Shown in pieces: positions 1 to 64,000 of a DNA stretch of 64,000 nt. The translations under genes were made by a program, and so were the position numbers. The notes under the pieces are model-generated. The model was not told where the DNA came from. It ran no database searches and was given only the letters and a program-made list of their open reading frames with translations. The DNA lies in NCBI GenBank assembly GCA_021846275.1, contig JAJZBZ010000001.1, positions 310,001 to 374,000 on the forward strand. The letters are read 5' to 3'. Position 1 is the stretch's first letter. Every line of letters begins with the position of its first letter. The stretch is from Acidobacteriota bacterium (GTDB lineage Bacteria > Acidobacteriota > Terriglobia > Terriglobales > Acidobacteriaceae).

Positions 1-2
1 AA

Positions 3-1229
3 ATGCGAGCAAGGCTCGGCACCATGCTGTTCCTCGAATACTTCATCTGGGGAGCGTGGTACGTCACTGTGGCCACCTGGCTCACACTCTCACGACACTT
101 CAGCGGCGAGCAGGTTGGCCTGATCGTCGGCACCACCGCCATTGGTGCCATGATCGCACCGTTCTTCATCGGCCTCATCGCCGACAAATTCTTCGCTACC
201 GAGCGTCTTCTCGCAGTGCTGCACATCCTCGGCGCAGTTTTCCTGTTCGCTGCCTCCAACCTCACCGGCTTTCGGGATATCTACATCACCCTCCTGCTCT
301 ACTGCCTCTGTTTTATGCCCACATTGGCTCTTACCAATTCTCTAGCCTTCCGTCAGATGAGCAACACCGCGCAGGAGTTCGCGCCCATCCGCGTTTTGGG
401 CACGATCGGTTGGATCGCCGCCGGCCTGCTGGTCGGATACTTGCGCATCGAGAGCACCGCCCGCCCACTTCAGATCGCCGCCGCCGTATCGCTGCTCCTG
501 GGCATCTACTCCATCACGCTCCCCCACACGCCACCATTAGCCACAAAAGATATCTCCGCCGCTGCCGGCATCTTCCCTCGGCAAGTCCTCTCGATGCTGC
601 GCAAACGATCCATGGCGATCTTTATCGTTGCTTCGTTTCTGATCTGCATCCCGTTGCAGTTCTACTACGCCTTCGCCAATCTCTTCCTCAACGAGACCGG
701 CGTCCGCGACGCAGCAGCAAAGATGACGAGCGGACAGATGTCCGAACTCCTCTGCATGCTTCTGATCCCTTGGTTCTTCCGTCGGTTAGGCGTCAAATAC
801 ATGCTTGCATCTGGCATGGCTGCCTGGGTGCTACGGTATTTTTTCTTCGCCTACGGTAACGCAGGGGGACGCATATGGATGTTCTGGCTCGGCATCCTTC
901 TGCATGGCATCTGCTACGACTTTTTCTTTGTCACAGGCCAGATTTACATCGACCGCGAATCCCCAGCCACACTCCGTTCCGCCGCGCAAAGCCTCATCAC
1001 ATTCATCACCTATGGCGTGGGCATGTTTGTTGGTTCGTGGGTCTCCGGGGCTGTCGTTGAACATGACTCCGCATTCACCCGAGAGGGCACAATCACGCAC
1101 AACTGGCGATCCATCTGGATCTTCGCCGCACTCGCCTCCGGAATCGCTCTCATGATGCTGCTCGCCACCTTTTTCGAGCAACCTGAGCCGCTACCCAGCA
1201 GCGCTACTCGGCAGCAGTTACCCATTTGA
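3..1229 (+). CDS. MFS transporter, nucleoside:H+ symporter-like (NupG/XapB type)
   Basis: 408 aa ORF with many hydrophobic segments; N-terminus LGTMLFLEYFIWGAWYVTVATWL resembles nucleoside permeases. Confidence 0.8.
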   Translation: MRARLGTMLFLEYFIWGAWYVTVATWLTLSRHFSGEQVGLIVGTTAIGAMIAPFFIGLIADKFFATERLLAVLHILGAVFLFAASNLTGFRDIYITLLLYCLCFMPTLALTNSLAFRQMSNTAQEFAPIRVLGTIGWIAAGLLVGYLRIESTARPLQIAAAVSLLLGIYSITLPHTPPLATKDISAAAGIFPRQVLSMLRKRSMAIFIVASFLICIPLQFYYAFANLFLNETGVRDAAAKMTSGQMSELLCMLLIPWFFRRLGVKYMLASGMAAWVLRYFFFAYGNAGGRIWMFWLGILLHGICYDFFFVTGQIYIDRESPATLRSAAQSLITFITYGVGMFVGSWVSGAVVEHDSAFTREGTITHNWRSIWIFAALASGIALMMLLATFFEQPEPLPSSATRQQLPI

Positions 1230-1349
1230 GATTCAACAGGCACGGCATCCTGCAAAAAACCTCATGCATGATTACTCTGGACGGAGGTGGCAACCGCAGC
1301 ATGGGCCCGGTGTGGTTCAACTCAGTCCCCAATGCGATTGCTCTGCAAA

Positions 1350-2207
1350 TCAGGCAAGAGATCGGACTTCAATCCTCCGGAACCAAATCTCGGCAAACTC
1401 GATCTCGATGGCAATCTTTCCTCTGACCAGGGGAATAAATTTGCCTGAATTTGCTGGATCGGGCTGCTGAAGCATAGAGACGGTGTTCACTGTGCGCCCA
1501 TTGACGATGTGCGCTGAGCGATCACCCTGCCAGATGACTTCAACGACGTTCCAATCGTCGAGTTTTTCAAAATTACCATCCTTGATCTTTCGTCCGCCCG
1601 TAGGCTCCGGTAGAGCATTGCCATCACTGGCTGGTCTGGCCGGTTCATTCCACCCGTCTGGAGTGAGACCCTCACCAAAGAGTCCATTTTCATGCCGGTC
1701 CTGAACGCCTCGTATGCCGCCGACCAGGAAGTAATCTCCCACATCGCCTTCTTCAATCTGGCATTCGACCATGGTTGGCCAAACCGTGTCCGCGCCCACC
1801 AACCCGTACAACAGACCGTTGTCCCGCTTGCACAGGGTTCGCGGAGGGAATCGATTGACACCCCATTTGTACTCCACGCGAATATGGATGTTCTCAAATT
1901 CCTGGTTGGTTGCAATGTAGCCTGCTTCAGCGGATCCAACGGTGATTTCATTGCCCAGGATGTGCAGCATGCCGTCTTCGATAGTAACGATCTTCCGCTG
2001 CTCTGCAACGCCTTTGCCTGACTTCTGGAGCATCGTATACCAGCCACTGAGGTCGCGTCCGTTGAACAGAGAAATCCACCCGTCAGCGCCAGCCCGTGGC
2101 TGTGGCGATGAGGAGGCCATCGTCTGCGCCAGACTCAAAGGTTGCAATAACAACGAACTACCGACGATCGGTGCACCTGCTTGTATGAAGTCTCTGCGAT
2201 TGATCAT
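1350..2207 (-). CDS. DUF1080 (3-keto-disaccharide hydrolase-like) secreted protein
   Basis: N-terminal MINRRDFIQAGAPIVGSSLL Tat-like signal; GWISLFNGRDLSGWYTML motif typical of DUF1080. Confidence 0.85.
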   Translation of the reverse strand: MINRRDFIQAGAPIVGSSLLLQPLSLAQTMASSSPQPRAGADGWISLFNGRDLSGWYTMLQKSGKGVAEQRKIVTIEDGMLHILGNEITVGSAEAGYIATNQEFENIHIRVEYKWGVNRFPPRTLCKRDNGLLYGLVGADTVWPTMVECQIEEGDVGDYFLVGGIRGVQDRHENGLFGEGLTPDGWNEPARPASDGNALPEPTGGRKIKDGNFEKLDDWNVVEVIWQGDRSAHIVNGRTVNTVSMLQQPDPANSGKFIPLVRGKIAIEIEFAEIWFRRIEVRSLA

Positions 2208-2362
2208 AGGCTCCTTGCTGCTTTTCGACTGCGCCTGAATATACCACCCTTCATTGGCAAAATATAGGGCTTCTCCCGGAATTTACCGGCTCCGGAGCGT
2301 GATTGCCGTTGACCTGCCCCCTGAGTTTTAGTCCATTGCGAGTGAGAGTTCTCCGCTAAATT

Positions 2363-2656
2363 GTGGTCAGAAGGCCCTGTGGAGGACAGAGGAAGAAGAG
2401 CCGTTTCAGCGAAGAGCGGATTGTAGGGATATTGAAGGAGTCGGAGGCAGGTGTTGGGACGTCGGAGGTTTGTCGCAAGCAGGGGATCAGCGAGCAGACG
2501 TTCTATCGCTGGAAGGCCGAGTACGGCGGTTTGGAAGTGAGTGAGGCGCATCGGCTGCGGCAGCTGGAAGAGGAAAACCGGAAGCTGAAGCAGTTGGTGG
2601 CCGAGCAGGCGCTGGACATCGTGGGTTTCAAGGAGGTGCTGGCAAAAAAATGGTAG
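2363..2656 (+). CDS. IS3-family transposase OrfA (HTH)
   Basis: 97 aa; RFSEERIVGILKESEAGVGTSEVCRKQGISEQTFYRWKAEYGG HTH followed by leucine-zipper-like EENRKLKQLVAEQALD; start codon uncertain. Confidence 0.9.
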   Translation: MVRRPCGGQRKKSRFSEERIVGILKESEAGVGTSEVCRKQGISEQTFYRWKAEYGGLEVSEAHRLRQLEEENRKLKQLVAEQALDIVGFKEVLAKKW

Positions 2657-3588
2657 GCTCGCAGGCCAGGCGAGAAGCCGTCGAGATATTTCGCGCAGCA
2701 GCGGAGTGTTCCCAGCGGCGAGCCTGCGGGCAGTTGGACATGGTGCGGGCGCTGATTCGCTATCAACCGCGTCCCACCCGATTTGCCGAAGCCAACGAGC
2801 GGTTGCGCATGCGTCTGCGCGAGCTGGCTGCGGAGCGGCGCAGGCGGGGATGCCGGCGGCTGCATGTTCTTCTCGAACGCGAGGGCTGGACGGTGAACAG
2901 CAAGCGGGTCTATCGAATCTATGTCGAGGGAAAGCTGAGGGTGAGTCGGCGCAGGCGCAGACGGCGTGCAAGCGCTGCGGCGCGTGTGCTTCTCGATGCT
3001 CCACGGCGCGGTAACGAGACGTGGACGATGGATTTCCTGCAAGACGCGCTGGCCTCGGGCCGCAAGTTGCGAACGCTGTCGATCAAGGATGCTTACACGC
3101 GGGAGATGCTGGCTATCGAAGTCGATGCTTCCTTGCCCGCACCGCGCGTGGTGCGGGTGCTGGAGAAGTTGCGGCAGCAGCGTGGACTGCCCGAGCGGAT
3201 CGTCATTGACAACAGAACCGAGTTCACCTCGAAGACGATGGACCAGTGGGCCTATGAGAACAAGGTCACGCTGCACTTCATCACGCCGGGCAGGCCGATG
3301 GAGAACGGCTACATCGAAAGCTTCCACGACAAGTTCCGCCAGGAGTGCCTCAACGAACACTGGTTTCTGACCCTGGACGACGCACGGAAGACAATTGAAG
3401 ACTGGCGAATCGACGACAACCAGGTTCGACCGCACAGCGCCCTCGGCTACAAGACGCCGGAGGAGTTTGCCGCTGGCTGTGCGAATGCGGAAAGCACAAA
3501 ACGCTTCCCACATTCGCACAGCCTCTACTACTGCGGGGATTTATCCCTGCTAAACTCAAACCCGGATGCTCTCACTTGCCCGGACTAA
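2650..3588 (+). CDS. IS3-family transposase OrfB (DDE integrase core)
   Basis: 312 aa; WTMDFLQDAL, VIDNRTEFTSKTMDQWAYEN, IESFHDKFRQECLNEHWF; overlaps orfA in the -1 frame. Confidence 0.92.
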   Translation: MVGSQARREAVEIFRAAAECSQRRACGQLDMVRALIRYQPRPTRFAEANERLRMRLRELAAERRRRGCRRLHVLLEREGWTVNSKRVYRIYVEGKLRVSRRRRRRRASAAARVLLDAPRRGNETWTMDFLQDALASGRKLRTLSIKDAYTREMLAIEVDASLPAPRVVRVLEKLRQQRGLPERIVIDNRTEFTSKTMDQWAYENKVTLHFITPGRPMENGYIESFHDKFRQECLNEHWFLTLDDARKTIEDWRIDDNQVRPHSALGYKTPEEFAAGCANAESTKRFPHSHSLYYCGDLSLLNSNPDALTCPD

Positions 3589-3605
3589 ACAAGGGGGGCA
3601 GGTCA

Positions 3606-3754
3606 TTTGCAACCAGATGGATTCGCGCTTCCAGTCTTTGAGCAGTGAAATGAGCACCCGCCATGACAGGGTTCACTCCGAGCTGCGCTCCCTGGACGGA
3701 GCCATCGGAGAACTCAAAAGGCGAATCGACACCATCACGAGACGAGAATCCTGA
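3606..3754 (+). pseudogene. 3' remnant of a small coiled-coil-like gene abutting the IS3 right end
   Basis: QMDSRFQSLSSEMSTRHDRVHSELRSLDGAIGELKRRIDTITRRES reads from just beyond the IS3 end; the ORF's apparent start (3566) lies inside the IS. Confidence 0.4.
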
Positions 3755-3849
3755 TTCTTTCTATCCTTCTTTGAAGGCCCACTTCGGCGGGCCTTCCATG
3801 AGAAGGCCGTGCTCAGTCAAGCACTTATTGATCCGGCCCTGAGACATTG

Positions 3850-4887
3850 CTACGCAGCCGCATAACATACATCTTTCTGACCGAAGTAGTTTTCCACTCG
3901 CTCTGGCTGTTTCTGGATGCTGCGGAGGGCGCTGATTGCGGTGCGGGTGAGGGCCAGTTTGTTTCTTGCCGGAGCAGCTTGGGTGACGCGCTGCTTCAGG
4001 TCGGCGTTGAGCAACTCGTCCGGATTCAGCTCCGGCGAGTAGCTGGGCAGGTAGAAGACCGCGATCTTCTCTTCGTTGTCGGCGAGCCACTTCTTCACCG
4101 CCTTCGAATGATGCGCGCGCAGGTTGTACAGAATCAGGAAAACCCTCTTGTTTCGCCCATGCACGAGCCGCTTCAGGAAGCCGATCAGGATCGTCGCATC
4201 CAGCGCGCCGGAGAAGACCTTCCAGCGCATCTCGCCCTTGTTGGTCACCGTCGAAATCACGCTCAGCCTGGACCGATTGGCGTTGGCCACGACCACCGGA
4301 GTCTTGGCCTTCGGCGCATAACCGCGGCCACGCACATCATCCGAGCGCAGCCCGGTCTCATCGCCCCACTGAATCTCCGCACCCTCTGCTTTCGCGGCTG
4401 CGGCGATCTTCGGATACTCCTCGTTGACCCACTTCGCAACGGCTTCCGGCGACGGCTCATCGGCTTTCTTCAGCGGTCGCTGAGGCGTGAATCCCCAGCG
4501 CTTCAGGTACTTGCCCATATTTCGTACTGTCAGGCGAATGCCGAACACCGCCTCGATCAACTCGCTCACCGCCTGGCGCGTCCACAACGCGTAGGTCATC
4601 TTCAGCTGGTCGGGCGTACGATCCTGAATCAACTGCTGAATCTTCTTCTCCTGTTCGGCGGTCAACATGCGCCCGGAACCCACCGGACGACCGGCGCGAT
4701 GAATGTTCACCGCTTTCCAGCCGCCCCTGCGATAGGACTTGTGCGCTTCCACTACCGTGTGGGTGGAAAGCTCGCACTGACGAGCCACTTCCCGCACGGA
4801 AACTCCAGCTTCGCGCATCTTGACCGCACGACGCCGACGCTCGTTCAACGCCGACTCTGGCAACTTCCGCGAATCGATCTTCTCCAT
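3850..4887 (-). pseudogene. IS630-family transposase, full length but with catalytic Asp->Tyr
   Basis: 345 aa with IS630 signatures (EIQWGDETGLRSDD, SPELNPDELLNADLK); second catalytic motif reads FLILYNLRAHHSK instead of the usual LILDNLRxHH. Confidence 0.8.
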
Positions 4888-5049
4888 ACCTTCTTAGACG
4901 CATAATCGCCAAGAAATGTTGCATACTATCTGGGCTGGATAAGTAATTCATCGGGCGCTGTCCTCAACATCTGTATTTTGCTGTAGAGTGACTTTAACCA
5001 CAACAACGAGGCGCGAGAGGAGCACTCTTCGCCCGGAAGGTTTGTCTTC

Positions 5050-6222
5050 ATGAGCAGGATCACGTCCATCTTTTTTAAAGAGAACCGAAAAAATAGTGTT
5101 TCCAAATCGGAGAACCCCGGGCATATTGGATCGCTGGATGGCATCCGAGGCGTGGCTATTCTAATGGTTTTTGCCGAACATTATGGTGACATAGCGGAGC
5201 ATACCCATTCCGCGCCGCTCCTGTTCATACAGCATTTGAAATCGACTGGATGGCTTGGCGTCGATCTGTTTTTCGCACTTTCAGGCTATTTGATCACGGG
5301 CATTCTCTGGAAAACGCGATCCGACAAAAATCGCGCCCGGAATTTCTATGCCAAACGTGTTCTGCGCCTGTTTCCGGTCTATTACGGTGTGTGGTTTTTT
5401 CTGCTCTGTTACAGTGCAATTACATCTATTGATTGGAATCCTCGCGTTTTTTTGGAATATCTCCTGTACGCGGGAAATTTTGCCGCGCCCTACCATATAA
5501 ACATAGGCCCCTTTCAGATCGTACATTTTTGGTCTCTGGCGGTCGAAGAACAGTTCTATCTGATCTGGCCGCTGCTTCTTTGGAATATGCCCAGCAAAAA
5601 ATCTGCCATGCGCCTGCTCGCAGCTTTGTTTTCGGCTTCTGTCCTGATTAAAATTGCGTACTTGCTTTTACATGTGAATAATCATGCATATCATTATCTG
5701 CCAACGCACATGGAGGCAATTGCCTCAGGCTCGTTTATTGCACTGGCGAATGTGGAGCGGGCTGAAGTCTGGCAGCGCTATGCAAAGCTCGGACTCGTCA
5801 TTTCTTTACCAGCATTAATGATAGCGTTCGCTATATTCCATGGGCTTAATATGACGAAGCTTCCAGTGTTGATTGTAGCCTTTCCACTGGTTGCAATTGC
5901 CGCCAGTTCGTTGATCCTGCGCTCACAAAATCCAGATTCTTTCCTGTCATAACTGATGAACCTTCGCCTCCTTAAATTCTATGGCAAGGTCAGTTATGGC
6001 CTTTATATCTATCACAACTTATTACGCGATGTTCTTAAAAAACTGCTCTACACGCCGATTGACCATTTCCTTGGAAACCCTCTTCTTGCTGGAGCGATCT
6101 ACTTCCCGCTGGCGCTCATCTGCTGCACCCTGATCGCAGTTCTCAGTTTCAATTTTTACGAGAAGCCGTTTTTGAAACTGAAGCATAAGTTTGAAGACTC
6201 ACCTCGGACTCTGCATGTTTGA
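5050..6222 (+). pseudogene. Acyltransferase 3 family (OafA/YrhL-like), interrupted by in-frame TAA at 5950-5952
   Basis: ORF 5050-5952 (LDGIRGVAILMVFAEH, LFFALSGYLITGILW, HFWSLAVEEQFYLIWP) and ORF 5956-6222 (LKFYGKVSYGLYIYHNLLRDV) are in the same frame, separated by one stop. Confidence 0.88.
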
Positions 6223-6382
6223 ACTTGGCATCTGATGGAGCAAGTATTCGATGGCGGGCCGGGGCGTTGTTGCGTGAGCCGCTCGAAGCGGCTTGAGCGA
6301 TTTTTAGTAGCATTACTCTTTATCTACTAGAGCGTGTTTCATAAATAGATTCGGCCTCAAGCTAGGGACTTCCGGTGGGGTA

Positions 6383-7803
6383 GTGTCCAGAGTTTTTCGC
6401 ACTTTCGATTTTGCTTGTGATTCAGGAAGGTTGTTGGGTTGAAGTTGCTTTGCTTCTGGCCCCCCATGGGGGCCAGAAGCAAAGCGGGTCAGGCGATGGT
6501 CCGGACCTCGGCCAGCCGGTTCATCTGTAAATAGCGTTTGGTGCCCCACCTGGTCGCGGCCACATGTCGTAGGCGCGCGGCGACCAGCATCAGCGCCGAG
6601 TGGCCGTCAGGGAATGCGCCCACCACGCGCGTTCGTCGCCGTATCTTACGGTTCAGCCGCTCCATCGGGTTGTTGGTGCGGATCGAGCGCCAGTGCTCGG
6701 GCGGAAAGTCGTAGTAGCTCAGCGTCTCGCCCACTCCCGCTTCGACGATCTCCGCGGCCTTGGCCAGCTTCATCTCGCGCAGCTTAGCAACTACCTGGCG
6801 TGCTTTTTCTTTCGCCGCTTCGGCGTCTTCCTGCGCGTGGATCGCCTTCAGCATGGACGCCACCGCCTTCACCTTCCCGCTCGGCACCGCCGTCCACACG
6901 TTGCGATAGAAATGCACCACGCGGCGCTGCCACTTCGCTTCTGGATAAAACTCGGCCAGATTCTCCACCAAACCCAGGCACTTGTCGGAGACGAACAGCT
7001 CCACGCCCTTCAGCCCGCGCTGCTTCAACTCGCGCAAGAACGCCGTCCAACTCGGCCCATCTTCCCTGGCACCTTCGCTTACCCCCAGAATCTCGCGGTA
7101 GCCGCTCTGTGCCACGCCAATCGCAATCAGCACTGAGACGTTCTTCACCTCGCCGCCCCAGCTGCGCCTGAGCTACAGCCCATCGAGAAACACATACGGG
7201 AAGTCGCCCACCAGCGGCCTCTGCCGCCACTCGTCGATCTTGCCGTAGATCCTCTGGTTCAGTTCGCTCACCGTCGAGGCCGACACCCGCGTGCCCCACA
7301 ACGCTTGCGTGATGTCTTCCACACGCCGCACGCTCACGCCCGCCAGGTACATCTCAATCAGCGCTTCATCCACCGACGACTCACGGCGCCGGTACCGCTC
7401 GATGATCGCCGTCTCAAAGGGCAGCGTGCGCAGCTTCGGCACGGTCAGTGTCACTTCACCGGCCTCGGTCTGCAAATGCCGGTCGTAGCTGCCGGCACGC
7501 GTGTCCTTCCGGCCCTCGCTGCGCTCGTACCTGCGCGCCACGCATAGCCGGTCCGCCTCGGCATCAAGCAGCGCGTTCAACGTCTCCTCCACGGTCGACC
7601 GCACCACCTCGTCCAAATGCGCCTGAATGCGCCCCTCATCGATCTGAACTACGGGCCCCATCGCCGACACCATACCCCGACTCGTTCCAACTCCTGCTTC
7701 CACGGTTGATTCCATCGTCCTCGCTCCAGAGGTCTCGCTCCTCCTGCTTGTACCAACCTCCCAAGACCAATCGCAAATCAATTGTGCGAAAAATAGCGTA
7801 CGT
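6383..7803 (-). mobile_element. IS256-family-like element (approximate limits)
   Basis: Both transposase halves flanked by short inverted repeats TTTTTCGCAC (6393-6402) and GTGCGAAAAA (7784-7793); outer ends estimated. Confidence 0.65.
6489..7781 (-). pseudogene. IS256-family (mutator-type) transposase interrupted by in-frame TAG at 7173-7175
   Basis: ORFs 7781-7173 and 7148-6489 are in frame; the junction reads FPYVFLDGL*LRRSWGGEVKNVSVLIAIGV; downstream LFVSDKCLGLVENLAEFYPEAKWQRRVVHFYRNVW and NPMERLNRKIRRRTRVVG. Confidence 0.9.
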
Positions 7804-7827
7804 TATCCGTACGTTATCGATTCCAGT

Positions 7828-7916
7828 GGACGTGAATGGACATGTAAAGACGTAAAATGCAGCAATCCAGATGGATACGTATGATTCTATGGACGTTGGT
7901 AGACGTTCTTGGACAT
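7828..7916. repeat. Iteron-like RGACRT repeats, two groups of three at 10-bp spacing
   Basis: GGACGT 7828, GGACAT 7838, AGACGT 7848; GGACGT 7891, AGACGT 7901, GGACAT 7911. Confidence 0.75.
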
Positions 7917-7931
7917 TCTAGGAAGGGTTGC

Positions 7932-8023
7932 TGGCGGAGAGGGAGGGATTCGAACCCCCGATAGCCTTTCGACTATGGCTGATTTCGAGTCAGCTGCATT
8001 CAACCGGGCTCTGCCACCTCTCC
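7932..8023 (-). tRNA. tRNA-Ser(CGA), CCA encoded
   Basis: Reverse complement GGAGAGGTGGCAGAGC...GCTGACTCGAAATCAGC...GGTTCGAATCCCTCCCTCTCCGCCA; loop CTCGAAA gives anticodon CGA; long variable arm. Confidence 0.95.
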
Positions 8024-8084
8024 GTTGATTTTCCCGGTCGGCTCTACTTACTGTATCACCTGCGATTTTCCCTCGCCAAACCGC

Positions 8085-9827
8085 TCACTGAGCGGCTGGC
8101 GCGGGGTTTGCCGGTGGGTTCGTCGCGGTCGGTTGAGCAGGCTGCGTGGGCTGGGTCTGCGCGGCCTCGTATCGCTTCAAACGATAGTAGATCGGCGTCA
8201 CCTCAAACGGCATCTTGTCGCGGGCATTCATCGGGGCGTAGCGCTTCGCGTTCAGCATGTGCTCGATGTCATCCCATGGATCGGTCTTCAGCCAGCTTCC
8301 CAGCGGGAAGGCTGCGACCTGCGTCAGGTCGTCCTGGTTCAGTTTCGGCGCGCCCTGTTCCAGCGCCGCCATCCAAGGTGTGCCGTCGGCCTGAAGCAGA
8401 GAATCGCCCAGCTTCGGCGTGTTCAGCTCCTTCAGCACCTTGCCGCTGTCGGCCAGTTGCTCCATATAGAGTCCGGCATTGCCCAGCCTATCCTTGTACA
8501 TCGACGCTTGCAGATACTTGACGGCCACCTTGGCCGCATCGGTGTTGTCCTGGTCAGTGTGGTTCATCTTGATGCGCTGGAAGGAGGATTCATCCGGGAA
8601 AAGCAGCCGGTCGTTGAAGGCATAGCGCGTATCGATGTGATGTCCGAGCGCCACGTGCGCCAATTCCATCGAGACGACCGCCGCAATCGACTCCTCGTTG
8701 GGAAGCGTGTCGATCAGCCCCTTGCTCAGCAGGATCGTGTTGCCGACGGTCGTCGCTTCCACTGTCGTCGTCAGCAGGATGCGCGCATGGACCGGATCCG
8801 GGAAGTTCAGGTTGTTTGGCACTTCGAGGTTGATGATGATCTGCTCCAGCGTCTTGTCAAAGTCGCTCGGCGGGGCCAGTAATCCGGCCTGTTGCAGGCG
8901 GTCCAGAACGTTGTTTTCCGCCTGCTGCACCCAGAGTCTGCTGGCTTCAAGCGGCGTCACGTCTTCGGAGTTCTGGCTCTGGTCCACGGCACCTTCCACT
9001 TCCACCGAGACGTTGTCGCTGTCGCGCGTTGGCAATGTGAGCGAATAGCCCCAGAAGTGCGTCTGCGCGCGCAGGCCCAGGCTCTTGTTGCCCTCGATGC
9101 GCTCCGACTCCTCAACATAAATCGCCGCGGGCAGCCAGAGATTCGGCTGCATATTCATGCGCCAGCTATCGAAGTGGAAGTACTCCTTCGTGTTGTCCTC
9201 GCTTGTGTTCTCGGTGTAGCTGCCGTTGAAGCGGACAACATTGCCGTCCTGGTCTTCCACCCAGATGCGACCATTGAAGCGCCCCTCGCCCTTCACGCGC
9301 GGATGCACATCGAAGACGACCGTGCGAATGCTGCCCAAAAACTCGCGGCGCACGTAGTTGAACTCGTAATGCTGGCGATCAAAGCCCACGGGATCGATGA
9401 ACATCATGTCCATGAAGCCCTGCGTGTTGTAGCTTTCCTGATCGAGGTGCAGCGCCTTGCCAATGTGAGTGAAGGCGGCCAGCGAGCCTTTGAAGAATCC
9501 GTGCTCCCTCTTTGCCGGATTCTCGTAGGGTTTGTCGATGAAAACCTTGTGAAAATCCACGCGGCTCAGCATGTAGGTGTCGGAAACGGGCACCTGATAG
9601 AGCTTCGCGTCTGGCTTCATATCCTGGATATAGGTTTCCACCAGCGGCGTATGCTGCTGGATGTTCTGGATAATCACCTTCTCGCGCGCAATTGCCTTAT
9701 CCACCAGCGCGGACTGCGCCGGTGTCAGCGGATGCGTGACCTCATACTTCGGCTGCTTTTTGGCAAAAGCCAGATGCGTGCTCAACGCAAGCACAAAAAG
9801 GGCGAGGGAAGACTTGTGCAGTTTCAT
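8085..9827 (-). CDS. M48-like peptidase-related secreted protein with degenerate HExxH
   Basis: 580 aa; signal MKLHKSSLALFVLALSTHLAFA; AAVVSMELAHVALGHHIDT resembles M48 HELAHVALGH with His->Met. Confidence 0.7.
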   Translation of the reverse strand: MKLHKSSLALFVLALSTHLAFAKKQPKYEVTHPLTPAQSALVDKAIAREKVIIQNIQQHTPLVETYIQDMKPDAKLYQVPVSDTYMLSRVDFHKVFIDKPYENPAKREHGFFKGSLAAFTHIGKALHLDQESYNTQGFMDMMFIDPVGFDRQHYEFNYVRREFLGSIRTVVFDVHPRVKGEGRFNGRIWVEDQDGNVVRFNGSYTENTSEDNTKEYFHFDSWRMNMQPNLWLPAAIYVEESERIEGNKSLGLRAQTHFWGYSLTLPTRDSDNVSVEVEGAVDQSQNSEDVTPLEASRLWVQQAENNVLDRLQQAGLLAPPSDFDKTLEQIIINLEVPNNLNFPDPVHARILLTTTVEATTVGNTILLSKGLIDTLPNEESIAAVVSMELAHVALGHHIDTRYAFNDRLLFPDESSFQRIKMNHTDQDNTDAAKVAVKYLQASMYKDRLGNAGLYMEQLADSGKVLKELNTPKLGDSLLQADGTPWMAALEQGAPKLNQDDLTQVAAFPLGSWLKTDPWDDIEHMLNAKRYAPMNARDKMPFEVTPIYYRLKRYEAAQTQPTQPAQPTATNPPANPAPAAQ

Positions 9828-9898
9828 GACAATCTCCTGTTATTCGGCGCTCACGCCGTTCCATGGATTGCGCGGCTTTTTTCTCATCATCGCACGGT

Positions 9899-10960
9899 TC
9901 ATGCCGTCTGGAACCGCACAATGATGTTGGTCGAGTAATCCACGGGTTGTCCGTTGCGCGTAGCGGGTCGGAAACGGTAAGTTGACGCTGACCGGATCGC
10001 TGACTGATCCAGCCCATGTCCAAGGCCACGCACAACACCATGCACCACAGTCGTCCCAGCGGACGTAATCGTTACACTCAGCACCACATCACCCTGAATC
10101 TTCATCTCGCGGGCTTCCGGCGTGTACTCCGGCTTGTTGCTCACCACCAGCACGGGCGCTGTTGTACGCACCTCCGGTGCGGCGGCCATTACCGGTGCCG
10201 CCGGTTTCACCAGACCGGGAATTCCGGCAGAAGCAACATGTCCGACCGTCGCCGGACCCTGCATCGCCGCGACGGGAATACCCGCCGAGGCAACCTTGCC
10301 CACGATACCTGCGCTTGACCCGGATCGCGTTCCGTTGCCGAATCCCGCCGAGCCAACCACGCCGCGCGGCGCTTCAGCCTTGCCCTGATTACCGCCAAAT
10401 GGATTGCCCAGCGCGGCCACTGTCGCCGGTCGATTCGCGTTTGGGTTGGGGCGCGTTCCGTTCAGGTCGCCAAAGTGGACCGCTTCCGTGGACGGGTGTG
10501 CCTGGGGAGTGACCGCCGGAGCGGCCGCGAAGGCAAGCGCGGCCTTGGGCTGCGGAGCCAGCACCACCTGCGGCTTGACCACGGGCACAGTCGGCAGCGC
10601 TGGTTTCTCCTTCATCACTTCCAGCGGCTGCATCTGTGGCTTCGGCTCCTGGCGCTGAATCACCAGATGCGGCGGCTGGATGTGGACGGTCTCGGGAACC
10701 GGCGGCGGTGGAATCTTCGGTGTCGGCGGCGTCTTCACCTTGATCTCCGGTGGTTTGGAGATGGGAAGGTCCAGTGTGATCGACTCCATGCGCCGCTGCA
10801 CGATCGCGTGATGCGCAAATGTGCCAAGCAGCAGGAGCAAAGCCAGCAGGCTCGCGTTCAACGCCGCGCTTGCGAGAAAAGTTGCCGGATTCCGTTCTGG
10901 TTCTGGCAGCAGTCCGAAACGCGGGGGATTCGCATCGGGTTGCATCGACATAAATTTCAA
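9899..10960 (-). CDS. TonB-family energy transducer
   Basis: Single N-terminal TM, Pro-rich linker PPEIKVKTPPTPKIPPPPVPE, C-terminal YTPEAREMKIQGDVVLSVTITSAGTT...YRFRPATRNGQPV TonB domain. Confidence 0.88.
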   Translation of the reverse strand: MKFMSMQPDANPPRFGLLPEPERNPATFLASAALNASLLALLLLLGTFAHHAIVQRRMESITLDLPISKPPEIKVKTPPTPKIPPPPVPETVHIQPPHLVIQRQEPKPQMQPLEVMKEKPALPTVPVVKPQVVLAPQPKAALAFAAAPAVTPQAHPSTEAVHFGDLNGTRPNPNANRPATVAALGNPFGGNQGKAEAPRGVVGSAGFGNGTRSGSSAGIVGKVASAGIPVAAMQGPATVGHVASAGIPGLVKPAAPVMAAAPEVRTTAPVLVVSNKPEYTPEAREMKIQGDVVLSVTITSAGTTVVHGVVRGLGHGLDQSAIRSASTYRFRPATRNGQPVDYSTNIIVRFQTA

Positions 10961-11122
10961 TCCTAAAAAGTGAAGGGTGTCGAACTTTCACTTCGGCTGG
11001 TCTGCGCGGCAACAGGTACGCAGGAAACAGAGGATATCTCCGGATCGTGCCGAAGATTGATTTTGTGGGCAAGCTGCATACTCTAAACTTAACTGAAACG
11101 GGCAGGACGGAGAATCTTTTTT

Positions 11123-12139
11123 ATGAAAATTCTGGTCACAGGTGGCGCGGGGTATATCGGCAGTACCATTGCGGAACTGCTGCTGGATCGCGGCCACAAA
11201 GTGGTTATTTTAGACAACCTTTGCCATGCTCATCGGAACTCGATTCCCGCACGTGCCGTGTTCGTGGAGGCATCGCTTGCGGATCGGGAACGGATTGAGA
11301 CTCTTTTCCGCGATGCCATTGCATCGGGAGAGGCTTTTGATGGCGTCATCCATTTCGCTGCGCTCATTGAGGCCGGCGAATCCATGCAGAAGCCGGAGTT
11401 GTACTTCCGCAACAACACCGCCGCGACGCTCGCCCTGCTTGAGGCGATGATCGCCTGCGGGCCGCGCCGCCTGGTTTTTTCCTCCACCGCCGCCGTTTAC
11501 GGTGAGCCGGAGGTCGTGCCCATTCCGGAATCCGCGCGCCTTCAGCCCACCAACGCCTACGGCGAATCGAAGCTGCTGGTCGAGCAGATGCTCAACTGGT
11601 TCCACAGCATCCACGGCCTGCGCAGCGCCTCGCTGCGCTACTTCAACGTTGCCGGAGCAGCCGAAACCCCGGACGGCATCGTGCGTGGCGAATCCCACGA
11701 GCCGGAGTCGCACCTGATCCCGCTCATCCTTGACGTTGCGCTGGGCCGCCGAGCCTCGATCAAAATCTTTGGCAACGACTATCCCACGCTGGACGGCACC
11801 TGCATCCGCGACTATGTCCACGTCGCCGATCTGGCCGAGGCTCACCTGCTCGCGTTGCAGGCGCTGGAGACACCGCGCGCTGCGGACCATCGCCTGATCT
11901 ACAACCTCGGCAACGGAGCCGGATTCACCGTGCAGCAGGTCATCGAATCGGCTCGCCGCGTCACCGGCCGCCCCATTCCTTCCGAGATGCATCCGCGCCG
12001 TCCAGGCGATCCGGCCGTGCTCGTCGCCTCCAGTTCGCGCGCCATCTCCGAACTGGGATGGAAGCCGCATTACACGACGCTGGATGAGATTCTGCGCACG
12101 GCGTGGGCCTGGCATCAACGCCGCTATTCCGCTCGCTGA
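11123..12139 (+). CDS. galE: UDP-glucose 4-epimerase
   Basis: MKILVTGGAGYIGSTIAELLLDRGHKVVILDN Rossmann motif; YGESKLLVEQML; GTCIRDYVHVADLAEAHLLAL. Confidence 0.88.
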   Translation: MKILVTGGAGYIGSTIAELLLDRGHKVVILDNLCHAHRNSIPARAVFVEASLADRERIETLFRDAIASGEAFDGVIHFAALIEAGESMQKPELYFRNNTAATLALLEAMIACGPRRLVFSSTAAVYGEPEVVPIPESARLQPTNAYGESKLLVEQMLNWFHSIHGLRSASLRYFNVAGAAETPDGIVRGESHEPESHLIPLILDVALGRRASIKIFGNDYPTLDGTCIRDYVHVADLAEAHLLALQALETPRAADHRLIYNLGNGAGFTVQQVIESARRVTGRPIPSEMHPRRPGDPAVLVASSSRAISELGWKPHYTTLDEILRTAWAWHQRRYSAR

Positions 12140-13149
12140 TCATCATGCCGTGTCAGTCGTTCACAACCCTGCTCTTCAAGTTGCTGTATCTCCTCGTCCG
12201 CGAGACCGAAGAGGTAGAGCAGCGCGTCCAGTCCTTGCCCGCTGATCGCGCACTCGGCGCTGGCCCGCACGAGCGGCTTGGCGTGAAAGGCGACGCCGAG
12301 TCCGCTCAGTCGCAGCATGGGCAGATCGTTGGCTCCGTCTCCGACTGCTGCGGTCTGGTGCAGCGGAATGCCCTCGCGCGAGGCAATCTCGCCCAGCAGC
12401 GCGGCCTTGCGCGCGCCATCCACAATCTCGCCGCGAATCTCGCCCGTCACCACGCCTGAACGAATGTCCAGCTCGTTGGCGTGCAGATCGTCAATTCCCA
12501 ACCGCTGCTGGAGCGCTCGACCAAAGAATGTGAACCCGCCGGAAAGCACTGCCGTGCGTACGTGGAGCGCGCGCAACACGGCAAAGAGCCGCTCCGTGCC
12601 GGGCATCAGCGGAATCCGCCCGATCAGGCTCAAGGCCGCACTCTCCGGCAGTCCGCGCAGCAGCGCCACGCGGCGGCGAAAGCTCTCCTGAAAGACCAGT
12701 TCGCCGCGCATTGCCGCTGCGGTAATCGCCGAGACCTGCTCGCCGACTCCCGCCAGACGCGCTAGCTCGTCGATGACCTCGCCCTGAATCAGCGTCGAAT
12801 CCATATCGAAGGCAGCCAGACGCGGCAGGCGGCGCTGGCGCGGCGTGGCCAGCACGGCAAAATCCGTGTCGGTTGATTCACCCAGCGAACGCAGCTCGGC
12901 GCGCAATGGCTCCGTCCGCTCCGCCGCAGCCGTCACGCTCCACTCCACACAGCCGCGCGCGAAGATGCCTGTAGGCTGCGCCGTCAGCCAGCGCTCGTCC
13001 ACAACCTGCGCGCCCAGCCCGGCGACGCACCGCCGCGCGGCGCCGAGCGCTGGCTCATCCAGTGTGTCGCGCATCGCCAGCAGGCGCAGCGTTGTTGGCT
13101 GCATTGTCGCAGCGGTTCTGTTCTCAATATGCAATTCGTTCTCTGTCAT
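12124..13149 (-). CDS. serB: Phosphoserine phosphatase
   Basis: HAD motif FDMDSTLIQGEVIDELARLAGVGEQVSAIT, VLSGGFTFFGRALQQRLGID, AVGDGANDLPML. Confidence 0.92.
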   Translation of the reverse strand: MTENELHIENRTAATMQPTTLRLLAMRDTLDEPALGAARRCVAGLGAQVVDERWLTAQPTGIFARGCVEWSVTAAAERTEPLRAELRSLGESTDTDFAVLATPRQRRLPRLAAFDMDSTLIQGEVIDELARLAGVGEQVSAITAAAMRGELVFQESFRRRVALLRGLPESAALSLIGRIPLMPGTERLFAVLRALHVRTAVLSGGFTFFGRALQQRLGIDDLHANELDIRSGVVTGEIRGEIVDGARKAALLGEIASREGIPLHQTAAVGDGANDLPMLRLSGLGVAFHAKPLVRASAECAISGQGLDALLYLFGLADEEIQQLEEQGCERLTRHDDQRAE

Positions 13150-13409
13150 TCGCCTCTCGTCGTTGCTCCTGAAAGAATTGTTGCCGGGTAAACTCCTGCG
13201 AATGAAGCTGTGGTGATCGGGTGATGTGGAGACCCGTCAACCCTCACGCTGTTCCGGCCAGCCGCTTGCCGCTCCTGTGTCTCAACGCTTATTGTTTCAT
13301 TCGATCCCTGCGTGTAGTTGTTCCCCGCGCCGGATCGAGTGCGACAGCCGGGTCAGCCATCGTTGCTGCCGCATTTTTGTAAATTGATTTGGACTGAAGG
13401 AATTCTCTG

Positions 13410-15413
13410 ATGACCACGGAATCCCACGCGGCACCGCAGGCATCCGGCGCCAATGGAAACAATTTTGATTCGATTTTACGGGAGAATCGCGTCTTCGCTC
13501 CCAGCGCTGAATTTGCGTCCCGCGCGCATATACGTTCCATCGAGCAGTACCACGCACTCTATGCCCGTTCCATCGCTGATCCGGAGTCGTTCTGGGCCGA
13601 GGCCGCACGGGAACTCGACTGGTTCGCGCCGTGGTCGCAGGTTCTGAACTGGAAGCTGCCCGAGGCGAAGTGGTTCGTCGATGGCAAGCTCAATCTCTGT
13701 CACAACTGCGTGGATCGCCACGCAGTGGGCGCGCGCGCGGACAAGACCGCTCTGCTCTGGGTCGGTGAGCCATCCGGCGAGCTGCGCCGCATCAGCTATC
13801 GCGAGCTGCATCATGAGGTTCAGCGCGCGGCCAGCGCCCTGCTCGCGCTCGGCATTCAGAAAGGTGACCGAGTGGCCATCTACATGGGCATGACGCCGGA
13901 GCTTGCGATTGCAGTTCTGGCCTGCGCGCGCATCGGCGCTGTCCACTCCGTCATCTTCGGAGGGTTCGCCGCCAGCGCCATAGCCGACCGCGTGAACGAC
14001 GCTGCGTGCGTCGCCATCCTCACGCAGGACGGAAGCTGGCGTCGCGGTTCGGAGATTCCGCTCAAGGCCACCGTCGATCAGGCGCTGGAACACACGCCCT
14101 CGGTGCGCCACGTCGTCGTCCTGCGCCGCACGGGAACGCAGGTCGCCATGCAGGCCGGACGCGATCACTGGTGGCATGAGCTTGTAGCCACAGCCGATCC
14201 CGTCTGCGCGCCGGAGCCGATGGACGCCGAAGACCCGCTCTACATTCTTTACACCTCCGGCACCACGGGCAAGCCGAAAGGCCTCGTACACACCACTGGC
14301 GGTTATGGCGTGCAGACGTATCTGACGACGAAGTACATTTTTGACCTGCGCGAGGACGATGTGTACTGGTGTACGGCGGACATCGGCTGGGTGACGGGCC
14401 ACAGCTACGTCGTCTACGGTCCGCTGGCCAACGGGGCAACCGTCCTGATGTATGAGGGCGCGCCGAATTTTCCGGATTTTTCCCGCTTCTGGCAGATCAT
14501 CGAAGAGCATCGCGTCACGGTTTTCTACACTGCTCCAACGGCGATTCGCGCCTTCATCAAGTGGGGCAACGAGCACGTGGAGAAGCACGACCTCAGCTCG
14601 CTTCGCCTGCTGGGCACGGTCGGTGAGCCGATCAACCCCGAAGCCTGGATGTGGTATCGCGAAAAGATCGGCGGGAGCCGCTGCCCCATCGTCGATACCT
14701 GGTGGCAGACCGAGACAGGCGGCATCATGGTCGCGCCGGTGCCAGGAGCCGTGCCCACCAAGCCCGGCTCCGCCACGCTGCCGTTCTTCGGCATCGAGCC
14801 GGATGTGGTGGATCGCGCCGGGCAGTCTGTGCCCGCCGGCAGCGGCGGCCTACTCGTCGTGCGTCGCCCCTGGCCGTCGATGGCCCGCACGGTCTATGGT
14901 GACGCCGAGCGCTATCGCAAAACCTACTGGTCCGACGTTCCCGGCTGCTACTTCACCGGCGACGGCGCACGCCGCGACCAGGACGGCTATCTCTGGCTCA
15001 TGGGCCGCGTCGATGACGTCATCAACGTCAGCGGCCATCGCCTGGGAACGATGGAGGTTGAGTCGGCACTTGTCGCCCATCCTAAAGTCGCTGAAGCTGC
15101 CGTCGTCGGTCGCCCGGACGAGATGAAAGGCCAGGCCATTGTCGCCTTCGTCACCCTGGAGTCGGTCGCTGCCCGTTCGGAGTCGCTGAACGCGCTGAAG
15201 GACGAGCTTAAGCGCTGGGTTGCGCAGGAGATTGGCGCGCTTGCCCGTCCCGAGGAGATTCGCTTCACCGATGTGCTGCCGAAGACGCGCAGCGGCAAGA
15301 TCATGCGCCGCTTGCTGCGCGAACTGGCCACGACGGGAACCATCGCAGGCGATACGACCACGCTTGAAGATTTTTCCGCACTGGCCCGATTGCGCGAAAA
15401 CGACGAGTCCTGA
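13410..15413 (+). CDS. acsA: Acetyl-CoA synthetase
   Basis: 667 aa; [71 protein letters not shown]. Confidence 0.95.
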
Positions 15414-15484
15414 TCGCGATTTGATTCCAGCGCTGAAACGGGCTGATTGCGCCGTCGTTCGCGCGCGGTGATTTATTCTGTCAT

Positions 15485-16285
15485 GTGATGTGTAATCGTT
15501 CTGTTTTTCTCTTGTTCGCAGTGCTGGCCTGCGTCAGCTTCTCGTCTCAGGCTCAGCAGACACCACCCACGCAGCCAGCCGCAGGTTCCACAGCCCAGCA
15601 GGGCCAGGCGGGAACTCCGCAGCCCGGCGCGTCCCCATCGGCTCCCGCATCTGACGCGGATCTGCCCGACGGACCCACGCCGCAGGCCGCCGCTTTCATT
15701 CACCCCAACGGACCCCACGTCATCTTTCAGACCTCGATGGGCCGCATCGTCTGCCAGTTCTACCAGAAGCAGGCTCCGAACGCCGTCGCCAATTTCATTG
15801 GCCTCGCCACGGGAACAAAAGACTGGGTTGATCCCACAAGCCAGAAAAAAGTCAGCGGCAAGCCCTACTACGACGGAACGACCTTTCACCGCGTGATTCC
15901 AGGCTTCATGATTCAGGGCGGCGATCCGACAGGCACCGGCATGGGCGATCCCGGCTACAAATTTGACGACGAGTTCGATCCCAACCTCAACTTCGACGAG
16001 CCGGGCCGGCTCGCGATGGCGAACTCCGGTCCGAACACCAACGGGAGCCAATTCTTCATCACCGAGCAGGCCTATGCCTCGCTCGATCAGCACTACACCA
16101 TCTTCGGCCAGTGTGATCCTGACGGCGTCGAGGTTGTCAAAGCCATTGCCCGCGTGGATCGCGACGAGAACGACAAGCCCGTGACGCCTGTCATCCTCAA
16201 CAAGGTCACCATCATCCCCGAGGGCCAGCCCGTGCCGCCGCTGCCAGCCGAGCCACCCGCTCCAGCCTCCGGAATTCAACACTGA
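15485..16285 (+). CDS. Secreted cyclophilin-type peptidyl-prolyl isomerase
   Basis: Signal-like N-terminus; TFHRVIPGFMIQGGDPTGTGMGDPGY and NSGPNTNGSQFFIT motifs. Confidence 0.92.
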   Translation: MMCNRSVFLLFAVLACVSFSSQAQQTPPTQPAAGSTAQQGQAGTPQPGASPSAPASDADLPDGPTPQAAAFIHPNGPHVIFQTSMGRIVCQFYQKQAPNAVANFIGLATGTKDWVDPTSQKKVSGKPYYDGTTFHRVIPGFMIQGGDPTGTGMGDPGYKFDDEFDPNLNFDEPGRLAMANSGPNTNGSQFFITEQAYASLDQHYTIFGQCDPDGVEVVKAIARVDRDENDKPVTPVILNKVTIIPEGQPVPPLPAEPPAPASGIQH

Positions 16286-16366
16286 TGCGGCTGCAGCAGT
16301 AGCCCGCTTTTATTTCTCTTCCGGCAACAGGTCATGAACCTGCGCCTCAACCAGAAAGGAATTTGC

Positions 16367-16897
16367 ATGGAACTCACCACCGGCACCTACGCCATCTTCA
16401 ATACCACCGAGGGCAAGATCACCATTCGTTTGTTTCCGGAGGACGCCCCGCTCACCGTTGCCAATTTCATCGAACTGGCCGAGGGCAAGCGCGAGTGGAA
16501 GCATCCGCTCACCGGCAAAACCTCGACCGACAAGCTCTACGACGGAACCATCTTCCACCGCGTGATTCCCGACTTCATGGTTCAGGGCGGCGATCCGGCG
16601 GGCAGCGGCATGGGCGGCCCTGGCTATCGCTTTCAGGACGAGACACGCGGCTCGCGCCACAGCTTTGACAAGCCGGGCAAGCTGGCCATGGCCAACTCAG
16701 GACCGAACACCAACGGCAGCCAGTTCTTCATCACCGTCGCGCCCACGTCCTGGCTCACCGGACGTCACACCATCTTCGGCGAAGTCGTCGAAGGGCAGGA
16801 GATTGCTGTAAAGATCACTCAGGTTCCGCGCAATTCGCAGGACAAGCCGCACAAGCCTGTCGTGCTGGAGTCGGTCGTCATCGAGCGTGTGGCCTGA
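16367..16897 (+). CDS. Cytoplasmic cyclophilin-type peptidyl-prolyl isomerase
   Basis: IFHRVIPDFMVQGGDPAGSGMGGPGY, NSGPNTNGSQFFITV; AGAAAGGA SD supports ATG at 16367 rather than the ORF start 16334. Confidence 0.92.
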   Translation: MELTTGTYAIFNTTEGKITIRLFPEDAPLTVANFIELAEGKREWKHPLTGKTSTDKLYDGTIFHRVIPDFMVQGGDPAGSGMGGPGYRFQDETRGSRHSFDKPGKLAMANSGPNTNGSQFFITVAPTSWLTGRHTIFGEVVEGQEIAVKITQVPRNSQDKPHKPVVLESVVIERVA

Positions 16898-16978
16898 TCT
16901 GCTCCGCCTCAAAAATTACTCAGAGCGCGTAAGCATCTTTCCGTGAGTCGGCCTTCTGCGCCGACTCGCTTTTGCGCC

Positions 16979-18157
16979 TCAGTATGCCGGGATGCCCGTG
17001 ATGTGCTGCCCGATCACGAGTCCATGCACATCGTGCGTTCCTTCGTACGTGATGACGGATTCCAGATTCATCATGTGGCGCATGATCGGATAATCCTCCG
17101 TGATGCCGTTCGCTCCGAGCACCTGCCGCGCAATCCGTGCCGACTCCAGCGCCATCCACACGTTGTTGCGCTTCGCCAGCGAGATCAATTCGTGTCCAAG
17201 CTGCCCCTTGTCCTTCAGCCGTCCGGCATGCAGGCTCAGCAACTGCGCCTTGGAAATCTCCGAGATCATCCACACCAGTTTTTCCTGAATCAACTGGTGG
17301 CTGGCAATCGGCTCATTGCGAAACTGCTTGCGCATCAGCGCATACTGCCGCGCCGTGTCATAGACGGCCATCGCCGCGCCAATCGCTCCCCAGCTAATTC
17401 CATACCGCGCCTGATTCAGGCACATCAGCGCGCTCTTCAGCCCGCCCGAACCGGGCAGCAGATTTTCCTTCGGGACGCGAACCTCCTGCAGAGACAGGCC
17501 CGCAGTCACCGACGCGCGCAAAGACCATTTTCCATGCACCTCGTCGGCGTGGAATCCCTTGCGATCCGTCTCCACCAGGAATCCGCGAACCCTGTCATTC
17601 TCGTCCGCAACCTTCGCCCAGATGATCGCCACATCGGCAATCGTACCCGACGTGATCCACATCTTTTCGCCGCTGATCACGTACTCATCGCCATCGCGCA
17701 CGGCGCGCGTCGTCATCCCGCCAGGATTCGATCCAAAACCCGGCTCTGTCAGTCCAAAGCAGCCCAGTTTGCGCCCGGCAGCAAGCTCTGGCAGCCATTT
17801 ATTCTTCTGTTCCTCGCTTCCTAATGCGTAAATCGGATACATCACCAGCGCCGACTGCACGCTCACGAAGCTGCGAATCCCGGAGTCGCCGCGCTCCAGT
17901 TCCTGCATCACCAGCCCGTACTCGACATTGGACATTCCCGCGCAGCCGTAGCCTTCGATATTGGCGCCAAAGAATCCCAACTCCGCCATCTGTGGCACCA
18001 GTTCGCGTGGAAAACGCCCCTCACGGAAACACTCCTCTATGATCGGAATGATGTTGTCTTCCACAAACTGGCGCGCAGTGTTGCGCACCATCCGCTCGTC
18101 TTCGTTCAGCAGCGTATCAAAGCGAATCAGATCCACGTTCTGGAATGGAAATCCCAT
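16979..18157 (-). CDS. gcdH: Glutaryl-CoA dehydrogenase-like acyl-CoA dehydrogenase
   Basis: GIRSFVSVQSALVMYPIYALGSEEQKNKWLP, GCFGLTEPGFGSNPGGM, ITYEGTHDVHGLVIG. Confidence 0.85.
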   Translation of the reverse strand: MGFPFQNVDLIRFDTLLNEDERMVRNTARQFVEDNIIPIIEECFREGRFPRELVPQMAELGFFGANIEGYGCAGMSNVEYGLVMQELERGDSGIRSFVSVQSALVMYPIYALGSEEQKNKWLPELAAGRKLGCFGLTEPGFGSNPGGMTTRAVRDGDEYVISGEKMWITSGTIADVAIIWAKVADENDRVRGFLVETDRKGFHADEVHGKWSLRASVTAGLSLQEVRVPKENLLPGSGGLKSALMCLNQARYGISWGAIGAAMAVYDTARQYALMRKQFRNEPIASHQLIQEKLVWMISEISKAQLLSLHAGRLKDKGQLGHELISLAKRNNVWMALESARIARQVLGANGITEDYPIMRHMMNLESVITYEGTHDVHGLVIGQHITGIPAY

Positions 18158-18342
18158 GGTTTTTCCCTGTCGTCCTTTCGCGGCACCGCGCCGTGCCGAC
18201 GCATCGCAGCCCTATTCACGCTAGCAGGTTGAGCCTGTGCTCGAAAAGCATCCGCTTTTGCCTCAGTAAAACCGGATGCAGGGTATCAGGAAGCGCTCTG
18301 ATTTCACAGTCGCGATGGAGTGAGAGCGATGCCTTGCTCGGC

Positions 18343-18888
18343 TTATTGCTTCGGTCCTGCCGCAGTACGTTCCAGCCGATAGATCGGATGCAGAATCTGC
18401 TCCTCACCCCACGGGGAAGGATGCGAGTAGGTGAAACCCAACCGCTCAATCAACGCCTGCGAGTTTCCATTCTCCGGCCCGTGTCCGGCTACCAGCAGTT
18501 CCGCGTCCAGAACCGTGAACGCAAAATCAATCACGGCCCGCGCGGCTTCCTCGCCAAGACGCAGACTCCAGCACGAGCGCGCCAGATGCACACCCAGCTC
18601 CAGGGTAGTGGCGTCTTCATGGAACAGCCTCAGCCCGGAGCATCCGGCAAACTGTCCATCCTCGCGCAGAAATATCGGCCAGTACTGGATTCCATGCTGC
18701 TCCTGACGGTCGATTTCGCGTCGTAGTCGCTGGAGTGCGCCATCTTTCGTCATGACACCGCCCATGTGACGCATCACTTCCAGATGCGTCCAGAGGCTTA
18801 TGGCGAGCGCACCATCGTTCTTCGTCCATGTGCGAAAGAACAAGCGCTCGGTTGGCGGCGGATGGAGTGGCGTTTCCGTCGTCTTCAT
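18343..18888 (-). CDS. GNAT-family N-acetyltransferase (RimJ/RimL type)
   Basis: 181 aa; ERLFFRTWTKNDGALAISLW, LELGVHLARSCWSLRLGEEAARAVIDFAF, GNSQALIERLGF. Confidence 0.85.
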   Translation of the reverse strand: MKTTETPLHPPPTERLFFRTWTKNDGALAISLWTHLEVMRHMGGVMTKDGALQRLRREIDRQEQHGIQYWPIFLREDGQFAGCSGLRLFHEDATTLELGVHLARSCWSLRLGEEAARAVIDFAFTVLDAELLVAGHGPENGNSQALIERLGFTYSHPSPWGEEQILHPIYRLERTAAGPKQ

Positions 18889-18904
18889 CGCAGCCTTTCC
18901 TGGT

Positions 18905-19762
18905 TCAGGCGAGCAGATTGCGAAGAAAGGGATCTTTGCTTCTCAGCAATTTCTCAGTATCCCCGTCGAAGATCAGGTGGCTCTCGTGCAGCACCATGAA
19001 ACGAGTCTGCGTGTCGAACTCGCCAGCGGGCAGCGCCACCATCGCGTTCCGCTCGCGGTCAAACCTGTGCGTGACCATTGTGAAGGCATCCTGTAGTCGA
19101 TGCGTCACCAGAATCGACGCCGTCTTGTACGCATCGCGCTCCTTCACCACCAACTCGTTGATTGTGTGCGAAGTCACCGGGTCCAGCCCGCCCGTCGGTG
19201 AGTCGTAAAGGATCAGGTCCGGCTTGTCGATGATCGCGCGTGCAATGGAAACCCTGCGCCGCATTCCACCGGAGAGGCTCGGCGGATACTGGCCGAACGC
19301 CGCATCCAGATCAACGAACGTGAGCGCCCGATGCACGCGACGATCAATCACCTCATCGGCCATTTGGCGCTCCATCAATTGCCAGGCGACATTATCCCTC
19401 ACCGTCAGCGAATCGAAAAGAGCGCTCTCCTGAAAAATCATTCCCGTACGTCGTCGCAGCTGCAACAGCGCCGCTTCGGGCAGGGTTGTAATCTCCTGGC
19501 CAAAGAGAAAAATCTCACCACTGTCCGGCCGCATCAGCCCGTTGGCCAGCTTCAGCAGCACGCTTTTTCCCATGCCCGCCAGCCCCAGCAGGATGATCGT
19601 CTCGCCCTTGCCAAGTGCGAACGAAATCCTGTCCATCAGCACGCGCACGCCGAAGCTGAGGGAGACTTTTTCGAAACGCAGGGCAGTCTCCAGCGGCGCA
19701 TTCGCATCGCTGCTTTCCATCCCCCGCAGTGGCTCGGCAATCTCGCTCATGGCGCTCCGCAA
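18905..19762 (-). CDS. ABC transporter ATP-binding protein, MlaF-like
   Basis: Walker A GLAGMGKSVLLKLANGL, LSGGMRRRVSIARAI, LILYDSPTGGLDP; adjacent to an MlaE-like permease. Confidence 0.88.
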   Translation of the reverse strand: MRSAMSEIAEPLRGMESSDANAPLETALRFEKVSLSFGVRVLMDRISFALGKGETIILLGLAGMGKSVLLKLANGLMRPDSGEIFLFGQEITTLPEAALLQLRRRTGMIFQESALFDSLTVRDNVAWQLMERQMADEVIDRRVHRALTFVDLDAAFGQYPPSLSGGMRRRVSIARAIIDKPDLILYDSPTGGLDPVTSHTINELVVKERDAYKTASILVTHRLQDAFTMVTHRFDRERNAMVALPAGEFDTQTRFMVLHESHLIFDGDTEKLLRSKDPFLRNLLA

Positions 19763-19780
19763 GTTCAGTCTGATCCGCCT

Positions 19781-20575
19781 TCAGAGCGGAGGAAAAATCC
19801 ATAACATGACGCGGCTGATCAGGAAATCCGAAAAGATAATCAGCACAGAGGAGATCACTACCGCCTGCGTTGTTGCGCGACCCACGCCCTGTGTGCCGCC
19901 CGTCGTGCGCATTCCTTTGTAGCAGCCCACAGTGGCCAGAATGAAGCCGAAAACCACCGGCTTGGTAAGCCCCTGAATAATGTCTGTGTAGACCAGAGCC
20001 TGATAGGCGCTGGAGAAATACTGCGCGCCATCCAGATGGGAGATGAAAACTGCCACAGAGGCGCCGCCGAGCGTGCCCACGGAATCGGCTATTACCGTGA
20101 GCAGAAACAGCGCCGTGACAGTCGCTACGACGCGTGGTGTCACCAGTTTTTTCATCGGGTCGGTGCCCAGAGCGCGCATTGCGTCGATCTGTTCGGTCAC
20201 CACCATCGACCCCAGTTCCGAGGCCATTCCAGAAGCATTCCTGCCGGAGACCATCAGGCCGGTGAGCACTGGCGCAAGCTCACGAAACATGGAAAGCGAA
20301 ACGAATCTGCCGGTATAAGCCTGCGCGCCAAACTGTGCCAGCGACGCAGCCGATTGCAGCGCCAGCACGCCTCCCGTGAAAAATCCTGTCAGCACCACAA
20401 TCGGCACTGACCCCACGCCGATCAGGTCCGCCTGCATCAGCGTATCCGCCCAGTAACGCGGCGTGCGCGCCACATTCATCACTGCCTGAGCGCAGAACAA
20501 CGCATAGTCCTGCACCGTCATCAGCCATCGTCGAACAGCCTTGTCGATATTTTCCGTCAGCAGTACGCTCGGCAT
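19781..20575 (-). CDS. MlaE-family ABC transporter permease
   Basis: GVGSVPIVVLTGFFTGGVLALQ, ELAPVLTGLMVSGRNASGMASELGSMVVTEQIDAMRALGTDP. Confidence 0.92.
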   Translation of the reverse strand: MPSVLLTENIDKAVRRWLMTVQDYALFCAQAVMNVARTPRYWADTLMQADLIGVGSVPIVVLTGFFTGGVLALQSAASLAQFGAQAYTGRFVSLSMFRELAPVLTGLMVSGRNASGMASELGSMVVTEQIDAMRALGTDPMKKLVTPRVVATVTALFLLTVIADSVGTLGGASVAVFISHLDGAQYFSSAYQALVYTDIIQGLTKPVVFGFILATVGCYKGMRTTGGTQGVGRATTQAVVISSVLIIFSDFLISRVMLWIFPPL

Positions 20576-20654
20576 GCCTCTCGCTTTCCGCGTTTGCGTT
20601 TTACTACCCGGCTCACGCTCAGAATAGCCTATCCCGGTCCTTCGCCCGTGCGAC

Positions 20655-21983
20655 TCATCCTCTTGCTGTTGCTTCTTCTTCGGCCAGGGAGTCCGGCGCG
20701 TTCGGCATGATGCCCAGTTCCTGATAGATCGGCTTCAGAATCGTTCGCAGCCTCGGCATCTGCACCCAGAACCAGGCCGCGCCCAGCAGGCATGCGACGC
20801 CGCTGACAATCACCGTCGCCTGCGCGCCGATCTCATGCGCCAGCCAGCCCGCCAGCAGACTGCCAAACGGCGCCATGCCAACGAACGCCACCGCGTAGTA
20901 GCTCATCACGCGCCCACGCTTATCCTCCGGCACAATCGTCTGTATGATCGTGTTGCTCGACGTCAGCCCCTGCATCATGCCAAAGCCGACGACCAGTTGC
21001 AGCAACATTGACAGCCACAGCGCATGCGACATTCCGAAGGCAATGAGTCCTGCGCCAAAGGTCGCCGCCGCCATCGGAATCATTCTCACCAGTCCGCGCA
21101 CGGATTTGCGCAGCACCAGTGAAAGACCGGAGATCAGCGCGCCTACTCCGGTCGCGCCCATCAGGAAGCCCAGCGTATGCGCGCCGCCGTGAAGTACCTG
21201 AGCGGCAAAGATCGGCATCAGCACCGTGAACGGCCATCCCATCAGGCTCACCACGGCAAACAGCAGCAGGATGGTTCGGATGGGCACAAACGCGCTCACA
21301 TATTTCCATCCGTCGCTCAGTTGCCGCAGCATCGGCTCGCGCGCCCGCTCCAGCGCCGCCTGCCTGTGCGACGGGTCCACGCGCATCACCAGCAGGGACC
21401 ACACCACGGCAATGTAACTCACGCCATCGATCAGAAAACACCAGCCCTCGCCGGTGGCGGCAATCACCAGACCGGCCAGCGACGGACCCAGAAGCCGCGC
21501 AAAATTGACCATGCTGGAGTTGATCGCAATCGCATTCGACAGGTCTTCGCGCCGGTCCACCATCTGCACCATGAACGACTGTCGTCCCGGCATATCGAAG
21601 GCATTCACCACACCCTGAATCGCGCTCAGCACGAGCAATTCGCGAATGGTGATCCAATGACCAAGCGTCAGCACGGCCAGCAGCAGCGACTGCGCCATCG
21701 ACGCCACCTGCGTCACAATCAGCACCATGCGCCGATCCATGCGATCCACGGCTACGCCTGCGAACGGTGCCAGCAGGAAGGTCGGAATCTGCCCGGCAAA
21801 GCTGATTGTCCCCAGCAGAATCGCCGAATGCGTCAGCCTATACACCAGCCAGGCTGTCGCTACGCGGGTCATCCACGTGCCAATGAGAGAGATGCTCTGA
21901 CCGCCGAAAAACAGCTTGAAGTTGCGATGGCGCAGCGCGCGCCACGCATGTGCATATTTGCGGAGGGAGCTGGATTCGGGCAC
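20655..21983 (-). CDS. MFS transporter (EntS/DHA3-like)
   Basis: ALRHRNFKLFFGGQSISLIGTWMTRVATAWLVYRLTHSA; multiple TM segments. Confidence 0.9.
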   Translation of the reverse strand: MPESSSLRKYAHAWRALRHRNFKLFFGGQSISLIGTWMTRVATAWLVYRLTHSAILLGTISFAGQIPTFLLAPFAGVAVDRMDRRMVLIVTQVASMAQSLLLAVLTLGHWITIRELLVLSAIQGVVNAFDMPGRQSFMVQMVDRREDLSNAIAINSSMVNFARLLGPSLAGLVIAATGEGWCFLIDGVSYIAVVWSLLVMRVDPSHRQAALERAREPMLRQLSDGWKYVSAFVPIRTILLLFAVVSLMGWPFTVLMPIFAAQVLHGGAHTLGFLMGATGVGALISGLSLVLRKSVRGLVRMIPMAAATFGAGLIAFGMSHALWLSMLLQLVVGFGMMQGLTSSNTIIQTIVPEDKRGRVMSYYAVAFVGMAPFGSLLAGWLAHEIGAQATVIVSGVACLLGAAWFWVQMPRLRTILKPIYQELGIMPNAPDSLAEEEATARG

Positions 21984-22153
21984 GTCTTCAGTCTAACCGT
22001 TCGCCACAAACCGTCTTCGTCCCGCTTCTCGCCGGTAGTCAAACCTTCATGCCTCAGCTAAACTAAAGAACGCTGGTTTGTGCGTCATCTCTTCGCGTCT
22101 GGCGCAGAGATGCAGGATTCCACGATTCTTTCACGAGATAGGAGTTTCCCCAC

Positions 22154-22543
22154 ATGGCTTCTGATAACCAGAACAACGCATCCCTCGGATGGTTCCTCGC
22201 CGGTATCGGTCTCGGCGCGCTCATCGGAGTTCTCTACGCGCCAAAGAGCGGCCGTGAAACCCGCGAGTCGCTGGCGTCATCCGCCAAAGAAAGCTCGGAA
22301 ATGCTGCGCGCCCGCGCCCGCGAAGCCGCCGAACAGGTTGGAACCTTTGTCGAACGTGGCAAAACCTACGCCTCCGACTACGGGCAGCGAGGTAAAGAGG
22401 CCGTCGCCCAGGGTCGCGCACAGTGGGAGGAGTTTGTAGACAAGGGCAAATCCTTCGTCAGCGACCAGTCCACGCGCATCACCGCCGCCGTCGAAGCCGG
22501 TCGCCAGGCTTACCAGTCGCCCAGCGAAACCTCCGAGTCATAA
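22154..22543 (+). CDS. YtxH domain-containing protein
   Basis: SLGWFLAGIGLGALIGVLYAPKSGRETRESL. Confidence 0.85.
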   Translation: MASDNQNNASLGWFLAGIGLGALIGVLYAPKSGRETRESLASSAKESSEMLRARAREAAEQVGTFVERGKTYASDYGQRGKEAVAQGRAQWEEFVDKGKSFVSDQSTRITAAVEAGRQAYQSPSETSES

Positions 22544-22603
22544 CCGATGCATTGCGGCGGCTTATCCCCGCCGCATCACCCATTCTTTCCGCGCGAGTCA
22601 GCC

Positions 22604-23098
22604 ATGCACTGGAATACTGAAACGCTCCTCATCGCCTTCGTCGCCTTCACTGGCTTTGCCGTCTTCATGCAGGCCTGCGTCCTGCTCGGCATTCTCCTCT
22701 CGCTCACCCGCGCAGCCCGCTCCGCGCTCGAGGTCACTGAGGATTTCCGGGCCACCGTTGTCCCGCTCATTCAGTCCACGCGCGACCTCATTGAGCGCGC
22801 CACACCGCAGTTGCTGGCGGCCAGCGCAAACATGCTGGAGCTGACCGAAGGCATCCGCACGGAGACCGCTGAACTGCGCTCGAACCTCGCCGACATCCTC
22901 AACCGCGTCCATCGCCAGACCGTTCGCCTGGACACGATGCTCGCCTCCGGCCTCGATTCCGTCCAGAACGCTGCGCAGGCCGTCGAAACCGCTGTCCTTC
23001 GCCCGGCACGCATCGCCAACCGCATCGTCCGAACAGCGAACGCCATGCTGGACGCCTATCGCACGCCACGTCGTGGTTCCAACGACCCTCACGTCTGA
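22604..23098 (+). CDS. Small membrane-anchored helical protein (DUF948-like arrangement)
   Basis: One N-terminal TM followed by a long helical region; downstream of YtxH gene; ATG at 22604 more plausible than 22547. Confidence 0.6.
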   Translation: MHWNTETLLIAFVAFTGFAVFMQACVLLGILLSLTRAARSALEVTEDFRATVVPLIQSTRDLIERATPQLLAASANMLELTEGIRTETAELRSNLADILNRVHRQTVRLDTMLASGLDSVQNAAQAVETAVLRPARIANRIVRTANAMLDAYRTPRRGSNDPHV

Positions 23099-24159
23099 TG
23101 CCCATGCGCCGCCTGCTGCTCTGCCTCTGTCTTGCCGCCGCCGTCGCTCATGCGCAGCCTGCCGTCGACGGGCAGCCAACGCTGCTCATCCTCTCCAAAT
23201 CCGCGCGGACACTTTCGCTCGTCGATCCGGCCACGCTGCGCGTTCTGGCCGCGGTTCCCGTCGGTCCTGATCCGCACGAAGTTGTCGCCACGCCCGACGG
23301 TCGCTATGCCTATGTATCCGACTACGGCTTCGGCCGCTATCACACACTTTCGGTCGTTGACCTCGTCCACCGTCGCGCTCTGCCGCCCATCGAACTCGGC
23401 GCTCTCACCGGCCCGCATGGACTTTCGTCCACTGGCGGATTCATCTGGTTCACCGCCGAGGGCGCAAAGGCCATCGCCCGCTACAATCCCGCGACAAGCC
23501 GCATCGACCAGATCATCGGCACCGGCCAGGACCGCACCCACATGCTGCTCGTTCTGCCATCGATGCAGCGCATCTTTGCAACGAATGTAAATTCCGGCAC
23601 GCTCAGCGTTCTGGACGGTTCACTCGCTTCGCCTGGCGCGCCGCCGCACGGCGTTGCGCCGCCGCCAGGATTTCACCCGCAGCCGCCCATCCCGCAATGG
23701 CATCAGACAGTCATTCCCGTCGGCCTCGGCGATGAAGGCTTTGATCTCACTCCCGATGGCCGTGAACTGTGGACCGCTAACGCACAGGACGGCTCCATCT
23801 CCATCGTCGATCCCGCTTCGCTGCGCGTCACAGCCACGCTGCGCCTCGGCCTCACGCGCGCCAATCGCCTGCGCTTCACTCGCGACGGTCGCTACGCGCT
23901 CATCTCCCGCCTCAACTCCGGCAACCTGACTGTGATCGATGTGCACGCGCGCTCCGTCGCGCGACTCATTCCCGTGGGCACTGCCGCCGAAGGCGTCCTC
24001 GTTCAGCCCGATGGCCGTCGCGCCTTCATCGCCTGCTCGCCAGACAACAACGTCGCCGTCCTCGATCTGGCAACCTTCCGGATCACGGCGCGCATTCACC
24101 CCGGCGATGACCCCGACGGCATGGCCTGGACCGTCATCCCCACTACTGCTGCTCGATAA
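23098..24159 (+). CDS. YVTN/YncE-type beta-propeller repeat protein, secreted
   Basis: Signal peptide and repeated VVATPDGRYAYVSDYG, FDLTPDGRELWTANAQDGSISIVD, VLVQPDGRRAFIACSPDNNVAVLD. Confidence 0.88.
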   Translation: MPMRRLLLCLCLAAAVAHAQPAVDGQPTLLILSKSARTLSLVDPATLRVLAAVPVGPDPHEVVATPDGRYAYVSDYGFGRYHTLSVVDLVHRRALPPIELGALTGPHGLSSTGGFIWFTAEGAKAIARYNPATSRIDQIIGTGQDRTHMLLVLPSMQRIFATNVNSGTLSVLDGSLASPGAPPHGVAPPPGFHPQPPIPQWHQTVIPVGLGDEGFDLTPDGRELWTANAQDGSISIVDPASLRVTATLRLGLTRANRLRFTRDGRYALISRLNSGNLTVIDVHARSVARLIPVGTAAEGVLVQPDGRRAFIACSPDNNVAVLDLATFRITARIHPGDDPDGMAWTVIPTTAAR

Positions 24160-24178
24160 TCCGCAGCCTCGCAAAACG

Positions 24179-24208
24179 AAGGCCATCCGGAGATTCCGGA
24201 TGGCCTTT
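24179..24208. terminator. Rho-independent terminator hairpin between convergent genes
   Basis: AAGGCCATCCGG-AGATT-CCGGATGGCCTTT perfect stem. Confidence 0.8.
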
Positions 24209-24247
24209 GCACTGTGGTCCCTCACGACGCATGGTTCATATTTTGCC

Positions 24248-26806
24248 TCAGCCGCGCGGCATGCGCACCACCGGCACCCGCGGTCGAGGCGTAACGCGCG
24301 TGGTCGTAATCACCAGCTTGGCAGGCGTCAGCTCCACGCCGTCCCAGCCGTCCTTCACGGCCTCAATGTGAATTTCGCCCGGCATCTGCGTCGCCTGTAC
24401 AATTACCTGCGCCAGCCCCATGAACAGGCTGCGTCGCGGCTCCTTGTCGCTTTCCTGGCAGTTCGGATCGCCGTTGCCCACGCCAATCAGAGCGCCAGCG
24501 CCGGTGACGTTGAAGCCGATGTGGTTGTCGGCCGTCGGCACCGCGCGTCCCTGCGCGTCCAGCGCCTCCACCTTCAGAATCGCCACATCCTCGCCGTCGG
24601 CGTTGATCGTCGTCCGGTCCGCAGTCAGCCGGATCGCAACCGGCGCGCCCGTCGTCTCGCGCTTGTCGGTCAGCACGACCTTGCCACCCTTCGATCCGCG
24701 CGCTTCTATCGTGCCCGGCGCATACTTTACCGACCACTGCACATGACCATCCTTCGGAACCTTCTTGCTGCCCTGGCTCGCGCCATTCAGGAACAGCTCC
24801 ACCTCGTCCAGATTCGAGTGCGCCCAGACATCGATGGGATCGCCTTCGCGCCCTTCCCAGTTCCAGTGCGGGAAGAGATGCAGCACCGGCTCGCTGCCCC
24901 ACCACGCCTTGTAGTAGAAGAAATTGTCTTTCGGAAATCCGCACGTGTCCACGATGCCAAACTGCGAATTCACGCTTGGCCAGCGATAGGGCGTCGGCTC
25001 GCCGCGATAGTCAAATCCTGTCCACGCAAATCCGCCCGGCAGCCAGTCGCGCTCATCATAGAAGCTCCACCACTGCTCCGCCGTCTCGCTCCACGGCGTT
25101 GTATTCACGTCGTAGGCGCTCACCCAGTTCCGCTTCGGATCCGTCACGTATACGCCGCGCGTCGAAACCGTGCTCGCAGTCTCCGTGCCCACAGTCGGCT
25201 TCGTCGGATGGTCGGCATGAAACTTGTCAATCGCGCCGAGGTTATAGTTGAAACCTTCCACGTCCAGCGCCGATGCAGACCCGGTATCCATGATCTTGTC
25301 GGCAAACTGTCCGTTCACCGCCGCCGTACACAGCCGCGTCGGGTCCAGCTCGTGCGAGCGTCGCACCATTGTCTCCACAATCGCGTGCCCGTACTCATGC
25401 GTCTGCAGTATCCACTCCTCGTTGCCCATCGACCAGAGAATCACCGCCGGCGAGTTGCGATAGCGCTTGATCATCGCCTCCAGTTGCGCCAGTCCCTCCG
25501 GGCTGGAGTTCATCTGCCGCGTCTCGCAGAGCATCATCATGCCCATCCGATTGCACGCCTCCACCCACTCCGGCGTCGGCATATTGTGCGACGTGCGCAC
25601 GGCGTTTCCGCCCATCTCCTTCAGTACCGACAGACGATACCACTGCAACCGATCCGGCACCGCCGCGCCCACTCCGGCATGATCCTGGTGATTACATGTT
25701 CCCTTGATCTTCATGTTCTGGCCGTTGAGTGAAAATCCCTTCGTCGCGTCAAAGACCACCGTGCGCACGCCAAATCCCACGCGCTCGCCATCAAGCACCG
25801 TGCCACCACTCTCCACGGTCACAATCGCCGCGTACATCGTCGGCGACTCCAACGACCAGAGCTTCGCATTTTCAATCGTCGCCGTCGCCGTATAGGTCGT
25901 GCTGCCATCGGAGGCGATGGTCTGCTCGCCTGCCTCAGCCGTCGCCACCGTCGCGCCGGTTTCGTCCACGATCTTCCACTTCACGCTGGCCTTCTCAGCC
26001 TTCGCGCCCGCATTCTTCACCACCGTGCCCAGGCTCAGCTTTGCCGCGCTCCCCTGCACATCGCTGCGAACATAGCTCTCCCACTGCCCCAGGTGGACCG
26101 GATCGTACTTCGTCAGCCACACGTGCCGATAAAGCCCCGCGCCCTCGTAAAACCAGCCATCGCCAAAGCTCGCGTCCATGCGCACGACAATCACGTTGTT
26201 CGCGCCGTAGATCAGGTCATCCGTGATGTCAAAGGAAAACGGAGCGTAGCCGTTATCGTTGCGTCCGACGAAGATGCCGTTCACAAAAACCAGCGCGCTG
26301 CGGAACGCGCCGTCAAAATCCACCACCACGCGTCGGCCCTTGTCCGTCTCCGGAATCGCGAAGACGCGCCGATACCAGCCCACACTCGTCTCCGGATAAC
26401 GCCTCCCGATCGGCTTGTATCCGTGACTGTTCTGCGCCTCGTCCCACACGAACGGAAGCTCCACCGCCCAGTCATGCGGCAGATTCACCGACTTCCACGA
26501 CGAATCATCAAAGTCCGCAGTCGCAAACTTGAAGCCGCCCGTCTTGGCGAAATCTCCCTGATCGTTGCCGAAATTCAAATCCTCCGCCGGATTCCATCCG
26601 TTGCCCATCTGGAACTTCCAGCCAAAGTCAAAAAGCAACTGTTCGCGCGGAGCCACAGCAGCGTCCGCCTCCGGCGAAGCCTCAAACTGCGCGTAGCGCT
26701 CGGCGGCCCGGGCCAGAGCCGAACTGCCCAATGCGGAACCAGCGGCCGCCGCCGCTCCTGCCCAAACTCCTGTGCGAATAACCTCGCGTCGCGTCCACTT
26801 GCTCAT
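24248..26806 (-). CDS. Glycoside hydrolase family 2 (beta-galactosidase-like), Tat-exported
   Basis: MSKWTRREVIRTGVWAGAAAAAGSAL Tat-like signal; VNLPHDWAVELPF, VILWSMGNEEW, GTETASTVSTRGVY; ORF extends to 26896 but start near 26806 is more plausible. Confidence 0.88.
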   Translation of the reverse strand: MSKWTRREVIRTGVWAGAAAAAGSALGSSALARAAERYAQFEASPEADAAVAPREQLLFDFGWKFQMGNGWNPAEDLNFGNDQGDFAKTGGFKFATADFDDSSWKSVNLPHDWAVELPFVWDEAQNSHGYKPIGRRYPETSVGWYRRVFAIPETDKGRRVVVDFDGAFRSALVFVNGIFVGRNDNGYAPFSFDITDDLIYGANNVIVVRMDASFGDGWFYEGAGLYRHVWLTKYDPVHLGQWESYVRSDVQGSAAKLSLGTVVKNAGAKAEKASVKWKIVDETGATVATAEAGEQTIASDGSTTYTATATIENAKLWSLESPTMYAAIVTVESGGTVLDGERVGFGVRTVVFDATKGFSLNGQNMKIKGTCNHQDHAGVGAAVPDRLQWYRLSVLKEMGGNAVRTSHNMPTPEWVEACNRMGMMMLCETRQMNSSPEGLAQLEAMIKRYRNSPAVILWSMGNEEWILQTHEYGHAIVETMVRRSHELDPTRLCTAAVNGQFADKIMDTGSASALDVEGFNYNLGAIDKFHADHPTKPTVGTETASTVSTRGVYVTDPKRNWVSAYDVNTTPWSETAEQWWSFYDERDWLPGGFAWTGFDYRGEPTPYRWPSVNSQFGIVDTCGFPKDNFFYYKAWWGSEPVLHLFPHWNWEGREGDPIDVWAHSNLDEVELFLNGASQGSKKVPKDGHVQWSVKYAPGTIEARGSKGGKVVLTDKRETTGAPVAIRLTADRTTINADGEDVAILKVEALDAQGRAVPTADNHIGFNVTGAGALIGVGNGDPNCQESDKEPRRSLFMGLAQVIVQATQMPGEIHIEAVKDGWDGVELTPAKLVITTTRVTPRPRVPVVRMPRG

Positions 26807-27080
26807 ACTCGTCTCCTTCAATATCGTCGGTCTTCTGCTCTCGGCTTCGCGGCTGCGGAGCGCACAGAGCGGGAAAGTCTGCCGCTCTTTCGGCAAACGA
26901 ACTATACCTCACCGCATGGGTTTAAGTAAACGATTTCAAAACAGGAATCCGCGACTGTCCTCGCAGACCCGCACAGCCGTGGTTTCCCCGCACACTCTTG
27001 GCCTACTCCCGAATTTCCGCATAGAAATAATACTGACCCAAAACCCAAAAACTAAGCCAGCTTGAGGTTGAGAGATTTCG

Positions 27081-27665
27081 GTGCTCCGTGATTCTCTGAG
27101 GAGCTTGCGAAGTATCGGCATCCAAAAATGCGGATGCTTTTTATACTCTCTGGCGCATCCGGGCTTCGGATCGGAGAAGCGCATCGAAGAGCGCGTCAAG
27201 ACAGATGCCTCTGATCGCAAGGTGGACCTGGACCCACGGATAGCTGATTTGCTGAAGGTGTTCGTGGGAGATCGCAAGACCGGGCTTTTGTTTGAGTCGA
27301 AAAACGGAACGCCGCTTCTTGAAACCAACATCCTGCGGCGCCATCTGCACTCGGCGTTGCACCAGCCTGGATTTGTGAACGAATTTACCGGCAGTCACAA
27401 GGCAGGCACCCACGCCTTCAGACGGTTCCGCAATACGGATTTGCGCAGCCGAACTGGACGCCCCGAAGCAGTTCGAGACCACTGGCTTGCCTGGTCATCC
27501 GATTCCGACGAGGGCGGTATGAGCAAGCATTACGACGCAATCGACGCGGACGATGCAACCCGTCTGGAATGGGAGGAAAAGTGCGGAATCGGCTTCGATC
27601 TGCCTTCAGTTGTACGCTGCGTACCTCAAAATGGCACTTTTGGCGGCTCCGCAGAAGCCGCGTAA
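27081..27665 (+). pseudogene. Tyrosine recombinase/integrase C-terminal remnant
   Basis: KTDASDRKVDLDPRIADLLKVFVGDRKTGLLFESKNGTPLLETNILRRHLHSAL...GTHAFRRFRNTDLRSRTGRPEAVRDHWLAWSS...MSKHYDAID; N-terminal two thirds absent. Confidence 0.72.
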
Positions 27666-27689
27666 GGATTCCATCTGTGAGAGAAAGAA

Positions 27690-27766
27690 TGGTCGGGGAG
27701 AGAGGATTCGAACCTCCGACCCCCTGGTCCCGAACCAGGTGCTCTACCAGGCTGAGCCACTCCCCG
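27690..27766 (-). tRNA. tRNA-Pro(CGG), CCA encoded
   Basis: Reverse complement CGGGGAGTGGCTCAGCCTGGTAGAGCACCTGGTTCGGGACCAGGGGGTCGGAGGTTCGAATCCTCTCTCCCCGACCA. Confidence 0.96.
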
Positions 27767-27974
27767 TACCGTTGGCACCGCGCGCTGACCCTCCTGGTGA
27801 TTCACATCCTGCGATGCTGGGTCGGCTGCGTTTGTCGGCGCACTTCTTCGAGTGTAGCAGAAAATTCCCGCGCGCTGATTCACTCCGTCGGAACGCGGAA
27901 CCGGGTACAAGATAAGCGCTGGCTGAGTACAGGGTGAGCGAAGTTCGGAGCGCAGGACGCGCCCCGCCGAGCGC

Positions 27975-29003
27975 TCAGCGCTTTGCTTCACTTGTGTGTT
28001 CGCCTGGAAACAGAAAGCGCAGCATCGGGCGCACGCGGTGCGCCCAGCTTGCCTCGTCGTGCGTGCCGCCGTAGACGCGCTCGAAGTGAAGCTCCTCACC
28101 GTCTCGCCAGCCCTCGCCGCGCAGCCGACGCGCCAGCGATTCGGCATCGCGCAGCGTCATGCGTCCCTCGTGGTCGCCTGCGTCGAGCCAGATGTGCGGC
28201 CGCTCGGTGATCTGTTCGGCGCGTTGATGCACCCACGAGAGAATGTTGCGGCGACTCCACCAGACGCTGGGCGAGAGTATGGCCAGCTTGCCGAAGACGT
28301 CGGCGTGCTGCAGGCCGAGATAGAGCGTGACCAGTCCGCCCAGTGACGAACCGCCCATGCCCGTCTGCTCGCGCGCGCGGCTCACGCGATAGCGGGCTGC
28401 GATCCACGGCATCAACTCGCGTGTGAGTAACATTCCATAGCTGTCCGCTTCGCCGCCGCCCATGCGCCAGTCGGCCACCGGCGTGTATTCCGCCAGTCGG
28501 CGTTCGCCCGTATTGGCGATACCGACGATGACCAGCGGCTTCACTTCGCCTGCGTCAATTGCGGCATCGGCGGCCTCGCGCACCTGCCACGTGCGCCCGG
28601 TGACGAACGACGTGGCCGGATCGAAAAGATTCTGCCCGTCATGCAGGTAGAGCACCGGATAGAGCCGGTCGGGATGGTCATCGTAGCCCGGCGGAAGGTA
28701 GACCGTGATGTCGCGCGCGTCAGGCAGAAACGCGCTGCGAAAGCCGCGATGACGATGGAGGCGCGGATGGCCGGTCGAGGTCAGTTCCCACTCTTCTGAC
28801 GCATGCCAATCCAACGACCCGGCTGCAACGCAAACCGGCTGCGCGCCCGCGCGGCGCGGCATGGGTGAAGCAGGATTCACGGCTGTTCCTCCGTCATGGC
28901 GATATTTGCTCTGGCAACCCGCGGAAAACACTGCCGCGGCGCAGGCTGCGGCTGATAGAGTATCCAGAAACGGAGACCAGTCTTCATGATACGCGAGTAC
29001 CAC
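27975..29003 (-). CDS. Enterochelin-esterase-like alpha/beta hydrolase (start uncertain; ATG at 28862 possible)
   Basis: ITVYLPPGYDDHPDRLYPVLYLHDGQNLFDP, TGMGGSSLGGLVTLYLGLQ, SPSVWWSRRNIL. Confidence 0.82.
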   Translation of the reverse strand: MVLAYHEDWSPFLDTLSAAACAAAVFSAGCQSKYRHDGGTAVNPASPMPRRAGAQPVCVAAGSLDWHASEEWELTSTGHPRLHRHRGFRSAFLPDARDITVYLPPGYDDHPDRLYPVLYLHDGQNLFDPATSFVTGRTWQVREAADAAIDAGEVKPLVIVGIANTGERRLAEYTPVADWRMGGGEADSYGMLLTRELMPWIAARYRVSRAREQTGMGGSSLGGLVTLYLGLQHADVFGKLAILSPSVWWSRRNILSWVHQRAEQITERPHIWLDAGDHEGRMTLRDAESLARRLRGEGWRDGEELHFERVYGGTHDEASWAHRVRPMLRFLFPGEHTSEAKR

Positions 29004-29696
29004 AAATGGTTTTCCTCACGGCTGGGCCGCGAGATGGAACTGCTTGTCTTTGGCCACGGCGGATTGCCTGTGCTCATCTTTCCCACCTCCGGCGGACGCT
29101 TCTTCGAGTTTGAGGATCGCGGCCTGGTCGGCTCGCTCGCGGGCAAGATCGACGCGGGCCAGTTGCAGCTTTACTGCGTCGATGCCGTCGATATGGAGAG
29201 CTGGTACAACCGCGCCGTTCCGCCGCGCTGGCGCATCGCGCGCCAAGTGCAGTACGAGAGTTACGTGATGGAAGAAGTCGTGCCGCTGATGCTGCTGAAA
29301 AATCCCAATCCGAAGCGCATCACGCTCGGTTGCAGCTTTGGCGGATACCACGCAATGAACTTCGCGCTGCGCCATCCGGACCGCTTCACCGGCGCGCTGT
29401 CCATGTCCGGCGCATTCGACATGACCAGCTTCCTGCACGGCTATCACGACCAGGATGTCTACTTCCACACGCCGTCGCAGTACCTGCCAAACCTGAGCGA
29501 CCCGTGGCACTTCGACCACTTCCGACGCAACCAGTATGTGCTCGCAACGGGCTGGGACGACCAGTGCCTCGGCGCGAATCAGCAACTCGCCGCCACCCTT
29601 GCCAGCAAAGGCATTCCCCACGAGCTTTATATCTGGGACTCGTGGAACTCCCACGACTGGCCGACATGGGAGCGCATGCTGCATACGTATCTCTGA
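28986..29696 (+). CDS. Esterase-family alpha/beta hydrolase
   Basis: MIREYHKWFSSRLGREMELLVFGHGGLPVLIFPTSGG; nucleophile region LGCSFGGYHAMNFALRHPDRF; C-terminal DSWNSHDWPTWERML. Confidence 0.85.
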   Translation: MIREYHKWFSSRLGREMELLVFGHGGLPVLIFPTSGGRFFEFEDRGLVGSLAGKIDAGQLQLYCVDAVDMESWYNRAVPPRWRIARQVQYESYVMEEVVPLMLLKNPNPKRITLGCSFGGYHAMNFALRHPDRFTGALSMSGAFDMTSFLHGYHDQDVYFHTPSQYLPNLSDPWHFDHFRRNQYVLATGWDDQCLGANQQLAATLASKGIPHELYIWDSWNSHDWPTWERMLHTYL

Positions 29697-29741
29697 CGTC
29701 CGTCACACGACCCTCCCGGCGCTCACAGAACAAAACAGATA

Positions 29742-29805
29742 ATAGTTAAGTTTCCACTTGACTATTTTCTCAGTCCGGAAGATAGTAAAGTGTATGCTTA
29801 ACTGA
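29742..29805. promoter_or_regulatory. Two ArsR-operator-like palindromes upstream of the AHSA1/ArsR operon
   Basis: ATAGTTAAGT-TTCC-ACTTGACTAT (29742-29765) and ATAGTAAAGT-GTAT-GCTTAACTGA (29782-29805); same 10-4-10 geometry, 40-bp spacing. Confidence 0.65.
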
Positions 29806-29823
29806 AGCATCCGGAGAATCATC

Positions 29824-30333
29824 ATGACAGAACAGATCGCAGAAACAGGAATCGCCCATGCCAGCTTCACCCTGGAGCGCGAGTTCGACACGCCGGTCGA
29901 GCATGTCTTTGCAGCGTTTTCCGATCCGGCGCGCAAGCGGCAGTGGTTCGTCAACGACCTGCGCAGCGGCATGGACGTAGTTGAGTACAGCCTCGATTTC
30001 GCCGTGGGCGGACGCGAGCGGACACGCATGCGCACTGACCCGGCCAGCCCGATGCGCGGCGCCGACCTGACCAACGAAACCGTCTACATGGACATCGTCG
30101 AGAACGAGCGCATCGTGATGGCCTACACAATGGCCGTTGGTGACTATCGCATCTCGGCTTCGATGGCGAGCTTCGCATTCCTGAAGACGCCCGGCGGCGG
30201 AACGCGGCTCGTCTTCCATGAGCAGAGCGCGTTTTTCCCGAACTCCGACGGGCCGGAGCATCGGCGCGAAGGCTGGACGGGGATTCTCGACGCGATGGCG
30301 CGCGAGGTGAACGCGACGGCCAGCCACGCATGA
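29824..30333 (+). CDS. SRPBCC/AHSA1-domain protein
   Basis: FTLEREFDTPVEHVFAAFSDPARKRQWFVNDL and HREGWTGILDAMAREV. Confidence 0.9.
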   Translation: MTEQIAETGIAHASFTLEREFDTPVEHVFAAFSDPARKRQWFVNDLRSGMDVVEYSLDFAVGGRERTRMRTDPASPMRGADLTNETVYMDIVENERIVMAYTMAVGDYRISASMASFAFLKTPGGGTRLVFHEQSAFFPNSDGPEHRREGWTGILDAMAREVNATASHA

Positions 30334-30668
30334 GCAGGCACCGCAAAGACGCTGTCATTGAAAGCATCTTTCAGGCGCTTGCCGACCGCACGCGGAGACA
30401 GATGATCGAGCGCGTGAGCCAGTCACCGGCAACGGTTTCTGAGCTTGCGCGCCCATTCTCGATCACGCTGGCCGCCGCTGTGCAGCACGTTCAGCTATTG
30501 GAGCGCAGTGGCCTGGTGCGCACGGAAAAACAGGGCCGCGTGCGGCTCGTTATGATCGATCCTGCCGGCCTGTCCACGCTGCGCCTGTGGCTGGACGATA
30601 GGCGTAATCTGTGGGAGACGAGGCTCGACGGACTGAGCGCGATCCTGCGGGAAAATCCGAAACGTTGA
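30330..30668 (+). CDS. ArsR-family HTH transcriptional regulator
   Basis: IFQALADRTRRQMIERVSQSPATVSELARPFSITLAAAVQHVQLLERSGLVRTEKQGRVRLV; overlaps upstream CDS by ATGA. Confidence 0.92.
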   Translation: MSRHRKDAVIESIFQALADRTRRQMIERVSQSPATVSELARPFSITLAAAVQHVQLLERSGLVRTEKQGRVRLVMIDPAGLSTLRLWLDDRRNLWETRLDGLSAILRENPKR

Positions 30669-30677
30669 GGGAGAACG

Positions 30678-31214
30678 ATGGCTCAGAGTGCATGGGTCGG
30701 ACTGGTACGGGCGGTGAACGTAAGCGGCACCGGAAAGCTGCCGATGACGGAGCTTGCCGCAGCCTGTCGCGCGGCTGGGCTGACCGAGGTGAAGACGTAT
30801 CTGGCCAGCGGCAACGTTGTCTTCCGCGGCTCGTCTGCGGAGGTAAAAATCGTCGCCGCGCTCGAAGCGAAGCTCACGGAAATTCTTGGCAAACCGGCCA
30901 CTGTCCTGCTGCGCACCGCGCAGGCGTTCGACGACGCTCTGGCTCGCAATCCCTTTGCCGATCGCGAGCCATCGCGCACGCTGATTTATTTTCTGCCCCA
31001 CGCAGCCGAAGCCGACGCGGTGCAATCGGCAAAGGGACAGAAGAACGAGGAGATCGACGCCAGTGGTCGTGAGATTTTTGTCCACTATCCCGATGGCGTT
31101 GGCGAATCGCGGTTGCGCATTCCCGCCGCTGAGCGTGGCACAGCGCGCAATCTGAACACCGTGCGCAAACTGGCGGAGATGGCCCGCGCGCTCGACGCCG
31201 ACAGCTCGCGCTGA
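30678..31214 (+). CDS. DUF1697 family protein
   Basis: WVGLVRAVNVSGTGKLPMTELAAACRAAGLTEVKTYLASGNVVF. Confidence 0.85.
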   Translation: MAQSAWVGLVRAVNVSGTGKLPMTELAAACRAAGLTEVKTYLASGNVVFRGSSAEVKIVAALEAKLTEILGKPATVLLRTAQAFDDALARNPFADREPSRTLIYFLPHAAEADAVQSAKGQKNEEIDASGREIFVHYPDGVGESRLRIPAAERGTARNLNTVRKLAEMARALDADSSR

Positions 31215-31270
31215 GTAGAATGGGTCCACCATTGCAGCAAACATCCGGATAATGCAGCAGGGAGGCAGCG

Positions 31271-31675
31271 ATGCTCAAGGGATTTCGTGATTTTATTCTG
31301 CGCGGCAACGTGATGGATCTGGCCGTGGCCGTCATTCTCGGCGCTGCCTTCAACGGCATCGTCACCTCGCTGGTCAACGACATGCTCACGCCGCTGATTG
31401 CAGCCGTCGGCGGAAAGCCGGACTTCAGCGCGCTCATCCTCAACCTGCACGGCGGCCACATCCGCTACGGCAACTTCCTGAATGCGATTGCGAATTTTCT
31501 GATCGTCGCAGCGGTCATTTATTTCGGCGTGGTGCTGCCGATGAACCGCCTGATGGCGAGGCTGAAACCTGCTGCGGCTCCCGCCGCACCGACGACAAAA
31601 AAATGCGCCGAGTGCCTGAGTGACATTCCGCTCGCGGCGCGCCGTTGCGCCCACTGTGCCCAGCCAGTTGCTTGA
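31271..31675 (+). CDS. mscL: Large-conductance mechanosensitive channel with C-terminal zinc ribbon
   Basis: MLKGFRDFILRGNVMDLAVAVILGAAFNGIVTSLVNDMLTPLI; C-terminal KKCAECLSDIPLAARRCAHCAQPVA. Confidence 0.93.
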   Translation: MLKGFRDFILRGNVMDLAVAVILGAAFNGIVTSLVNDMLTPLIAAVGGKPDFSALILNLHGGHIRYGNFLNAIANFLIVAAVIYFGVVLPMNRLMARLKPAAAPAAPTTKKCAECLSDIPLAARRCAHCAQPVA

Positions 31676-31718
31676 TACGATTGCATCGACGGAGGTCGCG
31701 CCGATGCAAGCGCGGAGA

Positions 31719-34490
31719 TCACTCCATATCCCGCCAGTTCGCGCCGATGGCCACATCCGCCTCCAGTGGAACGCGCAGCGTCGCCACCGACTCCATCGAC
31801 TCTTTGACGAGCGCGGCGACCTCGGTCGTCTCACTCTCCGGCACATCAAGCAGCAGTTCGTCATGCACCTGAAGCACGAGCCGCGCGCCGAGTCCACGCG
31901 ACGCGAGCGCGCGATCCAGCGCAATCATCGCCAGCTTGATCAGGTCGGCAGCGGTGCCCTGTAGCGGGGTATTGATCGCCGTGCGCTCGGCAAATCCGCG
32001 CTGCGCCGGGTTGCGGCTGTCGAGGTCGGGAATGGGTCGCAGGCGACCGAAGAGCGTACGCACTGAGCCTTCGCGACGCACCTCGTCCAGGGTGCGATCA
32101 ATGAACGAGCGGACGCCCCGGTAGCGCTCAAAATAACGCTCGATATACTGCCGCGCCTCGGTCTGCGGAATGCCCAGCTGCGCGGCCAACCCGAACGGCG
32201 AGATGCCGTAGACAATGCCGAAGTTCACGGCCTTCGCGCGATTGCGCGTCGTCTTGTCGAGCTGGTCGATGGGTATGCCGAAGACCTCGCTCGCCGTGAG
32301 CGAATGTATGTCCTGGCCCGTGCGATACGCCTCCATCAGCAGCGGGTCTTCGCTGTAGTGCGCGAGCAGCCGCAGTTCAATCTGTGAGTAATCCGCGGAG
32401 AGCAGCACGTTGCCCGGCGAGGCGATGAAGGCCGCGCGAATCTCGCGACCCAGCTCCGTGCGCACGGGAATATTCTGAAGATTCGGATTGATCGAAGACA
32501 GCCGTCCTGTGGCCGTGGCCGCCGCCTGAAATGTCGTATGCACCCGCGCGTCAGAGTCAACCAGCGTCGGCAGAGTGTCGATGTAGGTGGACTTCAGCTT
32601 CGACAGATGACGGTGATCGAGAATCAGCCGCGCGATCTCGTGCTCCTCAGCCAAGCCCTCCAGCACGTCCTGCGCCGTCGAGAGCGACTTTGATTTGCCG
32701 CGCGAGGACGAATGCGGCAGCCCCATCTGCACAAAAAGCACTTCGCCAAGTTGCTTCGGCGAGTTCAGGTTAAAGCGCGCGCCTGCGAGCGAAAAAATCC
32801 GCTCCGCTGCCGTCTGCATCTCTGCCGCAAATCGTGTGGAAAGCCCAGCCAGCGCGGCCAGATCAACGCGGATCCCGGCCCGCTCCATGGCGAAAAGCAC
32901 CGGCGTCAGCGGCCGATCAATCTCACGGTAGACGCGGATTAGATCGAGCTTTTCCGCTTCCGCTATCAACGCAGGATGGAGCATGGCAATCGCGCGCGCC
33001 GCTGTGGCAGGAGTCGTGATCGGCGGCGCTCCATTGCGCGCCGCAACGTCGGCCAGCGTCTGTGTCGCGTGCGTTGGATTGAGCAGCCAGGAGAGCAGCA
33101 TCGTGTCTTCGAGCGGTCCGGCAAATGCCACGCTCCGATCCGCAAGCCGATGGAGCAGCGACTTTGCGTCGTGCGCAATTTTCGGAGTGCCCGCGTCCGC
33201 AAGCAGCGCCAGCAGCGGCTCCGCGAGCGCAAGCGTCAGCGCCGGACCCTCCGTCGCTGCCACGCCGACACGCAGCGGCTTTGTCTCAGTCTGCACAGAC
33301 GCGGGTTCAGCCAGATTCAGCATCGACTGTGCGGGCGGCGCGTCGTCAGTTTCGGCGTCTGTTGCCCTGACGGCGGAATCCGCGTCCAGTACGAGCGCAA
33401 AACCCGGCCCCGCCTGAACGATAAACGCCGCAACCTCGTCTTCGCCAGGCTCCTCAACTGTGGCCATGACGGTCCTGCCTTCCGCCTCGGCTGGCGTGAA
33501 CGCGCGCAGCATTGAGGTGAATTCAAGTTCGGTGTACAGCGCGCGCAGAGCGTCTGCATCTGGCTCGCCGACGCGCATCGCTTCCAGATCAAGCGCAACG
33601 GGAACCGAAGTGTGAATCGTGACCAGTTCTCGCGAGAGCAGTACGGTCTCGCGATTCTCAAGCAGAGATTCACGATAGCCCTTGCGCTTCACTTCGTCGG
33701 CACGCTCCAGCAACCCATCCAGCGAGCCGAACTCGCGAATCAACTCCACCGAACCCTTGTCGCCAATCCCCGGCGCGCCCGGCACATTGTCCACCGCATC
33801 GCCGCGCAGCGCCATCACGTCCACCACGCGCTCCGGCGGCACGCCCAGAACCTCTTCGACTTTCGCAGGATCGAGCACCAGATTTTCCTTCTGCGGATTC
33901 AGGATGCGGACACGATCCGTCACAAGCTGCATCATGTCCTTGTCCGGCGAAACGATGAAGACCGGGTGACCTTCAGCGGCTGCCTTCGCCGCCAGCGTGC
34001 CAATCACGTCGTCGGCCTCGTAGCCTTCCGCAGCCAGCACGGGAATGCGCATCGCCTCAATAGCGCGGCGGATGAAGGGAATCTGCCGCGAGAGATCCTC
34101 CGGCATCGCCTCGCGATTCGCCTTGTACCCGGCGTAATCCACCTCGATAAAGCCCTGCGCAGCAGCGCTCCATTTTTTCAGCGTCGTAATCTGCCGCGCC
34201 GTGGCGTCGCGAAAGACTTCGCCGGAGAGATCGAAGACCGCAGCCAGATGCACCGGCGCAAACTCCTTGCGCAGCCGCTCCAGCATGTTCACGAAAACGA
34301 AGATCGCAGCCGTCGGCTGGCCGCCGCGCGTGGTCATCGGCCGCGCGCGCTGCATCGCGTGATACGCGCGAAAGATGAACGACATCGTATCGAGCAGAAA
34401 TACCGGCGCAAGATCGCCAGCAGCGGCAGGAGAACTGACTTCAGGCATCGATTGCGAGTGTAGCAGCGCCGAGGGCTGGCGGTGAAACAT
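31719..34490 (-). CDS. polA: DNA polymerase I
   Basis: 923 aa; 5' nuclease domain (YEADDVIGTLAAKA, SPDKDMMQLV) and polymerase motifs (LLSADYSQIELRLLAHYS, RNRAKAVNFGIVYGISPFGLA, LQVHDELLLDVPE). Confidence 0.96.
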   Translation of the reverse strand: MFHRQPSALLHSQSMPEVSSPAAAGDLAPVFLLDTMSFIFRAYHAMQRARPMTTRGGQPTAAIFVFVNMLERLRKEFAPVHLAAVFDLSGEVFRDATARQITTLKKWSAAAQGFIEVDYAGYKANREAMPEDLSRQIPFIRRAIEAMRIPVLAAEGYEADDVIGTLAAKAAAEGHPVFIVSPDKDMMQLVTDRVRILNPQKENLVLDPAKVEEVLGVPPERVVDVMALRGDAVDNVPGAPGIGDKGSVELIREFGSLDGLLERADEVKRKGYRESLLENRETVLLSRELVTIHTSVPVALDLEAMRVGEPDADALRALYTELEFTSMLRAFTPAEAEGRTVMATVEEPGEDEVAAFIVQAGPGFALVLDADSAVRATDAETDDAPPAQSMLNLAEPASVQTETKPLRVGVAATEGPALTLALAEPLLALLADAGTPKIAHDAKSLLHRLADRSVAFAGPLEDTMLLSWLLNPTHATQTLADVAARNGAPPITTPATAARAIAMLHPALIAEAEKLDLIRVYREIDRPLTPVLFAMERAGIRVDLAALAGLSTRFAAEMQTAAERIFSLAGARFNLNSPKQLGEVLFVQMGLPHSSSRGKSKSLSTAQDVLEGLAEEHEIARLILDHRHLSKLKSTYIDTLPTLVDSDARVHTTFQAAATATGRLSSINPNLQNIPVRTELGREIRAAFIASPGNVLLSADYSQIELRLLAHYSEDPLLMEAYRTGQDIHSLTASEVFGIPIDQLDKTTRNRAKAVNFGIVYGISPFGLAAQLGIPQTEARQYIERYFERYRGVRSFIDRTLDEVRREGSVRTLFGRLRPIPDLDSRNPAQRGFAERTAINTPLQGTAADLIKLAMIALDRALASRGLGARLVLQVHDELLLDVPESETTEVAALVKESMESVATLRVPLEADVAIGANWRDME

Positions 34491-34491
34491 C

Positions 34492-35589
34492 TCACGTCAG
34501 CAGTATGCAGTCACCATAGCTGAAAAAGCGATACCGCTGCTCTACGGCGTGACGATAAGCAGCCAGCACGCGCTCGCGCCCGGCAAAGGCGCTGACCAGC
34601 ATGAGCAGGCTTGACTGCGGCAGATGAAAGTTGGTCAGCATCGCATCCACCAGACGGAAGCAATGGCCGGGCGAGAGAAAAATCTCCGTGCTGCCGGTGT
34701 GAGCCGTTGGCAGGCCGTGCTGCGCGGTCAGCGCGCAGTGCTCCAGCGTGCGCACGACCGTCGTTCCCACAGCCACGATCCGGCGGCCTTCGCGCCGCGC
34801 TATGTGAATCGCCTCCGCCGTCTCCTCCGGCAGCGTGTACGGCTCGCGATGCAGATGAATCTCGGCCAGCCGCTCAACGCGCAGTGGCGCAAAGGTACCC
34901 AGCCCGACATGGAGCGTGACGAAGCGGTGATCGACGCCGCGCGCCGCAAGCGCGCCCAGCATCTCCGGCGTGAAGTGCAACCCCGCCGTGGGCGCGGCCA
35001 CCGAGCCATGCTGCGCGGCATAGACCGTCTGGTAGCGCTCGCGGTCCGCAGGCTCGTCGCTACGATGGATGTACGGCGGCAGCGGCATGTGTCCAATGCG
35101 ATCCAATGCAGCAAAAAAATCCAACCCGGCAGCAGCAAAGCGCAGTCTGCGCTGGCCGAACTCACCCGTCGCGACGACCTCGGCACGCAGCACCGACTGA
35201 CCGGACGCGTCAGAAAAATCCAGCTCGTCGCCGACGCGAATCTTGCGGCCAGGACGCACCAGAGCCGTCCACTCGCCGTCCGCGTGCAGCTCCGCGAGCA
35301 GCACCTCGATCTCGCCCGTCGCCGGCTGGCGCTCGCGCAGATTCACGCGCCGTGCAAACAGCCGCGCCGGAATCACGCGGCTGTTGTTCAGCACAATCAG
35401 GTCGCCGGACTGGAGCAGCGCGGGCAAATCGGCAAACTGGCGGTCTGCGACCACGCCACTCGCGCGATCCAGATGGAGCATGCGGCTGGCTCCGCGCACG
35501 GCTGGCGGCTCTTGCGCGATCAGTTCCTCGGGCAGAGCAAAATCAAAATCAGAGACCAGCAGTTCGTCGTCGGTTCGAGCCGGGTTCAT
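34492..35589 (-). CDS. queA: S-adenosylmethionine:tRNA ribosyltransferase-isomerase
   Basis: [58 protein letters not shown]. Confidence 0.95.
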
Positions 35590-36380
35590 TCGGTTTTTCC
35601 TGTACTCTGTGCGCGGTCCGGCATTGTTTCGCGGTGCTTCCCCACAGCCAGAAACTGCTCGGCTCGCGCGCGCGACGTCTCAATCGCGCAGTCCAGTTTT
35701 TTCCGCCACGCTTCCGTCGCCTCCGCCATTGCAGCCTCGTCAGCGGGCACGCGCAGCCACGGTCCCCAACTCACCACGATGCGGGTGAATGGCTTCGGAA
35801 TCTGGAAACGATCCCACGAGCGGAGCGTCCAGCATCGCTCCGGCTGAAGATGGAAACAGCCAATCGGAGCGCCCGTCATCTGAGCCAGCTTGATGGGTCC
35901 GTTTTTTGCGCGATGGATCGGCCCGCGCGGACCATCCGCTGTGAAGATCGCCGGGCGATTCGCGTTGAGCACAGCCTGCAATCCACGCAGCGCCTGTGCG
36001 CCGCCGCGCGAACTGGAGCCGCGCACCGCCGCGTAGCCAAAGCATTCCAGCACGCGTGTAATCAGCTCTCCATCAAAGCTCTGGCTGATGAGGATCGTCG
36101 CGCCCGTCGAGCGATAGTAGTACGTGCAGGCCAGCACGCACTGGTGCCAGAAACAGTAAATCTCGCGGCTCGGGGTGAAGCCGTGAAAGGCCGGCGTCAC
36201 GTCCGGCTCGGCGGTGACTTCAAATCGCCAGGTGCGCCCAACGACGTGAAGCAGCAGCCAGACAAGGCGCGGCACAACGGCCAGCAGCATTCGCTGGCCC
36301 GGCGTGAACTGGCTGGAAGATGGCCGAGGCACAAGATGGATTGTACCCGCAACGACGGAGCGAAACGAACCCTCGCGCAC
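35586..36380 (-). CDS. DUF374 / lysophospholipid acyltransferase-like protein
   Basis: [67 protein letters not shown]. Confidence 0.88.
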
Positions 36381-36384
36381 GTCT

Positions 36385-37644
36385 TCAGCTATAGCGCAGC
36401 CAGCGCATCAGCTCCGGCAGGGTCGCGCGTTTTCCATACATCAGGATGCCGACGCGATAGAGCCGCGTGGAGAACCAGAGCACAGCCCAGATCGCCACGA
36501 GCATCAGCGCAATCGAGGCTCCGATCTGCCACAGCGGCGGCATCTGCGAACCCATGCGCAGGAACATGACAATGGGCGTGCAGGGCGGGAAAAGCGAAGC
36601 GGCAACCACCCATTTCGAGTTTGGGTTGGTCGAGATCAGCAGGATCATGCTGAAGCTGAGCCAGACCGGAAGTGCGGCCAGCGGCGAATACTGCTGCAAC
36701 TCCTGCTCGGTTTCAAGCGTCGCGCCCAAGCCCGCGAAGAGCGCCGAGTTCAGCGTATAGCCCAACAGGAAATACACCGCAAAGAGCACGACCTGAAAGA
36801 TCGAAATGTGAATCTGAAGATTGCCGCTCAGGTACTCTGCGCCCAGCGCCGAGCCGGCAAAGGCCGCGCCGGCGCCCACCCAGATCAGAATCTGCGTCAT
36901 GCCGACCGCACCAATGCCGATTAGCTTGCCGGTGAGCATGTCGCTGGCCTTCACGGTCGAGAGCATCACCTCGAAGATGCGCGAAGTCTTCTCCTGAATC
37001 ACGGAGCGACCCACGTTGAGACCATAGATCATCGTCGTCATGGTCAGCAGCAGAGCCATGATGTAGGCCGAGTAGAAACTGGAGACCGCATTGCTCGTCA
37101 CTTCCGTTCCGTTTTTCACCTGCCGCGTATTCACCTTCACGGTCTTCAGCAGCGCATCCATTGCGCTCGCGGCCACGCCGCTCCGCGCCAGCCTTTGCCG
37201 CAGCAAGGCGTGATTCAGCGCGCTCTGGAGACGCTCTGCGGTTACAAAATCACCCGCCGTCTGCGCATCATAGGTCGCCTCAATCTGCCCATTTGCCGGC
37301 ACATCCACCCATAGAAATCCGTCGATCGATTTGTCGTCCACTTCCTGCACGAGTTTGGCGTGGTCGGAGTCCATCAGCATCCCCGGCATCTCCGCCGGAA
37401 ACAGGTCGACTGTCGCCTTCGCGTCGGCATCAGAGAGAATCTGCGTGCGAATCGCCGCGCCGAGGTCGGGATCGCTGCATGCAATGGCAATATGCTTGCC
37501 CGTGCCGGAGTGCTTGCCGGAGAGAAACGAAAGATAAAAGACGCCAGCAAAGACGGCAGGCAGCAGAATCGTCGTGATCAGAAACGTTCTGCCCTTCACC
37601 TGTTCCATATATTCGCGTTTGGCAATCAGCAGGACATTACGCAT
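36385..37644 (-). CDS. ABC transporter permease, NatB-like
   Basis: MRNVLLIAKREYMEQVKGRTFLITTILLPAVFAG; VIQEKTSRIFEVMLSTVKASDMLTGKLIGI; start placed at 37644. Confidence 0.88.
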   Translation of the reverse strand: MRNVLLIAKREYMEQVKGRTFLITTILLPAVFAGVFYLSFLSGKHSGTGKHIAIACSDPDLGAAIRTQILSDADAKATVDLFPAEMPGMLMDSDHAKLVQEVDDKSIDGFLWVDVPANGQIEATYDAQTAGDFVTAERLQSALNHALLRQRLARSGVAASAMDALLKTVKVNTRQVKNGTEVTSNAVSSFYSAYIMALLLTMTTMIYGLNVGRSVIQEKTSRIFEVMLSTVKASDMLTGKLIGIGAVGMTQILIWVGAGAAFAGSALGAEYLSGNLQIHISIFQVVLFAVYFLLGYTLNSALFAGLGATLETEQELQQYSPLAALPVWLSFSMILLISTNPNSKWVVAASLFPPCTPIVMFLRMGSQMPPLWQIGASIALMLVAIWAVLWFSTRLYRVGILMYGKRATLPELMRWLRYS

Positions 37645-38539
37645 CGACTTTGCCTCCGACGGTCTGAATGAATATCTCTTCCAGCGACGGCTCCACCAGT
37701 TCGAAGCGATAGATCGTCGCCTTTGCAGCAGCCTCGGCCAGCAGCTTCTGCGCATCGCCGTCTTCTTTCAGGCGAATCTCCGCGTGGCCACTGTAGTTGC
37801 GCGCCTCTGCAATCTCCGCGCTCCCGAGGAAGCTCTCATCGCCGGTAAATTCAATATGCACGCGATCCCGCTTGTAGCGGCTCTTGATCTCGCGCACGCG
37901 GCCGGAGAGCACCAGATTTCCCTGGTGGATCAGCGCAATGGAGTCGCACAGCTTCTCCACCTGATCCATGCGATGCGTCGAGAAGAGAATCGTGCGCCCC
38001 TGATCCTTCATCTCCAGCAGCGTGTCTTGAAGCAGCGTCGCATTCACGGGATCCAGTCCACTGAACGGCTCATCCATGATGATCAGTTCCGGCTCGTGAA
38101 TCAGCGCGGAGATGAACTGAATCTTCTGCTGCATGCCCTTGGAAAGCTCTTCTGTCTTCTTCAGGATCGACTGCGCGATGTCCAGCTTCTTGGCCCAGGC
38201 AATCGCACGTTTCTGCGCTTCTTCCGTCGAGAGTCCACGCAGCGTGCCCATGAAGATGAGCTGGTCGAGCACCTTCATCTTTTTGTAAAGGCCGCGCTCC
38301 TCGGGCAGATAGCCGACGCGCGTCAGGCTGGTGCGCTGGAATGGCTTGTCGAAGAGTGTGATCGCGCCGGAGTCCGGGGCAGTGATGCCGATCATCATGC
38401 GGATCGAACTGGTTTTTCCGGAGCCGTTCGGCCCCAGCAGGCCAAACATCTGCCCCGGTTCAATGGAAAAGCTCAGTTGATTGACAGCGACTTTGTCCTG
38501 ATATGCCTTGGTGACCGCAGCAAGTTCAACGACCGGCAT
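37637..38539 (-). CDS. ABC transporter ATP-binding protein, NatA-like
   Basis: MPVVELAAVTKAYQDKVAVNQLSFSIEPGQMFGLLGPNGSGKTSSIRMM, LSKGMQQKIQFISALIHEPELIIMDEPFSGLDP; start refined to 38539. Confidence 0.9.
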   Translation of the reverse strand: MPVVELAAVTKAYQDKVAVNQLSFSIEPGQMFGLLGPNGSGKTSSIRMMIGITAPDSGAITLFDKPFQRTSLTRVGYLPEERGLYKKMKVLDQLIFMGTLRGLSTEEAQKRAIAWAKKLDIAQSILKKTEELSKGMQQKIQFISALIHEPELIIMDEPFSGLDPVNATLLQDTLLEMKDQGRTILFSTHRMDQVEKLCDSIALIHQGNLVLSGRVREIKSRYKRDRVHIEFTGDESFLGSAEIAEARNYSGHAEIRLKEDGDAQKLLAEAAAKATIYRFELVEPSLEEIFIQTVGGKVDA

Positions 38540-38647
38540 TCGGCAGCTCCGATTCTGGATTTCCTGAGTTGCAACCACGATAGCACAGCGCAGGGCTTGC
38601 TCCATCGGCTTGCGGTTTGAAGATACCGGAGATAGATTGCAAGGAGC

Positions 38648-38869
38648 ATGCGGACACTGGCGCGAGCAGCGGTGGAGATTGGATTTATCGTCTTCCTGTT
38701 TTATTCCAACCTGCTGATGGGTGAGTTCACGCGCTCCGGTCAGGCGCACGCGCAGGGGCTGTTGTGGGCGCTGCGCGATGTGGTGACGCGCGAGAATCTG
38801 ACGGTTTCGCTGGTTGCGGCTGTGATCGGTTACGGTATCGTGGAGCTTCTGCGGAAGCGCCTTTCCTGA
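38648..38869 (+). CDS. Small membrane protein, 73 aa
   Basis: Two hydrophobic segments (VEIGFIVFLFYSNLLMG, LTVSLVAAVIGYGIVELL). Confidence 0.5.
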   Translation: MRTLARAAVEIGFIVFLFYSNLLMGEFTRSGQAHAQGLLWALRDVVTRENLTVSLVAAVIGYGIVELLRKRLS

Positions 38870-38912
38870 TCGCGGTGGCAGGCGAGCCGCGCGCGGTTGT
38901 AGCATCCGAAGT

Positions 38913-41282
38913 GTGAGTTCCCCGCATACCGCTCTGGACACTCCTGTCACCTACGTTCGCGGCGTAGGCCCGCGTATTGCCGCGCTGCTCGAAGCCAAAG
39001 GAATTCGCGTCGCCGAGGACCTGCTCTATCACCTGCCGTTCCGCTACGAGGACCGCCAGCATCCGCGCTCGCTCTTCGATCTGAAGACCGGCGAAACGGC
39101 CTCCGTCATCGGCGAGATTCGCAGCGCCGGCCTCGTGCAGACGCGCCACAAACCCATCTTCGAAATCGTGCTCGCTCAGGGTGCGCTCTCGATCAAGTGC
39201 ATGTGGTTCAACGGAGGCTATCTTCAGGGGCGTCTGCGCGCGGGACAGATGATCGCGCTTTTTGGGCGCATCGAGGCCTCACGTTCGACGCGCAACCTGA
39301 AAATGATCCAGCCGCAGTTTGAGCTGCTGCCCGACTCCGGCGGCGACGCCATGACGCGCCTGCTCGAAGTGGGCCGCATCACGCCCATCTATGAGTCGCT
39401 CGGCGGCGCGCAGCTTGCCTCGCGCTGGCAGCGCCGGGTCATCTTTCAGCTTCTGGAATCGATCCGCAACAACGTCCCGGAGTGCCTGCCCGGAGCAATC
39501 CTGGAGCGCAACGGATTGCCGCCGCGTGAGCGCGCGCTGGCCGAAACCCACTTTCCGCCGGAGGGTGTCTCCGCGTCCGCACTGGAGGCCGCGCAGACCC
39601 CGGCGCAGCGACGGCTCATCTTCGAGGAACTCTTCTATCTCGAACTCGGCCTCGAACTGAAACGTCGCCGCAGCCGTGAACAGCGCGGCATCGCCTTCCA
39701 GACCACCGACGCCACGCGCGACGCCATCCGCGAGATACTGCCCTTTCATCCGACGACCGCGCAGAAGCGCGCGCTGGGCGAGATTGTCGCCGACATGCGC
39801 GAACCGCACCCGATGCGCCGTCTGCTCCAGGGCGACGTTGGCTCGGGCAAAACCATCGTCGCGCTTCAGGCCATCGTCGTAGCCATGGAAAACGGCTGCC
39901 AGACCGCGCTGATGGCCCCAACCGAGATTCTGGCCACGCAGCACTACCTGGCCGCGCGCAAGCTGCTGGCGCGTTCCTCGCGCAACTATCGCATCGCGCT
40001 CCTGACCGGCTCGGTCGAGGCCGACGCCAAGCGCGCCCTGCGCGGCCAGTTGCAGCGCGGCGAAATCCAGCTCGTCATCGGCACCCACGCTCTCATCGAG
40101 GAGAACGTTGCCTTTGACCGCCTCGGCCTGGTCGTCGTCGATGAGCAGCATCGCTTCGGCGTCATGCAGCGCTTCCGTCTGATGAAGAAACCGAACGATG
40201 CCGAGCCGGACGTATTGGTGATGACGGCCACGCCCATCCCGCGCACGCTCGCGCTCACGCTCTACGGCGATCTGGACACGAGTGTGCTCGACGACCTGCC
40301 GCCCGGCCGCACGCCCATCGTCACGCGGCGCGTGGGCAGCGAGCGCGCCGACGAAGTCTGGCCGTTTGTGCGCGCGCAGGTGGCTGCCGGACGCCAGGCC
40401 TACATCGTCTATCCCATCATCGAAGGCAGCCGCGACGACCAGCAGGAGCTGGACTTCGCGCACGACGACAAGCCCGGCGAAGAGAACGTTGGCGATGCTG
40501 CGCAGGACGCGGCTCCGACTGGAGAGCCGCGCCAGGCAAGAATCCGCGCGCGCGGCGCGGCTGCCGCAGGCCTGGGCGCTGTGGGAACAAAATCTTCGCG
40601 CCGCGGAAAAGCAAAAGCGGCCACGCTCTTCGCTCCGGAACAATCGCCCACGCCGCAGGGCCGCGCCGAGTTGCGCTCCGCCACGGAAATGTTTGACCAG
40701 CTTCGCGCCGGAGCGCTCAACGGCCTGCGCGTGGGCCTGCTGCACGGGCGACTGAGCGCCGACGAAAAAGAGGTCGTCATGCGCCGCTTCCAGCGCGGCG
40801 AAATCGACGTGCTCGTCGCCACCACCGTCGTCGAGGTCGGCGTGGACGTGCCCAACGCGACTGTGATGGTTGTCGACCACGCCGAGCGCTTCGGCCTCGC
40901 GCAGTTGCACCAGTTGCGCGGGCGCGTCGGGCGCGGCAACGCGAAGAGCTACTGCGTTCTGATGACCGGCGAGCGCGTCTCTCCGCAGGCCGAGCAGCGG
41001 CTGGAGGCGATGGTGGCCACGCAGAACGGCTTTGAGCTTGCCGAGCTTGACCTGAAGATGCGCGGCCCTGGCGAATTCTTTGGCACGCGCCAGGCCGGGC
41101 TGCCAGGCTTTCGCGTCGTCAACCTGATCCGCGACAAAGAGCTTCTGGAGCTGGCCAAACAGGAGGCCGCGCGCTTCGTCTCCGCGCCCGACCCAGCCAT
41201 CACTGACCTCGAACGCCGCCGCGTCTGGGACCACCTGAAACAAAGCTGGCAGCGCCGCTACGGGCTGATGGAGGCCGGCTGA
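38913..41282 (+). CDS. recG: ATP-dependent DNA helicase RecG
   Basis: GTG start; TYVRGVGPRIAALLEAKGI, RLLQGDVGSGKTIVALQA, DEQHRFGVMQR, MTATPIPRTLALTLYGDLD, LHQLRGRVGRG. Confidence 0.95.
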   Translation: MSSPHTALDTPVTYVRGVGPRIAALLEAKGIRVAEDLLYHLPFRYEDRQHPRSLFDLKTGETASVIGEIRSAGLVQTRHKPIFEIVLAQGALSIKCMWFNGGYLQGRLRAGQMIALFGRIEASRSTRNLKMIQPQFELLPDSGGDAMTRLLEVGRITPIYESLGGAQLASRWQRRVIFQLLESIRNNVPECLPGAILERNGLPPRERALAETHFPPEGVSASALEAAQTPAQRRLIFEELFYLELGLELKRRRSREQRGIAFQTTDATRDAIREILPFHPTTAQKRALGEIVADMREPHPMRRLLQGDVGSGKTIVALQAIVVAMENGCQTALMAPTEILATQHYLAARKLLARSSRNYRIALLTGSVEADAKRALRGQLQRGEIQLVIGTHALIEENVAFDRLGLVVVDEQHRFGVMQRFRLMKKPNDAEPDVLVMTATPIPRTLALTLYGDLDTSVLDDLPPGRTPIVTRRVGSERADEVWPFVRAQVAAGRQAYIVYPIIEGSRDDQQELDFAHDDKPGEENVGDAAQDAAPTGEPRQARIRARGAAAAGLGAVGTKSSRRGKAKAATLFAPEQSPTPQGRAELRSATEMFDQLRAGALNGLRVGLLHGRLSADEKEVVMRRFQRGEIDVLVATTVVEVGVDVPNATVMVVDHAERFGLAQLHQLRGRVGRGNAKSYCVLMTGERVSPQAEQRLEAMVATQNGFELAELDLKMRGPGEFFGTRQAGLPGFRVVNLIRDKELLELAKQEAARFVSAPDPAITDLERRRVWDHLKQSWQRRYGLMEAG

Positions 41283-41520
41283 GGCAACCTGCCGTCGCGG
41301 AACGCCGACAAAAGCCCTGTAAACAACCCTTGCGACGGCATAAAAAGTCCTGCGCGCAGGAAGAAAATCTCTTGCTTTTCACCGCCCCGCGCGCAACTAT
41401 TCTGAAGAAGGCTGGTCGGTATGATCAGAGGTGCCTGAAAAGGCGCAGGAGATTCAGGAGAAACACCAGTTTCTCCACCCGAAGGCGGAAGTGGCTTCGA
41501 GGTTCTTCAGGGAGGCTCCC

Positions 41521-42345
41521 ATGAAAGCGATTCGGATGCTTGGCATCACTCTGGTGCTGGCCGCAGCCACCATGATTCCCGCACGGGCAAATGTCTTCGT
41601 CGGTCTCGGATTTGGACCGGTGCTGGCTCCGGTTCCTTACGCCTACGCGCCGCCGGTCTGCGACTACGGTTTCTATCAGTTTTACCCCTATTCCTGCGCC
41701 CCCTACGGCTACTACGGCGCGGACTGGTTCTATGACGACGCCTTCATCGGCATCGGCCCATGGTTTGGCTGGGGTTATCCTGGCTGGGGCTTCGGTGGAT
41801 GGGGCTATGGCGGGTGGGGTTATGGGCGTTTCGGCTACGGTGGCTATGGCTATGGGCGTTACGGCTATGGCCCGAATGGCTATCGCGGGCGCTACGGCTA
41901 CGGCGGACGAGGCGGTATCGGCTATGGCAATCGTGGCGGCTACAACGGCGGACGCAATGTCGCGAGCAATGGTGGCCCGCACATGAGTCCTGGCGGCGGC
42001 CTCAGTGGCGCCCGACCCGTCTATAACAGCCGCGCCAACGGCACCAGCGGATTCCGTCCCACCTACGGCGGCGGACTTGGCGGTCGCAGCGCATCGAATA
42101 TGCACATGGCCTCGAATTTCGGTGGCGGCAGCTATCGCGGCGTCAGCGGCTTCGGCGGCAGCCGTTACGGCGGATTCAGCGGCTCGCGCACCAGCAGCTT
42201 TGGTGGCAGCCACTACGGTGGCGTCTCTCACTTCGGTGGCGGCGGCTTCGGCGGCGGTCACTTCGGCGGAGGCGGATTCGGTGGTGGTCACATGGGCGGC
42301 TTCGGCGGTGGCGGTCACTTCGGTGGCGGGGGCGGACATCGTTGA
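41521..42345 (+). CDS. Secreted Gly/Tyr/Trp-rich low-complexity protein
   Basis: Signal MKAIRMLGITLVLAAATMIPARA; GWGYPGWGFGGWGYGGWGYGRFGYGGYGYGRYGYG repeats; SD AGGGAGG before 41521. Confidence 0.75.
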   Translation: MKAIRMLGITLVLAAATMIPARANVFVGLGFGPVLAPVPYAYAPPVCDYGFYQFYPYSCAPYGYYGADWFYDDAFIGIGPWFGWGYPGWGFGGWGYGGWGYGRFGYGGYGYGRYGYGPNGYRGRYGYGGRGGIGYGNRGGYNGGRNVASNGGPHMSPGGGLSGARPVYNSRANGTSGFRPTYGGGLGGRSASNMHMASNFGGGSYRGVSGFGGSRYGGFSGSRTSSFGGSHYGGVSHFGGGGFGGGHFGGGGFGGGHMGGFGGGGHFGGGGGHR

Positions 42346-42370
42346 TCCGCAGTCCGTCATCCCTGTAACG

Positions 42371-42408
42371 AAGAATGGGGAGCGGCAATATCGCTCCCCA
42401 TTCTTTTT
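42371..42408 (+). terminator. Rho-independent terminator
   Basis: AAGAATGGGGAGCG-GCAATAT-CGCTCCCCATTCTTTTT long perfect stem plus U-tract. Confidence 0.88.
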
Positions 42409-42429
42409 GCATTTGCCGTTCTTCCCCCC

Positions 42430-43509
42430 TCAGCCGCCAATCAGCCCCATCAGCCGCTGGGCAATCTCCGCGGCAGCTCGAGGATGCGCCAGCGTCCGCG
42501 CCGCTTCGCCCATCGCCGCCAGCCTGGCGCGGTCGGCCAGCAGCGCGCGCAGTTCCGCAGCCAGCGACGCGGGATTTTCAGCAAGCTGCGCCTCGGTCAG
42601 CATCCGTGCCGCGCCCGCCTGCTCCATCGCCTCGGCATTCCGCTGCTGATGGTTGTCCGCCGCCGCCGCAAACGGCACCAGCAGCGCCGCGCGCCCAGCC
42701 GCAGCAAGCTCGGCCACCGTCGAGGCCCCGCTGCGAGCGAGCACCAGTTGCGCGCGCTCGAAGCACTCCGCCATATTGCTCAGAAACGGTTCCACGCGCC
42801 AGCCAACCATCCCCGCGCAGGCCGTCGCATACGCCGCGCGCGTCTGCTCGGCATGCCGCGCACCGGCCTGATGCAGAATCGTCAGCGTCGGGAATGCGCG
42901 CAACAGTTCCGCCGCAACCGGCGGCAGCAGCGTATTCAGTATCCGCGCTCCCTGCGACCCGCCAAAAATCAGCAGATGCGGCGGCTGGCTCGCGTCCACC
43001 GCAGCAATCGAAAAAAACTCCGGCCGTACCGGAATCCCCGTCACCTGCGCGTTGCGAAACCATCGCGTCGCTGGCGCAAAATTCACAGCGGCAGCAGAGG
43101 CAAACCTCCCCACCAGCCGATTCGTCAGCCCCGGCACGGCATTCGGCTCAAAAGCCAGCGTCGGAATCCCCAGCAGCAGAGCGGCCGCCATTCCTGGCCC
43201 CGACGCATAGCCACCCACGCCCAGCACGGCCTGCGCGCCGAACCGTCGCAGAATACGCACGCAATCCACCAGCGCCATCGGCAGTTGTGTCGCCGTGCGC
43301 AGCCGCGTCGCCAGCGAAACCTGATTCAGCGGACCGGCCGCGACCAGATCCAGCGGAAATCCCGCCTCCGGCACCAGCCGCGACTCCAGCCCGCGATGCG
43401 TGCCAACAAACAGCACCTCCGCGCGGCCCGCAAGCTCGCGAGCCACAGCCAGCGCGGGAATGATGTGCCCACCCGTTCCGCCGCCCACAATCACAATCCG
43501 CGCGCGCAT
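42430..43509 (-). CDS. murG: UDP-GlcNAc--MurNAc-(pentapeptide) pyrophosphoryl-undecaprenol GlcNAc transferase
   Basis: IVIVGGGTGGHIIPALAVARELAGRAEVLFVGTHRGLESRLV, LARSGASTVAELAAAGRAALLVPF. Confidence 0.95.
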   Translation of the reverse strand: MRARIVIVGGGTGGHIIPALAVARELAGRAEVLFVGTHRGLESRLVPEAGFPLDLVAAGPLNQVSLATRLRTATQLPMALVDCVRILRRFGAQAVLGVGGYASGPGMAAALLLGIPTLAFEPNAVPGLTNRLVGRFASAAAVNFAPATRWFRNAQVTGIPVRPEFFSIAAVDASQPPHLLIFGGSQGARILNTLLPPVAAELLRAFPTLTILHQAGARHAEQTRAAYATACAGMVGWRVEPFLSNMAECFERAQLVLARSGASTVAELAAAGRAALLVPFAAAADNHQQRNAEAMEQAGAARMLTEAQLAENPASLAAELRALLADRARLAAMGEAARTLAHPRAAAEIAQRLMGLIGG

Positions 43510-44603
43510 CAGTCAATCTCTCGCGTCAGGTTCAGCAGGATGCCGACGCTGGCCAGCATGATGCACAGCGACGTGCCACCGGAGGAGATGAACGGCAGCG
43601 GAATTCCCTTCGTCGGCAGCAGCGCGATCACCACGCTGATATTGAAAAACGCCTGGATCAGAATCGTGATCGTCAGCCCGAAGGCCAGCAGCCGCGCAAA
43701 CGGATCCTGCAACAAAAAGACCGCGCGAAGTCCACGCCAGCCCAGCAGGATGAAGAGCGAAACGATAAACGCCGCGCCCAGAAATCCAAGCTCCTCGGCG
43801 ATATTCGCAAAGATGAAATCCGTATGCGGCTCCGGCAGATAGAAGAGTTTCTGCACGCCCTCCATATAGCCGCGTCCGGTCCAGCCGCCCGTGCCCACTG
43901 CAATCAGGCTCTGATTGATGTGAAATCCGGCACCCTGCGGATCGGCCTCTGGATTCAGAAACACCATCATCCGCGCGCGCCTCCACGGAACCAGCAGCAG
44001 CAATCCGACCACAATCGGCGCAACCGCCGCAAACGTCCCCAGCAGATACTTCCACTCCATTCCCGCCAGCAGCAGCACCAGGCACGTCGTCGCAAACAAG
44101 ACCAGTGCCGTGCCAAGATCGGGCTCCTTCACCACCAGTCCCGTCAGCACCAGCGCCGGAACCAGTGCCGGCGCAATCGTGTGACGAAAATCCCGCATCG
44201 CATTCAGGCGCGTGTGCAGAAACCACGCCAGATACAGCGCCAGCGTGGGCTTGGCAATCTCCGACGGCTGGAACGTGAAGAATCCTCCGAAGCGAATCCA
44301 GCGATGTGTCGCATGCGAGCCGGGCATGGCAAAAACCACCAGCAGCAGCAGCACCGTCGCCGCAAAAATTCCGCCAATCACAAACCGCGAATTGTAGCGG
44401 CGATAATCGATGCGCATCGTGACGAACATCGCGATCACGCCCAGCAGCGCCCATCCCGCCTGCTTGCCCAGAAACGTGTACGGCGAGCCGTACCGCGCCT
44501 CCGCCACCACAGCCGACGCGGAGAAAACCATCGCCAGCCCGACCACCACCAGCGTCAGCGTGACGAAAAACAGCCACTTGTCCACTCCAACGCGGCGCGC
44601 CAT
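43509..44603 (-). CDS. ftsW: Lipid II polymerase / division protein FtsW
   Basis: SEDS protein: FTFQPSEIAKPTLALYLAWFL, LLPTKGIPLPFISSGGTSLCIMLASVGILLNL. Confidence 0.95.
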   Translation of the reverse strand: MARRVGVDKWLFFVTLTLVVVGLAMVFSASAVVAEARYGSPYTFLGKQAGWALLGVIAMFVTMRIDYRRYNSRFVIGGIFAATVLLLLVVFAMPGSHATHRWIRFGGFFTFQPSEIAKPTLALYLAWFLHTRLNAMRDFRHTIAPALVPALVLTGLVVKEPDLGTALVLFATTCLVLLLAGMEWKYLLGTFAAVAPIVVGLLLLVPWRRARMMVFLNPEADPQGAGFHINQSLIAVGTGGWTGRGYMEGVQKLFYLPEPHTDFIFANIAEELGFLGAAFIVSLFILLGWRGLRAVFLLQDPFARLLAFGLTITILIQAFFNISVVIALLPTKGIPLPFISSGGTSLCIMLASVGILLNLTREID

Positions 44604-45988
44604 CAGCCCGCCGTCTCCGCCATCGCAGCCTGGCTCGCGCGCGCCTTCACCAGTCGCTTGAACTCCCGTCCGCGCGCCTCGTAATTCTCAAACTGATCGA
44701 AGCTCGAACACGCCGGGGACAGCAGCACAATCTCCCCCGGCAGCGCTGCACCAGCAGCCGCTGCCACGGCGCGCTCCAGCGTCTCACAGCCAATCAGCGG
44801 AACGATCCCGCGAAGCTGCGTCTCAATCTTCGCCGCCGCCGAGCCAATCGTATACACCGCGCGCACGCGCTCCCGCAGCAGCGGCTCAAGCTCGGCGTAA
44901 TTCGAGTTCTTGTCCTTCCCACCCACGATCAGGTGAATACCCGCCGGAAACGCCTCGATCGCCTTCGCCGCCGCGTCCACATTCGTCGCCTTGGAGTCGT
45001 TGTAGAACTCCACTCCGCCGTGCCGCGCCACAAACTCGATTCGGTGCTCCACCGCATGGAAGCCGCGAACGACGCGCGCAATCGTCTCCGCCGAAACACC
45101 TGCCAGCCGCGCCGCAGCGACCGCCGCCAGCACGTTCTCCACATTGTGCGCACCCTTCAGCGGAATCTCGTCGACTGCAAGAATCGTCTCCGCAGCCGCA
45201 TTCCCGGCCGCGCGAAAGACGATATTCCCCGCGTCCACAAAAGCTCCGCGCTCCACCGCGCTCGTACGCGAAAACCACCAGACCCCCGACCGCGCACGCT
45301 TCGCGCAATCAGCCGCGCGCGCGTCGTCCGCGTTCAGGATCAGCGTGTCGTCCGCCGTCTGCGCACAAAAAATCCGCTCCTTCGCCAGTGCGTAGTTTTC
45401 AAAGCTGCCATGCCGATCCAGATGATCCGGCGTAATGTTCAGAATCACCGCAATGCTCGGACGAAATCTCTCCACCGTCTCCAGTTGAAAGCTGGAAACC
45501 TCCAGCACGGCCCAGCTATCGTCGGTTGCCGCCTCCACCAGCTCCACCACCGGCACGCCGATATTGCCGCCCACCTGCGTCGGCAGTCCGCTGGCCTCCA
45601 TGATCTCGCCCACCAGCGTAGTCGTCGTCGTCTTTCCGTTCGATCCGGTAATCGCAAGCACGCGCCCGCGCAGAAACTGCGCCGCCAGCTCCAGCTCGCC
45701 AATAATCCGTGTCCCAAAGCTGCGGCTCTGCACCAGCTCCGGCGTGCTCAGCGGCACGCCCGGACTGACAACGATCAGGTCCTGCCTGCGAAAGGTCAGC
45801 AGCCCGTGTCCACCGGCCTCAACCATGATCCCCTGCTCGATCAGCTCAGGAATCTCCCGCGCCAGCGCCGCCGCGCTGCGCACATCGGAGACCGTGACCT
45901 GCGCCCCGCGCTTGCGCAGAAATCGCGCCGACGCGATGCCGGATCGTCCCATCCCTACGACGAGAATGCGTTTGTTCTTCCACTCCAT
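44603..45988 (-). CDS. murD: UDP-N-acetylmuramoylalanine--D-glutamate ligase
   Basis: MEWKNKRILVVGMGRSGIASARFLRKRGAQVTVSD, VLAITGSNGKTTTTTLVGEIM, HDFYNDSKATN-like VEFYNDSKATNVDAAAKAI; start placed at 45988 (GAGGAG SD). Confidence 0.94.
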   Translation of the reverse strand: MEWKNKRILVVGMGRSGIASARFLRKRGAQVTVSDVRSAAALAREIPELIEQGIMVEAGGHGLLTFRRQDLIVVSPGVPLSTPELVQSRSFGTRIIGELELAAQFLRGRVLAITGSNGKTTTTTLVGEIMEASGLPTQVGGNIGVPVVELVEAATDDSWAVLEVSSFQLETVERFRPSIAVILNITPDHLDRHGSFENYALAKERIFCAQTADDTLILNADDARAADCAKRARSGVWWFSRTSAVERGAFVDAGNIVFRAAGNAAAETILAVDEIPLKGAHNVENVLAAVAAARLAGVSAETIARVVRGFHAVEHRIEFVARHGGVEFYNDSKATNVDAAAKAIEAFPAGIHLIVGGKDKNSNYAELEPLLRERVRAVYTIGSAAAKIETQLRGIVPLIGCETLERAVAAAAGAALPGEIVLLSPACSSFDQFENYEARGREFKRLVKARASQAAMAETAG

Positions 45989-45991
45989 CCC

Positions 45992-46021
45992 TGGCTCCTC
46001 GTCCCTTGGCTCCTCGTCTCT
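45992..46021 (-). repeat. 15-bp tandem repeat (2 copies) containing GAGGAG upstream of murD ATG
   Basis: TGGCTCCTCGTCCCT (45992-46006) / TGGCTCCTCGTCTCT (46007-46021), 14/15 identical. Confidence 0.8.
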
Positions 46022-46133
46022 TGACCGGCTCTCACCCGTCTGACAGGCCATTGTTTCACCCCGACTGCCCCGGCGTCATCGCCCGCCCGCGCCAGCGGCT
46101 CGGCGCAATCCGACGCTCCAATCCGCACAGCCC

Positions 46134-47267
46134 TCAGCGCAGCTTCAGCGTCGTCAGCGCAAACAGCGCAAACACCAGCGCCGCAATCCAGAAACGCGCA
46201 ATCACCTTCGATTCCTTCCATCCCAGCAGCTCAAAGTGGTGATGCAGCGGTGCCATTTTGAAGATGCGTTTCTTCCTCAGCTTGTAGCTGCCCACCTGCA
46301 ACATCACCGACAGCGCCTCCAGCACGAAAATCCCGCCAATGAACGGCAGCAGCAGTTCCTGCCGAATGATGACCGCCACCGTTGCAATCGCGCCGCCCAG
46401 CGCCAGCGATCCCACATCGCCCATGAAAATCTCCGCCGGATGCGCGTTGTACCAGAGGAACCCAATCGAGGCGCCAACCATCGCTCCGCAGAAGACCGTC
46501 AGCTCGCCCACCAGCGGCATTCGCTGCAGCTCCAGATAATCAGCAAAGACCACATGGCCACTCACGTACGTCAGCACCGTCAGCGCGCCGGCGGAGATGA
46601 TCGTGCAACCAATCGCCAGCCCGTCCAACCCATCCGTCAGGTTCACCGCATTCGACGAACCCACCAGCACCAGCACCACGAACGCCGCAAACGGCAGAAA
46701 CACCAGCCAGCCCACATGCGTCACGGCACCCAGCCACGGCCAGGTCATCATCGGATGCCACGACTTCACAAACGGCACCGTCATGCGCGTCGAAAACAGC
46801 CGAAACCGATCCAGCACCACCAGCGACACGGCAATCGCGCAGGAGACAGCAATCTGGAGCAGTGTTTTCGCGCCCGCGCGCAGCCCCAGATTGCGCCGCT
46901 TCACCACCTTGATGTAATCATCGGCGAAACCGATAGCACCAAAGGCCAGCGTCGAAAGCATCACCACCCACACGAACGGATTGCCAAGATCCGACCACAG
47001 CAACGTCGGCAACAGGATCGCAATCGCAATCAGCACTCCGCCCATCGTCGGCGTGCCGGATTTCTTCCTGTGCGACTCCGGACCCTCGTCGCGAATGTAC
47101 TGTCCGATCTGAAATTCGCGCAGCTTCTCAATCACAAACGGCCCGATCAGCAGCCCGATCAGCAGCGCCGTCAGCGACGCAAAGACCGTGCGGAAAGTCA
47201 GGTAGCGAAAGATGCGAAACGGATGAAAATACGGATACAGTTTTTGATACAACAGCCAATAAAGCAA
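46134..47267 (-). CDS. mraY: Phospho-N-acetylmuramoyl-pentapeptide-transferase
   Basis: ESHRKKSGTPTMGGVLIA, NAVNLTDGLDGLAIG, APLHHHFELLGWKESKVIARFW. Confidence 0.96.
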   Translation of the reverse strand: MLYWLLYQKLYPYFHPFRIFRYLTFRTVFASLTALLIGLLIGPFVIEKLREFQIGQYIRDEGPESHRKKSGTPTMGGVLIAIAILLPTLLWSDLGNPFVWVVMLSTLAFGAIGFADDYIKVVKRRNLGLRAGAKTLLQIAVSCAIAVSLVVLDRFRLFSTRMTVPFVKSWHPMMTWPWLGAVTHVGWLVFLPFAAFVVLVLVGSSNAVNLTDGLDGLAIGCTIISAGALTVLTYVSGHVVFADYLELQRMPLVGELTVFCGAMVGASIGFLWYNAHPAEIFMGDVGSLALGGAIATVAVIIRQELLLPFIGGIFVLEALSVMLQVGSYKLRKKRIFKMAPLHHHFELLGWKESKVIARFWIAALVFALFALTTLKLR

Positions 47268-47444
47268 GCGGCCTCCAATCGTGCCTGGAGCAAATTCCCA
47301 GTTCCTGCGCCCAGCGAAGTCAGTCCGGATGCCGCCGTTCCTCGAAGAACGGCAGCACGGGCAATTGCGAGCTCCGGTACACCTGCTGTGATTCTCCTAT
47401 GCGGAGTCGTGATCGATTCTATCGTCCGCTCCGCACGGAAAAAA

Positions 47445-48857
47445 TCACCCCACATCCGGCGCGGCGAACATCTCCAGCGCCGTCTCCAGCTTCACCCCGC
47501 GCGAGGCCTTCATCAGCACCAGATCGCCCGCACGCAAATGCCGACGCATCCACTCGCCGGCAGCCTTTGCATTCTCCAGAAAAACCGCCATCGCGCCAGC
47601 CTCCGCCGCCGCGCGCACCAGATGCACCGCCGCGCCGCGCACACCCACAACGATGTCAATGCCCGCCTGCGCCGCCGCGCGCCCACACTCCGCGTGAGCC
47701 TCCGGAGCGTACTCGCCCAACTCCAGCATCTCGCCCGCAATCAGCACGCGCCGCGCGCCGGCACGCGCCAGCCCGCGCGCCGCCAGCGTGGCAATCATTG
47801 AGCGCAGCGCCTCGGGATTCGAGTTGTAGCAATCATTCAGGATCGTCACCCCGCGCACTGTCTCGATCTGCCCGCGTTTGTCCGCTGGCTTCAACTCAGC
47901 CAGCGCCGCCAGAGCCGCGTCCACCGGCACGCCAGCCTCCGCCGCCACGGCCACAGCCGCCATTGCATTCACCGCCTGATGCCGCCCCGGAAGCTTCAGG
48001 CTGAGCGCGCTCTCGGCCCCATGCAGCGCAAAGCGAATCGCCAGACCATCCTCCCGCTCGCTCACTGACTCCAGCGCCGGGTCCGCGCACGGACCATCCC
48101 CGAAATGCACCACCTTGCCCGCAAAATCCCGCCCAAACTGGCTCACATACGCATCCGCGCAGTTCAGAAACGCCACGCCGTTCGCGGGCAGCGCGGCAAT
48201 CAGCTCATATTTCGCGCGCGCAATTCCCGCCTGCCCATCGGAAAAATTCTCAATATGCGCCATCCCCACGTTTGTCACCACGCCCCAGTCCGGCGCGGCA
48301 ATCCGCGCAAGCTGTGCAATCTCACCCGCGTGGTTCATGCCCATCTCCAGCACGGCAATCTCGTGCTCCGGCTCCAGCTTCAGAATCTGCAACGGCAGCC
48401 CAAATCCATTATTCAGATTTCCCTGTGTCTTCAGCACGCGAAACCGCGCGCCCAGCGCCGCCGCCACGGCATCCTTTGTCGAAGTCTTACCCGCGCTTCC
48501 CGTGATGCCCACCACCAGGCTGCCCCACGCGCGCCGCACATGCGCCGCCACAGCCTGCAACGCCGCCAGCGGATCGTCCACCACCACCAGCGGCGCGGCC
48601 AGCGCGCGATCCGGCAACTGCGCCAGCCGCGCAACCGATACCACCGCGCCCACTGCGCCTCGATCCAGCGCCGCCGACAGAAAATCGTGCCCATCGTGCC
48701 GCTCGCCGCGCACGGCAAAAAACAGTTCGCCCTCGGCAATCGTGCGCGAGTCAATCGAATACCCCTGTGCCACAGCCGACCCCGCGCCCTCAGCCGCCAT
48801 CGGAGCTTCCAGCCGAGCGCCGCACGCAAGCGCAATCTCTGCCAGTGTCAGTTTCAT
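47445..48857 (-). CDS. murF: UDP-N-acetylmuramoyl-tripeptide--D-alanyl-D-alanine ligase
   Basis: VVGITGSAGKTSTKDAVAAAL, LEMGMNHAGEIAQLARIAAPDWGVVTNVG, LNDCYNSNPEALRSMI. Confidence 0.94.
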   Translation of the reverse strand: MKLTLAEIALACGARLEAPMAAEGAGSAVAQGYSIDSRTIAEGELFFAVRGERHDGHDFLSAALDRGAVGAVVSVARLAQLPDRALAAPLVVVDDPLAALQAVAAHVRRAWGSLVVGITGSAGKTSTKDAVAAALGARFRVLKTQGNLNNGFGLPLQILKLEPEHEIAVLEMGMNHAGEIAQLARIAAPDWGVVTNVGMAHIENFSDGQAGIARAKYELIAALPANGVAFLNCADAYVSQFGRDFAGKVVHFGDGPCADPALESVSEREDGLAIRFALHGAESALSLKLPGRHQAVNAMAAVAVAAEAGVPVDAALAALAELKPADKRGQIETVRGVTILNDCYNSNPEALRSMIATLAARGLARAGARRVLIAGEMLELGEYAPEAHAECGRAAAQAGIDIVVGVRGAAVHLVRAAAEAGAMAVFLENAKAAGEWMRRHLRAGDLVLMKASRGVKLETALEMFAAPDVG

Positions 48858-50443
48858 AACTCGTCACCCGCATTTCCGCTTCGCCAGCCCAGCCCGCCAA
48901 GCGCGCTCCTTGCCACTTCCACATCATCGAACGCAATCGCGCCTTCGTGCAAAATCTGCTTTTTTTCGTGCCCCTTCCCCGCAATCACCACCACATCGCC
49001 CGGCCGTGCCTCGGCCACCGCCAGCGCAATCGCGCGCGCCCTGTCCGGCTCCACCACAAACGGGGTTCCCGTCGCTTCCAGCCCCGGCAAAATCTCGCTC
49101 AGAATCGCCACCGGATCCTCCGAGCGCGGATTGTCGCTCGTCACCATCACCCAGTCGCTTCCCTCGCCCGCCGCGCGGCCCATGCGCGGCCGCTTCGTCC
49201 GGTCGCGATCTCCCCCGCAGCCAAAGAGCGTGAGCACGCGCCCGCCACTCGCCAGCCGTCGTGCAATGGGAAGCAGATTGCGCAGCGCGTCGTCCGTGTG
49301 CGCATAATCCACCAGCACCGTAAACGGCTGCCCGCAATGCACCGGCTCAAACCTTCCCGGCACCGGCCTCAGATGCGGAATCGCCGCCAGCAGCGCGCCG
49401 AAATCCACTCCGCGCGCCGAGGCCGCAGCCAGCGCCGCCAGCAGGTTCAGCACATTCACCTCACCCACCAGCGGCGACTCCACGCGCTCCGTGCCAAACG
49501 GCGTTTGCAGCGCAAACCGCGCGCCCGTCGGCAGAAATTCAATCGCCTCCGCGCGCCAGTCTCCTGCCTCGCGCCCATACAAAAAAACCTGCGCACCCGC
49601 TCTCGTCGCCGCGCTCACCACCGCTGGCGCATGCCCGTCATCCGCATTCACCACCGCCACGCGCGGCGCTGCAAAGCGCGTGCCGTCAAAGAGCAGCAGC
49701 TTCGCCGCCAGATACGCCTCCATCGTCCCGTGATAATCCAGATGATCCTGCGTCAGGTTCGTAAACACCGCCACGTCAAACGGAATCCCCGCGACGCGCC
49801 CCTGATCGAGCGCGTGACTGGAAACCTCGCTGACCAGTTCGCTGGCTCCGCGGGAAACTCCCTCAGCCATAAGCTCCAACATATCTCGCGACTCCGGCGT
49901 CGTATGCGGCGAAGCGAAGACCTCCTCGGCCACGCGATACTCGATCGTGCCGATCATCACCGTTTGCCGACCACCGGCGCGCAACAGAGCATCCGTCAGA
50001 AACGCGGTCGTCGTCTTCCCATTCGTCCCCGTAATCCCCGTCGCCCGCATCTGCCGCTCGGGATGGCCAAAGAACGCAGTCGAAGCCTCCGCCAGCGCCA
50101 CGCGCCCATGCTCGACCAGCAACGCGGGCACAGCCGTCAGCTCTGCAAATGCCTCGCGCGAATCCGTCATCACCGCCGCCGCGCCAGCCTCCACGGCTGC
50201 GCGAATATAACGATTGCCATCCGTCACGCCGCCACGCATCGCCACAAACAACGCACCTGGTCGCACGCGCCGCGAATCATACTCCACGCCACAAATCTCC
50301 ACGTCACCGGAATCGCGTCGATTAACATCACGGCGATCCAGCGCAGCCACCTCCGCTGCGATCCGGCCCCAGGTTGTTGACCGCTGCCCCATATTCTGCT
50401 CCGGACTCCACTCCGCACTCAGTTTCGTTGCGCTCTTGATCAC
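48854..50443 (-). CDS. murE: UDP-N-acetylmuramyl-tripeptide synthetase
   Basis: ATGITGTNGKTTTAFLTDAL, SSHALDQGRVAGIPFDVAVFTNLTQDHLDYHGTMEAY, LFGCGGDRDRTKRPRMG, VTSDNPRSEDP. Confidence 0.95.
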   Translation of the reverse strand: MIKSATKLSAEWSPEQNMGQRSTTWGRIAAEVAALDRRDVNRRDSGDVEICGVEYDSRRVRPGALFVAMRGGVTDGNRYIRAAVEAGAAAVMTDSREAFAELTAVPALLVEHGRVALAEASTAFFGHPERQMRATGITGTNGKTTTAFLTDALLRAGGRQTVMIGTIEYRVAEEVFASPHTTPESRDMLELMAEGVSRGASELVSEVSSHALDQGRVAGIPFDVAVFTNLTQDHLDYHGTMEAYLAAKLLLFDGTRFAAPRVAVVNADDGHAPAVVSAATRAGAQVFLYGREAGDWRAEAIEFLPTGARFALQTPFGTERVESPLVGEVNVLNLLAALAAASARGVDFGALLAAIPHLRPVPGRFEPVHCGQPFTVLVDYAHTDDALRNLLPIARRLASGGRVLTLFGCGGDRDRTKRPRMGRAAGEGSDWVMVTSDNPRSEDPVAILSEILPGLEATGTPFVVEPDRARAIALAVAEARPGDVVVIAGKGHEKKQILHEGAIAFDDVEVARSALGGLGWRSGNAGDEL

Positions 50444-52707
50444 GGAGCAAAATGCACCGTCACCGCGCTGCCAGCGTCCAGCGGCGCGCCCGCCGCCGGC
50501 TCCTGCGCACGCGCAATCCCGCGCCCATCCAGATGCAGCACCAGCCCAGCCTGCGCCGCGCGCACCACCGCATCCCGCATCGACAGCCCCACAAACGACG
50601 GCGTCGCCAGGCTCGGAGTCGTATGCAGAACAGCCAGATTCTGCGCCGCCGCATCAGGCTGCAAACCCTTCTGCGTAGCCTGGCTCGTCACATTCGCTGG
50701 CTGCGCGTTCGCTGACTGCGCAGTCGGCGTACTCGTAGCTTCATCCGCCGTCGTCGGCAGATGCGCTCCGGCAGGCGAACTCTGGCGCAAAGGATCATCC
50801 GCCGGCAAATCCTGCATCGCCTGCATCAGCGCAGAAGCGTCGCCCGTCTCTTCGGGCTCGGACTCCGCCACCTCGCGCGACTGCGTCGGAACCGCACGCG
50901 ACGCATGCACCGGCTCATCGTGAGGAATGTTCAGATACTCCAGCACCTGCTGCGCCACCTCGGCAAAAACCGGCGCGGCCACCGCTGTTCCGTAGTACGC
51001 GCCGCGCGGATCGTCAAAGACAATCACCACCGAGATCACCGGCTCATTCACCGGCGCAAATCCCGCAAACGAAGCAAAGTGCATCGTCTTCGAGTAGCGA
51101 TGCGTCGCCGGATCAATCTTCTGCGCCGTGCCCGTCTTGCCACCCGCCGAATATCCGTTCAACTGCGCCGGACGGCCCGTTCCGTCCAGAATCACGCCCT
51201 CCATCATGCTGCGCATCTGCGCCGCCGCCATCGTCGAAATCACGCGATGCGCGCCCGCAGGCAGGGGCTCCGGCAACTCTTCACCATTGTGCACCGGCTT
51301 CGCCACAAGGCCGCTTTCGGGGTCGCCCGTGTGGCCCGGCTCGGTTTCCATCACGATATGCGGCGGCAGGTACACCCCGCCATTGGCAATCGTCGAAACC
51401 ATCGTCACCAGTTGCACCGGAGTCACCGCAACCTCCTGCCCCATGGCAATCGAGCCAATCGACGACGGACCCCATTTCTTCACCGGACGCAGCAGCCCGC
51501 GCGTCTCGCCCGGCAACTCCACATGCGTGCGCTGCCCAAATCCAAACTCGCGAATGTACTGGTAAAAATTGTTCTGCCCCACCTTCAGCGCCGTCTTGAT
51601 CGCGGCAATGTTACTGGAGTGCGCCAGCGCCTCACGCACCGGAATTTTTCCGTAGTGATCTGATTTATCGTCATGAATCAACCGCCCGGCCAGCACCATC
51701 TTACCGCCCTGGCAGTCGATGATGTCGTCCGGCGTCTCCACCTTCATGTCCATCGCCGCCGAATACGTCACCAGCTTGAAGATCGATCCCGGCTCATACA
51801 CATCGCTCACCGCGTGATCGCGCAGCAGAGCCGGAGTCGCGTGACGAAACTCATTCGGATTGAATGTCGGCCGTATCGCCAGCGCCAGAATCTGCCCCGT
51901 GTGCACATCCTGAATCACAATCGTTCCATTGTCGGCGTGCGTGCGCGCCATCGCCGCATCCAGCGCGCGCTCGGCAATATACTGAACATTTTCGTCGATC
52001 GTCAGCGCCAGATTCTCACCCGGATCCGGTGCCTTCACCGTCGAGCCAAGCACGCGCCGCCGCGCATCCATCGCCGCATACATCCGCCCCGGCTGCCCGT
52101 GCAACCCCGCGTTGAACCGCTGCTCCAGCCCGCCCAGCCCGTTGTCATCCACGCCCACATACCCGAGCACCTGCGCCGCCATCTCGTTGTCCGGATAGAA
52201 GCGCTGAAACTCCTTCTGTACATAAACGCCCTTCAGATTCAGCGCGCGCACCCGCGCCGACTCATCCGCCGGCAGCCGCCGCGCAATCCACGCAAACCCC
52301 CGCGAAGCATTCACGCGCGTCATCATCTGCTGCTCGCTCGTGTAGGCGTCGTCCGGGTCCGTATGCACAATCGCAGCCAACGCATGAACCGCCGCCTGCT
52401 TGTTCTTCAGCTCCGATGGCACCGCATAGATCGAGTCGCTCAGCACCGTCGTCGCCAGCTCATGCAGATTGCGGTCATACAGTACGCCGCGCCGTGGAGC
52501 TACCTCAAACGTATGCTCCTGCTGCCGCTCGGCACGCTCTTCAAACTCATGGTGACGCACAACCTGCAGAGTGAACAGCCGCGCGAAGATCAGCCCAACC
52601 CACACCAGCAGAAACAGGCAAATCAGCCAGTAACGCAGCCGCAACAGCGGCGCCGCCGCGCGACGCATATTCTGACCGCGATTTGCGCGTGGGTTTGTCT
52701 CCGCCAC
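50440..52707 (-). CDS. ftsI: Division-specific class B penicillin-binding protein with C-terminal PASTA domain
   Basis: Transpeptidase motifs YEPGSIFKLVTYSAAMD (SxxK), SSN (AHSSNIAAI), KTGTAQK; C-terminal PSFVGLSMRDAVVRAAQAGLVLHLDGRGIARAQEPAAGAPL. Confidence 0.92.
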   Translation of the reverse strand: MAETNPRANRGQNMRRAAAPLLRLRYWLICLFLLVWVGLIFARLFTLQVVRHHEFEERAERQQEHTFEVAPRRGVLYDRNLHELATTVLSDSIYAVPSELKNKQAAVHALAAIVHTDPDDAYTSEQQMMTRVNASRGFAWIARRLPADESARVRALNLKGVYVQKEFQRFYPDNEMAAQVLGYVGVDDNGLGGLEQRFNAGLHGQPGRMYAAMDARRRVLGSTVKAPDPGENLALTIDENVQYIAERALDAAMARTHADNGTIVIQDVHTGQILALAIRPTFNPNEFRHATPALLRDHAVSDVYEPGSIFKLVTYSAAMDMKVETPDDIIDCQGGKMVLAGRLIHDDKSDHYGKIPVREALAHSSNIAAIKTALKVGQNNFYQYIREFGFGQRTHVELPGETRGLLRPVKKWGPSSIGSIAMGQEVAVTPVQLVTMVSTIANGGVYLPPHIVMETEPGHTGDPESGLVAKPVHNGEELPEPLPAGAHRVISTMAAAQMRSMMEGVILDGTGRPAQLNGYSAGGKTGTAQKIDPATHRYSKTMHFASFAGFAPVNEPVISVVIVFDDPRGAYYGTAVAAPVFAEVAQQVLEYLNIPHDEPVHASRAVPTQSREVAESEPEETGDASALMQAMQDLPADDPLRQSSPAGAHLPTTADEATSTPTAQSANAQPANVTSQATQKGLQPDAAAQNLAVLHTTPSLATPSFVGLSMRDAVVRAAQAGLVLHLDGRGIARAQEPAAGAPLDAGSAVTVHFAP

Positions 52708-52789
52708 TTCCGCCGCTCCGCCTGAAAGCCATCTCCCGACCCGTTACGAAATCGCCACACGCTGCCAATCACGGTTTCAACCTGCGGCG

Positions 52790-53305
52790 TCAGCGTCCTC
52801 CGCTCACCATCGGCAGTGCTGGGGCCGTGCTCTGCGCCATGATCGGCGCAGAAGCCTCAATGCTGTCGCCCACGCGCACCACCTGATCCGGTCGCACCAC
52901 ATCCATGCCCATCTGCCGCGCCAGCGCGTCAATCCGCTCCGGCTGCGTCAGCTCCGCCTCCGCCAGCCGAAGCTGCCGATTCTCTTCGCGAAGCTGCTCC
53001 AGTTGCTGCCGCTTCGCCTCCACACGATACCCCAGTTCAATCGAACTGAAGTGCTGCCAGCCATAAACCATCACCAGCGTGAAAAACACCACGCACGCCG
53101 CCGTAAACAGCCGCATCTCGCGCAGCCTCGCCATATCCGGCGCCTTCACCAGACGCGAGTTGTCAATCCGTCGCGGAAAAAACACCTCAATCGTCGGCCC
53201 GCGACGCAGTCGCTGCTGCGCGGCAAACAGCCGCGCATTGTGCTCCTCCACCTGACGCGAGGCGCTTTGTCCCGTGCCGAAATACTCTGCTACATAGCTT
53301 GCCAT
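52790..53305 (-). CDS. ftsL: FtsL-like cell division protein
   Basis: Single TM (MRLFTAACVVFFTLVMVYGWQHF) followed by coiled-coil RVEAKRQQLEQLREENRQLRLAEAELTQPERIDALARQMGM; position between rsmH and ftsI. Confidence 0.8.
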   Translation of the reverse strand: MASYVAEYFGTGQSASRQVEEHNARLFAAQQRLRRGPTIEVFFPRRIDNSRLVKAPDMARLREMRLFTAACVVFFTLVMVYGWQHFSSIELGYRVEAKRQQLEQLREENRQLRLAEAELTQPERIDALARQMGMDVVRPDQVVRVGDSIEASAPIMAQSTAPALPMVSGGR

Positions 53306-53310
53306 GCGTT

Positions 53311-54243
53311 CTACTCCCGTTTGAATTTCTTCTCCCGCCGCTCGCTGTTTTCCGTCTTTACCGCCGCCCTCAGCTTCGCACTGCGCGCGCGCGGATTCCG
53401 CGCCATTTCTTCTTCCGTCGCCGTCACCGGCTTCTTCGTCAACACTTCCCAGACGCCTGCCGCCGCGCCCTCGCGCAACGCGTCCTTCACAATCCTGTCC
53501 TCCAGCGAGTGAAAGCTGATCCCGACCACTCGCCCCGCTGGCCGCAGCAGCCGTGGAACCGCTTCCATCAACTCGCGCATCTCGTCCAGCTCACGATTCA
53601 CAAAAATACGAAGCGCCTGAAAGGTCCGTGTCGCCGGATGAATCCGCTCTTTGGAAATTGACTGGGCGCTTCCTGCCACCACCCTGGCCAACTGGCTGGT
53701 GCTGGCGAGCGGTCGCGCCCGGACAATTGCTCTGGCGATTCTCCACGACCTCCTCTCTTCTCCGTATTCGTAAATGAGATTGGCGAGTTGTTTTTCGTCC
53801 ATCTCATTCACCACCTGCTCGGCGGTCAGCCGCTGGCGCGTATCCTGACGCATATCCAGCGGTCCATCCGCCTGAAAACTGAAGCCTCGCTCCGGCTGGT
53901 CGAGCTGCATGCTGCTCACGCCAAAATCTGCCAGAATTCCATCCACCGAATCCGCCGCCACAAACTCGCCAATCCGGCTGAACGGCTCGCCGTAAAGCGT
54001 CACGCGCGGCATCGCTGTGCCAAGCTCTTCGGCCAGCGCCTGCAAACGCGCCTCGGCCAGCGCCAGCGCCTGCGGATCCCGATCAAACCCGATCAGATGA
54101 CCCTCCGCGCCCAGCCGCCGGGCAATCGCGCTCGCGTGCCCGGCAAAGCCCAGCGTGCAATCCACCACCACGCCGCCCGCGCGTGGAGCGAGATACTCCA
54201 AAACCTGCTGAGAAAGAACCGGCACATGTCGCTCATCCGCCAT
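53311..54243 (-). CDS. rsmH: 16S rRNA (cytosine(1402)-N(4))-methyltransferase
   Basis: HVPVLSQQVLEYLAPRAGGVVVDCTLGFAGHASAIARRL, ILADFGVSSMQLDQPERGFSF; start near 54243. Confidence 0.95.
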   Translation of the reverse strand: MADERHVPVLSQQVLEYLAPRAGGVVVDCTLGFAGHASAIARRLGAEGHLIGFDRDPQALALAEARLQALAEELGTAMPRVTLYGEPFSRIGEFVAADSVDGILADFGVSSMQLDQPERGFSFQADGPLDMRQDTRQRLTAEQVVNEMDEKQLANLIYEYGEERRSWRIARAIVRARPLASTSQLARVVAGSAQSISKERIHPATRTFQALRIFVNRELDEMRELMEAVPRLLRPAGRVVGISFHSLEDRIVKDALREGAAAGVWEVLTKKPVTATEEEMARNPRARSAKLRAAVKTENSERREKKFKRE

Positions 54244-54264
54244 GCGCACCCCCTCGGGGGTCAA

Positions 54265-54744
54265 TCAATCCTGCTTCCCGCGTCCCGCCATGAAGTCCAT
54301 CGCATCCGCCATGGAGATCACCGGAAGCGCATCCGCCGCCTGGCCCGCATCGGCTTCCACGCGCCGCTGCATCACCTGGTGGTTGGCCATCTTCATGAAC
54401 CGTCCGGTGCCGAGAATATCCACCTCGCCCACCAGCCCGGCCCGCGCACGCAGCCGCTGCGGAACCAGCAGCCGATCCTGGCTGTCGATCTCCACCTGCT
54501 GCCCGTAAAAATTCACTTGCTCCAGAAACCGTTGCTTCTCGCGCGACTCATCCGGAATCAGCGCCCACTCGGCTTCCTTTTTTTCCCACTCCGGCAGCGG
54601 CCATATCTCGCCCATCTGTCCATCAAACGAGGTGATGAAAAACTCCGCCCCGTACTGCTTCTGCTGGATCAGCTTCATGAATCCGGCAGGCAGCTTGAAG
54701 CGGCCCTTCTCATCGACTTTTGCCTCGTACGATCCGCGAAACAT
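54265..54744 (-). CDS. mraZ: Transcriptional regulator MraZ
   Basis: MFRGSYEAKVDEKGRFKLPAGFM, EIDSQDRLLVPQRLRARAGL; start refined to 54744. Confidence 0.93.
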   Translation of the reverse strand: MFRGSYEAKVDEKGRFKLPAGFMKLIQQKQYGAEFFITSFDGQMGEIWPLPEWEKKEAEWALIPDESREKQRFLEQVNFYGQQVEIDSQDRLLVPQRLRARAGLVGEVDILGTGRFMKMANHQVMQRRVEADAGQAADALPVISMADAMDFMAGRGKQD

Positions 54745-55077
54745 CCTGAGCCTCTGTCCCCCGCCGTATTTTCCGCAGCCAATCACCGCACGGCTGCCAC
54801 TTCGACCTGGAAACTGAACTTCATCTTACGTGAAGTCATCCAAAATATCCCACTTTCTGCCAAAAAATTCCACCAAATTCCACACGAACCTATCGCCTGC
54901 CCAATCCGGGATCAGGCAAAAAAGCGAAACTCCGGCGCAAATCGTCGCCGTTCCAGCCGAAACTGCCGTATCAGCCTCTACAGAATGTGTGTTCTGATCC
55001 GAAACTGCGCCCTGTAGTGTTTACTCTCTGGATGCGCCTTCCGCGCCTGCGGCGGAGATTCAGCCCGCGCTTGGAAT

Positions 55078-55650
55078 TCAGCGTCCCCGTAGGGCGAGTC
55101 GAGCCGCACGGCGCGCCTGACGCTCCAGTCGTCTCTCGCCTGCCGTCCGGCGCAGATGCACCAGCAGATAGACCAGCACGGCAAGATTGGCCGCAAATAT
55201 CCCCAGCCTTGGCCAGGTGATCCGGTGGAATATCTCCATGACCTCCAGCGGCAGGAACGACGCCGTAATGATCGCCGTCAGATACTCCGCCCAGAGCTTC
55301 TCCAGATACAGCCCGATGCCTTCAACCATCCCCAGCCCGGCATAGACAAAGACAAAGGCTGTGATCCTGCGCAGCATCGGATCATCCACCGCCGCCGCTT
55401 TCTCCAGCAGAAAGCTCACCAGCCGCCCGTCCGCGTTGAACCGCATCTCCGTCACGAAGCTGAGCAGAACATCGGCAATGTCTCGGTGCATCAACCGTAG
55501 CGCGCCCAGGCCCACACTCACCAGCAGCAGCGCCTGCAGCAGCTTGTACACGGCAATCAGCGTCAGCCACCGATCACGCGCATGTCTGTGCGGCTTCGCG
55601 GTCAATGCCCTGCTCTCCTGCGTGGAATCAGAATCCTGAAATGAAAACAA
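55078..55650 (-). CDS. DUF2127-like membrane protein
   Basis: LTLIAVYKLLQALLLVSVGLGALRLMHRDIADVL, GIGLYLEKLWAEYLTAIITASFLPLEVMEIFHRITWPRLG. Confidence 0.75.
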   Translation of the reverse strand: MFSFQDSDSTQESRALTAKPHRHARDRWLTLIAVYKLLQALLLVSVGLGALRLMHRDIADVLLSFVTEMRFNADGRLVSFLLEKAAAVDDPMLRRITAFVFVYAGLGMVEGIGLYLEKLWAEYLTAIITASFLPLEVMEIFHRITWPRLGIFAANLAVLVYLLVHLRRTAGERRLERQARRAARLALRGR

Positions 55651-55915
55651 AGGACAACCGACCCGGCGAGCCTGCTCGGCAATCCCGCTCAGCGTTTCGT
55701 CCTCGTTCTCTCTCTTACCAAGTTAAAGCACTCGCCCGCCGTCGCCGCGCAGCGTCACGTCACAAACCACCGCGCACCGACCGCTTTTGTCCGTCGTGAA
55801 GCGCATTTCCTCTTTCTGCAATTCTTCCGACTCCGAAATTCTTTTCGCTCCACCCATCCAAACCCGCCCACCGCTCGTTCCATGAGTGCAGTTCAACTTC
55901 TCTGGAGGACCACAC

Positions 55916-56485
55916 ATGAAGCTCTCTCGAATCCCTGAATGGCTCATCCTCACCGCCTGCGCCGTGCTGATGATCACCGCCATCCCAGCTCACGCCATGC
56001 AGAAAGACCCCAACGTCGGCGGCGCGGCCATGTTCCCAACGAAAAACATCGTCGAGAACGCCGTCAACTCCAAGGACCACACCACGCTCGTCGCCGCCGT
56101 CAAGGCAGCCGGTCTCGTCGATACGCTCGAAGGCCCAGGTCCGTTCACCGTTTTTGCGCCCACCAACGAAGCCTTTGACAAACTGCCCGCCGGAACCGTG
56201 CAAACCCTGCTCAAGCCCGAAAACAAGGCCACGCTCGTCAAAATCCTCACCTACCACGTCGTCGCTGGTCGGCTCTCCACGCGCGACCTGATGAAGCAGA
56301 TCAAAGCGGGCCACGGCAAGGCCATGCTCAAGACCGTCTCCGGCGGCATGCTCACGGCTACGATGTCTGACGGCAAGATCATGCTCACCGACGAAAAAGG
56401 CGGCATGGCCACCATCACCATCCCCAACGTTTACCAGTCCAACGGCGTCATCCAGGTCATCAACGCCGTCCTGCTCCCCAACTGA
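55916..56485 (+). CDS. Secreted fasciclin (FAS1) domain protein
   Basis: [65 protein letters not shown]. Confidence 0.95.
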
Positions 56486-56524
56486 CCCACTCCCCGTTTC
56501 ACCCTCCTGTCTCATTCGCTTTCC

Positions 56525-56554
56525 TGCGGACTCCACCTCGGAGTCCGCATTTTT
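56525..56554 (+). terminator. Rho-independent terminator after fasciclin gene
   Basis: TGCGGACTCC-ACCTC-GGAGTCCGCA-TTTTT. Confidence 0.85.
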
Positions 56555-56634
56555 CGTTTCGCGCAAACACCGTTCCTTAGCCTCTGCACAGAAGCACCTC
56601 GGCCAGATACTCTGACTGCAAGGAATATCCAGCG

Positions 56635-57210
56635 ATGAAGCTTCACCGTCTCGAAACCAGCCAGTGGGTGCCCTATCCGCTCGAACTGGTCTTCGCCTTT
56701 TTCGCCGCGCCCACCAACCTTCCCCACCTGATGCCCGCCTGGCAGCAGACGCGTCTGGAAAGCTCGCGCATCCAGCCGCCGCCGCCGCGCCCCGTCGTCG
56801 CCGACCCCGCGCTGCGCTTCCAGAGCACGGCGGCCGGTGTCGGCTCCGAGATGCTGCTCAGCTTTCGCCCGCTGCCCGGCATCCCGCTCCGCGCGCACTG
56901 GCTCGCCCTCATCACTGAGTTCGAGTGGTTCCGCCACTTCCAGGACATTCAGGCTCGCGGACCCTTCGCACAGTGGACTCATCGCCACACCTTCACCACA
57001 GAAACCCGCGACGGGCAGCCCGGAACGCGCATCGACGATGCGGTCGAATACACACTGCCCATGGGACCGCTCGGCGGCATCGCTCACCGAATTTTCGTCC
57101 GACAGCAGATGCGGGAGACCTTCGACTGGCGACAGCGGCGGCTCACGCAGATTCTGCCCGTCGTCGCCCGCCAGGCCGTGCAGCGACCGGCGGACGCAGA
57201 CACACGCTAA
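56635..57210 (+). CDS. SRPBCC-type ligand-binding domain protein
   Basis: FRHFQDIQARGPFAQWTHRHTF, DDAVEYTLPMGPLGGIAHRIFVRQQMRETFDWRQRRL typical of cell-division-inhibitor-annotated SRPBCC proteins. Confidence 0.82.
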   Translation: MKLHRLETSQWVPYPLELVFAFFAAPTNLPHLMPAWQQTRLESSRIQPPPPRPVVADPALRFQSTAAGVGSEMLLSFRPLPGIPLRAHWLALITEFEWFRHFQDIQARGPFAQWTHRHTFTTETRDGQPGTRIDDAVEYTLPMGPLGGIAHRIFVRQQMRETFDWRQRRLTQILPVVARQAVQRPADADTR

Positions 57211-57244
57211 AAAGCTCAGGCTCCCGACGCATCGAGAGCCTGTG
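57209..57244 (-). terminator. Putative terminator for the outer-membrane beta-barrel gene
   Basis: Reverse-strand CAGGCTC-TCGATGCGTCGG-GAGCCTG followed by AGCTTTTT. Confidence 0.55.
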
Positions 57245-57308
57245 TGATTTTCACAACCTGCGGCGTGTCGGACTGGGACTGGCCAATACGCACGCCTCCG
57301 CCGGGCGA

Positions 57309-57908
57309 TCAGAAGTGGTAAGCGAGGCCGATTACCGGGTTGTAGATGTTGTAGTACTGATTGGACGCAAGCGCCGGGTCGCCAAAGTCTGGCACCTTGG
57401 TCACCCATGCCCGATACTCGGCGCGAATATCGAAGCTCGGACTCAACTCATACGCGAGGCCGCCGCCGTAGAGCAGCGCAATCGTCGTCTGCGACTTCAC
57501 ATCCAGCGTCGTCGTCGCCAGGTTGCGCACGTTATAGAAGATCAGCGCCGCGCCACCCAGTTCCACAAACGGGTTGAATTTGCGGAAGTTCAGGTTGTAG
57601 ACGTACGCCAGGCTGCCTTCCTGCAACTGCGTGTTCACCTGATAGTTGTATGCGGGGGCCACGTAGTGCATATCGTTCTGCACATACTGGTAATTGGCCT
57701 CGACCGCGCCGCGCGGCGTCAGCATGAACCGGTAGCTGAACAGCGCGCCAAAGCCGCGCTTGGCGCTTACCTTCACATCCTCCGTGCTGGTCACATAGGG
57801 CTCAATCAGTCCGGTGCCGCTGATGCTGAAATCCTGCCGGCTCTCCTGGGCGCGCGCTGCCACCTTGCAGACTATGAGCAGGAGGGCAAAAAAGGCGATT
57901 TTCTTCAT
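57309..57908 (-). CDS. Outer membrane beta-barrel protein
   Basis: MKKIAFFALLLIVCKVAARAQ signal; alternating beta pattern; C-terminal GLAYHF; start refined to about 57908. Confidence 0.75.
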   Translation of the reverse strand: MKKIAFFALLLIVCKVAARAQESRQDFSISGTGLIEPYVTSTEDVKVSAKRGFGALFSYRFMLTPRGAVEANYQYVQNDMHYVAPAYNYQVNTQLQEGSLAYVYNLNFRKFNPFVELGGAALIFYNVRNLATTTLDVKSQTTIALLYGGGLAYELSPSFDIRAEYRAWVTKVPDFGDPALASNQYYNIYNPVIGLAYHF

Positions 57909-58276
57909 TCGTTCCTGAACCTCGTGACTTCCCCATCTGCCGTGCAGACGGGCGAGTCTTTGAATGGCGCCTGTGGACGCACGCCGCTCTTTGAATTGTA
58001 AATGCCCCGGGCGACCCTGGTCCGGCCAGCCGGAATCATCCATGACTTCGGAGACTCACTCCAGCATATCAACGCGACTTGCTTTGTGACGGGCTGCGTT
58101 CGTTGCCTTTTGGACGAATCTCCCGCTGGAAGGATAGCGCCCGCTCGGCGAGAATGGGTTTCAGTATCTTCCTCGCGCGGAAGCCGCAAAAAACATTCGC
58201 GCGCAGGACGGCGAAATGAGGGCCACAGTCACTCCCTTCCAAATCGTTTGCCGCAATCCATCTTTCAGGAGCAGTC

Positions 58277-59920
58277 ATGACGACCATCCCTCTCACCGGT
58301 GCCGCGGTCCTTCGCAGCGGCCTCGCCGCGTCCGCGCCAAAGCCCGCGCCGCAACAAGCGGCTCCCGCATCCGCCAGCTTCCACGCACACAATCCCGCCA
58401 CCGGCGCGGCTCTCGAACCCGTCTTCCACTCCGCCACTGAAGCCGACGTGGACCATGCCGCCGCGCTCGCCCGGCAAGCGGCACCGCATCTTGCCTCGGC
58501 CAGCGGCAGTCAGCGCGCCTCGCTGCTGCGCCTCATCGCCGAAAAACTCCTCGCATCGCAGCCTCAGATCGTCGAGCGCGCCGCGCTTGAAACCGGCCTG
58601 CCGCCTGCGCGACTCAACGGCGAGATGGGCCGTACCGTGACGCAGCTTCGCCTCTTCGCCGACCTCGCCGCCGAAGGCTCCTGGGTCGATGCCCGTATCG
58701 ACGAAGCACAACCTGACCGCAAGCCCACGCCGCGTCCCGCCGTCTGCTCCATGCTGCGCCCGCTCGGCCCGGTCGTCGTCTTCGGAGCCAGCAATTTTCC
58801 GCTCGCGTTTTCCGTTGCCGGCGGAGACACAGCCGCCGCGCTCGCCGCCGGCTGCCCCGTCCTCGTCAAGGCCCATCCCGCCCATCCCGGCACCAGCGAA
58901 CTGGTGGCCCGCGTGATCTGCGCCTCCGTCGCCGAACTCGGCTTCCCGGACGGCAGTTTTTCTCACCTCGCCGATGCCGGTTTCACGATTGGCTCCGCGC
59001 TCGTCCGTCACCCGGCCGTGCGCGCCATCGCCTTCACCGGCTCCACCGCCGGCGGACAGGCGCTCATGCGCCTTGCCGCCGAGCGCCCCGAACCCATCCC
59101 CTGCTTTGCCGAGATGGGCAGCGTCAATCCCGTCTTCATCCTTCCCCAGGCCATGCACGCGCGCCCGGAAGCCATCGCCAACGGCCTTGCCGCATCCTTC
59201 ACCCTCGGCTCCGGCCAGTTCTGCACCAAGCCCGGCATCGTCTTCCTGCCGCGCCACGCGCCCGATTCCTTCCTCCAATCCCTGCGCTCGACCGTCGCCG
59301 CCCTGCCGCCGCTCGGAATGCTCACCTCCACCATCGCCACGCGCTTCCAGCAATCCCTCGCCGCGCGCACCCAGGACGCGGGCACAGCCAGCGTATTCGC
59401 CACCGCAGCCTGCCCACCCAAGGCGACCGAAGGCACCGCCAACGCAGCCACAGCCCAGGCCACCGTCTTTCACCTCGGCCTGGAGGATTTCCTCGCTCGT
59501 CCTGCGCTTCAGGACGAGATATTCGGCCCCACGGTGATCCTCGTCCGCTACGACCGCGCCGAACAACTCGCCCACGCCGCTGACCGGCTCCACGGCCAGC
59601 TTACGGCCACCCTGCACGCCGACGAAGCCGACCTCGCGCTCGCCGCGCCGCTTCTGGCCGCGCTCGAAGCCCGCGCCGGACGCCTCGTCTGGAACGCCTT
59701 CCCCACCGGCGTCGAGGTCTGCCACGCCATGGTCCACGGCGGCCCGTTTCCCGCCACTTCGGACAGTCGTTTCACCTCCGTCGGCACGGCCTCCATCCTG
59801 CGTTTCGCCCGACCTGTCTGTTTTCAGGACATTCCCGACCCCCTGCTCCCGCCCGAACTGCAACCAGCCAACCCCCTCGGCATCGAGAGGCTCATCAACG
59901 GCGTCCGGGCGCGGCGATAA
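58277..59920 (+). CDS. NADP-dependent aldehyde dehydrogenase (alpha-ketoglutaric semialdehyde dehydrogenase-like)
   Basis: GPVVVFGASNFPLAFSVAGGDTAAALAAGCPVLVKAHPAHPGTSELVA, FTGSTAGGQALMRLA, GSGQFCTKPGIV. Confidence 0.92.
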   Translation: MTTIPLTGAAVLRSGLAASAPKPAPQQAAPASASFHAHNPATGAALEPVFHSATEADVDHAAALARQAAPHLASASGSQRASLLRLIAEKLLASQPQIVERAALETGLPPARLNGEMGRTVTQLRLFADLAAEGSWVDARIDEAQPDRKPTPRPAVCSMLRPLGPVVVFGASNFPLAFSVAGGDTAAALAAGCPVLVKAHPAHPGTSELVARVICASVAELGFPDGSFSHLADAGFTIGSALVRHPAVRAIAFTGSTAGGQALMRLAAERPEPIPCFAEMGSVNPVFILPQAMHARPEAIANGLAASFTLGSGQFCTKPGIVFLPRHAPDSFLQSLRSTVAALPPLGMLTSTIATRFQQSLAARTQDAGTASVFATAACPPKATEGTANAATAQATVFHLGLEDFLARPALQDEIFGPTVILVRYDRAEQLAHAADRLHGQLTATLHADEADLALAAPLLAALEARAGRLVWNAFPTGVEVCHAMVHGGPFPATSDSRFTSVGTASILRFARPVCFQDIPDPLLPPELQPANPLGIERLINGVRARR

Positions 59921-60086
59921 CTCCCGCCGCAAACGCGTCCTTTGCCGCCCGCGCCCGACGGCGCGCTTTTGAGAATTTCTGCGAAATCCGGAAAGAATTT
60001 CCCGTCGCCAGCCCGGATTGCGGGTAGACTGTTAGAACCTGTGCAAACAGTGGAATTGATGCAACGAAACGAGGGAACGATAGAAA

Positions 60087-60397
60087 TGGCCGGTGACATA
60101 CAACTCACGTGCAGCGATTGTGGACGAGAATTCACTTATACCGCTGCGGATCAAAGCTTTTATCAGGAACGCGGCTATTCTGCCCCGAAGCGTTGCAAAT
60201 CCTGTCGTCAGGCCAAGAAGGCCGATCAGCAGGGTGGCGGCGGCTACGGGGGCGGGCGCTCCTCCACGGCAACCACGGTCGTCTGCGCCGGATGCGGCCA
60301 GCAGACCACGGTCCCCTTCGAGCCGCGCGGCGACCGTCCCGTCTACTGCCGCGACTGCTTCCAGGCACAGAAGGCTCAGTCCGGACGCCGTTACTGA
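60087..60397 (+). CDS. Zinc-ribbon protein with two paired-Cys modules
   Basis: LTCSDCGREFTYTAADQSFYQERGYSAPKRCKSCR and VVCAGCGQQTTVPFEPRGDRPVYCRDCF; start refined to 60087. Confidence 0.88.
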
Positions 60398-60569
60398 GGC
60401 TCTTCCAACTGCTCGAAAAAACCGAATCACCCCAGCGGCTGCGCGTCTCTGTCTCGACGTCAGCCGCTTTGGTTTTTCCTGCCCGCCAGCCAGTTCCATT
60501 TTTCCCCCTGCACGCTCCCGCGTGACCGTCATCACACAGTTTCCGTCCCGCCCGGTGCCACTCTTGGAC

Positions 60570-61190
60570 ATGCCCCGCGCAAGCCAGTCCCGCGCCAGCC
60601 AATCCATCTCCGGCACTGCCGCCTCGCAGCGGTCGGCAAACTCCGTGCCCCTGAACGAATCCGCAACCGAGCCAGCCCCGACTCCCGTCGCAGATGCCAC
60701 ACTCATCGCCATGCTCAGCGCCCGTGCTCACGCTCACCTCTGCTCCACCGACGAAACGCTCTTCCGCCAGGGCCAGTCCCCGGAAGCCGTCTATCTCCTC
60801 GACCAGGGCCAGGTCACGCTCACCGCCGACACCGTCGGCCAGGAGTGCGTCTTCGCGCTCCAGTCGCAGCCCGGCTCCATCTTCGGCCTGCCCGGCGTGC
60901 TCAGCAACGCGCCCTACTCGCTCACCGCCATCGCCCGCTCCGGCACACGGCTTCACATCCTCTCGCGCGGCGACTTTCATCAACTCCTGACCGAACACCC
61001 CGAACTCAGCTTTCAGGCGCTGCGCATCCTCGCCGCCGAGGTCCACTCCGCGCGGCACATCCTGCAGAGCGCACTCACCGACGAAGTCCTCGCCCACCGC
61101 GCCGCCCGCAAGCGCGCCTCGCGCACCACGCGGTCTGTAAGCTCCAACCCCGCCAGTTCCGATCACAGCGGCTCCGGTCCCCGCGCCTGA
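60570..61190 (+). CDS. Cyclic-nucleotide-binding-domain protein (Crp/Fnr effector domain only)
   Basis: DETLFRQGQSPEAVYLLDQGQVTLTADTVGQECVFALQSQPGSIFGLPGVLSNAPYSLTAIARSGTRLHIL; ends without an HTH; start estimated. Confidence 0.8.
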   Translation: MPRASQSRASQSISGTAASQRSANSVPLNESATEPAPTPVADATLIAMLSARAHAHLCSTDETLFRQGQSPEAVYLLDQGQVTLTADTVGQECVFALQSQPGSIFGLPGVLSNAPYSLTAIARSGTRLHILSRGDFHQLLTEHPELSFQALRILAAEVHSARHILQSALTDEVLAHRAARKRASRTTRSVSSNPASSDHSGSGPRA

Positions 61191-61219
61191 CCCTCCGCAT
61201 TTCCGATACAATCACCGGC

Positions 61220-62719
61220 GTGCAGACCAGTCTCTTCGATCTCTACAAAATCGGCGTCGGACCCTCCAGCTCACACACCATGGGCCCCATGCGCGCCGCC
61301 TGCGAATTCGCCCAATCCCTCGCCAACTCCGCCCTGCTCCCCACCGTCACCCGCATCACCGTCGATCTCTACGGCTCGCTCGCCCTCACCGGTCGCGGCC
61401 ACGCCACCGACCGCGCCATCCTGCTCGGACTCAGCGGCCAGCAGCCCGCCACCATCGACCCCGCCGCCATCGACTCGCTCGTCGATTCCATCCGCTCCAC
61501 GCGCCGCCTGCTTCTGGCCGCGCAGCGCGAAATTCCCTTCGACGAGGACCGCGACCTGCTCTGGCAGCGCGACACCCTCATCCCGCCCGGTGCCGTCACC
61601 CAGCACCCCAACGGCATGCGCTTCCGTGCCTGGAGCAAGCCCGCGAATGCCGCTGAAAACACCGGCGAAAACAGCCCCGAAACCCTGCTCCGCGAAGCCA
61701 CCGTCTTCTCCATCGGCGGCGGATTCCTCCTGGACGACGGCGAGACTGCTGCCTCAAAATCCACAGCTCAAAAATCCATCACCCCGCTGCCCCACCCGTT
61801 TTCGAGCGCCGCCCAACTGCTCGACGCCGCTCACAGCGCCCACCTCCGCATCGACGAGCTGATGCTCGCCAACGAGTGCGCGCTCGGCTCGCTCACCCCT
61901 GACGCCGTCCACGCGCGCATCCGGATCATCTGGCAAACCATGCACGACTGCATCGAACGCGGCATCGCCACCGAGGGCATCCTTCCCGGCGGACTCAAAG
62001 TCCGCCGCCGCGCTCACCGCCTCGCCGCGCGCCTCACCGAAACACAAGCAGGCAGCGCGCAGCCCAACGAAACCCAGCCCAACAAAACCCAGCCCAGCCC
62101 AAGCCAGCCCGCAGCGCCCGATCCGCTCGCCGCCCTCGACTGGCTCACCGTCTACGCCATGGCCGTCAACGAAGAAAACGCCGGCGGCGGGCGCGTCGTC
62201 ACCGCTCCCACCAACGGTGCCGCCGGCGTCATTCCCGCTGTCGCTCGTTACTACCTCCGCTTCGTCGAAAACGCCAGTGAATCCGGACTCCTGCGTTTCT
62301 TCCTCACCTCGGCCGCCATCGGCATCCTCTACAAGGAAAACGCCTCCATCTCCGGCGCCGAAGTCGGCTGCCAGGGCGAGGTTGGCGTCGCCTGCTCCAT
62401 GGCCGCCGCCGGTCTCGTCGCCGCCCAGCTCGGCACCAACGGCCAGGTCGAGCACGCCGCCGAAATCGCCATGGAACATAACCTCGGCATGACCTGCGAC
62501 CCCATCGGCGGACTCGTCCAGATCCCCTGCATCGAGCGCAACGCCATGGCCGCCGCCAAGGCCGTCCACGCCGCACGCATCGCCATGCAGGAGCCGGAGG
62601 AGCACAAAGTCTCCCTCGATCAGGTCATACGCACCATGTACCTCACCGGCCTCGACATGCAGTCTCGCTACAAGGAAACCTCGCTCGCCGGCCTCGCCCT
62701 CAGCCAGATCGAGTGCTGA
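61220..62719 (+). CDS. sdaA: L-serine ammonia-lyase, single chain
   Basis: GTG start; [94 protein letters not shown]. Confidence 0.94.
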
Positions 62720-62818
62720 GCCGGAATCGAGCGCGAAGCGACAATTGTGCGCGTAGCCAGCGACCCGCGCCGTGCGTCCTCGCCGCCCATTCCGTACACT
62801 GAATAAGCACAGAAATCC

Positions 62819-63628
62819 ATGACCCGCCGCCGCTGGATCGCCTCCGAATTCGACCGCGAAACCGCCACCCTCACCGGCGCTCAGGCCGACCATCTCGCCC
62901 GCGTCCTCCGCGCCACCGCCGGCATGCAGGCTGAGATCGTCGCCGGTGACCGTCTCTTTCGCGCCGTCGTCGCCGAGGTCGCCCCCGCCGCCGTCCGCTT
63001 CCGCCTCGAAGAGGAACTCCCCGCAGCATCGCCATCCGCGCCGCCCGTCACCCTGCTCGTCGCCGTCTTCAAATTCGACCGCCTCGAATGGGCCATCGAA
63101 AAAGCCACCGAACTCGGCGTCGCCGCCATCCATCCCGCCCTCGCGCGCCGCACCGAAAAACACCTCGCACAGGCTGCCGCCGCGCGCGTCCAGCGCTGGC
63201 GACGCATCGCCATCGAAGCCACCCAACAGAGCCGCGGCAGCTTCGTCCCCGCCATCCACGACCCGCAGCCGCTCGCCACGCTACTCGCCGCGCCGCTCGA
63301 AACTCCCGCCGCCGACACGCGCATCCTGCTCTCCGAGCACGAAGCTGTCAATCCCTCCGCGCTCACGCTCGCCGACCGCATCCAGTCTCTCGCCGCCAGT
63401 TCCGAAGCCGCCGTCACGCTCGCCATCGGCCCCGAAGGCGGCTGGACCAGCGAAGAAACTGCGCGCTTCGCCGAAACCGGCTGGCTCGCCGCCTCGCTCG
63501 GCCCGCGCATCCTCCGCGCAGAGACCGCCATCATCGCCAGCCTCGCCATCACTGCGTCCCTGCTCGCCACTGACGGCCCCCATCCGCCATCAACCGCGCA
63601 GCAGTCTTTTCACCCGCGCTCCACCTGA
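62819..63628 (+). CDS. rsmE: 16S rRNA (uracil(1498)-N(3))-methyltransferase
   Basis: RRRWIASEFDRETATLTGAQADHLARVLRA, AIGPEGGWTSEETARFAETGW, LGPRILRAETAIIASLA. Confidence 0.93.
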   Translation: MTRRRWIASEFDRETATLTGAQADHLARVLRATAGMQAEIVAGDRLFRAVVAEVAPAAVRFRLEEELPAASPSAPPVTLLVAVFKFDRLEWAIEKATELGVAAIHPALARRTEKHLAQAAAARVQRWRRIAIEATQQSRGSFVPAIHDPQPLATLLAAPLETPAADTRILLSEHEAVNPSALTLADRIQSLAASSEAAVTLAIGPEGGWTSEETARFAETGWLAASLGPRILRAETAIIASLAITASLLATDGPHPPSTAQQSFHPRST

Positions 63629-64000
63629 AACGCATACGGCGCTCGTTCCCGCCGAGCCATCTCCCGCACCACGCGCAGAAACCCCATCGCCGCATGCGAC
63701 AGATTCGCGTCTCGCCGATGCACCAGCCGCAGCACGCGACGCAGCCGCAGTTCGTCCACGGCCACGCCCACCAGTTCGCCCGTCTCCAGCTCGCGCTCCA
63801 CCGTCAGCCGCGGCAGCAGCGCAACCCCGTCGCCCATCGCCACAAACCGCTTGATCGCCTCAATCGTCGGCAGCTCCACATGGATATTCAGCGGCGTCCG
63901 ATGCCGCTCAAACGCCTCAATCACCTGCCGCCGCAGCGGCGAAGCCACATTGTGCGCCACAAAACTTTCCCCGCCCAGCTCGCCAATCGATACCCGCTCC
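63610..64000 (-). CDS. LysR-family regulator, C-terminal effector domain (runs off the window)
   Basis: IHVELPTIEAIKRFVAMGDGVALLPRLTVERELETGELVGVAVDELRLRRVLRLVHRRDANLSHAAMGFLRVV; frame stays open to 64000. Confidence 0.85.
   Translation of the reverse strand, partial: ERVSIGELGGESFVAHNVASPLRRQVIEAFERHRTPLNIHVELPTIEAIKRFVAMGDGVALLPRLTVERELETGELVGVAVDELRLRRVLRLVHRRDANLSHAAMGFLRVVREMARRERAPYAFQVERG

Follow-up and report, generated by a model that had tools for sequence, protein, structure and literature searches.

The window, a 64,000-nucleotide stretch of an Acidobacteriota genome, contains an intact tRNA-Ser(CGA) gene on the minus strand (7932–8023, called with ARAGORN), which is the attB target considered here and holds a putative 15-bp att core, GAATCCCTCCCTCTC, inside its 3′ end (7937–7951, minus strand). 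Because the tRNA gene is on the minus strand, the array of short repeats at 7818–7924 lies downstream of its 3′ end, which it abuts. The original prediction placed six RGACRT hexamers here, in two triplets with exact 10-bp steps; we find all six at those positions, with 15 bases between the nearest (7911–7916) and the end of the tRNA gene. Read in the tRNA orientation (GCAACCCTTCCTAGAATGTCCAAGAACGTCTACCAACGTCCATAG...ACGTCTTTACATGTCCATTCACGTCCACTGGAATC), the conserved core is RTYC, mostly GTCC, rather than RGACRT. Weaker phased sites at +8 (7921–7924) and about +111 (7818–7821) from the tRNA end extend the phasing, so that the array comprises two runs of about four sites each, all direct repeats one helical turn apart. 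Block 1 (7891–7924, minus strand) has sites at +8, +18, +28, and +38, and block 2 (7818–7853, minus strand) at about +81, +91, +101, and +111; the 37-bp gap between them (7854–7890) is not assigned to a strand.

This arrangement is rare. The paired form RGACRT-N4-RGACRT (RGACRTNNNNRGACRT) has four exact matches in the window, all in the array (7828, 7838, 7891, and 7901), against 0.09 expected from dinucleotide shuffles, and a whole-genome search gave two further, isolated matches in the rest of the genome. Three in a row occur once in the 3.3-Mb genome, namely in the array, so it is not the general repeat that the original prediction had named as the outcome that would count against it. Among 298 genomes of the order, seven contain the exact triplet. 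Besides the source genome these are three congeners, where it lies at tRNA-Ser, and three further genomes, where no tRNA was found near the match, a point against tying the array to tRNA-borne islands.

On its far side the array meets an IS256-family element (6379–7807, minus strand), whose ends we set from relatives' matches stopping at the same bases. It has imperfect terminal inverted repeats, and no target-site duplication was seen. Its transposase (Transposase_mut, PF00872; 6489–7781, minus strand) is split by a stop into two ORFs of one frame, 7173–7781 and 6489–7148. At the array junction the IS terminus is present in an additional copy of 11 bp, CGTACGTTATC (7808–7818, repeating 7797–7807), and homology between the window and the congener G014 stops at about 7819. 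To the left of the IS, GC content is about 0.47 at 5000–6500. Within the lower-GC DNA of the interval 2650–6378 are an acyltransferase-3 gene and transposase-like ORFs of the IS3 and IS630 types, possibly leftover cargo.

As the original prediction stated, no integrase gene stands beside the array: tblastn over C5:295000–374000 gave no match to the integrase and no remnant of it. The locus is therefore a relic and not a complete element. A search of the window for promoter-proximal repeats of the kind that would serve as Int arm sites found none. The search for a direct repeat marking a distal att site, also proposed originally, yielded no second copy of the core in the window or, outside tRNA genes, genome-wide. 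A fragment of a tyrosine integrase, interrupted by an in-frame stop, does occur 13 kb from the array (L016:9458–10599; C5:304.5–305.8 kb), on the 5′ side of tRNA-Gly(CCC), and belongs to a different integrase lineage.

The ~115-bp block that follows tRNA-Ser in the window recurs after tRNA-Ser in congeners. It follows tRNA-Ser(CGA) in G005, G013, and G014 and tRNA-Ser(GCT) in G007, with block 1 conserved in all four. In G014 and G007 it is followed directly, on the same strand, by a P4-type tyrosine integrase of 410 aa that is intact, starts about 197 bp past the tRNA, and has the domains Arm-DNA-bind_3, Phage_int_M, and Phage_integrase; the homologous block thus lies between tRNA and intact integrase at both loci (L064 and L062). 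The same phased array beside an intact integrase is what the original prediction had suggested looking for, and its central idea, that the scar was left by an integrative element with this tRNA-Ser as its attB, is well supported by these congeners. Along one strand, intact relatives show first the tRNA end with its core, then block 1, the gap, block 2, promoter-proximal repeats that would be the Int arm sites, and finally int.

The relative G003 has another island at tRNA-Ser(CGA), with a 76% identical integrase, an AlpA-family protein (PF05930, E = 1.9e-14), and two genes that, judged by their sequence alone, are a probable type III restriction-modification pair. Here the distal direct repeat is present: the 15-bp core GAATCCCTCCCTCTC recurs 9.7 kb away (L065:12057–12071). 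G003 also has a terminator-like hairpin between the phased blocks (L065:2370–2412, z = −3.5), which is absent from the inter-block gap of the window (z = +0.5). A similar hairpin looks present in the tRNA–int intergenes of several other relatives, which raises the possibility that a terminator for the tRNA arrives with the element. A search of IMG/VR gave two distant relatives of the integrase, at 32% and 46%.

No empty tRNA-Ser(CGA) site by which the insertion might be dated was found in close relatives; every readable one carries something there. G013 (C11, L063:17590–17822) has at its tRNA-Ser(CGA) the whole array followed by the int leader as far as the start codon, with the integrase absent, and is a further orphan attL. 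The genes to the left of this tRNA in G013 (L063) are collinear with contig C3 of the source genome (L139, C3:212000–228000) rather than with the window. At least one lineage has therefore undergone a rearrangement at this locus, and the scar lies at a chromosomal breakpoint that separates G013 from the source species.

The phasing extends to a wider set of loci. We compared 27 non-redundant tRNA-to-integrase intergenes, mostly from Acidobacteriaceae, with integrases of 40–100% identity and tRNAs for Ser, Val, Leu, Pro, and Glu. Self-identity peaks at lags of 10 (z = 19.6) and 20 (z = 7.8), where the z-scores come from mononucleotide shuffles of related loci and do not represent independent trials. 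A DTYC motif occurs at +8 from the tRNA end in 20 of the 27, at +18 in 23, and at +28 in 21; farther out it is found at +81 in 13 and at +82 in 7. A matrix trained on the other loci scores the window at 21.0, a value reached by none of 1000 shuffles, and control tRNAs score at most 6.5. Nearer int, many relatives carry a separate family of GGGGGTAY repeats at about +116, +128, and +150. The phased feature is not universal, since the matrix scan found no such array at leuX-intB of E. coli K-12.

The source genome holds a second scar of the same kind. At C8:141.4 kb (L138:3337–4224), tRNA-Ser(GCT) is accompanied by a phased array, arm-like GGGGTAT repeats, and a truncated integrase. This remnant is a 202-aa ORF whose match ends after about 178 aa; no more of a P4-type integrase is left in it than the N-terminal domain and a portion of the middle one.

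Given that integrase, promoter-proximal repeats, and distal att core are all absent, we think it likely that the array is the orphan attL of a P4/KplE1-type island in tRNA-Ser(CGA), with sites that were most likely bound by excisionase. Published work on KplE1 has characterised five TorI sites, grouped in two blocks, along with four IntS P′ sites (PMC2951348). Mapped onto the MG1655 sequence and counted from the end of argW, the TorI pentamers lie at +8, +28, +71, +81, and +91. Every one of the acidobacterial offsets +8, +18, +28, and +81 is filled in KplE1, an outcome seen in 0 of 200,000 shuffles; the array matches the mapped TorI sites in offset and motif class, but this class was chosen after viewing both sets, so the match is supportive and not decisive. 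In the attP of ICEMlSymR7A, RdfS binds a ~40-bp region just upstream of an Int arm site (PMC11963761), and the sites of recombination directionality factors (RDFs) are typically direct repeats spaced by one helical turn (PMC7498355). Taken together, the KplE1 offsets and motif, the ICEMlSymR7A layout, and the one-turn repeats lead us to see the excisionase as the probable ligand of the array and Int as that of the lost repeats. The phased array is thus most likely the excisionase-binding part of attL, the identity of its binding protein being judged from position and motif, and the GGGGGTAY repeats, lost from the window, would fit the layouts of Int arm sites. Some observations speak against an excisionase: known RDFs bind a loose consensus, whereas the motif of the array is fairly sharp, and KplE1 scores weakly with the acidobacterial matrix, although its offsets agree.

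The original prediction instead labelled the hexamers as arm-type sites of the integrase, which within the same orphan attL would make the array an integrase-binding region. Arm sites of the lambda type can follow one another in tandem at steps of about 10 bp, and the array is tied to a P4-type integrase family in the set of 27 intergenes. We nevertheless consider this label unlikely to be correct. In KplE1, the nearest mapped system, the RDF sites occupy the offsets of the array and the arm sites lie nearer int; the separate promoter-proximal repeat family, absent from the window, resembles the IntS arm consensus of ICEMlSymR7A (TGKTGGTATC; PMC11963761) and fits Int arm sites; and the far end of the G003 island, the only one that could be defined, has GGGGGTA repeats without the phased GTCC block. 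A quite different possibility is that the attL is the live end of a larger surviving island whose integrase has moved or acts in trans. Another P4-type integrase is present at tRNA-Glu (C5:503k), one AlpA gene lies at C5:490.7k, and the lower-GC DNA at about 5000–6500 could belong to such an island. This seems improbable to us, as the resident tRNA-Glu integrase is just 40% identical to the cognate integrase, the Int arm repeats are gone from the window, and neither the window nor, outside tRNA genes, the genome has a second core.

Phased repeats also occur in host operators, and an operator or general intergenic repeat would need no tie to integration. We rejected this reading, which has next to no probability, because the array is unique in its genome and tied to integrase loci: it is absent after control tRNAs, and in relatives an integrase directly follows it.

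Returning to the orphan attL, its history may be sketched as follows. A P4/KplE1-type island would have entered the 3′ end of tRNA-Ser(CGA). A small winged-helix excisionase of the TorI/AlpA type would have occupied the 10-bp-phased GTCC sites head to tail, one monomer per turn. This would bend attL ready for excision, and the protein would probably repress the int promoter as well. The simplest account of the present state is that an IS256-family element inserted where block 2 ends on its outer side and that an adjacent deletion or recombination then took away the integrase gene together with its arm repeats and the distal core, leaving an attL that would be unable to recombine on its own. 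The original prediction spoke of an excised or decayed element. Precise excision is unlikely, because it would have taken the array too, and it is the decayed alternative, with IS-associated loss of int, that agrees with our observations.

These results suggest that the former landing site of an island is recognisable even after its integrase gene has been lost, and they advise caution, as helically phased repeats beside a tRNA need not be integrase arm sites. It seems to us an even question whether P4-type elements share a tRNA-anchored excisionase register (+8, +18, +28, followed six or seven turns later by a second block) across Acidobacteria and Enterobacteria while the arm motif diverges. 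If they do, phased arrays could be used as fossils for finding islands without an integrase. Such a register common to phyla would be mildly new and is open to simple DNA-binding assays; the orphan attL itself belongs to a known kind.

Among known systems, the attL of KplE1 (CPS-53; argW-intS-TorI, E. coli K-12) is likewise built from a tRNA, an att core, and two phased RTYC-like blocks (+8/+28 and +71/+81/+91), with arm sites nearer int and int on the same strand. Its integrase, IntS, shares 37% identity with the one in G014 and contains the same three Pfam domains. KplE1 differs in its target, argW and not tRNA-Ser, in a second block that starts one turn nearer, and in its arm motif (GGGTAAAA/TTTTACCC); with the acidobacterial matrix it scores weakly (34 of 1000 shuffles reach its score). 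It also retains int and TorI genes and is an excisable prophage, whereas the window locus lacks int. ICEMlSymR7A, whose arm consensus is similar to the GGGGGTAY repeats of the intact relatives, differs in being a large conjugative element with a phe-tRNA target and RdfS sites that show no clear consensus. In E. coli K-12, CP4-57 (ssrA-intA), for which AlpA is the RDF, also has phased sites downstream of its target RNA gene when scanned with the same matrix (1 of 1000 shuffles reach its score); unlike the window locus, it has a tmRNA target, an offset of +19 versus +8/+18, and an intact integrase.
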